A stretch of 64,000 bases of DNA from Reinekea blandensis MED297. Lineage in GTDB: Bacteria > Pseudomonadota > Gammaproteobacteria > Pseudomonadales > Natronospirillaceae. The notes under the pieces were generated by a model. The model was given only the letters and a program-made list of their open reading frames with translations, ran no database searches and was not told the origin of the DNA. Positions 1 to 64,000 of this stretch are shown here, piece after piece. The translations under genes and the position numbers were made by a program. Within the stretch, counting starts at the first letter, position 1, and each line of letters begins with the position of its first letter. The DNA is taken from contig NZ_CH724150.1 of the NCBI RefSeq assembly GCF_000153185.1, positions 588,683-652,682 of the forward strand, read 5' to 3'.

Positions 1-66
1 CGAATCATGGCTCAATCTGTGAGCGCACCGATGACGCCATGAAGCAGAATTGATCGTCCGCTGCCT

Positions 67-438
67 GTGAATGCCGGTAATCTCCGGGTGACTGAATCCG
101 TCTGTAAGTCTGCTGTTAACATCGCTCAAGACCTCAGTGTCGACCTGATCGTTGTCGCCACTGAACACGGCAAATCGGTGAAGTCGGTACGTAAGTACTT
201 CCCTCGTGCTCAGATTCTGGCATTGACCCGCAGCACCAAGACCGCTCAGCACCTGTGTCTGACCAAAGGTGTCACAACCTCTCATGTTGAGCCTTTTGAG
301 AGCAGCGATTCACTTTACGAAAAAGCGAAAGAAAAAGCGCTGCAATACGGTCTGGCAAAATCCGGCGATACCATCGTCGTTGTAGCCGGTGCGTTGTTTG
401 AATCAACCAACACCGTTTCAGTTCAAATCATCGACTGA
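67..438 (+). CDS. pyk: Pyruvate kinase, C-terminal domain (partial or broken)
   Basis: The last 123 residues match the C-terminal allosteric domain of pyruvate kinase (phosphoenolpyruvate to pyruvate, last step of glycolysis). Typical elements are the segment VVATEHGKSVKSVRKYFP, followed by ALTRS and the closing GDTIVVVAGALFESTNT. Only this domain is open from a GTG at 67. The same frame has a TGA at 40-42, and upstream protein-like sequence lies in the other two frames (CERTDDAMKQ, then ELIVRCL), which suggests two small indels near bases 48 and 68. The gene should extend left of the window. A strong terminator follows. Identity of the domain is secure. Whether the gene is truly broken or the edge sequence is poor cannot be told. 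Confidence 0.8.
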   Translation: MNAGNLRVTESVCKSAVNIAQDLSVDLIVVATEHGKSVKSVRKYFPRAQILALTRSTKTAQHLCLTKGVTTSHVEPFESSDSLYEKAKEKALQYGLAKSGDTIVVVAGALFESTNTVSVQIID

Positions 439-453
439 TAACCAAACTCAAAG

Positions 454-481
454 AAAGGGGAGCTTTTGCTCCCCTTTTTTT
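454..481. terminator. Bidirectional rho-independent terminator
   Basis: A 10-bp perfect stem (aaaggggagc / gctccccttt) with a tttt loop is followed by a T run on the plus strand and preceded by A's. It ends the pyruvate kinase transcript, and the convergent acetyltransferase gene stops within the T run. Confidence 0.85.
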
Positions 482-935
482 ATGCCTGCGGGTTTGGTTT
501 TTTCTGAAAAGTATGGGCGTAAAGCTCAAAACCATGTTTCTGATAGAAGGTCATGGCGGCTTTGTTACTGGCTAAGACCTCAAGCCGCAACGGCTTATCG
601 ATCGCAAACTTATCCTGCAGGAAATCCAGTAGCTTGGTTGCTAAGCCCCGACCGCGATAATTGCGCAGGGTAAACAATTGCCGGACATGGATATGGGATG
701 CTTCTTCCCGCCACAGGCAATAGGAGACCGGTAAGTTTCGGTGCAACACGGCATGGCAGAAATACTCTTCTTCATCGAGCCATTCCGTCATCCGGGTTTC
801 GAGCTCCAACAACGACAGGTTGTTTGAATGACCCTCGTCCTGAATCAACTCCGCATTCAGCAGTGCCAGAGCTTTGCTCTGCCTGGATGTCAGACGCGCG
901 ACCGGATAACCAACAGATTGCTGCAGAATGGTCAT
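480..935 (-). CDS. GNAT family N-acetyltransferase
   Basis: A 151-residue GNAT-fold acetyltransferase, which transfers an acetyl group from acetyl-CoA to an amine; the substrate is unknown. The acetyl-CoA binding loop is RGRGLAT (residues 94-100), after the beta-strand VRQLFTL, and the C-terminal ASNKAAMTFYQKHGF is the usual GNAT motif B. The start at 935 is chosen because a strong Shine-Dalgarno (gaaaggagg) lies 6 bp upstream. A longer reading frame to 1130 would run through the upstream permease gene. It begins 14 bp after the permease stop, so it is probably the third gene of the ABC exporter operon. Confidence 0.85.
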   Translation of the reverse strand: MTILQQSVGYPVARLTSRQSKALALLNAELIQDEGHSNNLSLLELETRMTEWLDEEEYFCHAVLHRNLPVSYCLWREEASHIHVRQLFTLRNYRGRGLATKLLDFLQDKFAIDKPLRLEVLASNKAAMTFYQKHGFELYAHTFQKKPNPQA

Positions 936-949
936 GAGACCCCTCCTTT

Positions 950-1711
950 CTATTCCCGGATCTGATATCCGGTCTTGAAAATCCACCAGACGACGTACGA
1001 ACAGATCACCAGAAAGCCGATAATCATGGCAAAGCTCACCCATACGTTTACGTCGGATACGCCATAAAAGCTCCAGCGGAAACCACTGATCAAGTAGAGT
1101 ACCGGGTTCAACAGGGTTATTTTCTGCCACAGATCAGGCAGCATGGAAATGGAGTAAAAACTGCCTCCGAGAAAAACAAGGGGTGTAACGATCAATAACG
1201 GGATCAGTTGCAGCTTCTCAAAATTATCGGCCCAGATCCCGATGATGAACCCGAACAGGCTGAACGTGACGGCCGTCAGAATAAAAAACACCAGCATCGA
1301 GAACGGATGCATGATGGTGAGGTCGACAAAGAACGCAGCGGTAATCAGGATGATACTGCCGACGATGATGGCCTTGGTCGCCGCCGCCCCGACATACCCC
1401 AGCATGATCTCAAAAAATGAAACCGGCGCTGACAACAGCTCATAAATGGTTCCGGTGAATTTGGGGAAGTAAATACCAAAGGAAGCGTTGGAAATGCTCT
1501 GCGTCATGAGCGAGAGGATCATTAAACCCGGCACAATGAACGCCCCGTAACTGACACCCTCGACGGACGTAATGCGCGACCCGATGGCGGCTCCGAACAC
1601 CACGAAATACAGCGAAGTCGAAATCACCGGGGACACAATACTCTGCAAGATGGTCCGGCGCGTGCGAGCCATTTCAAAGCGATAGATAGCGGATACCGAA
1701 TGACGGTTCAT
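950..1711 (-). CDS. ABC-2 type transporter permease (YadH-like)
   Basis: A 253-residue integral membrane protein of the ABC-2 permease family. About six hydrophobic segments are visible, with the conserved stretch VVFGAAIG near residues 38-45 and a C-terminal half ending in KTGYQIRE. It should form the membrane channel partner of the ATPase encoded immediately upstream, whose stop overlaps its start codon by four bases (ATGA). The cargo is unknown. Relatives are the E. coli YadG/YadH pair and drug or polysaccharide exporters. Confidence 0.9.
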
Positions 1712-2634
1712 GACGACTCCTTGATCAGATCGATAAATATGTCTTCCAGCGAACTTTGTCGGGTCGCCAGGTCTTTGAAGGCGATGCCCTGCTCAGAAAG
1801 TGCCTGCATTAAACCGGCGATTCCGGTATGGCTTTGGGTGGCGTCATAGTCATACACCAACCGGGAGCCTTCAGCCTGCAGTTCAAGATTAAAGTCGGCC
1901 AGATTATCTGGAATCGACTGCAGCGGTTCCCGCAGCTCTAACGTCAACTGCTTGCGGCCGAGTTTACGCATCAGTTCGTCTTTGCGTTCAACCAGTTCTA
2001 TTCGGCCATTATTGATAATCGCGATCCGATCGGCGATTTCTTCGGCCTCTTCGATGTAATGCGTGGTCAGGATGATGGTTACCCCATTCTGACGAAGCTT
2101 TTCGACCACCCGCCACATATCCTGACGTAACTCTACATCCACGCCCGCGGTGGGTTCATCGAGGAACAAGACGGTGGGCTCATGAGACAGGGCTTTGGCA
2201 ATCAACAATCGGCGCTTCATACCACCGGACAACTGCATAATTTTGGTGTCTTTTTTATCCCAAAGTGACAGGTCTTTCAAAATACCTTCGATATACTCCG
2301 GATTTGGCTTCAACCCAAACAAGCCACGGCTGAAGTTAACCGTCGCCCATACGGTTTCAAACGACTCTGTGTGTAATTCCTGAGGAACCAACCCAATCAT
2401 CTGCCGGGTTTTCCGGTAATCATGAATAATGTCATAACCGCCAACCGTTACCTTCCCGCCGGTTGGGTTCACAATCCCGCATACCGTACTGATCAACGTG
2501 GTTTTGCCCGCGCCATTCGGGCCAAGCAACGCCAGGATTTCGCCTGAGATGACCTCTAACTCGACCTTTTTAAGGGCCTCAAACCCATTGTCGTAGGTTT
2601 TCTCGAGGCTTTGGATGGAGATGACTGGGTCCAT
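1708..2634 (-). CDS. ABC transporter ATP-binding protein (YadG-like)
   Basis: A 308-residue cytoplasmic ATPase that powers the adjacent ABC-2 permease. Walker A is GPNGAGKT (residues 38-45), the signature is LSGGMKRRL, and Walker B is [12 protein letters not shown] followed by the H-loop [10 protein letters not shown]. The roughly 90-residue C-terminal extension after the ATPase core is usual for this exporter-type subfamily. First gene of a three-gene operon (ATPase, permease, acetyltransferase) running leftward. Cargo cannot be inferred. Confidence 0.93.
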
Positions 2635-2862
2635 ACGGCTTCCTTAATTGAACATAACCATGAGTGTCGGTGTTGGCCGGGTCTCAAAAGACGGTCGGCG
2701 ATCTGTGCAGCCGCCATCCTGAAGCTAAATGAGAATGGGTTCAAGTCCGCATTGATCCGCATTACGGACAAGCCCTCCTCGGCAACCCAGTTCAAACAGA
2801 GTCCCGCCCCTCAACACCATCATATGACCCAGCTCAAAACCTGAGTCCTCCAAAAGCATAGC

Positions 2863-3130
2863 CTAGTGTCCTGAGTCGGAAGTTCGTCGAGCTTCAGAGC
2901 TTATGGAAAGGTCTAGGACAAGGCGCACTTCACAGGAAATATTGTCATCTTTTCAAGAAGAGCAACGCCGTAATTGGGCTTTCCATGAGCTCCCTGCGGG
3001 CGCGTCATTCAAGCCCTCTGGCTTCGTTCTGCCTCTTGCCAATGGAACAACCATTATCTTCGAGACACGCCTTGCCAGAGAACTTGAATTGCACGCTGAA
3101 AGCAGACGAACCTCTGACTCATGACACTAG
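2863..3130. mobile_element. MITE-like element with terminal inverted repeats
   Basis: A 268-bp segment begins with CTAGTGTCCTGAGTCGGAAG and ends with the near-perfect inverse (the minus-strand end reads CTAGTGTCATGAGTCAGAGG). The first 26 positions of the two ends agree at 23 by hand count, and similarity fades after that. No transposase is encoded. A 73-codon open frame (2903-3124, plus) fills most of the element but has no clear ribosome binding site and I do not recognise the product. It fills the gap between the ABC operon (ends upstream at 2634) and the CoA-binding gene. The rest of that gap (2635-2862) shows nothing else. Confidence 0.6.
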
Positions 3131-3169
3131 CAGCCTTAGGATGAACGGATTGGATAAAAAGGAGTGCGA

Positions 3170-3676
3170 ATGGACACCAACAATCACTCGATCAGTCTGA
3201 ATGACGCCGCCCAGGCGTTTCTGAATCACTCTTCCATCGCCGTCGTGGGGCTTTCACGCGGCGAAGATGACACCGCAAAAACCATATACACCAAGCTGAA
3301 ATCTTCGGGGTACACTGTCTATGCGCTTCACCCGACCGAGTCAGAAGTCAAAGGCATACCCTGTTATCCCGATTTTGCAGCCCTGCCCCATCCGGTTGAG
3401 GCGGTCGTCGTCATCACCAAACCCATCCATGTTCAGGATGTTCTGACTCAAGCCCATCGCGCTGGCGTGTCTTGGATCTGGTTGCACAAATCTTTCGGTA
3501 ACAGCGTCGACCCGATTGCGGTCGAACTGGGGCGCCAGAAAGGACTCAACATTATTGATGGCGGCTGCCCGATGATGCATATCGAACCTGTCGACTCAGC
3601 ACACAAATGCATGAAACCGGTGTTGCAATGGACAGGACGCATACCAAGGCGAATCCCTGTTTTTGAAGACAACTAA
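3170..3676 (+). CDS. CoA-binding domain protein (YccU family)
   Basis: A 168-residue cytoplasmic Rossmann-fold protein of the CoA_binding_2 family. The N-terminal strand and loop SIAVVGLSRGEDDTAKTIY and the later DGGCPMMHIEP are typical of the YccU group, whose exact function is unknown. An ATG at 3170, 6 bp after the Shine-Dalgarno ggag, fits better than the in-frame GTG two codons earlier. A single gene with its own downstream hairpin, directly after the inverted-repeat element. Confidence 0.88.
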   Translation: MDTNNHSISLNDAAQAFLNHSSIAVVGLSRGEDDTAKTIYTKLKSSGYTVYALHPTESEVKGIPCYPDFAALPHPVEAVVVITKPIHVQDVLTQAHRAGVSWIWLHKSFGNSVDPIAVELGRQKGLNIIDGGCPMMHIEPVDSAHKCMKPVLQWTGRIPRRIPVFEDN

Positions 3677-3735
3677 CTCCGTCAAACTGGCATCAGGATA
3701 AACCACTGAAAACGATCGACATTCATCGATTATGA

Positions 3736-3767
3736 GCGCTCACTGCAGGGGTCTTTGCAGTGAGTGC
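3736..3767 (+). terminator. Hairpin after the CoA-binding gene
   Basis: A 12-bp stem with one G-T wobble (gcgctcactgca / tgcagtgagtgc) and an 8-base loop is followed by the weak T-rich tail atttatta. It lies 60 bp after the stop codon. The remaining stretch to 4083 is AT-rich and holds only the presumed promoter and leader of the chitinase gene. Confidence 0.6.
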
Positions 3768-4083
3768 ATTTATTACCAGAACACTTAGCTTTCAATAAGT
3801 TTCATAATCTCTCTTCACAACGATTATTGGTCCTCACCAACAGACCAATAATTTCTCAACCACATAAAAGCACCAGTCCATTTTAACGAACATCCGTTAT
3901 CACTTTTAAAACAATCCGTCACTTTTTAAACCGTTTTCTCATTCTTTTATTGAGGTCAATGACAGTATCTGTCCGATACGACGGCGGCTATTTATAGTCG
4001 CGATCATCTTATATCGGGTACCAAACTTGTTAGCCCGAAGGTTGAAAAACACACCCGCTATCGCACCCGGAGGTCATCCTTCC

Positions 4084-5652
4084 ATGAAGATAAAAATTGT
4101 TTCAGTTTTCTTATCAATCTGTTTAGTCACCCCTTTTGTCTACTCGGCAATACCGACCCAACCCTCTATCGCCTGGATGCCAAGTAACATCGAAAGCGGA
4201 GTAAATATTACCGTCACCTGGAACATGTGGTGGGGAGAGAATGGAAATGAATGGACACTTTACGACAACAACCAGATTCATTGTGAAGGCTCAGTTCCAA
4301 CCAATGGGCGAAATGCGCAAAGTGGCCAATGTACATCGAACTTCGTGGCTGGTACTCACGTACTGACGGTCGACTTATGCAACGCCGACGGTTGCACTCG
4401 CAGCAATCCACTGACGTTCACCGTAGAAAACGGTGCAACCGAAGACCCAACCGACCCGAGCGATCCAACGGATCCGCCATCGGATGATTGCGGCATTCAA
4501 CCGAAACCAGACGGCGGTTATACGCTCTGTCAATCGGATCTGGATGCCACGGAAGCCGCGATCACTGATACTGAACTCTATCGTCTGGTAAAAGATTCTA
4601 TACAGACATTAAACAACGACGCGGTTGAACGGGTTCGACCAAGTCGAGCAGACAACCCGGACAATGTAAAACGCGTTGAACGACTGCTTTCACAAGCCGA
4701 TTGGAACTATCTTTTTGCGTTAGCCGACCCAGCCTACAACTACACCCGGTTTTTACAGGCCGTTGCGAAGTTTAAGGGTTTCTGCGCCACCTATGACGAT
4801 GGCCGGGATTCCGACGCCATCTGCCGTAAAAGTCTGGCGACCATGTTTGCTCACTTCACACAGGAAACCGGCGCCCATATCCTAAGCTCACCAGTCGATG
4901 AATACCGTCAAGGCCTTTATTATCTGCGCGAGGTTGGCTGTACCGAAGGCGGATCAGGCTGCGGCTACAATGCCGAATGCAACCCAGCGACCTGGCAGGG
5001 AAAAACCTGGCCGTGCGGAACGCAGCCAGATGGATCGTTCAAACAATACTTTGGTCGAGGCGCTAAACAACTCAGCTACAACTACAATTATGGTCCCTTT
5101 TCAGAGGTGATTTACGGTGATGTCTCCGTGCTGCTCAATCATCCGGATCGGGTTGCAGACTCCTGGCTCAATCTGGCTTCTGCAGTATTCTTTTTTGTCA
5201 CACCTCAAGCACCAAAACCCAGCATGTTACACGTCATTGACGGCACCTGGGAGCCGAATGCCCACGACCGCTCGTTAAACATTGAAAAAGGTTTCGGTGC
5301 AACCACCAACATCATCAACGGCGGCATTGAATGTGGCACGGCCAGCGGTGTCGAAAAGCAGCAATCAAAAAACCGTATTACCTACTACAAAGCCCATGCC
5401 GCTTACCTGGGGGTGCCTGTACCTGACGACGAAGCACTGGGTTGTGCAAACCAGGGGCGATTCGAAGTACAAGGCGCGGGCGGCATGTTAATTTATTGGG
5501 ATCAAGACTGGGCTTATCACCCCAACAATCCCGAAGGGGCTTCGTTTGCGTGCAAACTGGTCGGGTATCAAACGGCGTACAGTGCGCTTATTCCTGGCAA
5601 CTATCGCCAATGTGTAGAGCATTACTTTGATGTTGACATCATCGAACCCTAA
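4084..5652 (+). CDS. Secreted GH19 chitinase with ChiA-type N-terminal domain
   Basis: A 522-residue secreted enzyme that should hydrolyse chitin (beta-1,4-GlcNAc). A signal peptide (about residues 1-22, ending VYSA) is followed by an Ig-like domain (about 25-115) resembling the N-terminal domain of Serratia ChiA (shared LCNADGCT), an Asp/Thr/Pro linker (118-132) and a GH19 catalytic domain (about 195-515). Likely catalytic glutamates are E261 in HFTQETG and E283 in LREVGC, with the substrate-site motif YFGRGAKQLSYNYNYG (322-337). The ATG at 4084 is preferred because ggagg lies 10 bp upstream and the signal peptide starts there. The fusion of a GH18-associated N-domain to a GH19 catalytic domain is notable. 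Confidence 0.92.
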   Translation: MKIKIVSVFLSICLVTPFVYSAIPTQPSIAWMPSNIESGVNITVTWNMWWGENGNEWTLYDNNQIHCEGSVPTNGRNAQSGQCTSNFVAGTHVLTVDLCNADGCTRSNPLTFTVENGATEDPTDPSDPTDPPSDDCGIQPKPDGGYTLCQSDLDATEAAITDTELYRLVKDSIQTLNNDAVERVRPSRADNPDNVKRVERLLSQADWNYLFALADPAYNYTRFLQAVAKFKGFCATYDDGRDSDAICRKSLATMFAHFTQETGAHILSSPVDEYRQGLYYLREVGCTEGGSGCGYNAECNPATWQGKTWPCGTQPDGSFKQYFGRGAKQLSYNYNYGPFSEVIYGDVSVLLNHPDRVADSWLNLASAVFFFVTPQAPKPSMLHVIDGTWEPNAHDRSLNIEKGFGATTNIINGGIECGTASGVEKQQSKNRITYYKAHAAYLGVPVPDDEALGCANQGRFEVQGAGGMLIYWDQDWAYHPNNPEGASFACKLVGYQTAYSALIPGNYRQCVEHYFDVDIIEP

Positions 5653-5678
5653 TCAGTAATGCAGTTTCGAACCAAAGC

Positions 5679-5704
5679 AAGGCGCACTCCCGCGCCTTTT
5701 TTTG
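5679..5704 (+). terminator. Rho-independent terminator of the chitinase gene
   Basis: The stem ggcgc / gcgcc with loop actccc is followed by seven T's, 27 bp after the chitinase stop codon. The following stretch to 6130 is AT-rich. I see no gene in it, only the promoter region of the laminarinase gene, including a TTGG-N9-CCAA inverted repeat near 6048-6064. Confidence 0.85.
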
Positions 5705-6130
5705 TTAGCTGTGCTGACTATTTGTCGAGTCTTGTTAGCCTTTCTCATCAAACAACTGATTGAACTCCAGGTTAAATACCAATTAATCGTCGATTGAAAA
5801 AAGCAATCGCTATTAACGTCAACTAAAAATATTAAATAGCTGTCTACTCGTTGATCTGTGCCTTACTTTGGGCAGGTTCTGTTTCATCCTTTAGAACCAT
5901 GTCTTAAAAACAGTTCGTCAAAAAACAAACTGTGTCGAACACATCAGAACTTTCAATTTTATTTCCATAGAATCCCCCGCTCTTTTTGTTTCACCATGAT
6001 GAATCAAAACTCAACATCGCTGAAGTTTGCTGTAGCGAGACATTGTACTTGGAATGAAATACCAATTTTTATATTTGGAATCGTTCGATGTTTATCACCA
6101 TAATTAAAAAGACCGTTAGGAGTACACACC

Positions 6131-8236
6131 ATGTTCACGACGAACACGTCGGCTATCTACAGCAAGCCGATCAAGATAATGGCTCTGGCTATTGCACTGG
6201 GCACGACAGGAGCCGTAAATGCAGAGGTTGGCCGTCTGCTCTGGGAAGACAATTTCAACACCTTCGACCAAAACATCTGGAACATTGATGTCGGTGATGG
6301 TTGTGACAAAGGCCTGTGTGGCTGGGGAAACCAGGAGCTGCAATGGTACAGTGAAAATAATGTTTACATCGATGCCATTCCAGGCGAACCCGGTAACAAC
6401 GCATTGGTGTTAGAAGCCCGCCGGGAAAATGCAAATGGCTATTCGTTTACCTCCGGTAAAGTACAATCTGAAAACAAACTCGCCATCCAATACGGCATGG
6501 TTGAGTTCCGCATCCGCGTTCCGGATCTGGAATCGGGTTTGTGGCCGGCTGCCTGGATGCTCGGCACCACGACATTGACGTGGCCTGCAAAAGGTGAAAT
6601 TGACATCATGGAGCAAGGTCATCGCTTAGAAGACCGGGAACTTTGGCGGCAGGTAAACAACGATCCGAACGATAACAACGCAGCAGCTCCCAGCCGAAAC
6701 AATTATGTTGGTTCTAACCTGATTTTCTACGCCGATGAAGCCTGTTCGGATGGCAATCCAACCTGTGCGGCCAGTACCGCTTGGCAAACTGACAATGCCT
6801 ATGTAAACCCGAATGGATTGGACAATCGCTTTGTAACGTATCGTCTGTATTGGACCGACACGACTATTCGTTTCACCACGGTCGATAACGGGGTCGAACA
6901 TGACATGTACGAGCAGCCCTTCACCATATCTGAAGCGTCCAGTGAGTTTCAGCAACCCTTTCATCTGTTGCTGGACCTTGCCGTCGGTGGAACCTTCACT
7001 GGGTTAATGCAACCGAGTGACATTCAGGCACCCATGCCCGGGAAAATGTACATCGACTACGTTCGGGTGTATGAGCTCGACGGCCAAGGTGAAATTTTTG
7101 AAGGCAGTACAGTCCAACCCGAGGGTGGCACCTTCGGTGTTTTCACCGATGAGTCCTACACCGATAACAAACTGGAAGCTGGTGTGAGCTCTGATATTTT
7201 CCTGTGGGATACCAACAGCTCCGAAGGCGCCATTGCCCCTTACGAGGGTGACAATGTCATGACCTATTATTTTGGCAACCCGGGCTCCTGGTTTGGCGCC
7301 GGTGTTCAAACCCGCCAGGCTCGTGATCTCAGCGCTTTTGAAGACGGTGAGCTGACCTTTAAGATTAAGATTCCCGCTGACATTGATTTTAAAATCGGCG
7401 TTACCGATACCTACACCAACCAGAACTGGATCAACTTCCCTGCCTATGAGAACAAATATGGTCTGGTACGGGACGGTCAATGGGGCGAGGTAACGATTCC
7501 GGTAAGCGATGTTCGCGGCGATCTGATTGCACTGCAGTCCATGCAATACCTGTTTGCCATTGCCAACGTTTCAGCACCAACACACAGTTTTGAATACGCC
7601 ATTGATGACATTTTGTATGTCGGTGGTGGCGACGTCGTTCACGACACTGTCGTTGAACTGTTTCAACACTGTAATTACGGTGGCTGGTCAGCAACGTTCG
7701 AGGAAGGCGACTACCACTCAGCCGACCTGATGGCCGCCGGCGGACTCAACAACGACGCATCGTCGATTAAAATCGCAGAAGGCTACGAAGCCCACTTGTA
7801 CGACAGTGACAACCTGACTGGCGAACCGTTGATCATTACCGCCGATCAGGGATGTTTGGTAGCAGACGGCTTTAATGACGTTCTGTCCAGCCTTAAAATC
7901 GTTAAAGCCGGTACAGATAACGGTGATTCTGGCAACGGTGATGATGGCAGCGACGACGGCAATGGAGACGACAGCTCCAACGAACCCAACGCCTCCGGTG
8001 TGAACTACATCGACGCGAACACCGCCGAGGTGTTCCTCAATACAAGTGACTGGGCCGACGTTCATTACACGGTTAACAATGGCGGTCAAATCAATGTGCG
8101 TATGGAACAACTGGGATCAAAAAATGTACTGACGCTGTATGACCTGAACCCGGGTGATGTTATTGAATACAACTTTACCTACTGGACGGGTGATTACGCG
8201 GTCGACACCGCAAAAACAACCTACGTTCAGCCATAG
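6131..8236 (+). CDS. Secreted GH16 beta-1,3-glucanase (laminarinase), multi-domain
   Basis: A 701-residue secreted endo-beta-glucanase. A signal peptide (to about residue 31, AVNA) precedes a GH16 domain (about 35-315) with active site GEIDIMEQ: nucleophile E156, D158 and acid/base E161. Next comes a galactose-binding-like beta-sandwich (about 322-500, like the C-terminal domain of Pseudoalteromonas ExoP), then a beta/gamma-crystallin-like domain (about 504-588, opening with ELFQHCNYGG). An acidic Gly/Asp/Asn linker (590-620) leads to a CBM56-like module (621-701, with DVHYTVNNGG), a family known to bind beta-1,3-glucan. The start has the ribosome binding site aggag. Likely substrate is laminarin or similar beta-1,3-glucan. 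Confidence 0.93.
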   Translation: MFTTNTSAIYSKPIKIMALAIALGTTGAVNAEVGRLLWEDNFNTFDQNIWNIDVGDGCDKGLCGWGNQELQWYSENNVYIDAIPGEPGNNALVLEARRENANGYSFTSGKVQSENKLAIQYGMVEFRIRVPDLESGLWPAAWMLGTTTLTWPAKGEIDIMEQGHRLEDRELWRQVNNDPNDNNAAAPSRNNYVGSNLIFYADEACSDGNPTCAASTAWQTDNAYVNPNGLDNRFVTYRLYWTDTTIRFTTVDNGVEHDMYEQPFTISEASSEFQQPFHLLLDLAVGGTFTGLMQPSDIQAPMPGKMYIDYVRVYELDGQGEIFEGSTVQPEGGTFGVFTDESYTDNKLEAGVSSDIFLWDTNSSEGAIAPYEGDNVMTYYFGNPGSWFGAGVQTRQARDLSAFEDGELTFKIKIPADIDFKIGVTDTYTNQNWINFPAYENKYGLVRDGQWGEVTIPVSDVRGDLIALQSMQYLFAIANVSAPTHSFEYAIDDILYVGGGDVVHDTVVELFQHCNYGGWSATFEEGDYHSADLMAAGGLNNDASSIKIAEGYEAHLYDSDNLTGEPLIITADQGCLVADGFNDVLSSLKIVKAGTDNGDSGNGDDGSDDGNGDDSSNEPNASGVNYIDANTAEVFLNTSDWADVHYTVNNGGQINVRMEQLGSKNVLTLYDLNPGDVIEYNFTYWTGDYAVDTAKTTYVQP

Positions 8237-8257
8237 AAGCTGACCGTAAACCGTCAG

Positions 8258-8288
8258 AACCAGCCTGTATGACGCAGGCTGGTTTTAC
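8258..8288 (+). terminator. Rho-independent terminator of the laminarinase gene
   Basis: A 10-bp perfect stem (aaccagcctg / caggctggtt) with a 7-base loop, ending in tttt, 22 bp after the stop codon. Confidence 0.85.
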
Positions 8289-8462
8289 CTTTCCCATTTT
8301 ACCAACGGTTGTCTGCGTGCTCTTTTAGCGCTTCAGTCTCCGCTTCCCTTCACGACTTATTGGCTCTACACCATCACCTGGTGTTCTCGGTTGCGTCAGC
8401 ACATACAGGTCATGTTACGAATATGCTTTAATAGCACCTAAGCCTCTAACCGATTTCTCACA

Positions 8463-9380
8463 ATGTACCCGATTGTCAGCGCCTCGGAACTCCTTCAGCA
8501 AACTACCCGTCTGTTCATCCATCGTGTGCAGGCTTGTGGTCTGCATCGGCACCAGGCAACCGAAGCCTTATGGGTGTTGCAGGGTGCCATTCGTGTTCAA
8601 GTGAATGATCACCAATATTCATTGCGTGATGGCGATCTGCTGTTCATCAATGCCGACGATCACCATGCCACCGAAGCCGCCAGCGATGACAACCTGGTGC
8701 TGTGCCTGCAACATCGGTTTGAAGAACTGGTCAATGTATCCGTAGCACCGGGCACGTCAAACCCGGTATTAAAAGCCCGGCTGAATGACCTTCGTACAAC
8801 GCTTGCCCACCTGTGGTGGGAACAGAAATACCAACCGGCACATTGGCAACTCGCCACTGAAAACGGACTTGCTCAGCTTCAGTTGATCTTATTGCGATAT
8901 TTCAGCTCAGCCTCACCGGCACCGGCCGAGAGCCGGGATGATGCTTCCTGGCGGATTCAGCAAATTACCCGGTATCTGGAAGCGCATTATCGGGAACCGA
9001 TCAGCCTTACCAGCCTCTCTGAGCATTTCGGCTTGAGTGAGACTTATCTGAGCCATTATTTTAAAGATAAAACCGGATCGACACTGGTGAGATGGCTGAC
9101 CCAACTGCGGCTTGAACGCTGCCTGCCGGATCTGATTCAAACCGACAGCACGGTCGCTGAGTTGGCGCTTGAACACGGTTTTCCATCAATCAAGGCCTTC
9201 AACAGCGCTTTTAAGCGCGAATATCAATGCACGCCAAGCGAGTTTCGCCAGCAACAACAGAGCGCACCGTCAACACCCGCAGGGGTTCACTACGGACGAT
9301 TTGATACCACCGGCATCGATGCTTTAATGATGCCCTGGCTGAAGAAAACTGATCTCTTCCTCGACGACCACAAGAAATGA
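8463..9380 (+). CDS. AraC family transcriptional regulator
   Basis: A 305-residue regulator with an N-terminal cupin-like sensor domain (about 20-85, with NADDHHATEA near residues 62-71) and a C-terminal AraC double helix-turn-helix (about 165-262). The latter contains PISLTSLSEHFGLSETYLSH and ends with the AraC signature around AFKREYQCTPSEFR. It lies 86 bp upstream of the GH3 and GH2 genes on the same strand, so it probably senses a sugar and controls that pair. This is inferred from position. No convincing Shine-Dalgarno precedes the ATG, so the start is less certain. Confidence 0.88.
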   Translation: MYPIVSASELLQQTTRLFIHRVQACGLHRHQATEALWVLQGAIRVQVNDHQYSLRDGDLLFINADDHHATEAASDDNLVLCLQHRFEELVNVSVAPGTSNPVLKARLNDLRTTLAHLWWEQKYQPAHWQLATENGLAQLQLILLRYFSSASPAPAESRDDASWRIQQITRYLEAHYREPISLTSLSEHFGLSETYLSHYFKDKTGSTLVRWLTQLRLERCLPDLIQTDSTVAELALEHGFPSIKAFNSAFKREYQCTPSEFRQQQQSAPSTPAGVHYGRFDTTGIDALMMPWLKKTDLFLDDHKK

Positions 9381-9466
9381 CCGGTCAACAGAACAAAAAA
9401 GGGATAGGCCGAACACCGTCGCCTGAAGACAATAGTGCAAACCATTATTGAACAAGGGGTTTCATT

Positions 9467-11146
9467 GTGACCGGACAGACACTCGAAGAGTTCAAAAAAG
9501 CGCCGTTTCACCTCGGCCACGCCGAACTGAAATGGGTCTCTGATCAGTTCAACTCAATGGACCTTGAAGCCCGGGTGAGCCAGCTGTTTAACATGATGGT
9601 CATGGACAACTCACCGGAAACCCTGGCAGGCATCACCGCCTTACAGCCGGGCGGCGTGACGAAATTCTTTGGCCCCGAGCTGAGCAGAGAATGCCAGATG
9701 CTGAACGATATCCGCGACGGGCTGACCGTTCCGCCGCTGATCAGTGCGGATGTCGAAGGCGGCAGTATGAGCCTGCCCTTTGGTACTCCGGTACCCAATC
9801 AACTGGGTATGGCTGCCTTAAATGATCCACAACGTGCCGAACAGGCCATGAGCATCATGGCGCGCGAAGCTCGTCAACTTGGACTGAACTGGTCGTTCAC
9901 GCCGGTCATCGATGTCGATGATCATTTCCGCAGTGCCATTGTTGGGACCCGATCTTATGGCTCAGACACCGACGTCATCGCCGCACTCGGTCAGGCCAAC
10001 ATCCGGGCGTTTCAATCCAATGGTCTGGCCGCTACGGCCAAACATTGGCCGGGAGATGGGCAGGATGATCGGGATCAGCACCTGGTGACCTCGGTCAATG
10101 ACCTGCCCATGGACCAATGGCAGAACAAGTACGGCCAACTGTTCCGTACGATGATTGAAGCCGGGGTTAAAACAATCATGTCCGCGCACATTGCCCTGCC
10201 TGAGTACATGAAAACGGTGACGGATGATCCGGAAGAATGGTATCGCCCCGCAAGCCTGAACCGACACCTGAACATAGACCTGCTCAGAGGCGAACTCGGG
10301 TTTAACGGCCTGATTGTTTCAGATGCCTCAACCATGGCCGGTGCCTCGTCCTGGGCCGACCGCGCCACGGTCCTTGCTGATATGATTGAAAACGGCTGCG
10401 ATATGATTCTGTTTAATCGTAACCCGGCAGAAGACTTCGCCCTGTTAATGAATACGGTCCGTCAGGGTCGGGTTTCTGAACGCCGCTTAAACGAATCGGT
10501 TATGCGCATCCTGGCCTTAAAAGCCAGTGTCGGGCTAACTGAGTTAGCAAATGAGCGCAGCGACGCCACGGCACTGACTCAGACACTGAAACAGCCAGAC
10601 GACGTTGCCTTTGCACAACAGACGATCGATGCCACCCCAACCCTGATCAAAGATCGTCATCAACTGTTGCCTCTCACTGTGGAGCAACACCGTCGGGTGC
10701 TTGTTTTTTCCAGCGGCATTCGCCACAGCTTTATCCCACACGCGATGCCATTAGAGGTTCCGGAGTTATTACAACAGGCCGGCTTTGATGTCACATTGTT
10801 CCAGGCCGGCATGCGCATTGATGCAAACGACTACGATTGCGTCCTGTATCTGTTGGCGGACGAATCGTCCCTGTTAAAGTCTCACATCTATATCGATTGG
10901 ATGTCGCTCTGTGGCGGTTTTGAAGGCGCCATGGAGCGCCACTGGAACGTATTGCCCGCCGTCATGATCTCTTTCGGCTACCCCTATCATCTCTACGATG
11001 CGCCACGTGTGCCAACTTACATCAACGCTTACTGCGCGTTACCTGACGTTCAGCGGGCTGTTGTTAAAGGGCTGACCGGTCAGTTGACGTTTAACCAGTA
11101 CAGCCCGGTGGATGCGTTTTGTGGTCGAGAACAGCTGCGGTATTAA
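9467..11146 (+). CDS. Glycoside hydrolase family 3 (beta-hexosaminidase/glucosidase type)
   Basis: A 559-residue cytoplasmic GH3 enzyme with no signal peptide. The likely catalytic nucleophile is D286 in LIVSDAS. The loop KHWPGDGQDDRDQH (residues 192-205) aligns with the KHFPGHG...DSH loop of NagZ-type beta-N-acetylhexosaminidases, in which the final His is the acid/base, so exo-hexosaminidase activity is plausible. A beta-glucosidase cannot be excluded. The start is GTG with a weak aagggg element 10 bp upstream. It sits between the AraC regulator and the beta-mannosidase and is probably co-transcribed with the latter (gap 89 bp). Confidence 0.85.
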   Translation: MTGQTLEEFKKAPFHLGHAELKWVSDQFNSMDLEARVSQLFNMMVMDNSPETLAGITALQPGGVTKFFGPELSRECQMLNDIRDGLTVPPLISADVEGGSMSLPFGTPVPNQLGMAALNDPQRAEQAMSIMAREARQLGLNWSFTPVIDVDDHFRSAIVGTRSYGSDTDVIAALGQANIRAFQSNGLAATAKHWPGDGQDDRDQHLVTSVNDLPMDQWQNKYGQLFRTMIEAGVKTIMSAHIALPEYMKTVTDDPEEWYRPASLNRHLNIDLLRGELGFNGLIVSDASTMAGASSWADRATVLADMIENGCDMILFNRNPAEDFALLMNTVRQGRVSERRLNESVMRILALKASVGLTELANERSDATALTQTLKQPDDVAFAQQTIDATPTLIKDRHQLLPLTVEQHRRVLVFSSGIRHSFIPHAMPLEVPELLQQAGFDVTLFQAGMRIDANDYDCVLYLLADESSLLKSHIYIDWMSLCGGFEGAMERHWNVLPAVMISFGYPYHLYDAPRVPTYINAYCALPDVQRAVVKGLTGQLTFNQYSPVDAFCGREQLRY

Positions 11147-11235
11147 TTGCCGCTGTTGAAGTTACCCACTTGGGTCATTGACAAGCTGCACTGACCTCGA
11201 AAGAATCGAATTTTGCTATTTGCAGGAGTGTTTCG

Positions 11236-13695
11236 ATGACCCGCGCATTGCTCGATGGACACTGGACGGTCACCTGTCCAGACATTGGTTTCAGTACACA
11301 AACCCAACTGCCTTTCGAAGCACATCGGACTCTTTTGGATGCAGGCAAAATCCCGCACCCCTATATCGGCGACAACGAATCGGCTATACAGTGGGTCGCC
11401 GAGAAAGCCTGGACACTGACGACGCACTTCTCACTGACCGAAGCCCAACTCAACGCCGATTGGTCTGAGCTGAGTTTTCGTCAACTGGACACCGTCGCCG
11501 AGATTTTCATCAATGATCAGCCCGTGCTGAACGCCAGCAATCAGTTTCGGGAACATCGCGTCGACTTAAAAAACGTGGCTCGCGTTGGCGAGAACGAACT
11601 GCGCATTGAGCTGAAGCCCGCAGCAACCGAAGCCGCCGACCGGGCCAGTCGATTGCCCTTCCCGGTACCCTACAGTGAAGGAAATAACCAGATTCCACAC
11701 ATGAACACCCTGCGTAAAACACAGTGTCACGCCGGTTGGGATTGGGGCATCTGCCTGATGGTCACCGGTCTGTATGAAGCACCGACCTTAACCTGGGGTA
11801 ACGGCACAAGAATCCTATCCACCACCGTTGATCAGTCCCTTGAAAACGACCAGCTCATCGCGACATGCACGGTCGAGATTGAGGTTTATTCAAATACTCA
11901 GAGCAACGACCAACAAACGCTGGCGTTGTCGCTAGGCGATACTCACGACACTGTAACGTTTGAGGCAAGGCCCGGACGTCAGCGATTGGAACATCGACTG
12001 ACGATTGAGCAACCCAACCTGTGGTGGCCAGCGGGGTACGGCGAACAACCTCTGACCACCCTGACCGTCAACAGCCAAGGCGACGAATGGTCACGGCGAA
12101 TCGGCTTGCGTGAACTCAACATTCGCACAGAACCCGATGCCGTGGGTACGCCCCTGGTGGTGCAAGTGAACGGTGTCGATATTTTCTGCAAGGGCGCTAA
12201 CTGGATTCCAGCAGACGCCTTAACGCTCGACAGCACCGAACCACGCTATCGTGACCTGCTCGAAAGCGCCAAAGCCGCAAACATGAACATGCTGCGCGTC
12301 TGGGGCGGCGGCATGTACGAACGCGATACCTTCTACGACCTGTGTGACGAACTTGGCCTGCTGGTTTGGCAGGATTTGATGTTTGCCTGTTCACTCTACC
12401 CATCGACACCCGAGTTTCTGGAGGATGTCACCGAGGAACTGAACGATCAGGTGCGCCGATTACAACACCACCCGTCCATTGCCCTGTGGTGCGGTGATAA
12501 CGAAGTCATTGGTGCCCTGACCTGGTACCCGGAATCCATCAATAACCGAGACCGTTATGTGGTGAACTACGATCGTCTTAACCGAACACTGGAACAGGCG
12601 ATGACCACACTGGACCCCAGCCGTCGTTTCTGGCCCAGCTCACCGTGCAATGGCTCACTCGACTATGGCGATGCCTGGCACGACGATGCCAGTGGAGACA
12701 TGCACTTCTGGGATGTCTGGCACAGCGGAAAATCGTTTGATGCCTTCTATTCAGTGCAACCCCGATTCTGTTCCGAATTTGGTTTCCAGTCGTTCCCGTC
12801 AATGACCACCGTGCGCGAGTTTGCTCAACCGGACGACTGGAACCTGACCTCACCGGTCATGGAAAACCATCAGAAAAATCCGCGTGGCAATTCCATCATT
12901 ATCGAGATGATTTCCCGGTACTTCCGCTTCCCGAAATCGTTTGAACACACCTTGTATCTGAGTCAGGTGCAACAAGCTGTCGCCATTAAAACCGCCGTGG
13001 AATACTGGCGATCATTACGACCGGTGTGCATGGGGACATTATATTGGCAGCTGAACGACAACTGGCCGGTCGCCTCCTGGTCGAGCTTGGAGCACGGCGG
13101 TCATTGGAAGCAACTGCATTACCACGCAAAACGCTTTTATGCGCCTGTACTGGTTACTTTAGCCCGGCAACCCGATCAGAACACACACGCGCTGATGGGC
13201 ATCAACGACACGCTGACACCGGTCGCACTCAAGGGGCAACTCTGTCAGCGCGACTTAATGGGTAACGTGCTCGAAGCCTTTCCTGTTGACTGTACTCTGC
13301 CCCCGCAGAGCAGTACTGAACTGTTGGTGTTGACGGATGAACGGTATCGGACAGAGGCGAATAACCGCTTCTGGAGTTACGAAGATGACGACGATCAGCG
13401 GAACAACACCTTTTATGCCGGGCCCTGGAAGCGAATGAACTTACCGACCGCATCGATTGACATTGCCATAGTTCAACAAGCCGATCGACTGTCTGTCACC
13501 TTAACAACGGACGTCCCTGCACACTTTGTTCAACTTGGGTGGGCAGGCACTGAAGGGTTTAATGGGCATTTTTCTGATAACAGCTTCACTCTATTACCCG
13601 ACAAACCCAAAACGCTTACTTGGTGTGGGAGCATTCAACAGGAACATGTCGAGGCTTCCGCGTTAATCGTACATCATTTGCGCGACAGCTATTAA
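11236..13695 (+). CDS. Beta-mannosidase, glycoside hydrolase family 2
   Basis: An 819-residue cytoplasmic GH2 enzyme that releases terminal beta-linked mannose. An N-terminal sugar-binding sandwich domain and Ig-like domain precede a TIM barrel. The acid/base is E423 in LWCGDNE and the nucleophile is E514 in CSEFGFQS, both in the beta-mannosidase context, as are HAGWDWG and [10 protein letters not shown]. The start has a good ribosome binding site (caggag). Paired with the GH3 gene and AraC regulator, it suggests intracellular digestion of mannose-containing oligosaccharides such as mannan fragments or Man-GlcNAc units. The exact substrate is inferred. Confidence 0.93.
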
Positions 13696-13772
13696 CCGAG
13701 CAAAGAAACCAACCTGGTAACGAATCAGACAGTTGCTGATCGGTACAGCTTCTGTCTGAAGACGACGTTTAC

Positions 13773-14129
13773 TTAGCGTTGGAAACTGGCCAGATACGCA
13801 TCCAATTCTTCAACACTGGCAAAAATACTCAGGTCAGGCAGCGCCTTAACAATTTCAAACACCTTTTTGACTCCCGGCTGCATATGGGAAACGGCCACTT
13901 TACCGCCGTTTTTCTTTAGCTGTTTAATCGTTTTAAAAAAGACACGCAAACCCGATGAACTGATAAATTTCAAGTCAGCCAGATTCATCGCGACGAGCTT
14001 GGTGTGATCAGTGACCTTGCTTGCCAGCAAACTTTCCAACTGAGCATAGGTATCGCTGTCTAATGACCCGTCAAGGTTCAACCGAAGGGTACTGTCCGTT
14101 TCATCAGTCACGGTAATGTTTAATGCCAT
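13773..14129 (-). CDS. STAS domain anti-sigma factor antagonist
   Basis: A 118-residue single STAS domain protein of the SpoIIAA/RsbV type. The phosphorylatable serine lies in LKFISSSGLRVF, the usual position. It should bind the anti-sigma kinase encoded just upstream unless phosphorylated. The ATG at 14129 is chosen for its Shine-Dalgarno (ggagt). An in-frame TTG at 14147 is less likely. Last gene of a three-gene partner-switching operon. Confidence 0.92.
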   Translation of the reverse strand: MALNITVTDETDSTLRLNLDGSLDSDTYAQLESLLASKVTDHTKLVAMNLADLKFISSSGLRVFFKTIKQLKKNGGKVAVSHMQPGVKKVFEIVKALPDLSIFASVEELDAYLASFQR

Positions 14130-14143
14130 AGGTGTACTCCTGA

Positions 14144-14548
14144 TCAAGAAAGGGAAAGAGTCAGTGTTAGGTGATTACAGTTGCCATCGTAGTGATAATT
14201 CTGCGAGTCGGTCATGGCTAAAACCAGTTCAAGCCCAAGACCACCAATCGCTCGATCTTCCATAGGCACTTCCAGATCTGGCCGTTGTGTCATCAGCGGG
14301 TTAAAGGGTGCACCGTCATCTTTGCATCGTACTTCAAGTACGTCAGCACTTTTGTAGAGTTTTACTTCAAGTCGTTTGCCACCGCCATACTTAAACAAGT
14401 TACTGATCAACTCGTCCAGAATAATTAATACATCGCTAACGAGCCCGTTGGGGAGTTGCTCAATGGCAACCAAAACCTCAAGCCTTGCGCTGATATCGTC
14501 CAGTGTCGTCGAGGCAAAAACCTCGAACTCTTCAATTAACTCAGACAT
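14144..14548 (-). CDS. Anti-sigma serine kinase (RsbW/SpoIIAB-like ATPase)
   Basis: A 134-residue GHKL-type ATPase. The N box is LDELISNLFKYGG and the G1 motif region is CKDDGAPFNP, followed by GGLGLELV. It is expected to phosphorylate the STAS protein and to sequester a sigma factor or other partner. No sigma factor is encoded nearby, so the output is unknown. Its start codon overlaps the stop of the phosphatase gene by one base (TGATG), which implies translational coupling. Confidence 0.9.
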   Translation of the reverse strand: MSELIEEFEVFASTTLDDISARLEVLVAIEQLPNGLVSDVLIILDELISNLFKYGGGKRLEVKLYKSADVLEVRCKDDGAPFNPLMTQRPDLEVPMEDRAIGGLGLELVLAMTDSQNYHYDGNCNHLTLTLSLS

Positions 14549-16527
14549 CAGCGCCTTCTCATGACGACAACGGTAATATCATCGGATTGTGGCGCGCCCG
14601 CGGCGAATGCTTCAACGTCCCTGATGACGCTGGTTGCCTGTTCAGGCGCGGAAGGCTGCACATTATCGTCCGACAGTGCCGCCAACAACCTCTCATCCGA
14701 GAACTCCCGTTGCTCCATATCGAACGCTTCGGTAATGCCGTCCGTATAAATAAACAACTGCTGCTTTGACTCTAAAGCAATGGTTTGATCTGGAAACTCA
14801 TTGTCTTCAAAAACCCCTAAAGCGGACCCCGATTCAAGATGGAGGAACTCCGAGCTTTGTTCTTTAGTCAACACCGGTGGATTATGCCCGGCGTTCGCAC
14901 ACTGAAATTTGCCAGTCTGCGCATCATAAAAGCCACATAACATGGTAATAAACATACAGGATTCATTATTTTTCACCAGCTCGTCATTCAACCTCGACAA
15001 AAACGCCCCGGCTGACGGAGCCGTGGGTGCCATCATCTTTGTTAATGCGACCGCTCGGGACATAAACAACGCCGCCGGCATCCCTTTACCTGAGACGTCC
15101 CCTACGGCAATAAAATATCGCCCATCGGCCAGTTTTAGTACCTCATAGAGGTCGCCACCCACGGCACGAGCAGGGATCAGATGCGCGTAGATTTCGCCAT
15201 GGTTGTTTGTTTTCTCCAGTTCGCCACCACCGGGCACCAACTCCATCTGAATGCGCCGCGCAATTTCCATTTCGCTTTCCAGCTTTTGTTTCGCAACCGT
15301 GGCGGCCTCCAGGTCCACAATATAGTGTTGCAGCGCCTCACTCATAGCCAACAGTGCGCGATTCAGAGCGCCAATCTCGTCATTACTTCGGACGGGTGGC
15401 AGTTCGAGTTCGAAGGTTTGCTTGTCCACTTTGCTGACGGCGGCATATAGCTCACGTATTGGCCCGGCCAATCGATTCGACAATACCCAGGCCATAGGAA
15501 CAAGCAACGCTAAGATGGTAAATGAGTAAAAAAGTATCCGGTTTCTGGTTTGCCGAAGCTCCACCAAAAACTCATCTTTGGGCACGGCAATGAGCATTTC
15601 CATGTCATCACCGAAGACCAGATTCATGGGTTCCCGGTGTATAAGCCAGTCAGTCGGAGCGGAACCATCCGCTAAAGATCGGAATGGCTCTCGATCAATA
15701 TCGTCGAGACGGCGCTGGCGAAGCGTATCGGCACTCATCACTAACGAGGCGTTACCGCTCCAGGCAACCATGCCATTCTGATTCCTTAAGACCACCTCAG
15801 TATTTTCAGTAATACGTTGACGCGAGAGATAATCGGAAACAGAGCTCAACGCGACATCAAGTGCCAGCACAGCCTTTTTATCGGGAGAATGCATGGCAAT
15901 GGTAATGCCAATTTCCCGAGATGAGAAAAACACATAAGGATCTGTCGATACGACCCCGTTTGATTTTTGGGCACTGAGGTACCAAGGACGTGTACGCGGG
16001 TCAAACCGATAGTCTGGCAAGTCTTGCTGCTGAATCAGGTTCATATCCGCATCCAAAAACTGCCTAAACGGCGTTTCTCGTCGGTCACCGTAACTGTGAT
16101 CAATGGCAAAAACCGCATTCGAGGGGGCATTTAACCGCGTCCGAAGTTCATCATTCCTGAACATTCGTAGCATAAAGTGATCGCCGTTCTCATACCCGGC
16201 CAGAATTGCGGTTGTTTGAGGGGCCTGCCTGAGCACGCTCATCAACATGGGGACCGACTGCATTCTTTCGGCAAATGTATTGGCCGTCGCTAAGCGATGC
16301 TCTGACAACAGAGCGGTGTTCAGAACAAGCGGTTCATAGGTCGCCTGGACCTGTAGAGTGAGCTCGTTGGCGTGGGCAGCGTAGAGCTTACGGCTTGTGC
16401 TATCGATCAGCGCATTTGTCGCCGTAAAGCTGAGAACAGCCAAAACCGACCACACCAGGACAATGGCAATCAAGCTTCCGAGCGCCACTTTGACTTGAAA
16501 CGACAATCTAATCGGTTTGGTTGGCAC
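14548..16527 (-). CDS. Membrane sensor PP2C (SpoIIE-type) serine phosphatase
   Basis: A 659-residue membrane protein. It has a first transmembrane segment (about 12-35), an extracytoplasmic Cache-like sensor region (to about 320), a second transmembrane segment, a HAMP domain beginning around LAGPIRELYAAV, and a C-terminal PP2C domain. That domain carries metal-site motifs GDVSGKG, TDGITEAFD and SDDITVVV. It should dephosphorylate the STAS antagonist on an outside signal. A GTG at 16527 is preferred: aaggag lies 9 bp upstream, while the longer frame from 16605 has no such site. First gene of the operon. Confidence 0.9.
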   Translation of the reverse strand: MPTKPIRLSFQVKVALGSLIAIVLVWSVLAVLSFTATNALIDSTSRKLYAAHANELTLQVQATYEPLVLNTALLSEHRLATANTFAERMQSVPMLMSVLRQAPQTTAILAGYENGDHFMLRMFRNDELRTRLNAPSNAVFAIDHSYGDRRETPFRQFLDADMNLIQQQDLPDYRFDPRTRPWYLSAQKSNGVVSTDPYVFFSSREIGITIAMHSPDKKAVLALDVALSSVSDYLSRQRITENTEVVLRNQNGMVAWSGNASLVMSADTLRQRRLDDIDREPFRSLADGSAPTDWLIHREPMNLVFGDDMEMLIAVPKDEFLVELRQTRNRILFYSFTILALLVPMAWVLSNRLAGPIRELYAAVSKVDKQTFELELPPVRSNDEIGALNRALLAMSEALQHYIVDLEAATVAKQKLESEMEIARRIQMELVPGGGELEKTNNHGEIYAHLIPARAVGGDLYEVLKLADGRYFIAVGDVSGKGMPAALFMSRAVALTKMMAPTAPSAGAFLSRLNDELVKNNESCMFITMLCGFYDAQTGKFQCANAGHNPPVLTKEQSSEFLHLESGSALGVFEDNEFPDQTIALESKQQLFIYTDGITEAFDMEQREFSDERLLAALSDDNVQPSAPEQATSVIRDVEAFAAGAPQSDDITVVVMRRR

Positions 16528-16850
16528 GGTTTGGCTCTCCTTAGAACTCGAGCTTAAGAAGCGTTGAGGCGCATTGCAATCCGACACCTGAGGACTGCGT
16601 CGCAAAAACCGACCACCGTCCTATAGGTTACGCTTTCAACTTAGAACGACACAGTCAATCTTGCCAACGGTGGCATTGAACCACGTAAGGAGCGAAGCCA
16701 TCGTGACCTCACCCAAGTTAGAGAACCCATGTGTTCCGACTTGCATTAAACCTCGATTTCACAGGGGTTTGTCAAGAGCGTAAAGAAAAACGGCCAAAGA
16801 CCGCGGCCTGATCTACTGCTATTGATTTCGGGTAAAATGAGACTGCCTAG

Positions 16851-17267
16851 AGCATCACCGACGACGTGCTGGACCTGATCCACTTCGTAGACCCCGCCTA
16901 CCGCAACAACGCCTGGTTCATGTTCCACGACATGACCCTGAAAGCCCTGAAAAAGCTCACGGACCCAACCACCAAAAAACCGCTCTGGATGCCCGGTTTT
17001 GACGTGAAAGAGCCCGACACTATTAACGGTTACGGCTACACCATTAACCAGCACATGCCGAAAATGGCCGCCAGTGCGAAGTCTATTTTGTTTGGTGACC
17101 TCTCCAAGTACCTTATCCGGGACGTTATGCAGATTCTGCTGTTCCGTATGACCGACTCAAAGTACGCCGAGAAAGGCCAGGTGGGCTTTCTGTGCTGGAT
17201 GCGCGCCGGTGGCGGCCTGATGGATGTGGGTGGGGCTGTGAAGCCTTATCAGAATGCGGTGAGTTAA
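16851..17267 (+). pseudogene. HK97-type phage major capsid protein, 5'-truncated remnant
   Basis: About 138 codons match the C-terminal third of HK97-fold capsid proteins: an SITDDVLDLIHFVDPAYRNN-like start, then KPLWMPGF, NGYGYTINQHMP, SILFGDL and the end FLCWMRAGGGLMDVGGAVKPYQ. The frame is closed by a TAG at 16848-16850 directly before the homology, and no ribosome binding site fits, so the gene has lost its 5' part. It marks the left edge of a decayed prophage. The preceding 16528-16850 holds no gene I can support. Confidence 0.8.
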
Positions 17268-17426
17268 TTCTGCGTTCATTGGCAGGTTAAGGGAGGGTAA
17301 GCCTCTCTTAACTGGTTATGCATACTAAGAACAGTGTTATAAAGGCATTTTAAGCCCAGAACCTCCATTAAATGTAGATTTTTTCACCACAATGTCTATG
17401 TTGCCACTTAACAAAGATTTAACTCT

Positions 17427-17446
17427 GAGCTAAATTTTGTTAGCTC
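17427..17446. promoter_or_regulatory. Inverted repeat upstream of a small gene
   Basis: A 7-bp inverted repeat (gagctaa / ttagctc) with a 6-base AT spacer, 45 bp before a 50-codon frame. It may be an operator or a weak terminator. There is no further evidence. Confidence 0.3.
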
Positions 17447-17491
17447 CTACGCTAATATTTAAATGCTCTAGCAAAAAACCTAGGCTTGTAT

Positions 17492-17644
17492 ATGAAGTCA
17501 ATCAAAGACATCAAACGCGAACAGCAAGAACGCTACTACGTTCGGGTTCAAAACCGTGACGCAGCGCCTGCGCGTGTCGATAAGAACGACTCATTCGAAG
17601 CCTTTAAAAAGAGCGCCTCCCGCTTCCGCGTCCAGCACGCATAA
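17492..17644 (+). CDS. Small hypothetical protein, 50 residues
   Basis: A 50-codon frame that starts MKSIKDIKREQQERYYVRVQ and ends SRFRVQHA. It is basic and hydrophilic with no signal or membrane segment. Codon use looks like the host, G+C is near 52%, and it sits in otherwise AT-rich island sequence. The ribosome binding site is weak. I do not recognise it. It may be a phage or island accessory protein. Confidence 0.45.
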   Translation: MKSIKDIKREQQERYYVRVQNRDAAPARVDKNDSFEAFKKSASRFRVQHA

Positions 17645-17735
17645 CCCACTTACATATACCGATAACCATCCATTTTATTGTCAAAAAAACTGTGAGATAG
17701 TCGAAAGACATTTTCTTGAAATGTGAGGTGAATCG

Positions 17736-18128
17736 ATGATTACTGATAACGATATAGAAGAAGCGAAAAAAAGGACTGATTATGGTCGAGGCATTCCAAA
17801 AGCAGACCGGCTACATGAACACCCAGATTGTGTGAGAATTGCGTATCAGTGGTTTGATGCGCAAAAGAAAATTAAAACTAAAACGTGGGATGGGACATCT
17901 CTCAAAAGTAAGATCGAATATTGGGCAGGCAGATACGTATCAGCAGCAGATGTTGCTGTGGCGGCTGAACTTCATCCTAGAATCTATGGGAAGTACCCAG
18001 AGTTCAATATTAGTAAAAACCACATTGAGCCATCAGTTCAAAGGTTGTCAGATATTCCGGAAGCAATGACCCAAATGGACTACCGTGAGAGGCACGATCC
18101 GAGTCGATACAAAAGTTCAGAAGTTTGA
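17736..18128 (+). CDS. Hypothetical protein
   Basis: A 130-residue soluble protein with a good ribosome binding site (gaggtg, about 8 bp before ATG). It is rich in charged residues and ends with MDYRERHDPSRYKSSEV. No domain recognised. It lies between the capsid remnant and the degenerate repeat in the tRNA-Pro island, and its base composition is lower in G+C than the flanking core genes, which fits acquired DNA. Confidence 0.6.
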   Translation: MITDNDIEEAKKRTDYGRGIPKADRLHEHPDCVRIAYQWFDAQKKIKTKTWDGTSLKSKIEYWAGRYVSAADVAVAAELHPRIYGKYPEFNISKNHIEPSVQRLSDIPEAMTQMDYRERHDPSRYKSSEV

Positions 18129-18198
18129 AGGGATTCATTGAAAAACTGCGGTTGACTCTCCTAAGCACACAATTGGCAAATGAAGCCCCGCAAACGCA

Positions 18199-18294
18199 GG
18201 GCTTTCACCATCTATGCAACTCCTTCTTCAAACTCAATCCCATTGATAGCCAAAGCGACGCCTGAGTCCACTCATTCAGGTCACTCCACTTCGG
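18199..18294. repeat. Degenerate copy A of antirepressor 3' end
   Basis: Aligns without gaps to 18677-18772 at about three quarters identity (22 mismatches in 96 by hand count). On the minus strand it reads PKWSDLNEWTQ, matching PKWGDLNELIQ at the end of the antirepressor remnant. It is therefore a decayed partial duplicate of that locus. The rest of 18129-18439 shows no gene. Confidence 0.65.
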
Positions 18295-18439
18295 CTAAAC
18301 AGTCTACCGTAGGACCGTTACAGCCGTCTTGATACAGTCATAATTTATAGGCTGCTTGAGTGATTAGTAAGACACTGGAATATACTTGCAATTATGACTA
18401 TAGTCCAAACCTCAGCAACGAATAAGAAGGACTCCGGCG

Positions 18440-18634
18440 ATGAACCCACTGAAGAAATCAAAAAGGAACTTCAAAAGAAAAATAGCTACCACTACCGGAA
18501 TTCCTACTACTAAATCTGGCAGGAGTAGAAAAGTCGATGCTTTGCAAGGCAAGTTGATTGGTTGGCTAATTATTGGCGGCATAATCCTTTTCGTCATTTC
18601 AGGTGGATCAGAAAGTGCAGTTTTAGTGCACTAA
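18440..18634 (+). CDS. Small hypothetical membrane protein
   Basis: A 64-residue frame with a very basic N-terminal half (KKSKRNFKRK) and one hydrophobic segment (about 39-56, LIGWLIIGGIILFVISGG). A Shine-Dalgarno-like aagga lies 8 bp before the ATG. It would be a single-pass membrane protein. Nothing recognised. It lies between the two copies of the 96-bp repeat. Confidence 0.45.
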   Translation: MNPLKKSKRNFKRKIATTTGIPTTKSGRSRKVDALQGKLIGWLIIGGIILFVISGGSESAVLVH

Positions 18635-18676
18635 AATGGCTTGCACCCAGACTGCAATGGTAGCCTTGCAACCGCT

Positions 18677-18772
18677 GGGCTTTCTCCATCAACACAACCG
18701 CTTCTTCAAATTCAACCCCTTCGCCAACCAATGCTAAACCTGAATCAGTTCATTCAGGTCACCCCACTTCGG
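18677..18772. repeat. Copy B of the 96-bp repeat
   Basis: The partner of 18199-18294. Its right part is the last codons of the antirepressor remnant. Its left part lies beyond that stop. On the minus strand an overlapping second frame (GEGVEFEEAVVLMEKAQRLQ) resembles copy A (INGIEFEEGV, a stop, then MVKALRLRG), so a second small protein may once have been encoded after the antirepressor. Confidence 0.6.
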
Positions 18773-19264
18773 GTACCCGATCATCCGCAGGGCTGGACCG
18801 ACCGATTCGACCCAATCCCGGTAGATATGCTCGATATGGACATCCAGGGCATGAGAATTGATCACATCGCCTTCGGATAGGCTCACCGGCATCCGATCGC
18901 CGCTGTGGCGCTGCTGCCAGTGCTGGTGTAGCACGTCATAGCACTCGCGCTGGTACATCAGCAGGTTTTCGCAGATTTCGGGTTTGACTCGGTTGGCGTC
19001 GACGCCGAATAGCCAGCCGTTGAGGTACTTGAGGGGTAAGCAAGCCACTTTACGGTGTTAATCATCACCTTCCATCTGAATGTCCATCATGGACATGCTG
19101 GTTCTAAGCACCGGATTACGGCGGATCCGCTTTAATTGAGCTTCCCATTGCAGGCCAATAGCCTCACAGACAGGCTTCATCGCAACATAGGTTTCTGAAT
19201 GGTGTTCCAAGGTGGTGAGCTGGTGGCCGTGAAACACGACGGTGGTCACTGATTGAGTGTTCAT
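18734..19264 (-). pseudogene. P22-type phage antirepressor, interrupted by an in-frame stop
   Basis: Two pieces in one frame together match the P22 AR_N antirepressor domain. The N-terminal piece has the core VAMKPVCEAIGLQWEAQLKR, and the C-terminal piece has CLPLKYLNGWLFGVDANRVK and then LLMYQRECYDVLHQHW. A TAA at 19058-19060 separates them with no frame change, so a single base change would restore a 176-residue protein. The start at 19264 has a good ribosome binding site (ggag). The intact form would interfere with a phage repressor. The C-terminal end is shared with the degenerate repeat. Confidence 0.82.
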
Positions 19265-19291
19265 AACGATCTCCATCGAGTCTGCTAGCCA

Positions 19292-19317
19292 CTCACCCAA
19301 ACGCCAACTTGGGTGAG
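19292..19317 (-). promoter_or_regulatory. Leader hairpin before the antirepressor
   Basis: A perfect 9-bp inverted repeat (ctcacccaa / ttgggtgag) with an 8-base loop, 28 bp upstream of the antirepressor start codon. It probably forms in the mRNA leader. A regulatory role is inferred only from position. Confidence 0.4.
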
Positions 19318-19401
19318 CGGAACCGTACGGGTTGGCGTACCGGCTCATTGGATCCGGTGGGCACAAGGCCCCCACGCACGGCCCGCCTGTGCTACGGGCA
19401 C

Positions 19402-19424
19402 AAAAAAACCGCTTCTAGGGCGGT
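19402..19424 (-). terminator. Minus-strand terminator-like hairpin in the antirepressor leader
   Basis: On the minus strand accgc and gcggt form a short stem followed by seven T's, which fits a rho-independent terminator or attenuator about 140 bp upstream of the antirepressor start. No minus-strand gene lies directly upstream, so it may act on the leader transcript itself. Confidence 0.45.
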
Positions 19425-19547
19425 GTGTCCGCCATCGAGTCCAGAACGCCAACTCCGGGCCGCTGAATTTGCAGCGACATTGAAACTGCAGGGATCTTGT
19501 GTTTTATAGTCAAGACTAATGAAGTTTTTAAACTATCAGGGTGTGCA

Positions 19548-20333
19548 ATGAAGAGGATACCTACATCTCTTTATAAATTTTTTAGTCCAACAAAGTACAA
19601 TCGAGAAGCCATTGAACAGGGCTACTTTTATTTTTCACAACCGGTGCAACTCAATGATCCGTTTGAGTTTAGTTGTCAAATCGACATTTCACCGGAATCA
19701 ACTGATAAGTTTTTGGAACTTCAGTATAAATTTGGTCACATCACCTATGAAGACCAAGTCCGTTATTCCGTCGAATATAGAGGAAACAAGAACACTAAGA
19801 GAGAACTGAACAATCTTATGATTGAGTTCATTGCGAACCACATTGAGACAGCCGGAGGAGTTTTTTCAGCGTCTAATAACCCCAACAGTCCAATCCAGTG
19901 GGCCCACTACACTAATAACTACAAAGGATGGGTTCTAGAATTTGAACCTATGAATATTCTAAACGAACTTGAAGAAAGGCATTGGATCGAAGTGAAATAT
20001 CGCAAACATCCACCAAAGATAAGTTTCTCAAGCTTTGATTTAACTTCAATAGACGGAACCGTTAGTTTGATAGAAACACTAATTGAAACAAAGTACGAAG
20101 ATTGGGGCTATGAAAAAGAGTTTAGAATTGTCAAAGGACGCAAAAAAGAAGCTGCTTTGAAACAAAAATCTCCTATCAATACGCAAGCAGTAAAATCTAT
20201 CATTTTTGGATGGAATATTTCTGAAGAAGACAAAAACTTTGTTAAAAGAGCAACCAAAGATTGGGCTTGTAAATATAAAAAAGCCGAAATCTCACGCTCA
20301 GGCTATTCAATAAGCTTAATTGATGCTACCTAG
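19548..20333 (+). CDS. DUF2971 family protein
   Basis: A 261-residue soluble protein of the DUF2971 family: the N-terminal LYKFFSP, then QLNDPFEFSC, WAHYTNNYKGWVLEF and the closing YEKEFRIVK are the usual conserved blocks. Its biochemical role is not established. The gene is clearly AT-richer than its neighbours, which indicates recent transfer. It sits in the phage remnant as a cargo ('moron') gene with its own terminator. The ATG at 19548 is preferred over a GTG 17 codons earlier because the homology begins there. Confidence 0.85.
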   Translation: MKRIPTSLYKFFSPTKYNREAIEQGYFYFSQPVQLNDPFEFSCQIDISPESTDKFLELQYKFGHITYEDQVRYSVEYRGNKNTKRELNNLMIEFIANHIETAGGVFSASNNPNSPIQWAHYTNNYKGWVLEFEPMNILNELEERHWIEVKYRKHPPKISFSSFDLTSIDGTVSLIETLIETKYEDWGYEKEFRIVKGRKKEAALKQKSPINTQAVKSIIFGWNISEEDKNFVKRATKDWACKYKKAEISRSGYSISLIDAT

Positions 20334-20426
20334 TTTTAAATGAATAGCAAATAAATCTAGATCCAAAAAAGCACGGACACAAAAGCCGAAAATAACTATT
20401 AAGGCTAACATTAAAAACAAACCAGA

Positions 20427-20451
20427 GCCCCGCCACCGAGCGGGACTTTTT
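20427..20451 (+). terminator. Rho-independent terminator after the DUF2971 gene
   Basis: The stem cccgc / gcggg with a 6-base loop is followed by ttttt, about 95 bp after the DUF2971 stop codon. Confidence 0.65.
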
Positions 20452-20475
20452 CGTTTCTAACCACGGAGAAAAACC

Positions 20476-20785
20476 ATGGCAAACCGCAAAACCAACCGAA
20501 CCCGATAACCTAAAGCCCGCCACTGAACAAACAACCCCACCCGATGAATAATAAACCCCGCCAGAATCCACCACTCCGCCGCCTGCAAGTAAACAACCGC
20601 CGCCCGATCCTGAACAGGGCGATACACCCGAAACCGTCGACGTGCTCGCTCTGGTCGATAACACCCCGCACCAGCTCAAATGCGGCCATGTGTACACCCT
20701 GCCCGTTGCCGTGGCGGAACAGCTCCACCATGCGGGCGTAATCGATGCCGATAAACAGGCCGTCGCCTCCGGCATTCGCCCTTAA
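20476..20785 (+). pseudogene. Phage structural-type gene with frameshift and tandem stops
   Basis: It starts with a good ribosome binding site (ggag) and MANRKTN, then needs a +1 shift to continue in EPDNLKPATEQTTPPDE. It meets TAATAA at 20550-20555 and resumes in the same frame through a Pro-rich stretch to DVLALVDNTPHQLKCGHVYT, ending at 20785. The C-terminal part resembles small phage head-region proteins that carry a 'nG..Y..G' strand and a short helix. I cannot name the family with confidence. The longer minus-strand frames over it are shadows. Confidence 0.6.
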
Positions 20786-20817
20786 ATCAATGATACTGGT
20801 CACTCTTGCGCAATTAA

Positions 20818-20972
20818 CACATCAATGACGGTAATAGCACCTTTCAATTCAGAAACGGTTAAGAAACTGAAGGAGCGGATGAAAAGTTTACAGCCAATAA
20901 AAAGGCCATCGTGGTTGATGGCCGTTTTGAAAATGAAGTGACGAACCTGATCATTTCCGGCAGATCAGCGTG
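20818..20972 (+). pseudogene. Fragment of an unidentified phage-like coding sequence
   Basis: One frame reads INDGNSTFQFRNG, a TAA, then EGADEKFTANKKAIVVDGRF and on to ISGRSA before TGA at 20970. It looks like the broken end of a coding sequence with no start codon in frame. Not recognised. The rest of 20786-21074 shows nothing else. Confidence 0.3.
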
Positions 20973-21074
20973 AACATTACAAGTCATCTTACGAGCAGGT
21001 TGATACAACGCACTTCACTTTAAAAAGGCATTCGAAGCACTGTTTATCTTCTTTCTGCTCAAAGCCCGTCGCAT

Positions 21075-21365
21075 TTACCAACGAGAATCGCTTTCACAAG
21101 GAATACCATCACCATCGCCGTCCATTTTGGTGTTTGGGCAATGCCTCGTAAAGTAGACCGCTTCCGCGCGAGAAGTCATTTGACTGCAGTACTCGCGCCC
21201 ATCACAGACAAACCTCTGACTGACCGTTTCATTCAACGTATTTTCATATTGCTTCACGATCTCTGACGGTTCGCTCACAGCTGGTGTTCTTCCATTATCA
21301 AGATACGAAGGTACCAACCTCGATAAGGCAAATATCACAACTATCACAATAAGTAGATTTTTCAT
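21075..21365 (-). CDS. Excalibur calcium-binding domain protein
   Basis: A 96-residue protein with an N-terminal hydrophobic anchor or signal segment (about 4-20) and a C-terminal Excalibur domain (about 52-92): FVCDGREYCSQMTS, then CPNTKMDGDGDGIPCE with the Asp-rich calcium loop. The domain usually has a cysteine after MTS; here it is Arg (MTSRAEA), so one disulphide-type position is lost. Function unknown. It lies at the right end of the tRNA-Pro island. Confidence 0.85.
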   Translation of the reverse strand: MKNLLIVIVVIFALSRLVPSYLDNGRTPAVSEPSEIVKQYENTLNETVSQRFVCDGREYCSQMTSRAEAVYFTRHCPNTKMDGDGDGIPCESDSRW

Positions 21366-21481
21366 GAATCATGACCGATATGGCGGATGAAAAAACTTGC
21401 AAGAACCACTACAACAAACAACCAAACAATCAGCTCTTGTCAAAATGACATCATATAGCAGGGCATTCTAAGTTAAAAGAT

Positions 21482-21496
21482 ATTGGTCGGGCATAG
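21482..21496. repeat. Second copy of tRNA-Pro 3' end (att-like)
   Basis: A 15-bp exact copy of 21585-21599 (attggtcgggcatag), which is the 3' end of tRNA-Pro including CCA. The similarity continues weakly after it. This fits a residual attachment site from integration into the tRNA gene. The two copies are 103 bp apart. Confidence 0.6.
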
Positions 21497-21586
21497 TGTA
21501 TTTGGACTGCGCCGCAACCGGCTCTGGCCCACACCGCTTTAGGTGGCGTATTTCGAGAACTGAGTTTGGAGTTGGGGAAAGAAGAT

Positions 21587-21663
21587 TGGTCGGGCATAGA
21601 GGATTTGAACCTCTGACCCTCGCCACCCCATGACGATGCGCTACCAGACTGCGCTAATGCCCG
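21587..21663 (-). tRNA. tRNA-Pro (anticodon GGG)
   Basis: A 77-nt cloverleaf including encoded CCA. The acceptor stem cgggcat pairs with atgcccg, the anticodon loop is atGGGgt, and the T arm contains ggttcaaat. It matches the bacterial proL type. The position after merR and ihfA is also seen in Pseudomonas. Its 3' end faces the phage remnant and is the probable integration site. Confidence 0.95.
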
Positions 21664-21718
21664 ACTAAGATTGGCTAGTTTATTCTAACCGATTGAAAAG
21701 TAAAGAGTTTTTTAAAAG

Positions 21719-22081
21719 TTAATCGACGTTAAGGAGTTCTAAAACGGCTTCCAGCTCGACGATCATTTCGCGGATCAGCGCTTGCTGTTCCTGCTGCACC
21801 TGTTCGGCATCGCCCGGTTCCGAAAGCTTTTGGCGAGCACCGCCAATGGTAAAGCCGTCTTCATAAAGGAGATGTCGAATCTGACGAATGAGCAGAACGT
21901 CGTCACGTTGATAGTAACGACGATTGCCCCGTCGTTTAACGGGGCTGAGTTGCGGAAATTCCTGCTCCCAGTAACGTAGGACATGCGGCTTTACAGCGCA
22001 CAGTTCGCTCACTTCACCAATGGTGAAATACCGTTTCCCTGGTATTACAGGTAATTCATCATTCTGGCTGGGTTCCAGCAT
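21719..22081 (-). CDS. MerR family transcriptional regulator
   Basis: A 120-residue protein with a MerR-type winged helix at the N-terminus ([20 protein letters not shown], then WEQEFP and [12 protein letters not shown]) and a short C-terminal coiled coil. It has no cysteine metal-site pattern. It lies directly after ihfA (23-bp overlap of coding regions), as in Pseudomonas, and its regulatory target is unknown. Confidence 0.92.
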
Positions 22082-22361
22082 AAGACTCGACGGTTACCTT
22101 CAATTTCTGGCCTGGACGGAACGTGACAACCCGACGTGCAGAGATGGGGATCTCTTCGCCGGTTTTCGGGTTCCGACCCGGTCGTTGACGCTTATCACGC
22201 AAATCGAAGTTGCCGAATCCTGACAACTTCACCTGTTCATTATGGACGAGACTTTCCCGAATTTCCTCGAAAAAGATCTCGACCATTTCCTTTGCTTCGC
22301 GCTTATTCAGGCCCAGCTCTTCATATAGACGATCGGCCATTTCAGCTTTAGTCAGGGCCAT
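22059..22361 (-). CDS. ihfA: Integration host factor subunit alpha
   Basis: A 100-residue DNA-bending nucleoid protein that works as a heterodimer with IHF-beta. Family blocks are [40 protein letters not shown] (the arm that enters the minor groove) and [10 protein letters not shown]. Its length is usual for the family. It sits 9 bp after pheT and is probably co-transcribed with pheST. Confidence 0.97.
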
Positions 22362-22370
22362 GCCAGCTCC

Positions 22371-24746
22371 TTAACCTCTGAGCACCGCATCCAGTCTGGT
22401 TTGCAGTGTTTTGATGATCGATTCCATGAATCGATTAATTTCGTCATCAGTAAGAGTGCGCGAAGGATTCTGCCAGGTCAAGCCCATTGCCAGACTTTTT
22501 CGTTTGGAATCAATGCCTTTGCCTCGATAGATGTCGAAGAGGTTTAAGGATATCAGGTCCTCTCCGGCCATTTCTCGAACGGTGTCCATCACTGAACTGA
22601 CCGAGACATCTTCATCAACAACCACGGCTAAATCGCGGGTCGACGCCGGGTGACGTGACAGTGGCTCAAAGCTTGGCAGCTCAGCTGGCAAGGTTCGGTC
22701 AAGCCGCAGTTCGAACAGGAATACGTCCTTTTTGAACCCATACTGCTTAGCAAGGTTCGGGTGCAAAGCGCCGATATAGCCCACCAGCTTGCCGTTTCGT
22801 TCGATTCGGGCACATTGACCGGGGTGCAATGCGCTGTTTTTGCCGGTGACAAATTCGAACTCAACGCCTTTGATCAGGGCCAGCAGCTGTTCCAAATCGC
22901 CTTTTACGTCATAAAAGTCGACAGTTTCGCCACTTTCGTACCAACCCTGTGCCAAACGGGAGCCGGTCACGACACCGGCCAACATGTCGATCTGAGCCAG
23001 CCCTTTTTCTTCCTGACGGAAGCGTTGACCGGTTTCAAACAGGCGAACGTTGTCCTGCTGACGGTTGAGGTTATGCTGCAGGGCTTTTAACAGGCCAGGC
23101 CACAGAGACACCCGCATAACGGACATATCCGCTGAGATCGGATTGGCCAGTTCGATGCCGTCTTTTTTCGGGAACATGGCTTTCTGCGCCGCTGGTTCCA
23201 CAAAACTGTAGGTAATCGCTTCCTGGTAGCCCAAAGACACCATTCGGTCGACCAGCAGATTCACATCGGTCGCCTGCTCTTTCGGCCCCTGCGGTTTCAT
23301 GGCCGCCATGGGTGCCGTCACCGGCAGGTTGTTATAGCCGTAAATGCGGGCGATTTCTTCAATCAGGTCAGCCTGAATGGCCATATCGAACCGCCAGGAC
23401 GGTGCACGCACTTTCCAGTAGCCGTCCTGCTCCGCCAGAATGCTGAACTCAAGGCCGGTTAGAATCTGACGAATGGTTTGGTCGCTCAGTTCCATACCCA
23501 GACTGGACGATACCACCTCGGCATAGAGTTCAATTTCGGCCGGCACCGGTACGGTGTCTTTGTTTTCTTCAACGATCAGAGGACCGGGCTTGGCGCCACA
23601 GATGTCCACCAACAGTTGAGTTGCGCGTTCAACGGCCATTTCCTGCAACTGACTGTCAACACCACGCTCAAAGCGGTGGCTTGAGTCGGTATGCAGACCG
23701 TAGCCGCGGGCTTTACCGGCGATTTGAATCGGTGCGAAGAATGCCGACTCCAGGAACACCCGGGTGGTCTTAGTGGACACACCACTGTTTTCGCCGCCCA
23801 TGATACCTGCCATGGCCAGTGGCCCTTTGGCATCGGCAATCACCAGAATCTGTTCGGTCAGCTCAATCTCCTGCCCGTCCAACAGGGTAATTTTTTCACC
23901 CTTTTCGGCACGGCGAACGTCAATGCGTTCAGCCAGTTCATCGAGATCAAAGCCGTGCATCGGCTGACCCAGTTCAAGCATGACGTAGTTGGTGACGTCG
24001 ACGACCGGGTCGATGGATCGAATACCACTGCGGCGCAGGCGCTCAGCCATCCACACTGGAGTCGATACGGACACATCCACATCATTAAGCACTCGGCCTA
24101 CATAACGCGGACAACCTTTGGTATCGATCAGGTTAACCGGGAAGGTTTCCTGATGAACCGCAGCCACCGGCGCGATGGTTGGTTCGGTAACAGATGCTTT
24201 GTTCAGAACGCCCACTTCACGGGCAAGGCCTCGCAACGAGAGACAGTCAGCGCGGTTTGGTGTCAGGTCGACATCAATAATCAGGTCGTCGAGTTCGAGA
24301 TACTCACGCAGATCGGCACCAACGACGGCGTCGGTAGCCAGTTCCATGATGCCGTCGTGCGCCTCTGACAAACCCAGTTCTTTTTCCGAGCACAGCATGC
24401 CAAAGCTTTCTTCTTGTCGAAGCTTGGCTTTTTTGATTTTGAAGTCGCCGGGTAAAACCGCACCGACTTCGGCAAACGCAACTTTCAGGCCCTGGCGTGC
24501 GTTAGGTGCGCCACAAATGACCTGGACGGTATCGGTTCCGTTGGTCACCTGGCAAACCTGCAGTTTGTCGGCATTGGGGTGTTGAGCACAGGATAAAATT
24601 TCACCCACGACCACACCTGAAAAGTCTTCAGCGGCTTTTTCAGAGCCATCCACTTCCAGACCGGCCATGGTGACCTGATCCATCAGTTCCTGTGAGGTAA
24701 TAGACGGGTTAACCCACTGACGTAACCATTTTTCAGAGAATTTCAT
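22371..24746 (-). CDS. pheT: Phenylalanine-tRNA ligase beta subunit
   Basis: A 791-residue beta chain of the (alpha-beta)2 enzyme that charges tRNA-Phe. Visible are the N-terminal tRNA-binding domain (about 40-150, VVVGEILSCAQHPNADKLQV), the B3/B4 editing region, the B5 domain, the catalytic-like core and the C-terminal anticodon-binding domain (from about 698, LSRHPASTRDLAVVVDE). Length is normal. It follows pheS by 24 bp. Confidence 0.97.
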   Translation of the reverse strand: MKFSEKWLRQWVNPSITSQELMDQVTMAGLEVDGSEKAAEDFSGVVVGEILSCAQHPNADKLQVCQVTNGTDTVQVICGAPNARQGLKVAFAEVGAVLPGDFKIKKAKLRQEESFGMLCSEKELGLSEAHDGIMELATDAVVGADLREYLELDDLIIDVDLTPNRADCLSLRGLAREVGVLNKASVTEPTIAPVAAVHQETFPVNLIDTKGCPRYVGRVLNDVDVSVSTPVWMAERLRRSGIRSIDPVVDVTNYVMLELGQPMHGFDLDELAERIDVRRAEKGEKITLLDGQEIELTEQILVIADAKGPLAMAGIMGGENSGVSTKTTRVFLESAFFAPIQIAGKARGYGLHTDSSHRFERGVDSQLQEMAVERATQLLVDICGAKPGPLIVEENKDTVPVPAEIELYAEVVSSSLGMELSDQTIRQILTGLEFSILAEQDGYWKVRAPSWRFDMAIQADLIEEIARIYGYNNLPVTAPMAAMKPQGPKEQATDVNLLVDRMVSLGYQEAITYSFVEPAAQKAMFPKKDGIELANPISADMSVMRVSLWPGLLKALQHNLNRQQDNVRLFETGQRFRQEEKGLAQIDMLAGVVTGSRLAQGWYESGETVDFYDVKGDLEQLLALIKGVEFEFVTGKNSALHPGQCARIERNGKLVGYIGALHPNLAKQYGFKKDVFLFELRLDRTLPAELPSFEPLSRHPASTRDLAVVVDEDVSVSSVMDTVREMAGEDLISLNLFDIYRGKGIDSKRKSLAMGLTWQNPSRTLTDDEINRFMESIIKTLQTRLDAVLRG

Positions 24747-24770
24747 TGTACTGTGTCGTCCTTACCTTTC

Positions 24771-25793
<1,023 letters not shown>

Positions 25794-25877
25794 TCAAAAC
25801 TCCCGTCAATCGGTAGACCTAAAAGGCGTTCACTATAAGGAAGGAACAGAAATAAGCAACTGATCTAACAGCATTTC

Positions 25878-26336
25878 CTACCCGTTTCGGGTAAACAGAC
25901 TGTCGGTAAAGCTGCGTTCGCAAAAATGGCAGGTCAACTGGATTGGCCGGACCTGTTCTCGCACATAAAACCGGGTAGCAACCGGCTCTGTGTGAGAAAT
26001 GCAATTGCTGTTCGGGCAATCAAAAATGCCGGTAAACTCCGCCGGTAAACCAATCGGGAACTTCTTCCTGACCTGGTAATCTTCGATGATGTTCACGGTC
26101 GCATTCGGCGCGTACAGGGCCATTTCGGCAGCATCGAACTCGCTGAACAGCCAGCCTTCCACTTTAATAATGTCTTTGGTGCCATTGCCTCCGGATCTCA
26201 GATTGAGCCCGACAGTCACCCGTGCCTGGGAATTGCGCACCTGAATACGGGACAAAATGTTCAATCCCTGCCCTGCTGGGATGTGATCAATCACGGTGCC
26301 ATTTTCAATGGCTTCTACGGCCATGGTCTCACGCAT
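25878..26336 (-). CDS. pyrI: Aspartate carbamoyltransferase regulatory chain
   Basis: A 152-residue regulatory subunit that binds nucleotide effectors and bridges PyrB trimers, as in E. coli (153 residues). Features are the N-terminal effector domain ([19 protein letters not shown]) and a C-terminal zinc site of four cysteines (CPNSNC near 111-116 and CHFC near 140-143). The ATG at 26336 overlaps the end of pyrB and has gaggag 7 bp upstream. Confidence 0.95.
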
Positions 26337-27267
26337 ACTCAAGCTCCTCGATAACCTCATTCATGACCAATGACATCAGAGCCTCACGCGCATACACGCC
26401 ATTTTCGGCCTGGGTAAAGTAATAGGCATGACGGGTTCGATCGACATCCGGGTGAATTTCATCCACCCGCGGCAGTGGATGCAGCACTTTCATGTCTGGC
26501 TTGGCTGAACTCAACATGTCGGCCGTTAATACGTAGCGAGAGGCAATGTGCATGTACTCGGTCGGATCAAAGCGCTCTTTCTGCACCCGGGTCATATAAA
26601 GTACATCGACTTTCTCAACGACCTCTTCCAGCGACGACACGTACTCGAACGTCACGCCCTGCGCCACCAGGCCGTCTTCTATGTAACCGGGCATTTTCAG
26701 GACATCGGGGGCGACAAAGTAAAAGGTCGGATTAAAGTGACACATGGCCTGCGCCAAAGAGTGCACGGTGCGGCCGTATTTCAGATCGCCGACAAAGGCA
26801 ATTGAAAGATTATCGAGCGTTCCCTGACATTCAAAGATGGTAAACAGATCCAGCAGTGTCTGGGACGGATGCTGGTTGGCACCGTCACCGCCGTTAATCA
26901 CCGGGACATCAGCAACCTCGGCGGCCAACCGGGCCGCGCCCTCGCGCGGATGGCGCATGATTATGGCATCGGCATAGGAAGAAATCATGTGAATGCTGTC
27001 GGTCAGGGTCTCGCCTTTTTTAGTCGACGTATTGGCCCCGTCTGAAAAACCGATCAATGAGCCACCCAAGCGCTGAACTGCGGTTTCAAATGAGAGTCGA
27101 GTGCGGGTGGAGGCTTCGAAGAAGCAGCTGGCGATGACTTTTTGCTGAAGATAGGGACCGGGCCCCTGTTTTTTGAAGATAGACGCTAACTTCACGATCA
27201 GTTCCAGGTCAGTCTTACTCAGATCTGAAATGGAAACGATATCCTTCCGATAGAGGGGGTTGGTCAT
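26329..27267 (-). CDS. pyrB: Aspartate carbamoyltransferase catalytic chain
   Basis: A 312-residue enzyme making carbamoyl-aspartate in pyrimidine synthesis. The carbamoyl-phosphate site is [12 protein letters not shown] (about 48-59), with [11 protein letters not shown] and [11 protein letters not shown] later. The ATG at 27267 matches the family start (MTNPLYRKD). An in-frame ATG four codons earlier is possible. It overlaps pyrI. Its promoter or leader region carries a tandem heptamer array. Confidence 0.96.
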
Positions 27268-27340
27268 ACAGAGGCCCATGACGAATTTGCGGCATTATAC
27301 AGAACGGAAGGTCCGGGCGGCTAGATGTAAGCGACAAGCT

Positions 27341-27403
27341 GTTAGCTGTTAGCTGTTAGCTGTTAGCTGTTAGCTGTTAGCTGTTAGCTGTTAGCTGTTA
27401 GCT
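27341..27403. repeat. Nine tandem copies of a 7-bp unit (GTTAGCT)
   Basis: Nine perfect copies of gttagct occupy 63 bp, 74 bp upstream of the pyrB start codon and just after a strong terminator. The array is therefore in the promoter or leader of pyrBI. Copy-number change would alter spacing but no reading frame. The same heptamer occurs inside a palindrome at the end of gltX (27616-27629). Confidence 0.95.
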
Positions 27404-27426
27404 CAATGATAAAAACCCAGAAACGA

Positions 27427-27454
27427 AAAAAGCCACTCGAACGAGTGGCTTTTT
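27427..27454. terminator. Bidirectional terminator after tRNA-Ala
   Basis: A 13-bp perfect stem (including ccactcg / cgagtgg) with a 2-base loop, flanked by A and T runs. It ends the tRNA-Ala transcript on the minus strand, 7 bp downstream of the tRNA. Confidence 0.88.
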
Positions 27455-27460
27455 AAAATT

Positions 27461-27536
27461 TGGTGGAGCTAAGCGGGATCGAACCGCTGACCTCCTGCAT
27501 GCCATGCAGGCGCTCTCCCAGCTGAGCTATAGCCCC
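27461..27536 (-). tRNA. tRNA-Ala (anticodon GGC)
   Basis: A 76-nt cloverleaf with encoded CCA. The acceptor stem ggggcta pairs with tagctcc (one G-U), the anticodon stem is cctgc/gcagg with loop atGGCat, and the T arm is ggttcgat. It lies between gltX and pyrB. Confidence 0.95.
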
Positions 27537-27615
27537 TAAACAGGTGAGGCGTATAGTAAAGACGCCTCACTGCCCTGTCAACGCTTTTTATCAGTTTTTT
27601 TTCAGCGAATTCAAT

Positions 27616-27629
27616 AAGTTAGCTAACTT
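27616..27629. repeat. 14-bp perfect palindrome at the end of gltX
   Basis: The palindrome aagttagctaactt lies 4 bp past the gltX stop codon and contains the heptamer that is tandemly repeated upstream of pyrB. It is too AT-rich and too short to be a confident terminator. Confidence 0.5.
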
Positions 27630-27633
27630 TTAA

Positions 27634-29130
27634 TCAATCCAGGAACTGAGCGAAGCTTTTGTACTCTTTCTCGAGCGATTTCAGCTTCTTCTTGCCCAGG
27701 CCACCGAGCACATTAATCGCATAGCGGATGCGGCCACGGGTGATATCCGGACCGAGAATAGCCATGGCATCCATTACCGACACCGATGCGGTACTACCGG
27801 TTATGGCAATAAACAACGGGGCGTTGATGTCTTTGAACTTCAGTTCTTTGAAGTCGGCAATGGCTTTGATATCCGCAAAGATATTGTCTTTCTCCCAGTG
27901 GCGCTGTGTTTCCAGCTTCCACAGAATCAACTGAAGCACCTGTTTAAGCTCTTCGGTTTCCAACTTCACCGAGGCAAAACTGTCCTCGGTAATGGCCAAG
28001 GTACCCTGGAAGAAGAACGCGAGCAGCGGCGCAATATCGCCTAAGGTTTCAGCGCGCGTCTGAGCCAACGGCATCAACTGAGTGGCGAACTCAGCATTGA
28101 ACTTCCAATCAACCAGCCGCTGCAACAGTTGCTCCGGCGTGTGATGTTCGCGCAGGTATTTGCCGTTGAGCCAGTTCAGTTTTTCCTGATCGAAGACCGG
28201 GCCACCCAGAGAAATTCGTTCTACTGAAAACTTTGCTTTCATCTGCTCCAGGCTGAATACTTCTTCACCGTCTGGCATGGTCCATCCCATCATGCCGAGG
28301 AAGTTCAATAAGGCTTCCGGCAAAATGCCCAGTTCACGATAGTAGGTGACGCTGGTCGGGTTCTTTCGCTTGCTGAGCTTGGACTTGTCGGCATTACGCA
28401 GCAGTGGCAAATGCACGTAGGTTGGCACGTCCCAGCCGAAATACTGATACAGGGCAATCTGTTTTGGTGTCGAGGAGATCCACTCTTCGCCGCGCATGAT
28501 GTGGCTGATTTCCATCAGATGATCATCCACCACACTGGCCAGGTGGTAGGTTGGCAAACCATCGGACTTCATCAACACCTGCATGTCGATTTGTTTCCAA
28601 TCGATTTCGACGGTGTCGCGAAGCTCGTCATGAATGGTACAAACCCCTTCCTGAGGCACTTTCATGCGGACCACATGCTCTTCGCCGGCGGCGATGCGCT
28701 TGGCGACATCGGACGGGTCCAGGTGCATACAGTGACCGTCATAACCGATGTCTTCACCAGCGGCACGCTGCTGCTCACGCACTTCATCTAACCGTTCAGC
28801 CGTACAGAAGCAGTGAAATGCATGACCCTGATCGATCAACTGTTGGGCATATTTCTGATAAATATCGCGACGCTCAGACTGACGGTAGGGCCCATGCGGA
28901 CCACCCACGTCCGGGCCTTCGACCCAGTTCAGCCCCAGCCATCGCAGACTGTCGAGAATTGCCTGTTCCGATTCAGCCGTTGAACGGGCCTGGTCGGTAT
29001 CTTCGATGCGCAGAATGAACTCGCCACCCTGACTTTCAGCAAACACCTTGTTAAACAGTGCTATGTAGGCGGTGCCGACGTGCGGGTCGCCTGTCGGGGA
29101 CGGGGCGATACGAGTGCGAATCTTGCTCAT
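27634..29130 (-). CDS. gltX: Glutamate-tRNA ligase
   Basis: A 498-residue class I synthetase that charges tRNA-Glu. The HIGH-type motif is [10 protein letters not shown] (residues 18-27), the KMSKS-type motif is KLSKRK, and the C-terminal anticodon-binding domain ends near residue 490. It lies upstream of tRNA-Ala in the same direction. Confidence 0.96.
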
Positions 29131-29231
29131 GGGTCTCTCTCAGTCAGGAAGTTCGAAAGCAGGCGATTATAGCCACGACGGAGGTCTGTTAACAGACCTC
29201 CTTGAGAGAGTTTCGGGACGCAATTTCAGCG

Positions 29232-30686
29232 TTATCGAGGATAAACGGTGTAGCTGACACCGGCCATTTGATGAATGAGTCGTACGACCTGTGCGCTGTA
29301 ACCGGCTTCGTTGTCGTACCACAGGTAGAGAATGGCGCGTTTACCCTGAACGATGGTTGCACCGCTGTCGACAATCGCCGTTTTGCGGTTGCCAACGAAG
29401 TCGCTCGAGACCGCTTCCGGTGAATTGGTAAAGTCAATCTGCTTTGCCAACGATGAATACAACGACTGTTCACGCAAGAAGTCATTCAATGCATCCACGT
29501 CGGTTTCGGCACCAAGGTTCAGGTTCAAAATCGCCATCGATACATTCGGTGTCGGCACCCGAATCGCGTTGCCCGTAAGTTTACCGGCCAACTCCGGCAG
29601 AGCTTTGGCGACGGCTTTTGCGGCACCGGTTTCGGTAATCACCATGTTCAATGCAGCGGATCGACCGCGACGCTCACCGGCATGGTAGTTATCAATCAGA
29701 TTCTGATCGTTGGTGTAGGAGTGAACGGTTTCGACATGCCCGCTTTCGATGCCAAACTGGTCATTCAATACCTTCAACACCGGCGTGATAGCGTTGGTGG
29801 TACAGGACGCGGCAGATACAATCCGATCTTCGTCGGTCAACTCCATTTGATTCACGCCGTAAACGATGTTTTTCAACTCACCCTTGCCCGGAGCCGTCAA
29901 CAGCACTTTGCCCGCGCCTTTCGCTTCCAGATGCTGAGATAAACCTTTTTCGTCGCGCCAGATGCCGGTGTTGTCGACAATCAGGGCATTCTCAATGCCA
30001 TAGGCGGTGTAATCGATGTCGGAAGGTGACGCGGCATAGATCACCTGAATGGACGTGCCATTGGCGATGATAGCCTGGTTCGCTTCATCGACCTGAATGG
30101 TGCCTTCAAAACTGCCATGGACTGAATCACGACGCAGCAGACTGGCCCGTTTGACCAGATCATTTTTCGCTTTACCAGGACGCACCACGATGGCGCGCAA
30201 ACGCAGGCCAGAGCCCGAAGACTTTTCAATCAGGATGCGCGCGAGCAAGCGACCGATACGTCCAAAGCCGTACAACACAACATCTTGCGGTGATCGTTCG
30301 TAAGGTCGATTAATATCGTAGCCGTCAACCAGATCGGCCAACTCGTCACGCAGGTAATGTTCTAATACCGTCCCGACGGGTTGGGCTCGGTATTTCAGCG
30401 CGAGCTTACCAATGTCGATATGGCCGGCGCCGAGATTTAAGGTCTGCAGCGTTTTCAGAACGGCATGGGTATCGGTCACCGAGAGCTCATGCCCTTCAAT
30501 CTGTTTTACAAACCGATGTGACTTCAATAACCCAACGGTGGATTGGTTAATGATCTGCCGTCCGAAAATGGATGTGATGACATCATTATTGCGGTACAAA
30601 TGCCCGATCATCGGAATCATCGACTCCGCCAAAGCTTCCTTTTGTTGCCACTGCGAGAGCGTCTCAGCCACCATCGTTTTGTTCAT
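29232..30686 (-). CDS. gap: Glyceraldehyde-3-phosphate dehydrogenase, long form
   Basis: A 484-residue enzyme of the GapDH family, about 150 residues longer than classical GapA because of an N-terminal extension (about 1-125) also seen in Pseudomonas. The NAD(P)-binding motif is GFGRIGRLL (about 140-148) and the catalytic cysteine is C295 in SAASCTTN. The C-terminal WYDNEAGYS is standard. It oxidises glyceraldehyde 3-phosphate with phosphate. The extension's role is not known to me. Confidence 0.93.
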   Translation of the reverse strand: MNKTMVAETLSQWQQKEALAESMIPMIGHLYRNNDVITSIFGRQIINQSTVGLLKSHRFVKQIEGHELSVTDTHAVLKTLQTLNLGAGHIDIGKLALKYRAQPVGTVLEHYLRDELADLVDGYDINRPYERSPQDVVLYGFGRIGRLLARILIEKSSGSGLRLRAIVVRPGKAKNDLVKRASLLRRDSVHGSFEGTIQVDEANQAIIANGTSIQVIYAASPSDIDYTAYGIENALIVDNTGIWRDEKGLSQHLEAKGAGKVLLTAPGKGELKNIVYGVNQMELTDEDRIVSAASCTTNAITPVLKVLNDQFGIESGHVETVHSYTNDQNLIDNYHAGERRGRSAALNMVITETGAAKAVAKALPELAGKLTGNAIRVPTPNVSMAILNLNLGAETDVDALNDFLREQSLYSSLAKQIDFTNSPEAVSSDFVGNRKTAIVDSGATIVQGKRAILYLWYDNEAGYSAQVVRLIHQMAGVSYTVYPR

Positions 30687-30885
30687 GCGCTTGCCTTTGT
30701 GTGTTGTCTTTGAGCGCGCGATGCTAGTGAACTGGCGGGCTGCAAACCAGTCGCTTTGTCAGCAATTTTCAGTCAAACAAGGTTGATAAACGAGGCGACC
30801 ATCTGTTTTGTATTTTTATTACCACAAATTCATCACCCACATTGATAAACCTTGCTGCTATCCAACTCTTCACATTCAAATGAAA

Positions 30886-32325
30886 CTAACTTACGAAAAC
30901 TTCTGTCGCATTTTTTTTCAGTTGAATGTCATCCTTTAGTCGGTGTTTGCTCTTTTCAGCCGTCTCAGACAGTGCAAACAGATTGTTCAGATGCTCCGGA
31001 ACCGACACCGTTGCTTCTTGCCCTCGATTTATAAAGGCGACGAGTCGTCCTTTGGATGACACTCGTTCCAGTAGCAGGACGTCGTTGGTCAACGCGGTCA
31101 ACGTGACCTCGGCATCGGTATGGAAAAACTCTGACTGCCGGATTTTTGCCATCGCCTTGAACGTCTCACCTATGGCCGGCTTCCATTGGTCTGGGTCATC
31201 CCAGGGATAGGCGCCACGACAATCCGGATCATTACCGCCGCTCATGCCGATTTCTGTTCCGTAGTAGAGACAAGGAGCGCCGGGCATCAATAACAAAAAC
31301 GACAATGCTAATCCGACAGCGGCTTCATTCTCCTGAACCAACCACATAGCCCGTGGCGTATCATGACTGTCGATCAGGTTCAGTTGTACCGCGTTAATGT
31401 CGCGGTGGTACCAACCTTGAACGGTGTCAATCCGGGTACAGAAGTCTTCGGCATCCAGCGCGGCAATGTCGTACTCGTTCTGCTGGTAACCCTCTCTTAT
31501 GGTCGATGCGCCGAAGTAACTCAGTGCTGCAGTGCCCATGGGGTAATTCATGACAGCATCGAACTGATCACCCTGCAGCCATCGCTCAGCCTGACCCCAG
31601 ATTTCGCCGCAAATATAGGCATCCGGGTTCAATCCTTTCACCCGACGACGAAATTCCTGCCAGAACGTATCATCGTCAATGTCACCCGGGACATCGAGGC
31701 GCCAGCCATCGATACCAAAACGAATCCACTGTTCGGCAACGGAAAACAGATACTCACGCACGCCAGGATTGTCAGTGTTGAACTTTGGCAAGGCTGGCAA
31801 GTCCCACCAGGCCCGGTAATTGAGTGCTTCGTCAGAGTCTTTCGGGTAGGGATTTAATGGAAAGTCCTCGATATGAAACCAATCGAGATACGGCGACTCC
31901 GGACCGTTTTCGAGTATGTGATGAAACGCCCAAAAGCCACGGGAGGCGTGGTTAAACACACCATCGAGCATCACTTTCATGCCTCGCCGATGCGCCTCAT
32001 CCAACAGAAAGCGCAACGCCTCATCGCCACCCAGTAACGGGTCGACCTGTCGATAGTCAAAGGTATGATAGCGATGATTCGATGCGGAACTGAATATCGG
32101 GTTCAGATACAACGCCGTCACACCCAGCGCTTGAATGTCGTCCAAATGTTCAGCAACTCCGTAGAGATCGCCTCCTTGAAACCCTTGTTCAGCTGGATCC
32201 GCCCCCCAGTCTTTAAAGGTGATCCCCGCCGGCGGCTGATGCTGCTTGCCGCGAGCAAATCGATCCGGGAATACCTGATAAAATACTGCGGATTTAACCC
32301 AATCGGGCGTGTTTATCGCTGTCAT
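30886..32325 (-). CDS. Alpha-amylase family (GH13) glycosidase
   Basis: A 479-residue GH13 enzyme without a signal peptide, so cytoplasmic. Conserved regions: DGVFNH (I), GWRLDVPGD with the nucleophile Asp (II), CGEIWGQ with the acid/base Glu (III), DSHDTPR with the third acid (IV), and MPGAPCLYYG (V). The pattern fits the cyclomaltodextrinase/neopullulanase-like group, acting on maltodextrins. The ATG at 32325 is chosen because cggagg lies about 6 bp upstream, 11 codons inside a longer frame. Transcribed divergently from the DegV gene. Confidence 0.92.
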   Translation of the reverse strand: MTAINTPDWVKSAVFYQVFPDRFARGKQHQPPAGITFKDWGADPAEQGFQGGDLYGVAEHLDDIQALGVTALYLNPIFSSASNHRYHTFDYRQVDPLLGGDEALRFLLDEAHRRGMKVMLDGVFNHASRGFWAFHHILENGPESPYLDWFHIEDFPLNPYPKDSDEALNYRAWWDLPALPKFNTDNPGVREYLFSVAEQWIRFGIDGWRLDVPGDIDDDTFWQEFRRRVKGLNPDAYICGEIWGQAERWLQGDQFDAVMNYPMGTAALSYFGASTIREGYQQNEYDIAALDAEDFCTRIDTVQGWYHRDINAVQLNLIDSHDTPRAMWLVQENEAAVGLALSFLLLMPGAPCLYYGTEIGMSGGNDPDCRGAYPWDDPDQWKPAIGETFKAMAKIRQSEFFHTDAEVTLTALTNDVLLLERVSSKGRLVAFINRGQEATVSVPEHLNNLFALSETAEKSKHRLKDDIQLKKNATEVFVS

Positions 32326-32502
32326 TCTGCCTCCGTTTGATCGATTCCAATGAAACAAACCGCATTCGTTTGGTTATTAAAAGCGATTGTCATGCCACAT
32401 TACGCTATAGTGCAAAAAGTTGCTTATCATACTAAGCTGTTCAAAATTACAATAACCAACTTAAACCATCATTACGAGACTGCCTGAGGGAGCCATTCAA
32501 GG

Positions 32503-33420
32503 ATGACAACGCTCATTGTGGATTCAGCCTGTGATCTGCCAAAACCACTGCTTGAAAAACTGAACATCCGCTTATTACCTGCCACCATCATCTACGATCA
32601 GAAATCAATGCAGGACTTCCGTGAAACGGAGCAAACTATCCAGCTCTATCGCAAAGATGTGTTTAACAAGAACACCGACAGTGAATCGGCCCCCACGTCG
32701 ACCAACGATATTGTGCGCATACTCGAATCGGCCGTCGCAGCGGGCGACACGGACATTCTGATCCAAACCGTCAATCGGGTACGCAGCCCAACTTACGAAA
32801 ACGCCGTGGAAGCGATTTCGATCATCCAGAAACGCCATGCCGATAAAACCATCGGTTTGCGGGTACAGGACAGTCGAACGATTTTTACCGGTCAGGCGGT
32901 TCTGGCGGCACATACGGCAGCGCTGATTAAAAAAGATATCGTCGGTACTCGCCTGCGACGGACCATCGATAACCTGAGTTCGAAAGTACACGCTTATCAG
33001 GTTCCGAAGGACGTGTACTACCTTCGCGAGCGAGCTCGAAAGAAAGGCGATAACAGTGTCAGTTGGTTTGGAGCTGTGATTGGGCGAGCTCTGAATGTTT
33101 GCCCGATTGTCCTGGCTTTGGATGATCAGACCTTTCCGGTGACCAAAGTCCGCCAGTTTTCAAAAGCGGCTGAGCTCCTGTTTCAACATACCATCAACAA
33201 GGTGAATGATGGGTTGCTGTCCCCGTTTGTTGCGGTCAGCTACGCCGGAGACCCGTCTGATCTGCAATCCCTTCCTGGTTTTAATGACCTGAGAACGGCC
33301 GTCAAACAGCGCAAATATCAGCTCATCGTCTCGCCGATGTCACTGTCTGGTGGCGTTAATCTGGGGCCGGGTACGCTGTCCGTCGCTTTTGCAACCGAAC
33401 CTTACGAGTGGTCGGACTGA
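32503..33420 (+). CDS. DegV family protein
   Basis: A 305-residue fatty-acid-binding-type DegV protein. The N-terminal IVDSACDLP, the central VQDSRTIFTGQ, and the C-terminal PMSLSGGVNLGPGTLSVAF are typical. Family members present an acyl chain to fatty acid kinases in Gram-positives; the role in this group is less clear. The 3' end overlaps the convergent diguanylate cyclase gene by 19 bp. Confidence 0.92.
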   Translation: MTTLIVDSACDLPKPLLEKLNIRLLPATIIYDQKSMQDFRETEQTIQLYRKDVFNKNTDSESAPTSTNDIVRILESAVAAGDTDILIQTVNRVRSPTYENAVEAISIIQKRHADKTIGLRVQDSRTIFTGQAVLAAHTAALIKKDIVGTRLRRTIDNLSSKVHAYQVPKDVYYLRERARKKGDNSVSWFGAVIGRALNVCPIVLALDDQTFPVTKVRQFSKAAELLFQHTINKVNDGLLSPFVAVSYAGDPSDLQSLPGFNDLRTAVKQRKYQLIVSPMSLSGGVNLGPGTLSVAFATEPYEWSD

Positions 33421-35021
33421 TCCGACCCACAGACGGCATTACGGCCCTGCTTCTTAGCAAGATACAGGGCTTCATCGGCCCGTTGCGCTAGCGATGACGC
33501 ATCATCATCGGGCTTCGCTTGTGCCACCCCACAACTGAAGGTCACCTGAATGGCAAGATCACCCCGACGGTGCTCTACCTGAGCGAAGCCTTCTCTTACT
33601 TCGTCGAGCAGTCTGCAAGCCGTTGCTTCATCGGTATCCGGCAAGACGATGGCAAACTCTTCACCGCCGTATCGACCGATGGTGTCCGTGACCCGAAACC
33701 GTTGACTTAAAAACAGCGCTAACGCATGAATAATGCGATCGCCCATACCATGTCCGTAGGTATCGTTCACGCTCTTAAATCGGTCGATATCCAGCATGGC
33801 AAAAGACACTAGCCGACCTTCGGCTTCGGACGACTCGATTGCCCGGTTCAATGCCTCGAGACTGTGATTGTGATCGACCAGCCCCGTCAGGCCATCGCGA
33901 ATCACCTGCTCATGCAGACCGCGATACCGACGGCAGCGATTCATCACAGTCGATATCAATACTTCTTTCGGCACCGGCTTGGTCAGGAAGTCATCCCCGC
34001 CCTGGCTGACGGCATCGAGTTGCTTTTCAACGTCGGACTCCGCAGACAGATAAAGAATTGGAATCGCATCGTATCGGGGCTGCTGCCTGATCACCCTAGC
34101 CAGTTCGGGGCCGGTACAACCCGGCATATACATGTCCATCAGAATGGCATCCGGCTGGAAAGAGTCGATGACTTCTAAAACCTTTAACGGCTCGAGGACA
34201 GTACGGGTGAAAAGACCTGCATGATTCAGGACTTTCTCGGCGTAAAACGCCTGTGATTTGGAATCATCCACCACCAGCACCCGATAAGGCTGTTCATTGC
34301 GCATGGCGTAGATGCCCATCAGGTGCTCGACCAGACGCCCAAAATCAAGGTTGTGATCAAAAAATGCGATGCCATTGGCTCGGACCACTGACAGTCGCTG
34401 TTCTATCGTTGGTGTTTCTTCACTGTAGAAAATGGCCGGAATGGTGGCGCGCATGTTCTGCTGCAGACGGGAAATCAGATCGATTCCATTACCGTCAAAC
34501 TCTGTATCGACGACAATCGCCGCCGGCAGTCGGTACAAGATGGATTGCTGCAACGCATCAGCAGTCGGATAATGACTGCTTGGAATTCCGAAATGATGCA
34601 GCTGTTCACTGATCGTATCGGCCATGTCTGTGTTTTTAAAACACAGATAAACCGGTTTCCGTCCTGAAGATATCTGCTGCAGAGGTAAGTCATCGTTCGA
34701 GCGCGAACAGGTGTCCGCGATGTCGCTGATGCACTGATTCAATCGTTCCAGTACGGCTGACGTTGGCGCTCGATTACGGTCCGACTCGCCTAACATGGTC
34801 ACCAGCTCTTCAGATGACTCGGCAAGCTGGTCGAATTGATACCGGGAGGCCAACTTGTTCAGTTTTCCGGCAGACTGCAGAAACTCCTGATACCAGTGTT
34901 CGTTCCAGTGAACTTCCTGCAACGCTCCCCAACTGTTGACAATGCTACGCGCCTGCTCGTGGACGCGACGCCCAAAATGTTGTTTTAGCTTTTCAAGTTG
35001 TAGTTTTTTTTCTTCGGACAC
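33402..35021 (-). CDS. Composite response regulator with GGDEF (diguanylate cyclase)
   Basis: A 539-residue cytoplasmic signalling protein. An N-terminal Hpt-like helical region (about 1-110) precedes a degenerate receiver-like domain (about 120-235) and an intact receiver domain (about 245-365, VLVVDDSKSQ with phospho-Asp in ILMDMYMPGC). A GGDEF domain (about 370-530) has active site RYGGEEFAIVLP. It should make cyclic di-GMP in response to phosphorylation. No kinase is adjacent. The start is GTG; aggtag lies upstream. A single gene convergent with DegV. Confidence 0.92.
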   Translation of the reverse strand: MSEEKKLQLEKLKQHFGRRVHEQARSIVNSWGALQEVHWNEHWYQEFLQSAGKLNKLASRYQFDQLAESSEELVTMLGESDRNRAPTSAVLERLNQCISDIADTCSRSNDDLPLQQISSGRKPVYLCFKNTDMADTISEQLHHFGIPSSHYPTADALQQSILYRLPAAIVVDTEFDGNGIDLISRLQQNMRATIPAIFYSEETPTIEQRLSVVRANGIAFFDHNLDFGRLVEHLMGIYAMRNEQPYRVLVVDDSKSQAFYAEKVLNHAGLFTRTVLEPLKVLEVIDSFQPDAILMDMYMPGCTGPELARVIRQQPRYDAIPILYLSAESDVEKQLDAVSQGGDDFLTKPVPKEVLISTVMNRCRRYRGLHEQVIRDGLTGLVDHNHSLEALNRAIESSEAEGRLVSFAMLDIDRFKSVNDTYGHGMGDRIIHALALFLSQRFRVTDTIGRYGGEEFAIVLPDTDEATACRLLDEVREGFAQVEHRRGDLAIQVTFSCGVAQAKPDDDASSLAQRADEALYLAKKQGRNAVCGSDQSDHS

Positions 35022-35069
35022 GTGAATGCGCTACCTGATAATTGTCTTACAGCTTGGGATGACCGACCT

Positions 35070-37070
35070 TCAGACAAGTGATGAATCTTGCTTCCTCTCT
35101 TGCTGCAGAGTTTGCCATAAATGACGCAGTTCGTATCGGTCCAGATCAGTTTCAGGGTCATAAATACACTGTTCAATCTGTTGCAATAACGGCCCCAATG
35201 CCTGGTGGTGCGGATACTGACCGGCTAAACGCTGCGCATACTGATGCAAAGTTTCACCCTGCCCCCGACCGCCATAAAGACGCTCGATCTTGTTCAATGA
35301 CCGATAGGGCTCTTTTTGAACTTTGGGAATGGGTATCAGCCCCAGCCAGAGTCCGAAGGCAAGACTTAATCCCCCCATCACAGACAGCAAGGCTAACACG
35401 GCTTTCAGCGGCGAAAATTCCCCAAAGGCCGATGTAAACCAGCCGATGGCCTGATTATTATCATAGTCCAACACCAGTACCTGCCATTGATAATTGAGGT
35501 TGTCCCAGTACATGATCATCTGGTTCACCAATGTCGCTCTACCGAGCCGGGCTCCCACCGATAGCTCTTCAGGCTGCGAACCCATAAACAGTTCGTCGAG
35601 ATTCATTTCAATTCGATTCGGTGATACCACAGCGGTGGGATCTACGCGATGCCATTCACTGTCGATCCAAACCTCCACCCAGGCATGGGCTTCACGCTGA
35701 CGAACCTGAATGTAGTCGCCACCGGGTACGTAAGTGCCGCCGAGGTAACCGCCGACAATACGGGACGGTATCCCCACGGCTCGCAGCATAAAGGCCATAG
35801 CACTGGCATAATGCTCACAAAAACCGCGTCGCTCGCCCAACCAGAAGGCTTCGATACTGTCTTCGCCCCGATAAAGTGGCGGACGCAGCGTGTAGTAAAA
35901 ATCCTGTTCCCGGATTTCAGTCAACAGCCGTTCGACAAATGCCCAATCCGACCCCGCTTCTTGATAACGTTCGTTCGCCCAGGCTCTTAAGGCCTCATTC
36001 CCCGTTTGAGGTAAGGCAAGATCCAGACGCTGAGCCCCGGTCTCTTCAGACCAACTCACCCGATCACTACTGACGGCCTGATATCGATAAACGTTATTGA
36101 TCGGGCGGATCTGAGCAGCCCTGGCATCAGGCAGAATACGACGATCAGCGCCATCAATCTGAACCGGCCAATCCAGGAAATACATCCAGCGCTGGCCCGA
36201 CTTTTCCTGTATGACGGTATAGTCATAGCGTGAGCCTTCAGCAACCGGCAGGTCGATATTACGGGGCCAGGCAAACGGATTGCGAGCGGTATAACGAGCA
36301 CGCCAGGTTTCGCCATCGAACACACTCATCGTGTTGCCCCGCCAGTACCATTGATCCCTTGGCGGCCGTTCACCGTTAAAACTCACTCGGAACGCCGGCT
36401 CGTTCGACTGCGCCAACTCAGCAACGGAACCGGGACGCATCTCATCAGACATGCCAGTCTGAGCACCTCTTTCGTCATTTGGGATGTTCCATAACGGAGG
36501 CAATCGTGGGAAAAACAGATAGCCGGCAACCATGATCGGTACGGCTCCAATCATCAACACTGTCGATTGTTTCAGCGCATAGCGCAGTCGAAAATGACCT
36601 TCTGAGGTCACCGCCTGCAGTGCCAACAAGTTGCTCAGTACCAAAAACACCAGCAGCAGTGCCCCGAGTGGGTCAAACCGATACAACAGATAAACCCCGC
36701 TCAGAAAAAAACCGAGATACACCTGAAAAATACCGTCACGCCGACGCAGAACCTCCAGACTTTTCAAAAGGTACCCGAGCAAGCAAAACGCCACGGCAGT
36801 ATCCAGCGAATATCGACTGAAGCCGGAAGCGACGATTCCAGCTATCCCGGCCACGATCATCGATAACACCAGCCAAACCGGTGGTTTCTTGAGTTGACCG
36901 TGAATCACCCGCCAACGCCAAAACACCGCAAAGACAAACACCAATACAAACCAGTTCGGCATGTACGGTACAAAGACAAGAAACATGAAAAACTGGGCAA
37001 CCAGCAACGTGCGAATGGCGGCCTGGGACAGCACCCGACGATATGGCGGAATATATTCAGACTCAGTCAT
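35070..37070 (-). CDS. tgpA: Transglutaminase-like TgpA family membrane protein
   Basis: A 666-residue inner-membrane protein with about seven N-terminal transmembrane segments (DUF3488), a periplasmic transglutaminase-like domain and a C-terminal transmembrane segment and tail (DUF4129). The active-site Cys is in RRGFCEHYASAMAF, His in REAHAWVEVW and Asp in VDPTAV. ATG 37070 is preferred over a TTG at 37076. Last gene of MoxR-DUF58-TgpA; its start overlaps the DUF58 end. Confidence 0.93.
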   Translation of the reverse strand: MTESEYIPPYRRVLSQAAIRTLLVAQFFMFLVFVPYMPNWFVLVFVFAVFWRWRVIHGQLKKPPVWLVLSMIVAGIAGIVASGFSRYSLDTAVAFCLLGYLLKSLEVLRRRDGIFQVYLGFFLSGVYLLYRFDPLGALLLVFLVLSNLLALQAVTSEGHFRLRYALKQSTVLMIGAVPIMVAGYLFFPRLPPLWNIPNDERGAQTGMSDEMRPGSVAELAQSNEPAFRVSFNGERPPRDQWYWRGNTMSVFDGETWRARYTARNPFAWPRNIDLPVAEGSRYDYTVIQEKSGQRWMYFLDWPVQIDGADRRILPDARAAQIRPINNVYRYQAVSSDRVSWSEETGAQRLDLALPQTGNEALRAWANERYQEAGSDWAFVERLLTEIREQDFYYTLRPPLYRGEDSIEAFWLGERRGFCEHYASAMAFMLRAVGIPSRIVGGYLGGTYVPGGDYIQVRQREAHAWVEVWIDSEWHRVDPTAVVSPNRIEMNLDELFMGSQPEELSVGARLGRATLVNQMIMYWDNLNYQWQVLVLDYDNNQAIGWFTSAFGEFSPLKAVLALLSVMGGLSLAFGLWLGLIPIPKVQKEPYRSLNKIERLYGGRGQGETLHQYAQRLAGQYPHHQALGPLLQQIEQCIYDPETDLDRYELRHLWQTLQQERKQDSSLV

Positions 37071-38031
37071 AACCAAACTCAGCTAATTGCCTGCGCACAC
37101 GCATGAGATGGTCTTCCCCTTTACCGACAGGAATCTCAGCATTTGGTAATACGACGCCAAAGGGCCGTCCCTGCTCAACGAACTTTTGACAGTACCAGGC
37201 GATCGCCGCCAATCGAGAATCCGTTGACAGTCCGGGGAACTGCTCCCAATCGATGGTTTCATCAGTGGCCTGGTAGTCGGTAAACGACTTCACCAATAAC
37301 TGGTCTCTGGAAAAACCCGGCCAGTGTAGACGACGGATCGGATCCCCCGGTTGGTATGTGCGCAATCCATGAAAGTCTTCGCTGCCTTCTTTATAAAAGT
37401 GATCGTTCAGCGTCGACTCATCCTCATCCCCGGAGGCTGATACCGCTTGACGATCCTGTCGAACCGCCTTTGGATAGGCCCACCCCTTCACATTGATGCT
37501 TACGTAACTCCAGGCCACTATCAGCCCAAAAGGATAGCGAGACTCAATGCGGAATCGGGGTGGCATCACCGGCCCGCGCTGTTCTGCTGGTACCGGTATG
37601 GTGACCACCTGTTCATGTTCATGCAAATCAACTGCTATCGCGCCCCAGACCGGATGAATGCACTCCAGTACACCTCGGGATCGGGCTTGCGTAGAGGACA
37701 GCGCCAAGGTCAGTTCAGACACATCACCCACTTCCACCAAGGTTCCGGATTGCGCGGTCAACGTCAATCCACTCAGATTCCGATAGGTTAAATGCACAGC
37801 CATCCAGAGCATGGCCATGAGCCAAAATGCGAGTGCATAGTTCAAGGCACTCTCGAAATTGATGGCCAACAGCAGCACAAGTACGGCAATAATCAACAGA
37901 ACCAACCCCTGACGAGTTGGCACAATAAAAATACGTGACTGATTCAGGGTGATGTCATTCTGCTGAGGCAGACGTTTTTCAACCCACTGATCCAGGTTCT
38001 TACGAACCCGTTTACGAAACCGGCCAATCAC
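37063..38031 (-). CDS. DUF58 domain protein
   Basis: A 322-residue protein with two N-terminal membrane segments (about 35-78), a beta-rich middle, and the conserved DUF58 stretch (LRTYQPGDPIRRLHWPGFSR) near residues 225-245, related to von Willebrand factor A folds. It sits between moxR-like and tgpA genes, an arrangement common in Pseudomonas. A probable assembly or partner factor for the membrane transglutaminase; function not proven. Confidence 0.92.
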   Translation of the reverse strand: MIGRFRKRVRKNLDQWVEKRLPQQNDITLNQSRIFIVPTRQGLVLLIIAVLVLLLAINFESALNYALAFWLMAMLWMAVHLTYRNLSGLTLTAQSGTLVEVGDVSELTLALSSTQARSRGVLECIHPVWGAIAVDLHEHEQVVTIPVPAEQRGPVMPPRFRIESRYPFGLIVAWSYVSINVKGWAYPKAVRQDRQAVSASGDEDESTLNDHFYKEGSEDFHGLRTYQPGDPIRRLHWPGFSRDQLLVKSFTDYQATDETIDWEQFPGLSTDSRLAAIAWYCQKFVEQGRPFGVVLPNAEIPVGKGEDHLMRVRRQLAEFGYD

Positions 38032-38033
38032 AA

Positions 38034-38960
38034 TCAGGGCATCCGCAGCACATCAACAGTGTCCAGGATCTGTCGTACCAGGGTATCGGCACTCAATGAC
38101 CGGTGTGCTTTAATCCGGTGTGCAGCAACGGGCGCAAACACCTCCTGAACATCATCTGGTGTGACGTAATCCCGGCCAGAGGTCAGCGCATAGGCACGTG
38201 CCGCATTCGCCAGGGACTGAGACGCACGGGGAGACAAGCCAAGCGCACATACGGATGAGTCCCGGGTCTTTTGCACCAGACGCATAATGTAATCCAATAT
38301 GGCATCACTGATGCTGACATCCTTCAGTGCCAAGCGGAACTCAGACAACTGATCTGGCTTGACCAAGGGTGAGAGCTGATCCAGATTGATTCGCCCGACA
38401 TGCCCGAGCAACAACTGCTTTTCAATGGCTTCTTCGGGGTAACCCAAACTGATGCGCATAAAAAAGCGATCCAGTTGGCTTTCCGGTAACGGATAGGTCC
38501 CTGATTGGGACTGAGGGTTCTGGGTAGCAATGACAAAAAACGGTTGCGGCAGTTTCAGGGCATCACCATCGACAGACACCTGCCCTTCTTCCATCGCTTC
38601 TAACAGTGCGGATTGCGCTTTTGGGGTTGCACGGTTCAGTTCATCAGCCAGTAACAACTGGGTAAAGACGGGTCCCTGATGAAACCGAAACGCCTGTTTT
38701 TCACGATCAAAAATCTGAGCCCCGATCACATCTGACGGCAACAGGTCGGCCGTAAACTGGATGCGCTGGTACTCCAGCCCCATCAGTCGCCCAAGCCCTT
38801 GGGCCAACGTGGTTTTGCCGACACCAGGTAAGTCTTCAAGCAGGACATGCCCGCCACACAGCAAGGACACCCAGATCAGACGTATCTGCTCCGGCTTTCC
38901 CGCCACCACTTGAGAAGCCTGCTCCAGTAACCGATCCGTCAAGGTAGATAAATGCGACAT
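38034..38960 (-). CDS. MoxR family AAA+ ATPase
   Basis: A 308-residue AAA+ ATPase. Walker A is LPGVGKTT (about 44-51), Walker B LLADELNRA (about 106-114), and the sensor region ATQNPQSQSG follows. MoxR proteins act as chaperone-like ATPases with DUF58 or VWA partners. First gene of the three-gene operon; ribosome binding site agaggg. Confidence 0.93.
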   Translation of the reverse strand: MSHLSTLTDRLLEQASQVVAGKPEQIRLIWVSLLCGGHVLLEDLPGVGKTTLAQGLGRLMGLEYQRIQFTADLLPSDVIGAQIFDREKQAFRFHQGPVFTQLLLADELNRATPKAQSALLEAMEEGQVSVDGDALKLPQPFFVIATQNPQSQSGTYPLPESQLDRFFMRISLGYPEEAIEKQLLLGHVGRINLDQLSPLVKPDQLSEFRLALKDVSISDAILDYIMRLVQKTRDSSVCALGLSPRASQSLANAARAYALTSGRDYVTPDDVQEVFAPVAAHRIKAHRSLSADTLVRQILDTVDVLRMP

Positions 38961-38980
38961 TGAACCCTCTGATTGACAAC

Positions 38981-39016
38981 AAAAAAGGCCTATCTGCGGA
39001 ACAGATACGCCTTTTA
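38981..39016. terminator. Terminator between purF and moxR operons
   Basis: A long stem (aaaaggc, one mismatch, then tatctg / cagata and gcctttt) with a 5-base loop, with A and T runs outside. It ends purF transcription 60 bp after the purF stop codon. Confidence 0.8.
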
Positions 39017-39077
39017 ACTTTATAGCAGATCGACCAGCCGATTACAGAGTCTTTTCAGTTTGCTGAACCGTGACTAA

Positions 39078-40595
39078 TCAGGCTTCGTCGTTATGCAAAT
39101 CAACCAAGGAGGAGTCGGCCGTGGCCGTTTTCTGCTTGGAATCGTCATTCCGGCGAGCTTCCAACGCATCCAGATAGGCCTGATCGACGTCTCCGGTTAT
39201 GTAACAGCCATCAAAAACCGAACAGTCGAAATCGTGTACATCCGACTTTTTCGTCTGTGTTGCACGTTTGAGATCGTCCAGATCCTGATATACCAGCCAA
39301 TCAGCACCGATGGATTCGCAAATCTGCTCGGTTGTCCGACCATGTGCAATCAGCTCTTTGGCCGCAGGCATGTCAATGCCATACACGTTCGGATACTTCA
39401 CCTCAGGTGCTGCCGAGGCAAAATACACCTTGTTGGCGCCGGCATCGCGGGCCATCTCGATAATCTCGTTACATGTCGTGCCCCGTACAATGGAGTCATC
39501 AACCAGCAAAACGTTTTTACCTTTAAACTCCAGACTGATGGCATTCAACTTTTGACGGACTGACTTCTTCCGCTGGGTCTGACCGGGCATGATGAACGTA
39601 CGACCGATATACCGGTTCTTCATAAACCCTTCCCGGAAGTTCACTCCCAGTCGGTTCGCCAGTTGCAGGGCTGACGTACGGCTGGTGTCCGGAATCGGGA
39701 TTACGACATCAATATCGTGATCGGGCCGTAACGCCAGAATCTTATCCGCCAGCGCATCACCCATCCGTAATCTTGCTTTGTAAACAGAAATACCGTCAAT
39801 AATCGAGTCAGGACGGGCAAAATAGACATACTCAAACATGCACGGCGTTTTGCCGGTCTCTTCTGCGCACTGTTGAATGTGCAGTTCGCCTTGCGCGTCT
39901 ATATAAACGGCTTCGCCGGGTGCAACATCGTCGATCATGTCAAAACCGATCACATCCAGCGCCACACTCTCCGAGGCGACCATGTACTCAGTAGCACCAT
40001 TCGCAGCAGTCCGTTTGCCATAGACCAGCGGGCGAATGCCATTGGGATCACGAAACGCCACCATGCCTAAGCCACTGATCATCGCCACGACACCGTAAGC
40101 GCCTCGACAACGACGGTGAACACCCCGTACCGCTGCAAACATATCTTCGGCCTTAGGTTTCAGCTTACCCAACATCTGCAACTCGTGTGCAAAGACATTG
40201 AGTAACACCTCGGAGTCTGAAGTGGTGTTCACATGACGTAAATCGGACTGAAAAACCGCTCGGTTTAACTCTTCTGAGTTGGTCAGATTACCGTTGTGCG
40301 CCAACACAATGCCGTAAGGCGAGTTAACATAAAACGGCTGGCTTTCTGCCGTGCTGCTGGTACCGGCTGTCGGGTATCGCACATGACCGATACCGATGTT
40401 GCCAACCAGCGACTGCATGTGGCGCTGATGAAAAACATCTCGCACCAGCCCATTGCTTTTTCGCAGATAAAATTTGCCATCCTGCTCGGTCACAATACCC
40501 GCGGCGTCCTGACCGCGATGCTGCAATACTGTTAATGCGTCGTACAACAACTGATTGACCGGGGCCTGTCCGGTAATACCGACAACACCACACAT
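39078..40595 (-). CDS. purF: Amidophosphoribosyltransferase
   Basis: A 505-residue enzyme of the first step of purine synthesis. The N-terminal Cys2 (MCGVVGI) is the glutaminase nucleophile, with no propeptide. The phosphoribosyl site is [11 protein letters not shown]. It is the last gene of the cvpA-purF pair, 3 bp after cvpA. The C-terminal 80 residues are charged and run past the catalytic core. Confidence 0.97.
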
Positions 40596-40597
40596 AG

Positions 40598-41089
40598 TTA
40601 CTCTCCTCCAACCGACAGAATGGCACCGGATGCTTTATGAATGTTTTCACCGGTCCAACGTATTACCGGCTCGAAATAAGGAATGAGGACCGAGTCCTGC
40701 CAGAACTGATCCAATGCAAAGAGTTTCCCGAGCGCCAACACAGCGACCACGATGATAATTCCGCGCAGCAACCCAAAGACCACGCCTAAGGCCCGATCGG
40801 TTCCGGTCAGTCCGGTCATGCGAACAAACTCGCCGAGAAGATGATTGATCAGTGATCCCACAATCAGGGTGGCAAGGAACAGGATAATGAACGATGCGGT
40901 ATAGCGATGAGCCTCGTCCGCCAACCAGCCCGTCAGCAACGAAGCGAGGTTGTCACTGAACAGTCGGGCAATCACCAAAGCGGCCACCCAAGAAGCAAGG
41001 GACATCGCTTCTTTGGTAAAGCCACGCCGGATACTGATTAATGCGGAAACTAAAAGAATGCCGAGAATTGCCCAATCTAAGAAAATCAT
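40598..41089 (-). CDS. cvpA: CvpA family membrane protein
   Basis: A 163-residue inner-membrane protein with four hydrophobic segments and the N-terminal [20 protein letters not shown]. In E. coli cvpA precedes purF and is linked to colicin V production and bile resistance. Here it is also directly upstream of purF. Confidence 0.95.
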
Positions 41090-41157
41090 GACGGTACCGA
41101 AGTCGTAAACGCGCGCATTCTATCAGGAATGCTCTTTTTGTGAATATTTTTCATAAG

Positions 41158-41178
41158 ACCTGACCAATTGATCAGGTC
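41158..41178 (-). terminator. Weak hairpin after dedD
   Basis: The inverted repeat acctga / tcaggt with an 8-base loop lies in the 108-bp gap between dedD and cvpA. On the minus strand there is no good T run, so it may only be a structured leader. Confidence 0.3.
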
Positions 41179-41197
41179 AGAGTAAGCGAACCATGAA

Positions 41198-41728
41198 TCA
41201 GGAGTCGTCACGGTAACGGACCACTAACCCCTGCTCTCCGAACTCCTGTTTCAAAACCGTTTTTAAAGCATTGGCGTCGGATTTCTCCGTTAACGGCCCT
41301 ACAAACACCTGAGTAAAGACCGATCCATCGGACAGCAGTTTTTCGCGAACATATACCTGGTAATCTGCGGCCCTTAACCGATCACGAAACACCGTTGCTT
41401 TGCCGGGGTCACGAAAGCTGGCAATTTGAACACTCCAGAGATCCACAGGTTGCTCGACGCTCGGCGTCGATTCTGGTTCGGGCTCAGCAGGCGTGTCCGC
41501 CTCGATGACAAAACCGGGAGACTGAGCGTCCGGTAAAGGTGGCAACTCAGTTTGATCCGCTTCAACCGTGCGAATATGGGTCAAATCAGGGCGTTTGGGT
41601 TGTGGCGGAATGTTGGTGATTTTTTCTGGAATACGCCCTTCCCCATCCAGTAAAACCGGGGCAATGAGTAAAACAAAGGCGGCTAAGACCAAAATACCCA
41701 CCAAACGCTGCTGCAGTGACCGTTCCAC
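41198..41728 (-). CDS. dedD: SPOR domain protein (DedD-like)
   Basis: A 176-residue division-associated protein with one N-terminal membrane segment (about 8-27), a Pro/Glu-rich linker and a C-terminal SPOR domain (about 95-170, DLWSVQIASFRDPGKATVF) that binds denuded peptidoglycan at the septum. It starts directly after the folC stop. Confidence 0.92.
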   Translation of the reverse strand: MERSLQQRLVGILVLAAFVLLIAPVLLDGEGRIPEKITNIPPQPKRPDLTHIRTVEADQTELPPLPDAQSPGFVIEADTPAEPEPESTPSVEQPVDLWSVQIASFRDPGKATVFRDRLRAADYQVYVREKLLSDGSVFTQVFVGPLTEKSDANALKTVLKQEFGEQGLVVRYRDDS

Positions 41729-42934
41729 TCACTTCTCCAAAAAATCCATCGCGGCGCAAACGGTATAAAAAGAACCGCCAATAAACAAGGGCTCTCCGGG
41801 ATGTTCACGATCCAGGACCGCCATCAGCTCTTCGATCGTATCAGCCTGACACAGCACCGGTTGTGTTGTTCGGTCACCCAGCGCTTGTGCCGTCAGGCCT
41901 CTGGGGACATTAAGACTCACAGTACTGAGACTTAACATAGCCGGCTGCAATGCCCGGATAAAACCATCACTGTCCTTATCGGCCAGCATCCCGAGGGCCA
42001 CATGAAAACGCTCAGGCAGCAACTGACTGGCAATATATGCAGCTGCATGAGGGTTGTGCCCAACATCGACAATCACCCGACGACCTTGATGTTGAAACGA
42101 CTGCAGACGACCCGGCACCGAGAGCGCCTGCAAAACCGATGCGCACTCTTCGACCGGTAAAGACCAGGGTGACAGGGCGAAGGCTTGCAAGGCCGCGGCG
42201 GCATTCGCCCGTGGCAAACCCAGCGCTGATTGACGTGTTTCACCGGTTTTCCAGTACAGCCGGTCATTGTTGAGACCATGCTCTTGTCCAAATGGATAAA
42301 GCTCAGCACCGACAGATTGGGCCGTGTTGAGCACAGACTCAGGGACTTCCGAGCCAAGCACCAAGGGCCGCCCCGTTCGACAGATACCGGCTTTTTCCCG
42401 ACCGATCTCTTCCAACGTATCACCCAGAAAACCCTGATGGTCCAGGCCCACGTTGGTTACCACGGCGATGTCAGGATCGATCAGATTAACCGCGTCTAAC
42501 CGTCCTCCCAGACCAATCTCCAGCACCCAGGCGTCCAACTGCTCATGCTCAAAGACCCAGAACGCCGCCAATGTGGTGTATTCGAAGTAAGATAGTGAAA
42601 CGTCACCGCGGGCTTGTTCAACGGCCTGGAAAGCTTCAACCAATAGCTGATCGGCAACCGGTTCATTATTGATGCGTATGCGTTCGTTGAATCGAAACAG
42701 ATGAGGTGACGTATACAGCCCAACCTTTGCTCCGGCGCTCTGACAAAGCGCAGCAATGGCAGCACTGGTGGTGCCTTTGCCATTGGTACCGGCCACGGTC
42801 ATTACGGTTGGCGGGGTCTTTTGCAGAAGCTCGGTGGCGACGCGTTTCAGGCGTTCGAGACCCAGTTCAATTTCGGTAGGATGAATGGCTTCGATGTACC
42901 GAAGCCATTCATTAAGATCAGTCGATCGGTGCAT
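41729..42934 (-). CDS. folC: Bifunctional folylpolyglutamate/dihydrofolate synthase
   Basis: A 401-residue Mur-ligase-family enzyme that adds glutamates to folates. The ATP-binding P-loop is [11 protein letters not shown] (about 46-56), with later conserved YFEYTT and DVGHNPHA. The ATG at 42934 lies within the accD reading frame, so translation is coupled. The alternative TTG at 42940 is less likely. Confidence 0.95.
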
Positions 42935-43781
42935 GAACAAACTTTTTCAATAAGCCTGCCAGCTTTGGCCGGAGGTCATGACGGCGCACAATCATGTCCA
43001 CCGCGCCTTTTTCCATCAGGAACTCACTGCGCTGAAAGCCCTCTGGCAACTTCTCTCGGACTGTCTGCTCAATGACACGGGGACCGGCAAAGCCAATCAG
43101 AGCGTTCGGTTCCGCGACATTTACGTCACCCAGCAAGGCTAAAGAAGCCGACACGCCACCAAAACAAGGGTCCAACATCACTGAAATGTAAGGCACCCCT
43201 TCCTGCTTCAGTTTTTCCAAAGCCGCACTGGTTTTGGACATCTGCATTAATGAAAACAGGGCTTCCTGCATACGTGCACCGCCCGATGTGGCAAAACATA
43301 CAAATGGAACACGACGTGACAACGCCTGATTGGCCGCTTGTACGAACTTCTCGCCAACCACAGCGCCCATGGAACCGCCCATGAAGTTAAAGTCGAAAGC
43401 CGCAACAACGACGGGCAACCCTTCTACCGTTCCGGACATCGCCACCAGTGCATCGTTTTCACCGGTTTGTTTTTGAGCAGCGGTTAAGCGATCTTTATAA
43501 CGCTTACTGTCACGAAACTTCAGCCGATCTTCCGGCGCGACCTGAGCGGCAATTTCTTCACGCCCTTCACTGTCTAGAAACATATCCAAACGACGTCGAG
43601 CGCCAATGCGCATGTGATGATCACATTTCGGACAGACATCCAGATTCTTTTCAAGTTCGGGCCGATACAGTACGGCACTGCACTTCGGACACTTTTTCCA
43701 GAGCCCTTCCGGTACGTTCGAACGGCCTTTGGCATCGGATCGAATAATCGATGGAACGATTTTCTCCAACCAACTGCTCAT
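42918..43781 (-). CDS. accD: Acetyl-CoA carboxylase carboxyltransferase beta subunit
   Basis: A 287-residue subunit that carries the N-terminal four-cysteine zinc ribbon (CPKCSAVLY and CPKCDHHM, about 31-55) and the carboxyltransferase core ([16 protein letters not shown]). It works with AccA, AccB and AccC to make malonyl-CoA. It is the upstream partner of folC in the conserved operon. Confidence 0.97.
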
Positions 43782-43864
43782 ATTGTCCCCATCTTGGTGT
43801 ATTGGTTCACGATCTATTATCTATGAATCTTGCCTGTTGTTTTACAACCGCGCAACGGACACAC

Positions 43865-44512
43865 TTATGAACTATTTTCACGGACCCACCCATCCGCACG
43901 GCGCACTTCACGGATAAAGGCGTCCATTCGCTCGGGCGACTTAACCCCCTTGGAGACCTCTATACCGCCGCTGACGTCCACTGCATAGGGTTTAATTGAG
44001 GACACCGCTTCATAAACATTGTCCGGTGCTAAGCCACCTGCCAAAAACAGTTTTGGCGCGATTGAAACGGGAATCAAGCCCCAGTCAAACGCCTGCCCGG
44101 TACCACCCGGTTGACCCTTCACATAGGCATCCAGCAGCAATCCATCGGCTTCCTGATGTTGTGCGCATGCACTTGTTAACTGTTGCTCGTCTTTCACGCG
44201 GATTGCTTTCAGATAGCGCGTACCGAATTGCTGACAATAGTCGTGCGATTCATCCCCATGAAACTGAATCAGGTCGGCACGAGCTTCGCTCACCACTTCA
44301 CGGACATAACCGGCATCGGCGTTAACAAATAACGTGACAACCGACACCCCCGGGGTGACCGCACTGACCAATGATTGAACATGCTCAATCGTGACAGAAC
44401 GCGGACTGGGTGGGTAAAACACCATGCCGATCAGATCAGCCCCCAACTCACAGGCGCTTTTTACGTCTTCGGCCCGAGTCATGCCACACATTTTAATACG
44501 GGTTTGCTTCAT
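43865..44512 (-). CDS. trpF: Phosphoribosylanthranilate isomerase
   Basis: A 215-residue TIM barrel enzyme of tryptophan synthesis. The N-terminal IKMCGMTRAED holds the catalytic Cys and later DVSGGIEVSKGVKS the phosphate site. It is 3 bp after truA; this truA-trpF-accD arrangement is typical of Pseudomonas-like genomes. Confidence 0.96.
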   Translation of the reverse strand: MKQTRIKMCGMTRAEDVKSACELGADLIGMVFYPPSPRSVTIEHVQSLVSAVTPGVSVVTLFVNADAGYVREVVSEARADLIQFHGDESHDYCQQFGTRYLKAIRVKDEQQLTSACAQHQEADGLLLDAYVKGQPGGTGQAFDWGLIPVSIAPKLFLAGGLAPDNVYEAVSSIKPYAVDVSGGIEVSKGVKSPERMDAFIREVRRADGWVRENSS

Positions 44513-44515
44513 AAT

Positions 44516-45376
44516 TTACACCGGGTCAAATAAGGACGTACTCGTCGACAAAATCGGCGAGAGAAAAGCGGGACCAGGATCTGCACTTGGCAAATCGCCA
44601 ACATTGTAAGACGCTCGGACAAAGTACAGCCCGTTACCTTTTGCCGTCACACCGCCACGACGCCGGTCTTTATAATTTAGGACATCGGACGCCCAGTCAA
44701 CGGGTTTTCGTCCACGCCCGATCGGCAACATCACACCGACCAGATTGCGCACCATATGATGCAAAAAGCCATCGGCGCGCGCTTGAATCACAATAAACTC
44801 ACCAAATCGCGCGACTGTCAGCTCTCTGAGTGTTCGTACCGGTGAGTGGGCCTGACATTCGGCCGCACGAAAAGAACTGAAATCGTGTGTTCCCAGCAAT
44901 CGATTGGCCGCTTGCTGCATCAGGCCAACGTCTAGTTCGTATTGCTCCCAGGTAGTAACTTCGTGTAACAAAGCAGATTTGACCCAATTATTGTGGATGA
45001 TAAAGCGATAAGCACGTTCCTGCGCAGAAAAACGGGCATGAAAATGCTCATCCACCTGAGTCACCCATTTCACCGATATGTCGTCCGGTAAGCGGCCATT
45101 AATCCCCATTTTCCAACCATAGTCGCTGCGCTGAGCACGGGTATCGAAGTGGACGATCTGGTTCGTCGCATGGACGCCCGCATCCGTACGACCAGCCACA
45201 ATTGTAGACACCGGTTCATCCGCCACCTTCGCTATGGCCGCTTCGAGCGCCGCCTGTATCGTTGATACGCCGCTTTTTTGAATCTGCCAACCATGAAAAG
45301 CGGTACCCTTATATTCAAGGCACAGAACTATCCGATGATGATCGGTTGGTCTTAAAAACGGGAAAACTTCACTCAT
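44516..45376 (-). CDS. truA: tRNA pseudouridine(38-40) synthase
   Basis: A 286-residue enzyme that makes pseudouridine in the tRNA anticodon stem. The catalytic Asp is in AGRTDAGVHA (near residue 63), with later MVRNLVGVM. The C-terminal 25 residues extend beyond the usual E. coli length. It is transcribed after fimV, separated by a terminator. Confidence 0.96.
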   Translation of the reverse strand: MSEVFPFLRPTDHHRIVLCLEYKGTAFHGWQIQKSGVSTIQAALEAAIAKVADEPVSTIVAGRTDAGVHATNQIVHFDTRAQRSDYGWKMGINGRLPDDISVKWVTQVDEHFHARFSAQERAYRFIIHNNWVKSALLHEVTTWEQYELDVGLMQQAANRLLGTHDFSSFRAAECQAHSPVRTLRELTVARFGEFIVIQARADGFLHHMVRNLVGVMLPIGRGRKPVDWASDVLNYKDRRRGGVTAKGNGLYFVRASYNVGDLPSADPGPAFLSPILSTSTSLFDPV

Positions 45377-45393
45377 ACACTGACCACTAAACT

Positions 45394-45418
45394 AAAAAAG
45401 CCGCCCGTGGGCGGCTTT
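45394..45418. terminator. Terminator between fimV and truA
   Basis: The stem aaagccgccc / gggcggcttt with a 4-base loop, bidirectional, 25 bp after the fimV stop. Confidence 0.85.
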
Positions 45419-45442
45419 AACCAAATCAAGAGCACTCGCTCA

Positions 45443-48256
45443 TCAAAGCTGCGACATCAACTCCTGAGCCTGAGCTTTCTGCTCATCATTACCCTCTACA
45501 GCAACTTCTTCGAGAATGTCACGAGCACCATCTTTATCATCCATTTCGATGTAAGCCCGGGCAAGATCCAGCTTGGTACTGGCTTCATCGTTACCGGATA
45601 AGAAATCAAACTCATCGTCTTCCAGGTCTGCATCGCTGTCGAGGGAGTCAGCCAGCTGAGACAGCGCATCACCATCATCGGTTGATTCAGCTGCCGCAGG
45701 CGCAAAGGAATCCTCAACTTCGAAATCCAGGTCCGCATCTGGCTCGCCCGATTCAACCGAAGGCATGTCCAAATCGTCCGCGCTCTCGATATCCAAATCA
45801 AGACCGGTATCATCCAACTCCAAGGTTGGTTCTTCGGTCGCTTCGGCAGTACTTGAAGAATCTAACTCTTCAACACCACTCAGATCCAGATCGTCGTCTT
45901 CCAGACTCAACGACTCGTCGCCGAAATCCAGTGACTCCAGATCTGATTCCGATTCAGTGTCATCGGCATCTTCAAGATCCAGCGAAAAGTCTAAATCATT
46001 GTCACTTGCAGACTCGGTTTCGGCACCAAAATCTGTTGTTTCAAGGTCTAAGGATTCATCTTCTAAGCTGAAATCAAGATCACTGCTGTCCGATGCTGGG
46101 GTTTCCGTTTCCAAATCACCCAAATCCAAACTGAAATCTAAATCATCATCGGTGCTGGAGGCTTCGCTTTCCGGCATCGAGTAATCTGAATCTGAACTGT
46201 CGGAAGCAGTTTCGGTTGCGGGCTGATCATCAAGATCCATGGAGAAGTCTAGATCAGACGTCGTGCTGTCATTGACATCAGAGCCCAGGTCGAGATCGTC
46301 GCTGTCGTCCAGATCCATCGAAAAATCATCAAGATCATCGGTCAACTCAACTGAATCGCTGCTACCGGCAATCGGCAATTTCGCTCTGAGGTCTTCAACC
46401 TCACGCTGCTGATCAGAACTCAGCGCCAGGCGAGACTCCAACTCATTAAACGCATTTGAGTCACCTGTTTCCGCATACACTTCCAGAAGTTTGAGACCAA
46501 CGTCGCTACGATCCGGGTGTTCAGAAAACGCTTCTTTGAGCTTCTCTTCGGCTTGATCGTACTTCTGGTAGGCCATGTACATCTCAGCTTCGACCACCGC
46601 ATCCAGCGTTTCAGGCTCATCGGCGACCAAATCATCGTCGAAATCATCTTCAACATCCGCCAGAAGGTCTTCATCGAAATCGGCCGTTAGCTCATTGGTT
46701 TCGGTGAACACCGGCTCTTCTTGAGCATTGATCTCATCCAAGGTTTGATCACCGCCGGCGCGCTTACTGCGAATATAGAGCGGCACAAGGATCAACAACA
46801 ACAGGCCACCGCCGGTAATTGCCATATTAACGGTGCTGGCCATGACCCAATCCGAGGCTTTTCGCGACATGTCCTGAGCGAAACCGAGGATATTATCCAG
46901 CGTGGACTGTGGCGCTTGAGCAACTGGCTGCGGAGTCGGCTGTGGTTGAGGTTGCGGCTCTGGCTGCGCTGGTGTGCTGGCTTCGTTTGAGTCCGAGGTT
47001 GCAGGCATATCGGTTGCCGCAGCATCAGCACTCGGAGTTGTTTCTGCTGCACTGTCGGAAGCACTATCAGCAGGGGCCGTTGCGTCTTCAGCAGAGTCCT
47101 GTTCCTGACCCAATGCTTGCTGAACTTCGGCCAGATCGGAGTTCTGAACATCCAGCAACCGCTCCATTATTGCGATTTGCTCTTGAAGTTCACTGACGCG
47201 CGACTCTAACTCATCACGCTCACGTTCAAATTGATCGTTCAGCTCTTCAGCCACGGCCAACTGGTTTTGCAACTGATCGATGGTCGCCGCTGCTTCACCG
47301 GACGCTGTGGTGGAGCTGGAATCAGCATCGGCTGTCAGCTCAAGGTAACCGTCCGGATTCTTTTCAGCATCAGCCGATGGTAACGCTGAGGATGTTGAAT
47401 CGGTTGCCGACAACTGAACTTCTGAAGCTTCGTTGACAGGCGCACGCAGATTCGGGGCAGCACCCTGGTTTTGTGCCTGCACTTCGGCAATGGCTTCATC
47501 CAGGCTTCGAGTCGAAATCTGACGACCATCCGGCAAGGTTAAGACGCTGCCAGCTTTAACTCGGTTGATATTGTTACCAAGGAACGCTTCCGGATTCAGG
47601 TCCTGAATAGCAAGCATGACCTGCTGAGGGGAATAATTTCCACGTCCGGGTACCTTAAGTGCGATTTCCCACAGCGTGTCATTTCGCTGGACCCGATACT
47701 GGCCTTCCGGCAGATTATCTTCACGTGGTTCCACGGCAGGTGTCGTCGCAACGGTTTCAGTGGACTCAGCACCGGAAACCACCGTTGTCGTGACAAGATC
47801 AGAAGCCTGGTTGTTTGACGATGGTTCAACAACCAGCGCGTCCACGGATAAGCCGGTATCAAAGACCGGAGGGTCCAACAATACGGTGTATTCTTTCAGC
47901 AACCGACCGCCGGGCCAGTTTACTTCAACCAGAAAATTCAGAAACGGTTCACGAACCGCCTGACTGGTATTCAGGGTAATTACCGTTTTACCGGCTTCAT
48001 TTTCCCGAACTCGAAACTGAATATTGGAAAGGAAAAAACTGCGCTCAACGCCTGCCCGTCGAAAATCGTCGTTGCTTGCCAGAGTCGGCAGTATTTCTCC
48101 GGCCGTCAATCCCTGAAGCTGGATCAGTTCAATTTCGGCTTCCAGAGGGTCATTAAGGTTTGATTTGACTTCGATGTCACCCAACCCTAACCCAAATGCT
48201 GAGCCGATAAATGACATGACGGTCAGAAATACTACAAACGCCTGTTTTTTTACCAT
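45443..48256 (-). CDS. fimV: FimV-type peptidoglycan-binding (LysM) polar hub protein
   Basis: A 937-residue FimV-like inner-membrane protein. A signal peptide (MVKKQAFVVFLTVMSFIGSAFG) is followed by a periplasmic region with a LysM domain (around YRVQRNDTLWEIALKVPG, residues about 190-250), a coiled coil (about 330-380) and one transmembrane segment (near 495-515). The cytoplasmic tail is very acidic with TPR-like ends (about 565-600 and 895-935). The tail has six or so repeats of a DLDFSLDL-like motif. In Pseudomonas FimV organises polar signalling and type IV pili. Neighbours asd and truA agree with that lineage. Confidence 0.93.
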   Translation of the reverse strand: MVKKQAFVVFLTVMSFIGSAFGLGLGDIEVKSNLNDPLEAEIELIQLQGLTAGEILPTLASNDDFRRAGVERSFFLSNIQFRVRENEAGKTVITLNTSQAVREPFLNFLVEVNWPGGRLLKEYTVLLDPPVFDTGLSVDALVVEPSSNNQASDLVTTTVVSGAESTETVATTPAVEPREDNLPEGQYRVQRNDTLWEIALKVPGRGNYSPQQVMLAIQDLNPEAFLGNNINRVKAGSVLTLPDGRQISTRSLDEAIAEVQAQNQGAAPNLRAPVNEASEVQLSATDSTSSALPSADAEKNPDGYLELTADADSSSTTASGEAAATIDQLQNQLAVAEELNDQFERERDELESRVSELQEQIAIMERLLDVQNSDLAEVQQALGQEQDSAEDATAPADSASDSAAETTPSADAAATDMPATSDSNEASTPAQPEPQPQPQPTPQPVAQAPQSTLDNILGFAQDMSRKASDWVMASTVNMAITGGGLLLLILVPLYIRSKRAGGDQTLDEINAQEEPVFTETNELTADFDEDLLADVEDDFDDDLVADEPETLDAVVEAEMYMAYQKYDQAEEKLKEAFSEHPDRSDVGLKLLEVYAETGDSNAFNELESRLALSSDQQREVEDLRAKLPIAGSSDSVELTDDLDDFSMDLDDSDDLDLGSDVNDSTTSDLDFSMDLDDQPATETASDSSDSDYSMPESEASSTDDDLDFSLDLGDLETETPASDSSDLDFSLEDESLDLETTDFGAETESASDNDLDFSLDLEDADDTESESDLESLDFGDESLSLEDDDLDLSGVEELDSSSTAEATEEPTLELDDTGLDLDIESADDLDMPSVESGEPDADLDFEVEDSFAPAAAESTDDGDALSQLADSLDSDADLEDDEFDFLSGNDEASTKLDLARAYIEMDDKDGARDILEEVAVEGNDEQKAQAQELMSQL

Positions 48257-48354
48257 AATCCTTTTTCCCTATCTCCAATTTGACCATCAATGCCGAAGCT
48301 GAGAGCGTATTGAAGAGGAATCTCTTTTTTTATTAAACCGAAACGAGATTAAGT

Positions 48355-48368
48355 GAGAACCAGTTCTC
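48355..48368. promoter_or_regulatory. Palindrome upstream of fimV
   Basis: A 14-bp perfect palindrome (gagaaccagttctc) about 100 bp upstream of the fimV start. It is a possible repressor or activator site, with no family assigned. The rest of 48257-48518 shows only a probable promoter and AT-rich sequence. Confidence 0.4.
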
Positions 48369-48519
48369 ATTTAAGATCGCTACGACGAATTCAGCTGCAA
48401 CTAAATGTAGAAAGCACATTACAAACTGCGGCTAAGTATTATTTATAAAAGGACTTTTAGCAACTAGGGGGTGTCTCAACTTCCGGTTTTTATCGCCAAA
48501 ATTTGACACCGTACTCAGC

Positions 48520-48550
48520 AAAAAGGCGGCCCTATTGGACCGCCTTTTTA
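48520..48550. terminator. Terminator of the leuCDB-asd operon
   Basis: The stem aaaaaggcgg / ccgccttttt with a 10-base loop, flanked by A and T runs, 75 bp after the asd stop. Confidence 0.82.
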
Positions 48551-48625
48551 GACAAGCTTATGAAAAACAAAGATTTTTTTCCGAAAAATGGTCTAATCTT
48601 TGCCGAATGCACTGAATCAGCTTTT

Positions 48626-49747
48626 TTATTGAAGGTCGCCCTTCAAAATCGCCAGCATTCGCCGTAATGGCTCTGCTGCGCCCCACAAGAGCTGATCTCC
48701 GACAGTAAATGCACTAATATAGCCTTTACCCATGGTCAGTTCACGTACCCGACCGACCGGAATGTTCATCGTGCCGGTCACTTCGGCCGGCGTCAGTCGC
48801 TGCATACTCTGATCACGGTCATTCTCTACGTAGCTGACCCACTCATTAGCGCCATCAAGCAGCTGACCAATGGTTTCCAAAGAAACATCCTGCTTCAACT
48901 TAATGGTCATGGCCTGTGAATGGCACCGCATGGCACCAACACGTACACAAAGCCCATCGATCGGGACCGGTGAATCAGCTCGTCCCAGAATCTTGTTGGC
49001 TTCAACCTGTGCTTTCCATTCTTCTTTACTTTGACCCGAAGGCATGGCTTTGTCGATCCATGGAATCAGGCTGCCGGCCAACGGCACGCCAAATTGATCC
49101 GTCGGGTAGCCATCTGAGCGAATGTGCTCGGCGACAGTACGGTCAAGTTCCAGCACGGCACTCGCCGGGTCATCCAACAGAGACTGAGCCGACTGATGAA
49201 TCGAGCCCATCTGTGCAATCAGTTCGCGCATGTTCTTCGCACCGGCACCGGAAGCCGCCTGGTAGGTCATCGGTGAAACCCACTCAATGAGATTTTCTCG
49301 GAACAGTCCGTGCAGTCCGAGTAACATGAGGCTAACGGTACAGTTGCCACCAACAAAGGTCTTAACCCCCTGCTCAATGCCCTGATCAATTTGCGCTCGG
49401 TTGACCGGATCGAGAACGATGATGGAGTCATCCGCCATGCGCAGCGACGATGCCGCGTCGATCCAGTAACCATTCCAACCCTTATCACGTAACGGCTGAT
49501 AAACCTCAGAAGTATAATCGCCGCCCTGACAGGTAATGATTGCATCACAGGCCGCCAGTGCAGAAAGATCCGTCGCATCCTGCAGTACCGATGCACCCTG
49601 ACCCACATCTGGTGCCGCCTGACCTGTTTGACTGGTGGTAAAAAATACCGGCTCAATTCCATTAAAATCATTCTCTTCACGCAACCGCTGCATGAGCACT
49701 GAGCCGACCATTCCTCGCCAACCCACAAATCCTACTGTTAAAGACAT
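48626..49747 (-). CDS. asd: Aspartate-semialdehyde dehydrogenase
   Basis: A 373-residue enzyme of the lysine/threonine/methionine pathway. The nucleotide motif is [13 protein letters not shown] (N-terminal) and the catalytic Cys is in GNCTVSLML (near residue 136), which is the E. coli type. It is adjacent to leuB (1 bp) and most likely in the leu operon. Confidence 0.96.
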
Positions 49748-49748
49748 A

Positions 49749-50837
49749 TCAAACCTCTTTCGCGTTAAGTGCCGCTAGAACGGCGTCACCCATTTCTTCG
49801 GTGGTGACTTTTTGTTTGCCATCGGCATGGATATCAGCGGTACGCAACCCCTGATCCAAGACCTGACCGACGGCGGCTTCGATCGCTTCGGCCGCTTCAG
49901 CGGCATCCAGCGAGTATCGCAACATCATGGCAACGGACAGAATCGTCGCCAATGGATTGGCCAGATTCTGACCTGCGATATCGGGTGCGGAACCGTGTAT
50001 TGGTTCGTACATCCCTTTATTATTCTCATCTAACGATGCCGACGGCAGCATACCAATTGAGCCAGTCAACATCGCCGCACAATCAGAGAGGATATCACCA
50101 AACATGTTGCCGGTGACCATCACATCAAATTGCTTTGGTGCCCGAACCAGCTGCATGGCCGCGTTATCGACATACATGTGGCTGAGTTCGACATCCGGAT
50201 ACTCTGCGGCTAACTCGTTCATGATCTCGCGCCATAGCACGGTCACTTCAAGCACATTCGCTTTATCGACAGAGCACAGGCGACCGCCACGCCTACGTGC
50301 AGCGTCAAATGCCATACGGCCAATCCGGCGGATTTCCGACTCCGAATAAACGTAGGTGTTAAAGCCTTCACGTTCGCCGTTTTCCAACTCACGAATGCCG
50401 CGCGGCTGACCAAAATAAATGCCTCCGGTCAGTTCACGAACAATCAGCAAGTCCAGGCCAGAGACCAGTTCTGGCTTCAGAGAACTGGCATCCGCCAACT
50501 GAGGATACAAGATGGCCGGGCGCAGATTGCCAAACAGGTTCAGCTCAGAACGCAATCCCAACAGGCCTTTTTCCGGACGCTTCGCCATTTCCAGGCCATC
50601 CCATTTCGGACCGCCGACCGCGCCCAGCAGAATGGCGTCTGCGGCTTTCGCCTTAGACAGCGTCGCTTCAGGTAAAGGCACTCCGTCGGCGTCAATGGCA
50701 CTGCCACCGACCAGCGCATGGTCCGTATCAATACCCAACTGAAAGCGATCATTGACAGACGCCAACACACGCTCGGCCTGCGCCACAATTTCCGGTCCGA
50801 TTCCATCTCCGGGCAAAATCAATACGTTGCGGGACAT
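49749..50837 (-). CDS. leuB: 3-isopropylmalate dehydrogenase
   Basis: A 362-residue NAD-dependent enzyme of leucine synthesis. The N-terminal [11 protein letters not shown] and the catalytic [10 protein letters not shown] (about 243-252) are standard. Third gene of leuC-leuD-leuB-asd. Confidence 0.97.
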
Positions 50838-50848
50838 AAGCTCTCCTG

Positions 50849-51496
50849 TTATTTAATCTGCCCGAACACCCAGGGATGTACCTGGGCACGTTTATCTTCA
50901 TACTGCCGAATGGCGTCCGCATCCTGAAGTGTCAGGGCGATGTCATCAAGCCCGTTCAACAAACAATGTTTACGGAATGCATCCACCTCAAAAGGCACTG
51001 TGTTGTCCTGCGCATCACGAATGACCTGATTCGGCAAATCTACGGTCAGTGAAAATCCAGGCTGTGCCGCCATTTCACTGAACCATTGATCAATCTGCGT
51101 GGCGTCGACCACGATGGGCAAAATGCCATTTTTAAAACAGTTGTTATAAAAAATATCGGCGAAACTGCTGGCAATAACAACACGGAACCCATAGTCCTCT
51201 AACGCCCAGGGCGCGTGTTCACGACTGGATCCGCAACCAAAATTCGCACGGTTCAGTAAAATACTGGCTCCCTTATAGCGTTCTTGGTTCAACGGAAAAT
51301 CCGGGTTCAACGGCCGCGATGCGTTGTCCATGCCTGGCTGGCCTTCGTCGAGATAACGCAACTCATCGAACAGGTTGGGACCAAAACCACTGCGCTTAAT
51401 AGATTTAAGAAACTGTTTTGGAATGATCATGTCGGTGTCGACATTCGATCGATCCATCGGAGCCACCAGCCCCTCGACAACGGTCAATGCTTTCAT
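50849..51496 (-). CDS. leuD: 3-isopropylmalate dehydratase small subunit
   Basis: A 215-residue subunit of isopropylmalate isomerase. Conserved [10 protein letters not shown] (N-terminal) and [14 protein letters not shown] (about 82-95). Start overlaps the leuC stop (ATGA), so translation is coupled. Confidence 0.97.
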
Positions 51497-52920
51497 TGGG
51501 CGACCTCCTGTTCTGCAATATTGACAAAGTGTCCTGCGATCGCGGCAGCCGCCGCCATAGCCGGACTCACCAAATGGGTCCGCCCCCCAAAACCCTGACG
51601 CCCTTCAAAGTTCCGGTTAGAAGTTGAGGCACAATGCTCACCCTGCCCTAACTTATCGGCATTCATCGCCAAACACATCGAACAGCCAGGCTCTCGCCAT
51701 TCAAATCCTGCCTCGGTGAAAATCTTATCCAACCCTTCCGCCTCGGCCTGTTTCTTTACTAAGCCACTACCTGGCACCACCAAGGCCTGTTTAAGCGACG
51801 AGGCAACCTGCTGACCCTTAGCAACGGCAGCCGCAGCACGCAAATCTTCAATTCTTGAATTGGTGCAGGAACCGATAAACACACGATCGAGCTGGATATC
51901 GGAAATTTTCTGATCGGCTTTCAGTCCCATGTACTCGAGCGCCCGTTCAATACCGGCTTTTTTAACAGGATCGTCGGCCTGTTCTGGATTGGGCACCTGA
52001 GCAGAGACGCCAAGGACCATTTCCGGCGACGTTCCCCAGGTCACCTGAGGTTCAATATCTTCCGCATCGAGGACCAGTTCATGATCAAAATGTGCGTCGG
52101 CATCGCTGACCAGAGTCTCCCAATAAGCGACTGCCTGATCCCAGAGTTCACCGGTTGGCGCAAACGGCCGACCCTTAAAGTAATCAATCGTTGTCTGATC
52201 GACGGCTACCATACCGGCCCGTGCGCCCGCTTCGATGGCCATATTACAAACCGTCATCCGTCCTTCCATCGACAACGCTTCAATCGCAGTTCCGGCAAAC
52301 TCGATCGCGCAACCGGTGCCGCCAGCCGTGCCGATTTTCCCGATGATGTACAAAACGATGTCTTTGGCGGTCACACCGTTACGAACCTGCCCATCGACAC
52401 GAATGCGCATGTTCTTCATTTTTCGCTGGATAAGACACTGAGTCGCCAGAACGTGCTCAACCTCAGATGTACCGATACCGAAAGCCAGCGCGCCCATTGC
52501 ACCATGCGTCGAGGTGTGCGAATCGCCACAGACGATGGTCATTCCCGGCAGGGTTGCGCCCTGCTCCGGCCCCATGACATGCACAATGCCCTGAGATTCA
52601 CTGCCCATATCAAACTCACGGACACCGAAGTGCGAGCAGTTGTCATCCAGAGTCTTCACCTGAATCCGGGAGGTTTCATCGGCGATGCCGTCGATACCGC
52701 TGCGCCGCTCGATCACCGTTGTGGGTACGTTGTGATCCGGGGTGGCGATGTTGGTGTCTAACCGCCAGGGTTTCCGACCAGCTAAACGCAGACCTTCAAA
52801 CGCCTGTGGCGATGTCACTTCATGCAGCAACTGACGATCAATGTAGATTAACGCCGTCCCGTCTTCTCGTTGACTGACAACATGCGCGTCCCAGAGTTTG
52901 TCGTAAAGAGTCTGTGCCAT
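51493..52920 (-). CDS. leuC: 3-isopropylmalate dehydratase large subunit
   Basis: A 475-residue iron-sulphur aconitase-family enzyme. The [4Fe-4S] ligands are the Cys in [11 protein letters not shown] and the two in EPGCSMC. ATG 52920 matches the family start (MAQTLYDKL); a longer frame to 53010 runs into the operator region. First gene of the leu operon, divergent from a LysR gene. Confidence 0.97.
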
Positions 52921-52964
52921 TTTTGTGCTTACCTGCGGCTGACGAAACAATGGGCTCCATTTTA

Positions 52965-52979
52965 ATTGGACACACCAAT
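52965..52979. promoter_or_regulatory. LysR-type operator between leuC and the LysR gene
   Basis: The 15-bp palindrome ATTGG-N5-CCAAT fits the T-N11-A LysR box. A second palindrome (CCATT-N3-AATGG, 53008-53020) lies just before the regulator start. The divergent arrangement suggests control of both genes. Inferred from symmetry only. Confidence 0.5.
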
Positions 52980-53027
52980 AATTCAAATTTATTATTTTTA
53001 TGAATTCCATTCCAAATGGTTATCCAT

Positions 53028-53924
53028 ATGGATCTGAACAGTTTAGAAGCGTTCCTGACCGTGGCCGAACTGGGCTCTTTCTCCCGGGCGGGAGAACGGC
53101 TCTTTTTAACGCAACCCGCCATTTCCAAGCGCATTGCCAACCTCGAAAGTCAGCTTGGCACCGCGTTATTTGATCGTATTGGACGCGAGGTATATCTGAC
53201 GGAAGCCGGCCAAATGCTGCAGAACCGGGCTCAAACTCTGATTGATGAACTGCGCGACATTCAAAGCTCCGTTACGCAACTCACCTCAAACGACATCCGC
53301 CAGCTAAATCTGGCGAGCAGCCACCACATCGGCCTGCACTATCTTGGCCCCATTCTGCGCCGGTTTGTGTCCAACAACCCCAGTGCCAAACTGGACGTTC
53401 GCTTCATGGAATCCGAACAGGCCGTCAACGCCTTACTGAAACGGGATATCGAAATCGCACTGACCACGATTCCCAGCCCGTTGCATCGGGATCTGCAGGC
53501 GACAACGCTGTGGCAGGACAAACTGCATTTTGTGGTGTCGAAAGATCACCCACTGGCCGGCAGAAAAGATCGCTTGCGGTTAAATGAACTCGCCCACCTA
53601 ACGGCTATTTTACCGGATCGTCAGACAACAACCTTTCAAATTATCGAGAAAACCTTTGAACGGCACCACATCCCGTTAAAACGGGTGATGAGTGTAAATT
53701 ATCTGGAAACGATACGAGCACTGGTCAGCCACAACCTTGGCTGGAGTCTGTTACCGGAAGTCATGCTCAACGAAAACCTGACCTGCCTGAGCATTGAACG
53801 GGTCGAACTGTCGCGTAATCTCGGCATCATTCAACATCGTAGACGTACGGTCAGTCGGGGGACACGCGCATTGATTGAACTTGCTGTCGAAGCCAGTCAA
53901 TCACCACACACAACCAGCCACTGA
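53028..53924 (+). CDS. LysR family transcriptional regulator
   Basis: A 298-residue regulator with an N-terminal winged helix (MDLNSLEAFLTVAELGSFSR and QPAISKRIANLES) and a C-terminal periplasmic-binding-like sensor domain. Divergent from leuCDB, so it probably activates leucine synthesis. The start at 53028 matches the family; an in-frame ATG at 53016 is possible. Its 3' end overlaps the convergent rhombosortase gene by 74 bp. Confidence 0.9.
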   Translation: MDLNSLEAFLTVAELGSFSRAGERLFLTQPAISKRIANLESQLGTALFDRIGREVYLTEAGQMLQNRAQTLIDELRDIQSSVTQLTSNDIRQLNLASSHHIGLHYLGPILRRFVSNNPSAKLDVRFMESEQAVNALLKRDIEIALTTIPSPLHRDLQATTLWQDKLHFVVSKDHPLAGRKDRLRLNELAHLTAILPDRQTTTFQIIEKTFERHHIPLKRVMSVNYLETIRALVSHNLGWSLLPEVMLNENLTCLSIERVELSRNLGIIQHRRRTVSRGTRALIELAVEASQSPHTTSH

Positions 53925-54471
53925 GCAACCCCCACAAATGCGATTCATGAGCCACATCGGCCGCAATCAGCTCTCCGACCCAATCACGTCCGCCCGAAGG
54001 CTGAATGTTCTCTAGAATGACCTTGCCACTGAGAATGAGCAGAAACAGCAGCTGGACCCACACCGGGTACGCTCGTGTGCGCACAGCCCCGATCACCAGC
54101 CAGCCATACAAAAGACCCGACAAGCCTACATACCGGTCATAGTCCGATACGGCCAGCGCCACACTGCATAACAACCAGACAACCAGGTAAGGCAGCAGAG
54201 CTTTAAGCGGCTGACGAGCTGGCCACAACAACCACAACACAATGAGCCCCCATTGATTCAACAACCAATGACGCAGGTTTAACTGGGTTATCCACGCCGT
54301 GAACGGTCGCCAGAACTCTCCGCTCCGCATGGCGACAGCGTCGTACCCAAGCCAATCCACCGACCAGGATAACGACCCCAATAACGTTAGCAGCGCGAGG
54401 CAGATCAACGCCGAATGGGCCGGTGACCGAACGAGCTGAGCGAGCAATGATTTAGGACGAAAACTCAACAT
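53851..54471 (-). CDS. rrtA: Rhombosortase (rhomboid-family intramembrane protease)
   Basis: A 206-residue membrane protein with about six transmembrane segments. The catalytic serine is in VGLSGLLYGW and the histidine in HESHLWGLLSGW, with LRHWLLNQWG earlier, which fits the rhombosortase group. Such enzymes process proteins with a C-terminal GlyGly-CTERM anchor. No such protein is in this window. ATG 54471 has acagga upstream. The overlap with the LysR 3' end is unusually long. Confidence 0.8.
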   Translation of the reverse strand: MLSFRPKSLLAQLVRSPAHSALICLALLTLLGSLSWSVDWLGYDAVAMRSGEFWRPFTAWITQLNLRHWLLNQWGLIVLWLLWPARQPLKALLPYLVVWLLCSVALAVSDYDRYVGLSGLLYGWLVIGAVRTRAYPVWVQLLFLLILSGKVILENIQPSGGRDWVGELIAADVAHESHLWGLLSGWLCVVIDWLRQQVQSMRVSPD

Positions 54472-54530
54472 GCAATTCCTGTCTGAGACGTTACAATGCC
54501 GGCCACTTTTCATTTCCGGAGTTTTGATTC

Positions 54531-55418
54531 ATGTGGTTCAAAAACCTACAGGTCTTTTCTTTCACTGACGCCTTTCAGTTTACCGCGGAACAGGTGAACG
54601 AGCGACTCGCACAACATGAATTTACCCCGATCAGCCAAATGCAGGAGTCCAGCTTTGGCTGGGTCCCCTCGTTCAAAGATTCATCTCTGTTCTGTGAACA
54701 GGTCTCAGGCAGGCTGTTTTTTACGGCGCAGATTCAGGACAAAATCCTGCCGGCCAGCGTCATCAATGACCATTTGATCGAAAAACTGGACGCCATCGAG
54801 TTAGAGGAAGGCCGGCGTCCGGCCCGGAAAGAGCGCGAACAACTTAAAGAAGACATACGCGCCCAACTGCTGCCCAAAGCCTTCAACAAAACCCGCCAAC
54901 TCAGTGCCTGGATTGATCCGGCGAAGGGATGGTTAGTCGTCAATGCCAGTTCCGATAAGTCAGCCGATGATTTCACCGCGCATCTTCGAGAAGCACTGGG
55001 TACGTTACAGGTTATCCCTTTTGCTAAGTCGACATCGGGCAGCGACTTGCTGACAGAATGGTTCATGGACGCCACAACGCGACCCGCTGACACCGAGCTG
55101 GAAGCGGATCTGGAACTGACCATGGTGCAGGATCCGACCGTCAAAGCACGCTTTAAAAATCTCGATCTCAGTGCGCCGGAAATTCAGCAGGCCTTGGAAA
55201 GCGGCATGAGAGTTCGGCAGATGGCGATGAACCTGATTGATCACTGCCAGTTTGTCATTAACGAAAAACTGCAGATTAAACGACTGAAGTATCAGGAGGC
55301 GTTGCTGGAAAAAGCGCACGACAATGAAGACCCTCGTTCTGACGCCATATTGATGAGTGATACCGTCAGCCATTTATTGCAACTGATCGAGCCCTATACG
55401 GCCGTAGAAGCGGTCTGA
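54531..55418 (+). CDS. rdgC: Recombination-associated protein RdgC
   Basis: A 295-residue DNA-binding protein that forms a ring dimer and limits RecA activity. The N-terminal MWFKNLQVFSFT and later SFGWVPSF are conserved. Ribosome binding site ggag. It is divergent from the rhombosortase gene. Confidence 0.95.
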   Translation: MWFKNLQVFSFTDAFQFTAEQVNERLAQHEFTPISQMQESSFGWVPSFKDSSLFCEQVSGRLFFTAQIQDKILPASVINDHLIEKLDAIELEEGRRPARKEREQLKEDIRAQLLPKAFNKTRQLSAWIDPAKGWLVVNASSDKSADDFTAHLREALGTLQVIPFAKSTSGSDLLTEWFMDATTRPADTELEADLELTMVQDPTVKARFKNLDLSAPEIQQALESGMRVRQMAMNLIDHCQFVINEKLQIKRLKYQEALLEKAHDNEDPRSDAILMSDTVSHLLQLIEPYTAVEAV

Positions 55419-55426
55419 TGCACCCT

Positions 55427-55457
55427 GAAGACCTGCCTGCGCAGAGGCAGGTCCTTC
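55427..55457 (+). terminator. Terminator-like hairpin after rdgC
   Basis: A 9-bp stem (gacctgcct / aggcaggtc) with a 6-base loop, 9 bp after the stop. The tail has no strong T run, so it is a weak terminator. Confidence 0.5.
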
Positions 55458-55529
55458 TGAAACTATAGGCAACCCCGCCAAGTTATGGTGAAATGACCCC
55501 TTATTCGCGGTCTAACGGACAGACAATCA

Positions 55530-56198
55530 ATGATGCGAGCACCACAACTGACCCCCTTGATTACCGGCCTGATTCTGATGCTGATTCCAATCAGCGCAGT
55601 CACTGCCGACGATGTCATTATTCTTGAGGATATTCCGGAACCAACCGCACCTGAACAGGTCGAGCCCATCATTGAAAACCCCGTTGAGTTTGACGTGAAC
55701 GAAGCAACGGTAGACAGCACTGACACTCCCGTTGAAACGGACGTAAACGAGGTAACAACAGAGAGCCCTGAAATAACAGATGGTTCAAGTCAACCCAAAG
55801 AAGAAAACGTCAAAGTGAATGTGGTGAACGTATCCGAAACGTTTTTCCGTGTGACCACAGACCCTGAAACCGGATCGGAAACCCGCACGGCAACTCAGGA
55901 AGCTAAACCCGGAGACCTGATAGAAATCGTCATTGCGGCAAATAATGCCAGCGATGAAACTCTGAGGGATGTTGAACTGACAAATGTCGTCCCGTCCGGC
56001 CCTGTGCAGCTGCTTTTAGACACCATCGATACTAACTTCAATAATGGCTTATACCGCCTCTCGCGCAACGGCAGCGACTTTTTCCCGGCCGAAGCGGAGC
56101 TCGATGCCGACACTGTGGGTTTCATTCAATGGGTAATTTTCAGCCTGCCTGCGGGAGAGACCGCGACCTTTCGTTACCGCATTCAAATCAACCCATAA
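55530..56198 (+). CDS. Secreted protein with DUF11-like domain
   Basis: A 222-residue protein with a signal peptide (to about 26, AVTADD), an acidic Thr/Glu/Pro-rich linker (about 27-92) and a C-terminal beta-sandwich like DUF11 domains (about 98-220: PGDLIEIVIAANNAS, then VPSGPVQLL and LPAGETATFRYRIQINP). Probably periplasmic or surface. Function unknown. It is not a GlyGly-CTERM protein. Confidence 0.8.
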   Translation: MMRAPQLTPLITGLILMLIPISAVTADDVIILEDIPEPTAPEQVEPIIENPVEFDVNEATVDSTDTPVETDVNEVTTESPEITDGSSQPKEENVKVNVVNVSETFFRVTTDPETGSETRTATQEAKPGDLIEIVIAANNASDETLRDVELTNVVPSGPVQLLLDTIDTNFNNGLYRLSRNGSDFFPAEAELDADTVGFIQWVIFSLPAGETATFRYRIQINP

Positions 56199-56211
56199 AC
56201 ACACGAAGACG

Positions 56212-56688
56212 TTAGCCCTTTTGACCGAGTGGGTCGGAAAACGTACGCAGATCGCGAAAACAAGCCATTAAAGCCTCCTGATGGCGGCTTTCGATCAATT
56301 CTCGGTCCTGATCCTGCTGCCGACGCTCTTCACGGGAAAGGGACTTTCGCGCCGAATGCGTATCGAAATGCTGAACCTGTTCAAAGACATCGTCCAAAAT
56401 CTGATAACGCTGCCGCTCAGACTCCGGTAATAACAGTGCGTCCAGCAAGACTTTGCATCGGATTGTCGCTTCCGACAGATTCAGATCTTCGTCCACGACG
56501 TTTCCTGAAATGATTCGTAGACTGTTGACGATATAGTCTCGTTGCGCTTCATCTTTGGCTTGCTGTTGAGCCTGTTTTCGGGCCTGTTCCGCTTGAATAG
56601 TGCGTACCCGGCGTACCAGGATCCAGGCATAAGTCGCCAGTCCAGCAATAATCAACAGCGCAATAATCAACAATACAGTGGTCAGCAT
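56212..56688 (-). CDS. DUF2489 domain protein
   Basis: A 158-residue protein with an N-terminal membrane segment (about 3-24, VLLIIALLIIAGLATYAW) followed by a long charged helical region with a Gln/Arg-rich stretch. The family is conserved in gammaproteobacteria but not characterised. ATG 56688 has ctggag upstream; the longer frame lacks support. Confidence 0.85.
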   Translation of the reverse strand: MLTTVLLIIALLIIAGLATYAWILVRRVRTIQAEQARKQAQQQAKDEAQRDYIVNSLRIISGNVVDEDLNLSEATIRCKVLLDALLLPESERQRYQILDDVFEQVQHFDTHSARKSLSREERRQQDQDRELIESRHQEALMACFRDLRTFSDPLGQKG

Positions 56689-56774
56689 GCAGGGCTCCAG
56701 CAGAAAATATTTCACTTGTTTCGGGGAATAGTGGTGTTCTTCGTGGTTGATTCAAGGGGTGAGTCTGGGACCGG

Positions 56775-56990
56775 TCAGGACAAGTCCTCGGCACGCTGGA
56801 TGTTCAACGACTGCTGTTCATCATCCCAGGTAAGCAATAATCGCCCGCTCAGTAGTTGCTGTTTAACGTTTTCAACTTGTGTTGGCCATTCAGAATGATC
56901 GACCAGAGCTTCCTGAGCCTGACGGGTCAGCCACTCTTCAATCACGCCCCGAAGCGCCTCCTGGCTGAGCTGGTCTGCAGGTACAATCAT
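56775..56990 (-). CDS. YheU family (UPF0270) protein
   Basis: A 72-residue acidic protein that matches the YheU/UPF0270 family in length and pattern (MIVPADQLSQEALRGVIEEW, then VKQQLLSGRLLLTWDDE). Function unknown. The start is set by the family. It begins 12 bp after the upstream hypothetical gene ends. Confidence 0.8.
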   Translation of the reverse strand: MIVPADQLSQEALRGVIEEWLTRQAQEALVDHSEWPTQVENVKQQLLSGRLLLTWDDEQQSLNIQRAEDLS

Positions 56991-57001
56991 TCGCGCGCCT
57001 A

Positions 57002-57436
57002 TTAAGAGTTCATTCGGAACGACAGTTCCTGTTCCCATTCGCACCGAACCGACAGTTCGTCACTCGGGGCATGGTAGGCCCCCGGGCTTTCCCAGTAAAA
57101 GGTGTGCTTGCCAGACAGTTCGGTTTCGAGGTGAACGGTGGCGGAGACCCAATACATCTTCTTCAACAGAGCCTCAAACTTAGCCATCCATTCTTCCCAG
57201 TGATATTCAACCGCCTGGTAGGACGCTGCAAAGTGAATGACCTGAGTCTGATAGGTGCCGTGTTCCAGGTCTTCTTCAGGAATTGAAAACATGCTGCTGG
57301 TCAGGTACGGAAAGGTGTCCGTTTCGTTCAGCTCAAGTAAGGCATCGCAGTTCATCAGACGACTTTTCAGCTGAAACCCAGCGTCGCCAGATGGTACGTC
57401 TTTGATGATTCCGTATACGATGGTTTCTTGATCCAT
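57002..57436 (-). CDS. Conserved hypothetical protein
   Basis: A 144-residue soluble acidic protein with no signal peptide, starting MDQETIVYGIIKDVPSGD and ending EQELSFRMNS. It has many aromatic residues (YHWEEWMAKFEALLKKMYW). I do not recognise the family. Codon use and position suggest it is real and co-transcribed with the UPF0270 gene. Confidence 0.7.
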   Translation of the reverse strand: MDQETIVYGIIKDVPSGDAGFQLKSRLMNCDALLELNETDTFPYLTSSMFSIPEEDLEHGTYQTQVIHFAASYQAVEYHWEEWMAKFEALLKKMYWVSATVHLETELSGKHTFYWESPGAYHAPSDELSVRCEWEQELSFRMNS

Positions 57437-57538
57437 GATTCAACCCAGTTAATCCACATTCTTACCAGTGTACCGATTGCGAGGTTAAAACCTCGTGCGG
57501 CAGTTTGCAAAACAAATGTTACACAGACTTTTTTGTTG

Positions 57539-60672
<3,134 letters not shown>

Positions 60673-60688
60673 ACTCTGTCACCCTGTC

Positions 60689-63600
60689 TTACATTGCAGC
60701 CAGTTCGGCAGCTTCCTCAACATTGACGGTTACCAATCGGGAAACGCCAGGTTCGTTCATGGTCACACCCATTAACTGATGTGCCATTTCCATCGCACCT
60801 TTGTTATGCGTGATATAAATGAACTGTACGTGTTCTGACATCGCCTCAACCAGCTTGGCATATCGCCCCACGTTCGCATCATCCAATGGTGCATCAACTT
60901 CGTCCAGCATACAGAACGGTGCCGGATTCAACCGGAAGATCGAGAAGACCAACGCAATGGCGGTTAACGCCTTTTCACCACCAGACAGCAGATGAATGGT
61001 ACTGTTCTTCTTACCAGGCGGTCGCGCCATAATGGCGACACCGGTATCCAGCAGGTCATCGCTGGTTAGCTCCAGATACGCATGCCCGCCGCCGAATACT
61101 TTCGGAAACAGTTCGGCCAGACCCGCATTCACTCTATCAAAGGTTTCTTTGAATCGGGTACGGGTCTCCTTGTCAATCTTGCGTATAGCATTTTCCAGGA
61201 CTTCCAGAGCCTTCTGCAGATCGGTGTCCTGTTCATCCAGATAGCGCTTTCGCTCGCTCTGAGTCTGGTACTCTTCAATGGCAGCGAGGTTGATCGGACC
61301 AAGTCGCTGAATTCTGGCCGCCAAGCGCTCCAATGCAGCTTCCCATTCGGTCTCATTGGCTTCTTCGGGCAGATTGGCCAGAACGGTGTCTAAATCAAAC
61401 TGTTGTTCGGCCAACTGTTCCTGAAGTGTCGTTCGACGGGTCAGAATGGCCTGCGCCGACATTCGGTGCTGCTCCAACTCTGAGCGTACCGCCTGTAATT
61501 GCTGTTCGAGAGCATGACGTTCTTTGTCAAACTCGCGCATTTTCGCATCGGCACTCTCAACCAGAGCTCGTTTTTCTGCCAGAGTTTCTTCAATTTCCAG
61601 ACGACGCTCTAATCGCTCTTCCAGCTCCATCTGTACATCGTCCTGCGGATCATCGCGCTCGGCCAGCTGCTCTTTAAGCTTGGCTAAACGCCCTTCACTG
61701 CGGGCTTTCTGACTTTGCGCGCGCTCCAATGCGGTTTGAAAAGAGTCGACCTCCGCCTGCAACTGCTGTCGCTTTAACTGCAATTGATGGTGTTGATCTC
61801 TTGCCTGTTTCAAACGGTCACGCTGATCATCAATTTCAATGCGCAGTTCTTCCCGCTCACCAAGCAGGGCTTCTCGTTCATCAACGTCTTCTTCCATCGA
61901 GTCGAGAGCCGTCTGCAGCTCTTCACGGGTCATCGCCAGTGCCTCACGCTCTTCCTGCATCTGGCTTTCAACTTCTTCAATGTCCTGATCCAGACGTACA
62001 CTACGGGCTTTCAGCTCCTCGGCCTGCACACGCTTACCACTCAACTCCGCTTTGACTTCCGCCAACTCCCGATTGAGTTGTTGATTCTCCTGCTGCAACT
62101 GCTCACGTTCTTCTTCAACGGACTTCAGTTGCATCTGTGCCACATCGAGACTGACGGCTAAGTCTTCTTCGGTGACTTCGAGTTCATCAATGATGTCGGC
62201 CAGCTCTTCGCGTTCCTGCTGCAGGCTCAGCAGACCGTGCTGGTTGTCTTCACCACGGCGCACCCGAAGCCAATTCGGGCCGACCCAGATGCCATCCGGG
62301 GTAATGCAGGATTCATGCGCCGCCAACTGTGGTTGCAGTGCCAGTGCTGCATCCAGATTATCGACGGTTTTCACTGTGCCCAGCCAATGGTCCAACGCGA
62401 CCTCACTGGTGACCTTGTCCAACAGCGTGCCTGCGGTAGCCACCGGTGCGGATGCCTGCTGACTGATCAACGTCAGCGTGCCATCTTTAAAGCGGGCAAT
62501 GGACTCGCTCATTCCGGAAACACTGTCAACCCGCACGGCCTGCAGCGCGTCACCTAACACGGTCTCCACAGCCGATTCCCAGCCTGCCTCGACATGAAGG
62601 TCTTCGGCCAAACGCTTGGCTTCACGCATTTGATGGCTGGCCAGCCAGTTCTGCACGCCTTCGGACTCATCCCCCAGCGTTGCTTTCAACAGCGCTTCAA
62701 CGGTACTTTGGCGTGCGGTCTTCTGCTGCAGTTCCTGTCGCGCCTGCTCCAATCGGGTTCGCTTGGTGTCTACCTGTTCCCGTTGTTGCTGCATGCGCTC
62801 TGTGAGATCTTCTAACCGACCCTGAAGTTCTTCACCTTTGCCTTCCAGCAGGTCGGAGTCTTCGATGAGCCTTGCCAGCGTTTCGGACTCCGGATTGTCA
62901 GCAATGGCCTGGCGCTCACGATGCAGCGTTTCCTGACGCCGATGAAGCTGTTCAACCACTCGTTCCACATGCTGAATACGCGATTGCGCAACTTCGGCTT
63001 GTCGTTTAGGCCCCTGTGCATTTTGGTTAAACGCATCCCACTTGCTCTGCCACTGCTGCTGACGTTGTTCCAGTTCGGAAAGCTTGTCAGCGACTTCTTC
63101 TGCTTTCTCAGCAGCCATTTCCACTTCCGGACCCATGATTTCAAGCGTCTCACGCTTTTCTTCCATACGATCGGTATCGGTCTCGGCTTCTGAGGCGGCT
63201 TCCATTAATTGCCGTTCGGCATCTTGGATATCCTGAAGCAACTGGGCAGATTGCTCTTGCCTGTGTTGCATAGTCTGCTCAAACCGGGCGATTTCATTGC
63301 CCAGTTGATAATACTGTTCCTGCACTCGGTTAAAGGCATCAGTAGCATCATGATGCTGTTCCCGTAGCATCTCGACTTCGGTATCGATGGAACGTTGCTG
63401 GGTCACGAACGACTCATAACGCGTTTCCAGCTCTGAAATTTTCAGCTCTTGCCCACTGACTTCTTGGTTCAGGCGTTGCCATTTCAGCGCCGACAACTGC
63501 GCTTTGGTCTGACGCTCTTCCTGTTTGAACTGTTTATACTTTTCCGCGGACTGCGCCTGTCGATGCAAATGTTGCAGCTGTCTGTCCAGCTCTTCGCGCA

Positions 63601-64000
63601 GGTCCGTTAATCGTTCCAGATTCTCCCGCGTTCGGCGCATCCGGTTTTCGGTTTCACGACGACGCTCTTTATAGCGGGAAATACCGGCCGCCTCTTCGAT
63701 ATAAACCCTCAGTTCTTCCGGCTTGGACTCAATCAGCCGTGAAATCATACCCTGCTCGATAATGGCATAAGAGCGAGGACCGAGGCCGGTTCCGAGGAAC
63801 AGGTCAGTCACGTCTTTTCGGCGGCATTTGGTGCCATTCAGATAATAGGTGGAGTCGCCATCACGGGTCACCTTGCGGCGAATAGAGATTTCGTTGTAAG
63901 CCGCAAACTCACCACGCAATGTATGATCAGAGTTATCGAACACCAGTTCAACGCTACATTGGCTGACCGGTTTACGGGAGTTACTGCCATTAAAAATAAC
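60689..64000 (-). CDS. smc: Chromosome segregation protein SMC (5' end outside window)
   Basis: About 1103 residues of an SMC ATPase are visible; only the N-terminal part with Walker A is missing past the right edge. Present are the N-terminal linker VELVFDNSDHTLRG, the coiled coils with a central hinge (about residues 450-600 of the visible part), the signature LLSGGEKALTAIAL and Walker B FCMLDEVDAPLDD. It organises and segregates the chromosome with ScpA/ScpB. A MukBEF system is not expected. Confidence 0.97.
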   Translation of the reverse strand, partial: VIFNGSNSRKPVSQCSVELVFDNSDHTLRGEFAAYNEISIRRKVTRDGDSTYYLNGTKCRRKDVTDLFLGTGLGPRSYAIIEQGMISRLIESKPEELRVYIEEAAGISRYKERRRETENRMRRTRENLERLTDLREELDRQLQHLHRQAQSAEKYKQFKQEERQTKAQLSALKWQRLNQEVSGQELKISELETRYESFVTQQRSIDTEVEMLREQHHDATDAFNRVQEQYYQLGNEIARFEQTMQHRQEQSAQLLQDIQDAERQLMEAASEAETDTDRMEEKRETLEIMGPEVEMAAEKAEEVADKLSELEQRQQQWQSKWDAFNQNAQGPKRQAEVAQSRIQHVERVVEQLHRRQETLHRERQAIADNPESETLARLIEDSDLLEGKGEELQGRLEDLTERMQQQREQVDTKRTRLEQARQELQQKTARQSTVEALLKATLGDESEGVQNWLASHQMREAKRLAEDLHVEAGWESAVETVLGDALQAVRVDSVSGMSESIARFKDGTLTLISQQASAPVATAGTLLDKVTSEVALDHWLGTVKTVDNLDAALALQPQLAAHESCITPDGIWVGPNWLRVRRGEDNQHGLLSLQQEREELADIIDELEVTEEDLAVSLDVAQMQLKSVEEEREQLQQENQQLNRELAEVKAELSGKRVQAEELKARSVRLDQDIEEVESQMQEEREALAMTREELQTALDSMEEDVDEREALLGEREELRIEIDDQRDRLKQARDQHHQLQLKRQQLQAEVDSFQTALERAQSQKARSEGRLAKLKEQLAERDDPQDDVQMELEERLERRLEIEETLAEKRALVESADAKMREFDKERHALEQQLQAVRSELEQHRMSAQAILTRRTTLQEQLAEQQFDLDTVLANLPEEANETEWEAALERLAARIQRLGPINLAAIEEYQTQSERKRYLDEQDTDLQKALEVLENAIRKIDKETRTRFKETFDRVNAGLAELFPKVFGGGHAYLELTSDDLLDTGVAIMARPPGKKNSTIHLLSGGEKALTAIALVFSIFRLNPAPFCMLDEVDAPLDDANVGRYAKLVEAMSEHVQFIYITHNKGAMEMAHQLMGVTMNEPGVSRLVTVNVEEAAELAAM

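Follow-up and report, generated by a model that had tools for sequence, protein, structure and literature searches.

A heptanucleotide tandem repeat upstream of pyrB in Reinekea blandensis MED297: a mutable kind of repeat with no sign of pyrimidine control

Nine perfect tandem copies of the heptamer GTTAGCT lie upstream of pyrB in Reinekea blandensis MED297, raising the question of whether the array controls pyrimidine gene expression or is a simple repeat that has grown beside a promoter. An earlier note on this DNA had placed the array in the pyrB promoter/leader and proposed that its length may change by slippage and thereby tune the pyrimidine genes. The window, the whole 64,000-nucleotide stretch of DNA that was analysed, has the minus-strand gene order gltX, tRNA-Ala(GGC), array, pyrB, pyrI. 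The array is thus between the tRNA-Ala terminator and pyrB, with pyrB to its left. The features of the locus are as follows.

25878..26360, minus strand: pyrI, aspartate carbamoyltransferase regulatory chain (Pfam PF01948, PF02748)
26329..27279, minus strand: pyrB, aspartate carbamoyltransferase catalytic chain (Pfam PF02729, PF00185)
27294..27299, minus strand: pyrB -10 box TATAAT, from a by-eye comparison with six congeners (TATAAT or TATACT at the matching place)
27337..27403 (67 bp), no strand assigned: heptanucleotide array, nine perfect GTTAGCT units (27341-27403) plus a partial unit
27427..27454, minus strand: intrinsic-terminator-like hairpin behind tRNA-Ala
27461..27536, minus strand: tRNA-Ala (GGC)
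27553..27581, minus strand: sigma-70-like promoter before tRNA-Ala
27616..27629, no strand assigned: 14-bp palindrome AAGTTAGCTAACTT behind gltX, with one GTTAGCT per strand
27634..29130, minus strand: gltX-like glutamyl-tRNA synthetase (Pfam PF00749, PF19269)

The pyrB start codon that aligns by eye with those of the congeners is at 27267, not 27279. Elsewhere in the window, ARAGORN calls a 97-base tRNA-Asp at 40525-40621, which has no Rfam support at gathering score and is probably a false call.

The nine contiguous units that had been claimed were confirmed by reading of the sequence and by Tandem Repeats Finder, which reported 27337-27403 with a period of 7, 9.6 copies, 100% matches, and a score of 134. 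The only other tandem row in the 64-kb window at a minimum score of 40 scored 48. On the coding (minus) strand the unit reads AGCTAAC, or TAACAGC in another register. Both strands of the window together contain 15 copies of GTTAGCT, compared with a mean of 3.17 in 100 shuffles (standard deviation, 1.63; largest, 7). Removal of the array leaves six copies, and two of these are the two strands of a single palindrome, so only the array is exceptional. No second site with three adjacent units (up to two mismatches) was found in the whole genome, for which 4,526,761 bases (96.76% complete) were searched. With tandem 7-nucleotide units and a length beyond chance, the array belongs among the heptanucleotide long simple-sequence repeats.

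By eye, all seven genus members have TATAAT or TATACT at the end of the spacer preceding pyrB, with a similar stretch after it. The -35 region of pyrB is weak, and the promoter was missed by a consensus scan. Transcription of pyrB would start at about 27287. About 37 bp separate the -10 box from the array upstream of it, which would therefore extend from about -50 to -116 relative to that start, outside the pyrB transcript unless transcription passes the tRNA terminator. Thus, the earlier placement of the array upstream of pyrB was correct, but its placement in the leader was not, because the array lies beyond the core promoter on the upstream side. An array outside both the core promoter and the transcript is expected to have a small effect on pyrB or none. 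As the array comes as near as -50, it may have a slight influence. Escherichia coli pyrBI is known for attenuation. In the stretch from the -10 box to pyrB, the scan of the window reported no terminator-like site, and attenuation of the E. coli pyrBI type was rejected on this basis.

Comparison within the genus also argues against conserved pyrimidine control. All seven genus members have pyrB, with 78 to 84% identity in the six others, and in all seven it is preceded by tRNA-Ala. None of the six congeners has the array before pyrB, so that the genome of the window is alone among the seven in this respect. The absence of the array despite the presence of both pyrB and tRNA-Ala speaks against a conserved role, and the claimed tuning of pyrimidine genes finds no support either in the congeners or in the position of the array, which is outside the conserved -10 region and would be outside the transcript. 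Among the 57 genomes searched, GTTAGCT arrays were found in three, the window genome and, at other places, G020 and G021, two other members of the family. The tRNA-Ala/pyrB spacer is fast-changing. In G006 (L033:880-1170) it contains three tandem copies of one unit 116 bp apart, in G002 (L037:957-1188) two copies 116 bp apart, and in G005 (L032:2526-2783) two copies 129 bp apart. The duplicated unit includes both a terminator-like stretch and the 3' end of tRNA-Ala, and the G004 spacer (L035) resembles these duplications by eye.

The palindrome behind gltX had been noted as a further occurrence of the heptamer. It exists, but perfect 14-bp palindromes are at chance level in the window (6, compared with 3.84 on average over 50 mononucleotide shuffles), and so it does not point to a related element. 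In G001 and G003 the corresponding positions, compared by eye, have ...TAAGCTAAGCC... and ...TAGGCTAAGCC..., which are not palindromic, and for this reason the palindrome appears to have arisen by point mutation from older DNA. It was rejected as a second copy of an element and is probably unrelated to the array.

Arrays related to the one at pyrB differ in length. In the window genome, four places are good matches to the sequence that follows a 5S rRNA (rRNA genes are shown at two of them). Three have AGCTTGC arrays, with 13.4 units at C4:3180-3594 (L228), 1.4 units at C7:201870-202199 (L229), and 4.3 units at C7:801435-801784 (L230); the fourth rRNA copy (L231) is without the AGCTTGC part. 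Between the 13.4- and 1.4-unit copies the length difference is 84 bp, or exactly 12 units, and the sequence is identical on both sides of the array, on the right for 24 bp before the two diverge. On the left, the flanks of the 4.3-unit copy and the 13.4-unit copy agree in 989 of 1003 columns. Five orthologous arrays could be compared between G004 and G006, where the flanks are about 93 to 99.5% identical. Their lengths (G004/G006) are 128/51, 32/87, 52/74, 31/45, and 25/25 bp, so that four of the five differ. The difference is an exact number of whole units in the 128/51 and 31/45 pairs. In the 32/87 and 52/74 pairs it is no whole multiple of 7 because the array edges differ too. The unchanged array (25/25) has an interrupted unit. 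The proposal that arrays of this kind change length by slippage was therefore upheld to the extent that lengths differ, often by whole units, both within the window genome and between G004 and G006. All of the AGCTNNN arrays found in the window genome, including the pyrB array, are behind stable-RNA genes. The stretches behind 5S rRNA, as well as L231, L232, L237, and L238, also share recurrences of GTAGGAGCGAGCCTGCTCGCGATC and its complement, a sequence that presumably resembles the REP elements of Pseudomonas.

The same heptamer forms arrays in many phyla. A scan of named genomes for a 25-mer of the array returned at least 116 stretches, with titles for 80 among the matches listed. The 80 listed titles cover Bacteroidota, Planctomycetes, Acidobacteria, Chloroflexi, Cyanobacteria, Proteobacteria, and others, with 14 from Hymenobacter and 9 from Dyadobacter, and one Methanobrevibacter (archaeal) metagenome assembly is also among the matches listed. 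From the at least 116 stretches, 39 with less than 1 kb of flank were dropped and 77 were analysed with a simple open reading frame (ORF) caller; one of the 77 had no flanking gene. None of the 77 arrays among the matches listed was inside a called ORF. The genes flanking the listed arrays were co-directional in 41 cases, convergent in 24, and divergent in 11, compared with 132, 37, and 56, respectively, for background spacers at the same loci. A gene 3' end was abutted (-25 to +6 bp) by 35 of the 77 listed arrays but by only 146 of 1125 random spacer positions. The convergent excess and the abutment of gene 3' ends are not the behavior of a promoter element, and the preference of same-heptamer arrays for convergent over divergent spacers among the matches listed is a further argument against the claimed pyrimidine tuning.

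The listed arrays also have a polarity. GTTAGCT was on the gene strand at 34 of 36 array-abutted gene ends among the matches listed, and the stop codon was TAG at 28 of these 36, compared with 107 of 355 background stops; in the listed cases in which the stop was outside the perfect array, it was TAG in 8 of 14. In co-directional spacers among the matches listed, arrays abutting the upstream stop were sense in 18 cases and anti in 1, whereas those more than 60 bp from it were sense in 1 case and anti in 19; the two at intermediate distance were both anti. Degenerate inverted runs were present 20 to 320 bp away at 22 of the 77 listed loci, compared with 4 of 77 in bands at 600 to 900 bp, and for direct runs the corresponding numbers among the 77 listed loci were 8 and 1. 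L050, L057, L070, L105, L111, L116, and others among the matches listed have inverted heptamer runs in intergenic spacers, and in such listed spacers runs of the TTAGCTN type are near the upstream stop and those of the NAGCTAA type are near the next gene. Gene truncation by in-array stop codons was rejected as the cause of the polarity: each strand carries a stop (TAG or TAA), and truncation therefore cannot give polarity.

One tentative and, in our judgment, rather doubtful generalization is that across bacterial phyla GTTAGCT (TAG-sense) arrays stand right after stops and AGCTAAC arrays further downstream, ahead of the next gene, having been seeded or selected at gene boundaries by a direction-sensing process rather than arising by random slippage. 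Under such a rule the TAG stop would often be the first letters of the array, and inverted pairs would sometimes form. A polarity of heptamer arrays was not found described in the literature searched, which is no proof of its absence from print. If the polarity holds in an unbiased survey, it would be a testable clue to the dominance of heptamers among the longer simple repeats of bacteria.

We estimate a probability of about three in four that the pyrB array is a near-neutral heptanucleotide simple repeat (VNTR) that has grown by slipped-strand replication and has little effect on pyrB. The starting point would have been a short AGCT-containing seed in this lineage, which slipped-strand replication would enlarge in the spacer that separates the core promoter of pyrB from the terminator of tRNA-Ala, a site likely to tolerate change. 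Such an array would probably gain and lose whole 7-bp units. We infer slippage as the cause, mutability of the pyrB array itself, and near-neutrality. In favor of slippage, the pyrB array is perfect and unique in its genome, and the same spacer changes in other ways in the congeners, by duplication of units made of the tRNA tail and the terminator. Furthermore, heptamers are described as outnumbering every other kind of long simple repeat in most prokaryotic genomes (Mrazek et al. 2007, as cited in the available parts of PMC4679880 and PMC4692102), and polymerase slippage has been proposed as the cause of heptamer repeats (Mrazek et al. 2007, as cited in the available part of PMC4679880). Against it, the unit of the sister arrays is AGCTTGC, other than GTTAGCT, and the identical heptamer occurs in many phyla with a non-random orientation among the matches listed, which plain random slippage does not predict.

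It is possible, but improbable, that the pyrB array is a contingency locus in which copy number sets pyrBI transcription, as for hmw1A of Haemophilus influenzae. The array belongs to a mutable kind of repeat and is near the pyrB promoter, and the copy number of promoter heptamers modulates hmw1A/hmw2A expression (available parts of PMC2651432 and PMC8262952). However, according to the available part of PMC8262952, the hmw1A repeat lies over promoter boxes and in the 5' untranslated region (UTR) of the P2 transcript, with more copies giving lower expression, whereas a gap of about 37 bp lies between the pyrB array and the -10 box downstream of it. In addition, pyrB is a housekeeping gene, and zero of six congeners have the array before it. 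It is less probable still that the AGCT core functions as a protein-binding or structural (hairpin) motif. For a single strand of nine units, folding predictions give 4-bp AGCT hairpins, at -7.2 kcal/mol for one strand and -7.6 kcal/mol for the other, and a four-step AGCTNNN pattern was found in 7 of 22 family genomes, compared with 4 of 22 for the reversed control TCGANNN. Among 2340 unit classes, however, these fold energies rank 659 and 684, which is middling. No fold at all is obtained for the published heptamers TAACTGA and TGAAAGA, and the motif is not conserved before pyrB. When six palindromic cores were run on 143 class genomes, CTAG was found in 6, AGCT in 5, TGCA in 4, ACGT in 2, TCGA in 1, and GATC in 1, with the window genome included among the 143 and in the AGCT and TGCA counts. 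AGCT is a frequent, non-unique core. Its status as a unique core was rejected because the search pattern itself fixes AGCT and because the other palindromic cores run on these genomes were found too, and hairpin-driven expansion was rejected as a requirement in view of the middling fold energy and the two published heptamers without a fold. G021 has very many AGCTNNN arrays (for example, L009, L010, and L018), with 130 pattern matches per strand, overlaps counted. In these arrays AGCT is constant, in part because of the search pattern, and the other three letters vary by unit.

The polarity described above raises a further alternative, that the pyrB array belongs to a cross-phylum class of oriented arrays at gene boundaries, after stops or before starts, with a common process of making or keeping them. 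The class itself is suggested, among the matches listed, by the 18 sense and 1 anti arrays at the stop as opposed to 1 and 19 beyond 60 bp, and by the gene-strand GTTAGCT, the TAG excess, the abutment of gene ends, and the excess of inverted runs. The pyrB array, which stands far from the protein gene upstream of it and reads AGCTAAC on the gene strand, is oriented like the distal group. Yet it adjoins no gene end, a tRNA gene is between it and gltX, and a reading of the sequence gave no nearby two-unit inverted partner. Moreover, a single heptamer was studied, the matches listed are rich in Hymenobacter and Dyadobacter, the gene calls are crude, the categories were set after inspection of the data, and the class has no apparent function. 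We therefore think it unlikely that the pyrB array is a member.

A near-neutral repeat grown by slippage consequently remains the preferred reading of the pyrB array, a mutable kind of repeat with no sign of pyrimidine control. As a single locus the array is of little importance. It might serve as a typing marker within a variable spacer, and it warns that a repeat on the promoter side of a gene need not be a switch. The series of 1.4, 4.3, and 13.4 units behind the rRNA operons is a clean example of heptamer growth from nearly a single seed.

The GTTAGCT unit was not found named in the literature searched. The core heptamer of integron attC sites has the consensus GTTRRRY. An attC core site was rejected because GTTAGCT has C where the consensus requires R. 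Several described systems are closer. The hmw1A/hmw2A heptamers (TGAAAGA or ATCTTTC) are, like the pyrB array, perfect heptamer arrays upstream of a gene (available parts of PMC2651432 and PMC8262952), but they overlap promoter boxes and alter expression, whereas pyrB is a housekeeping gene with its array upstream of the core promoter. The array neither overlaps nor spaces the promoter boxes and, with transcription starting at the probable site, would not be in a 5' UTR. The TAACTGA direct repeats of marine Beggiatoaceae, some Cyanobacteria, and Bacteroidetes are also TAAC-containing intergenic heptamers scattered over distant phyla (available part of PMC4679880), and the pyrB coding strand can be read as TAACAGC. 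The unit is a different one, however, and the TAACTGA repeats are mostly within several nucleotides of a start codon (same part of PMC4679880), whereas the aligned pyrB start at 27267 is about 70 bp downstream of the pyrB array. The intergenic heptamers GGGAATC and GGGGA(C/T)T of Xanthomonas and Nostoc are for the most part flanked by the same genes in both of two related genomes, with differences in length and sequence, but they are G-rich and quadruplex-capable (available part of PMC4692102), and GTTAGCT is not G-rich. The closest match is with the heptanucleotide long simple repeats of Mrazek et al. 2007, as cited in the available parts of PMC4679880 and PMC4692102. They share with the pyrB array a 7-nucleotide unit, a length beyond chance, an intergenic location, and slippage as the proposed origin, and nothing essential in those parts sets the two apart.
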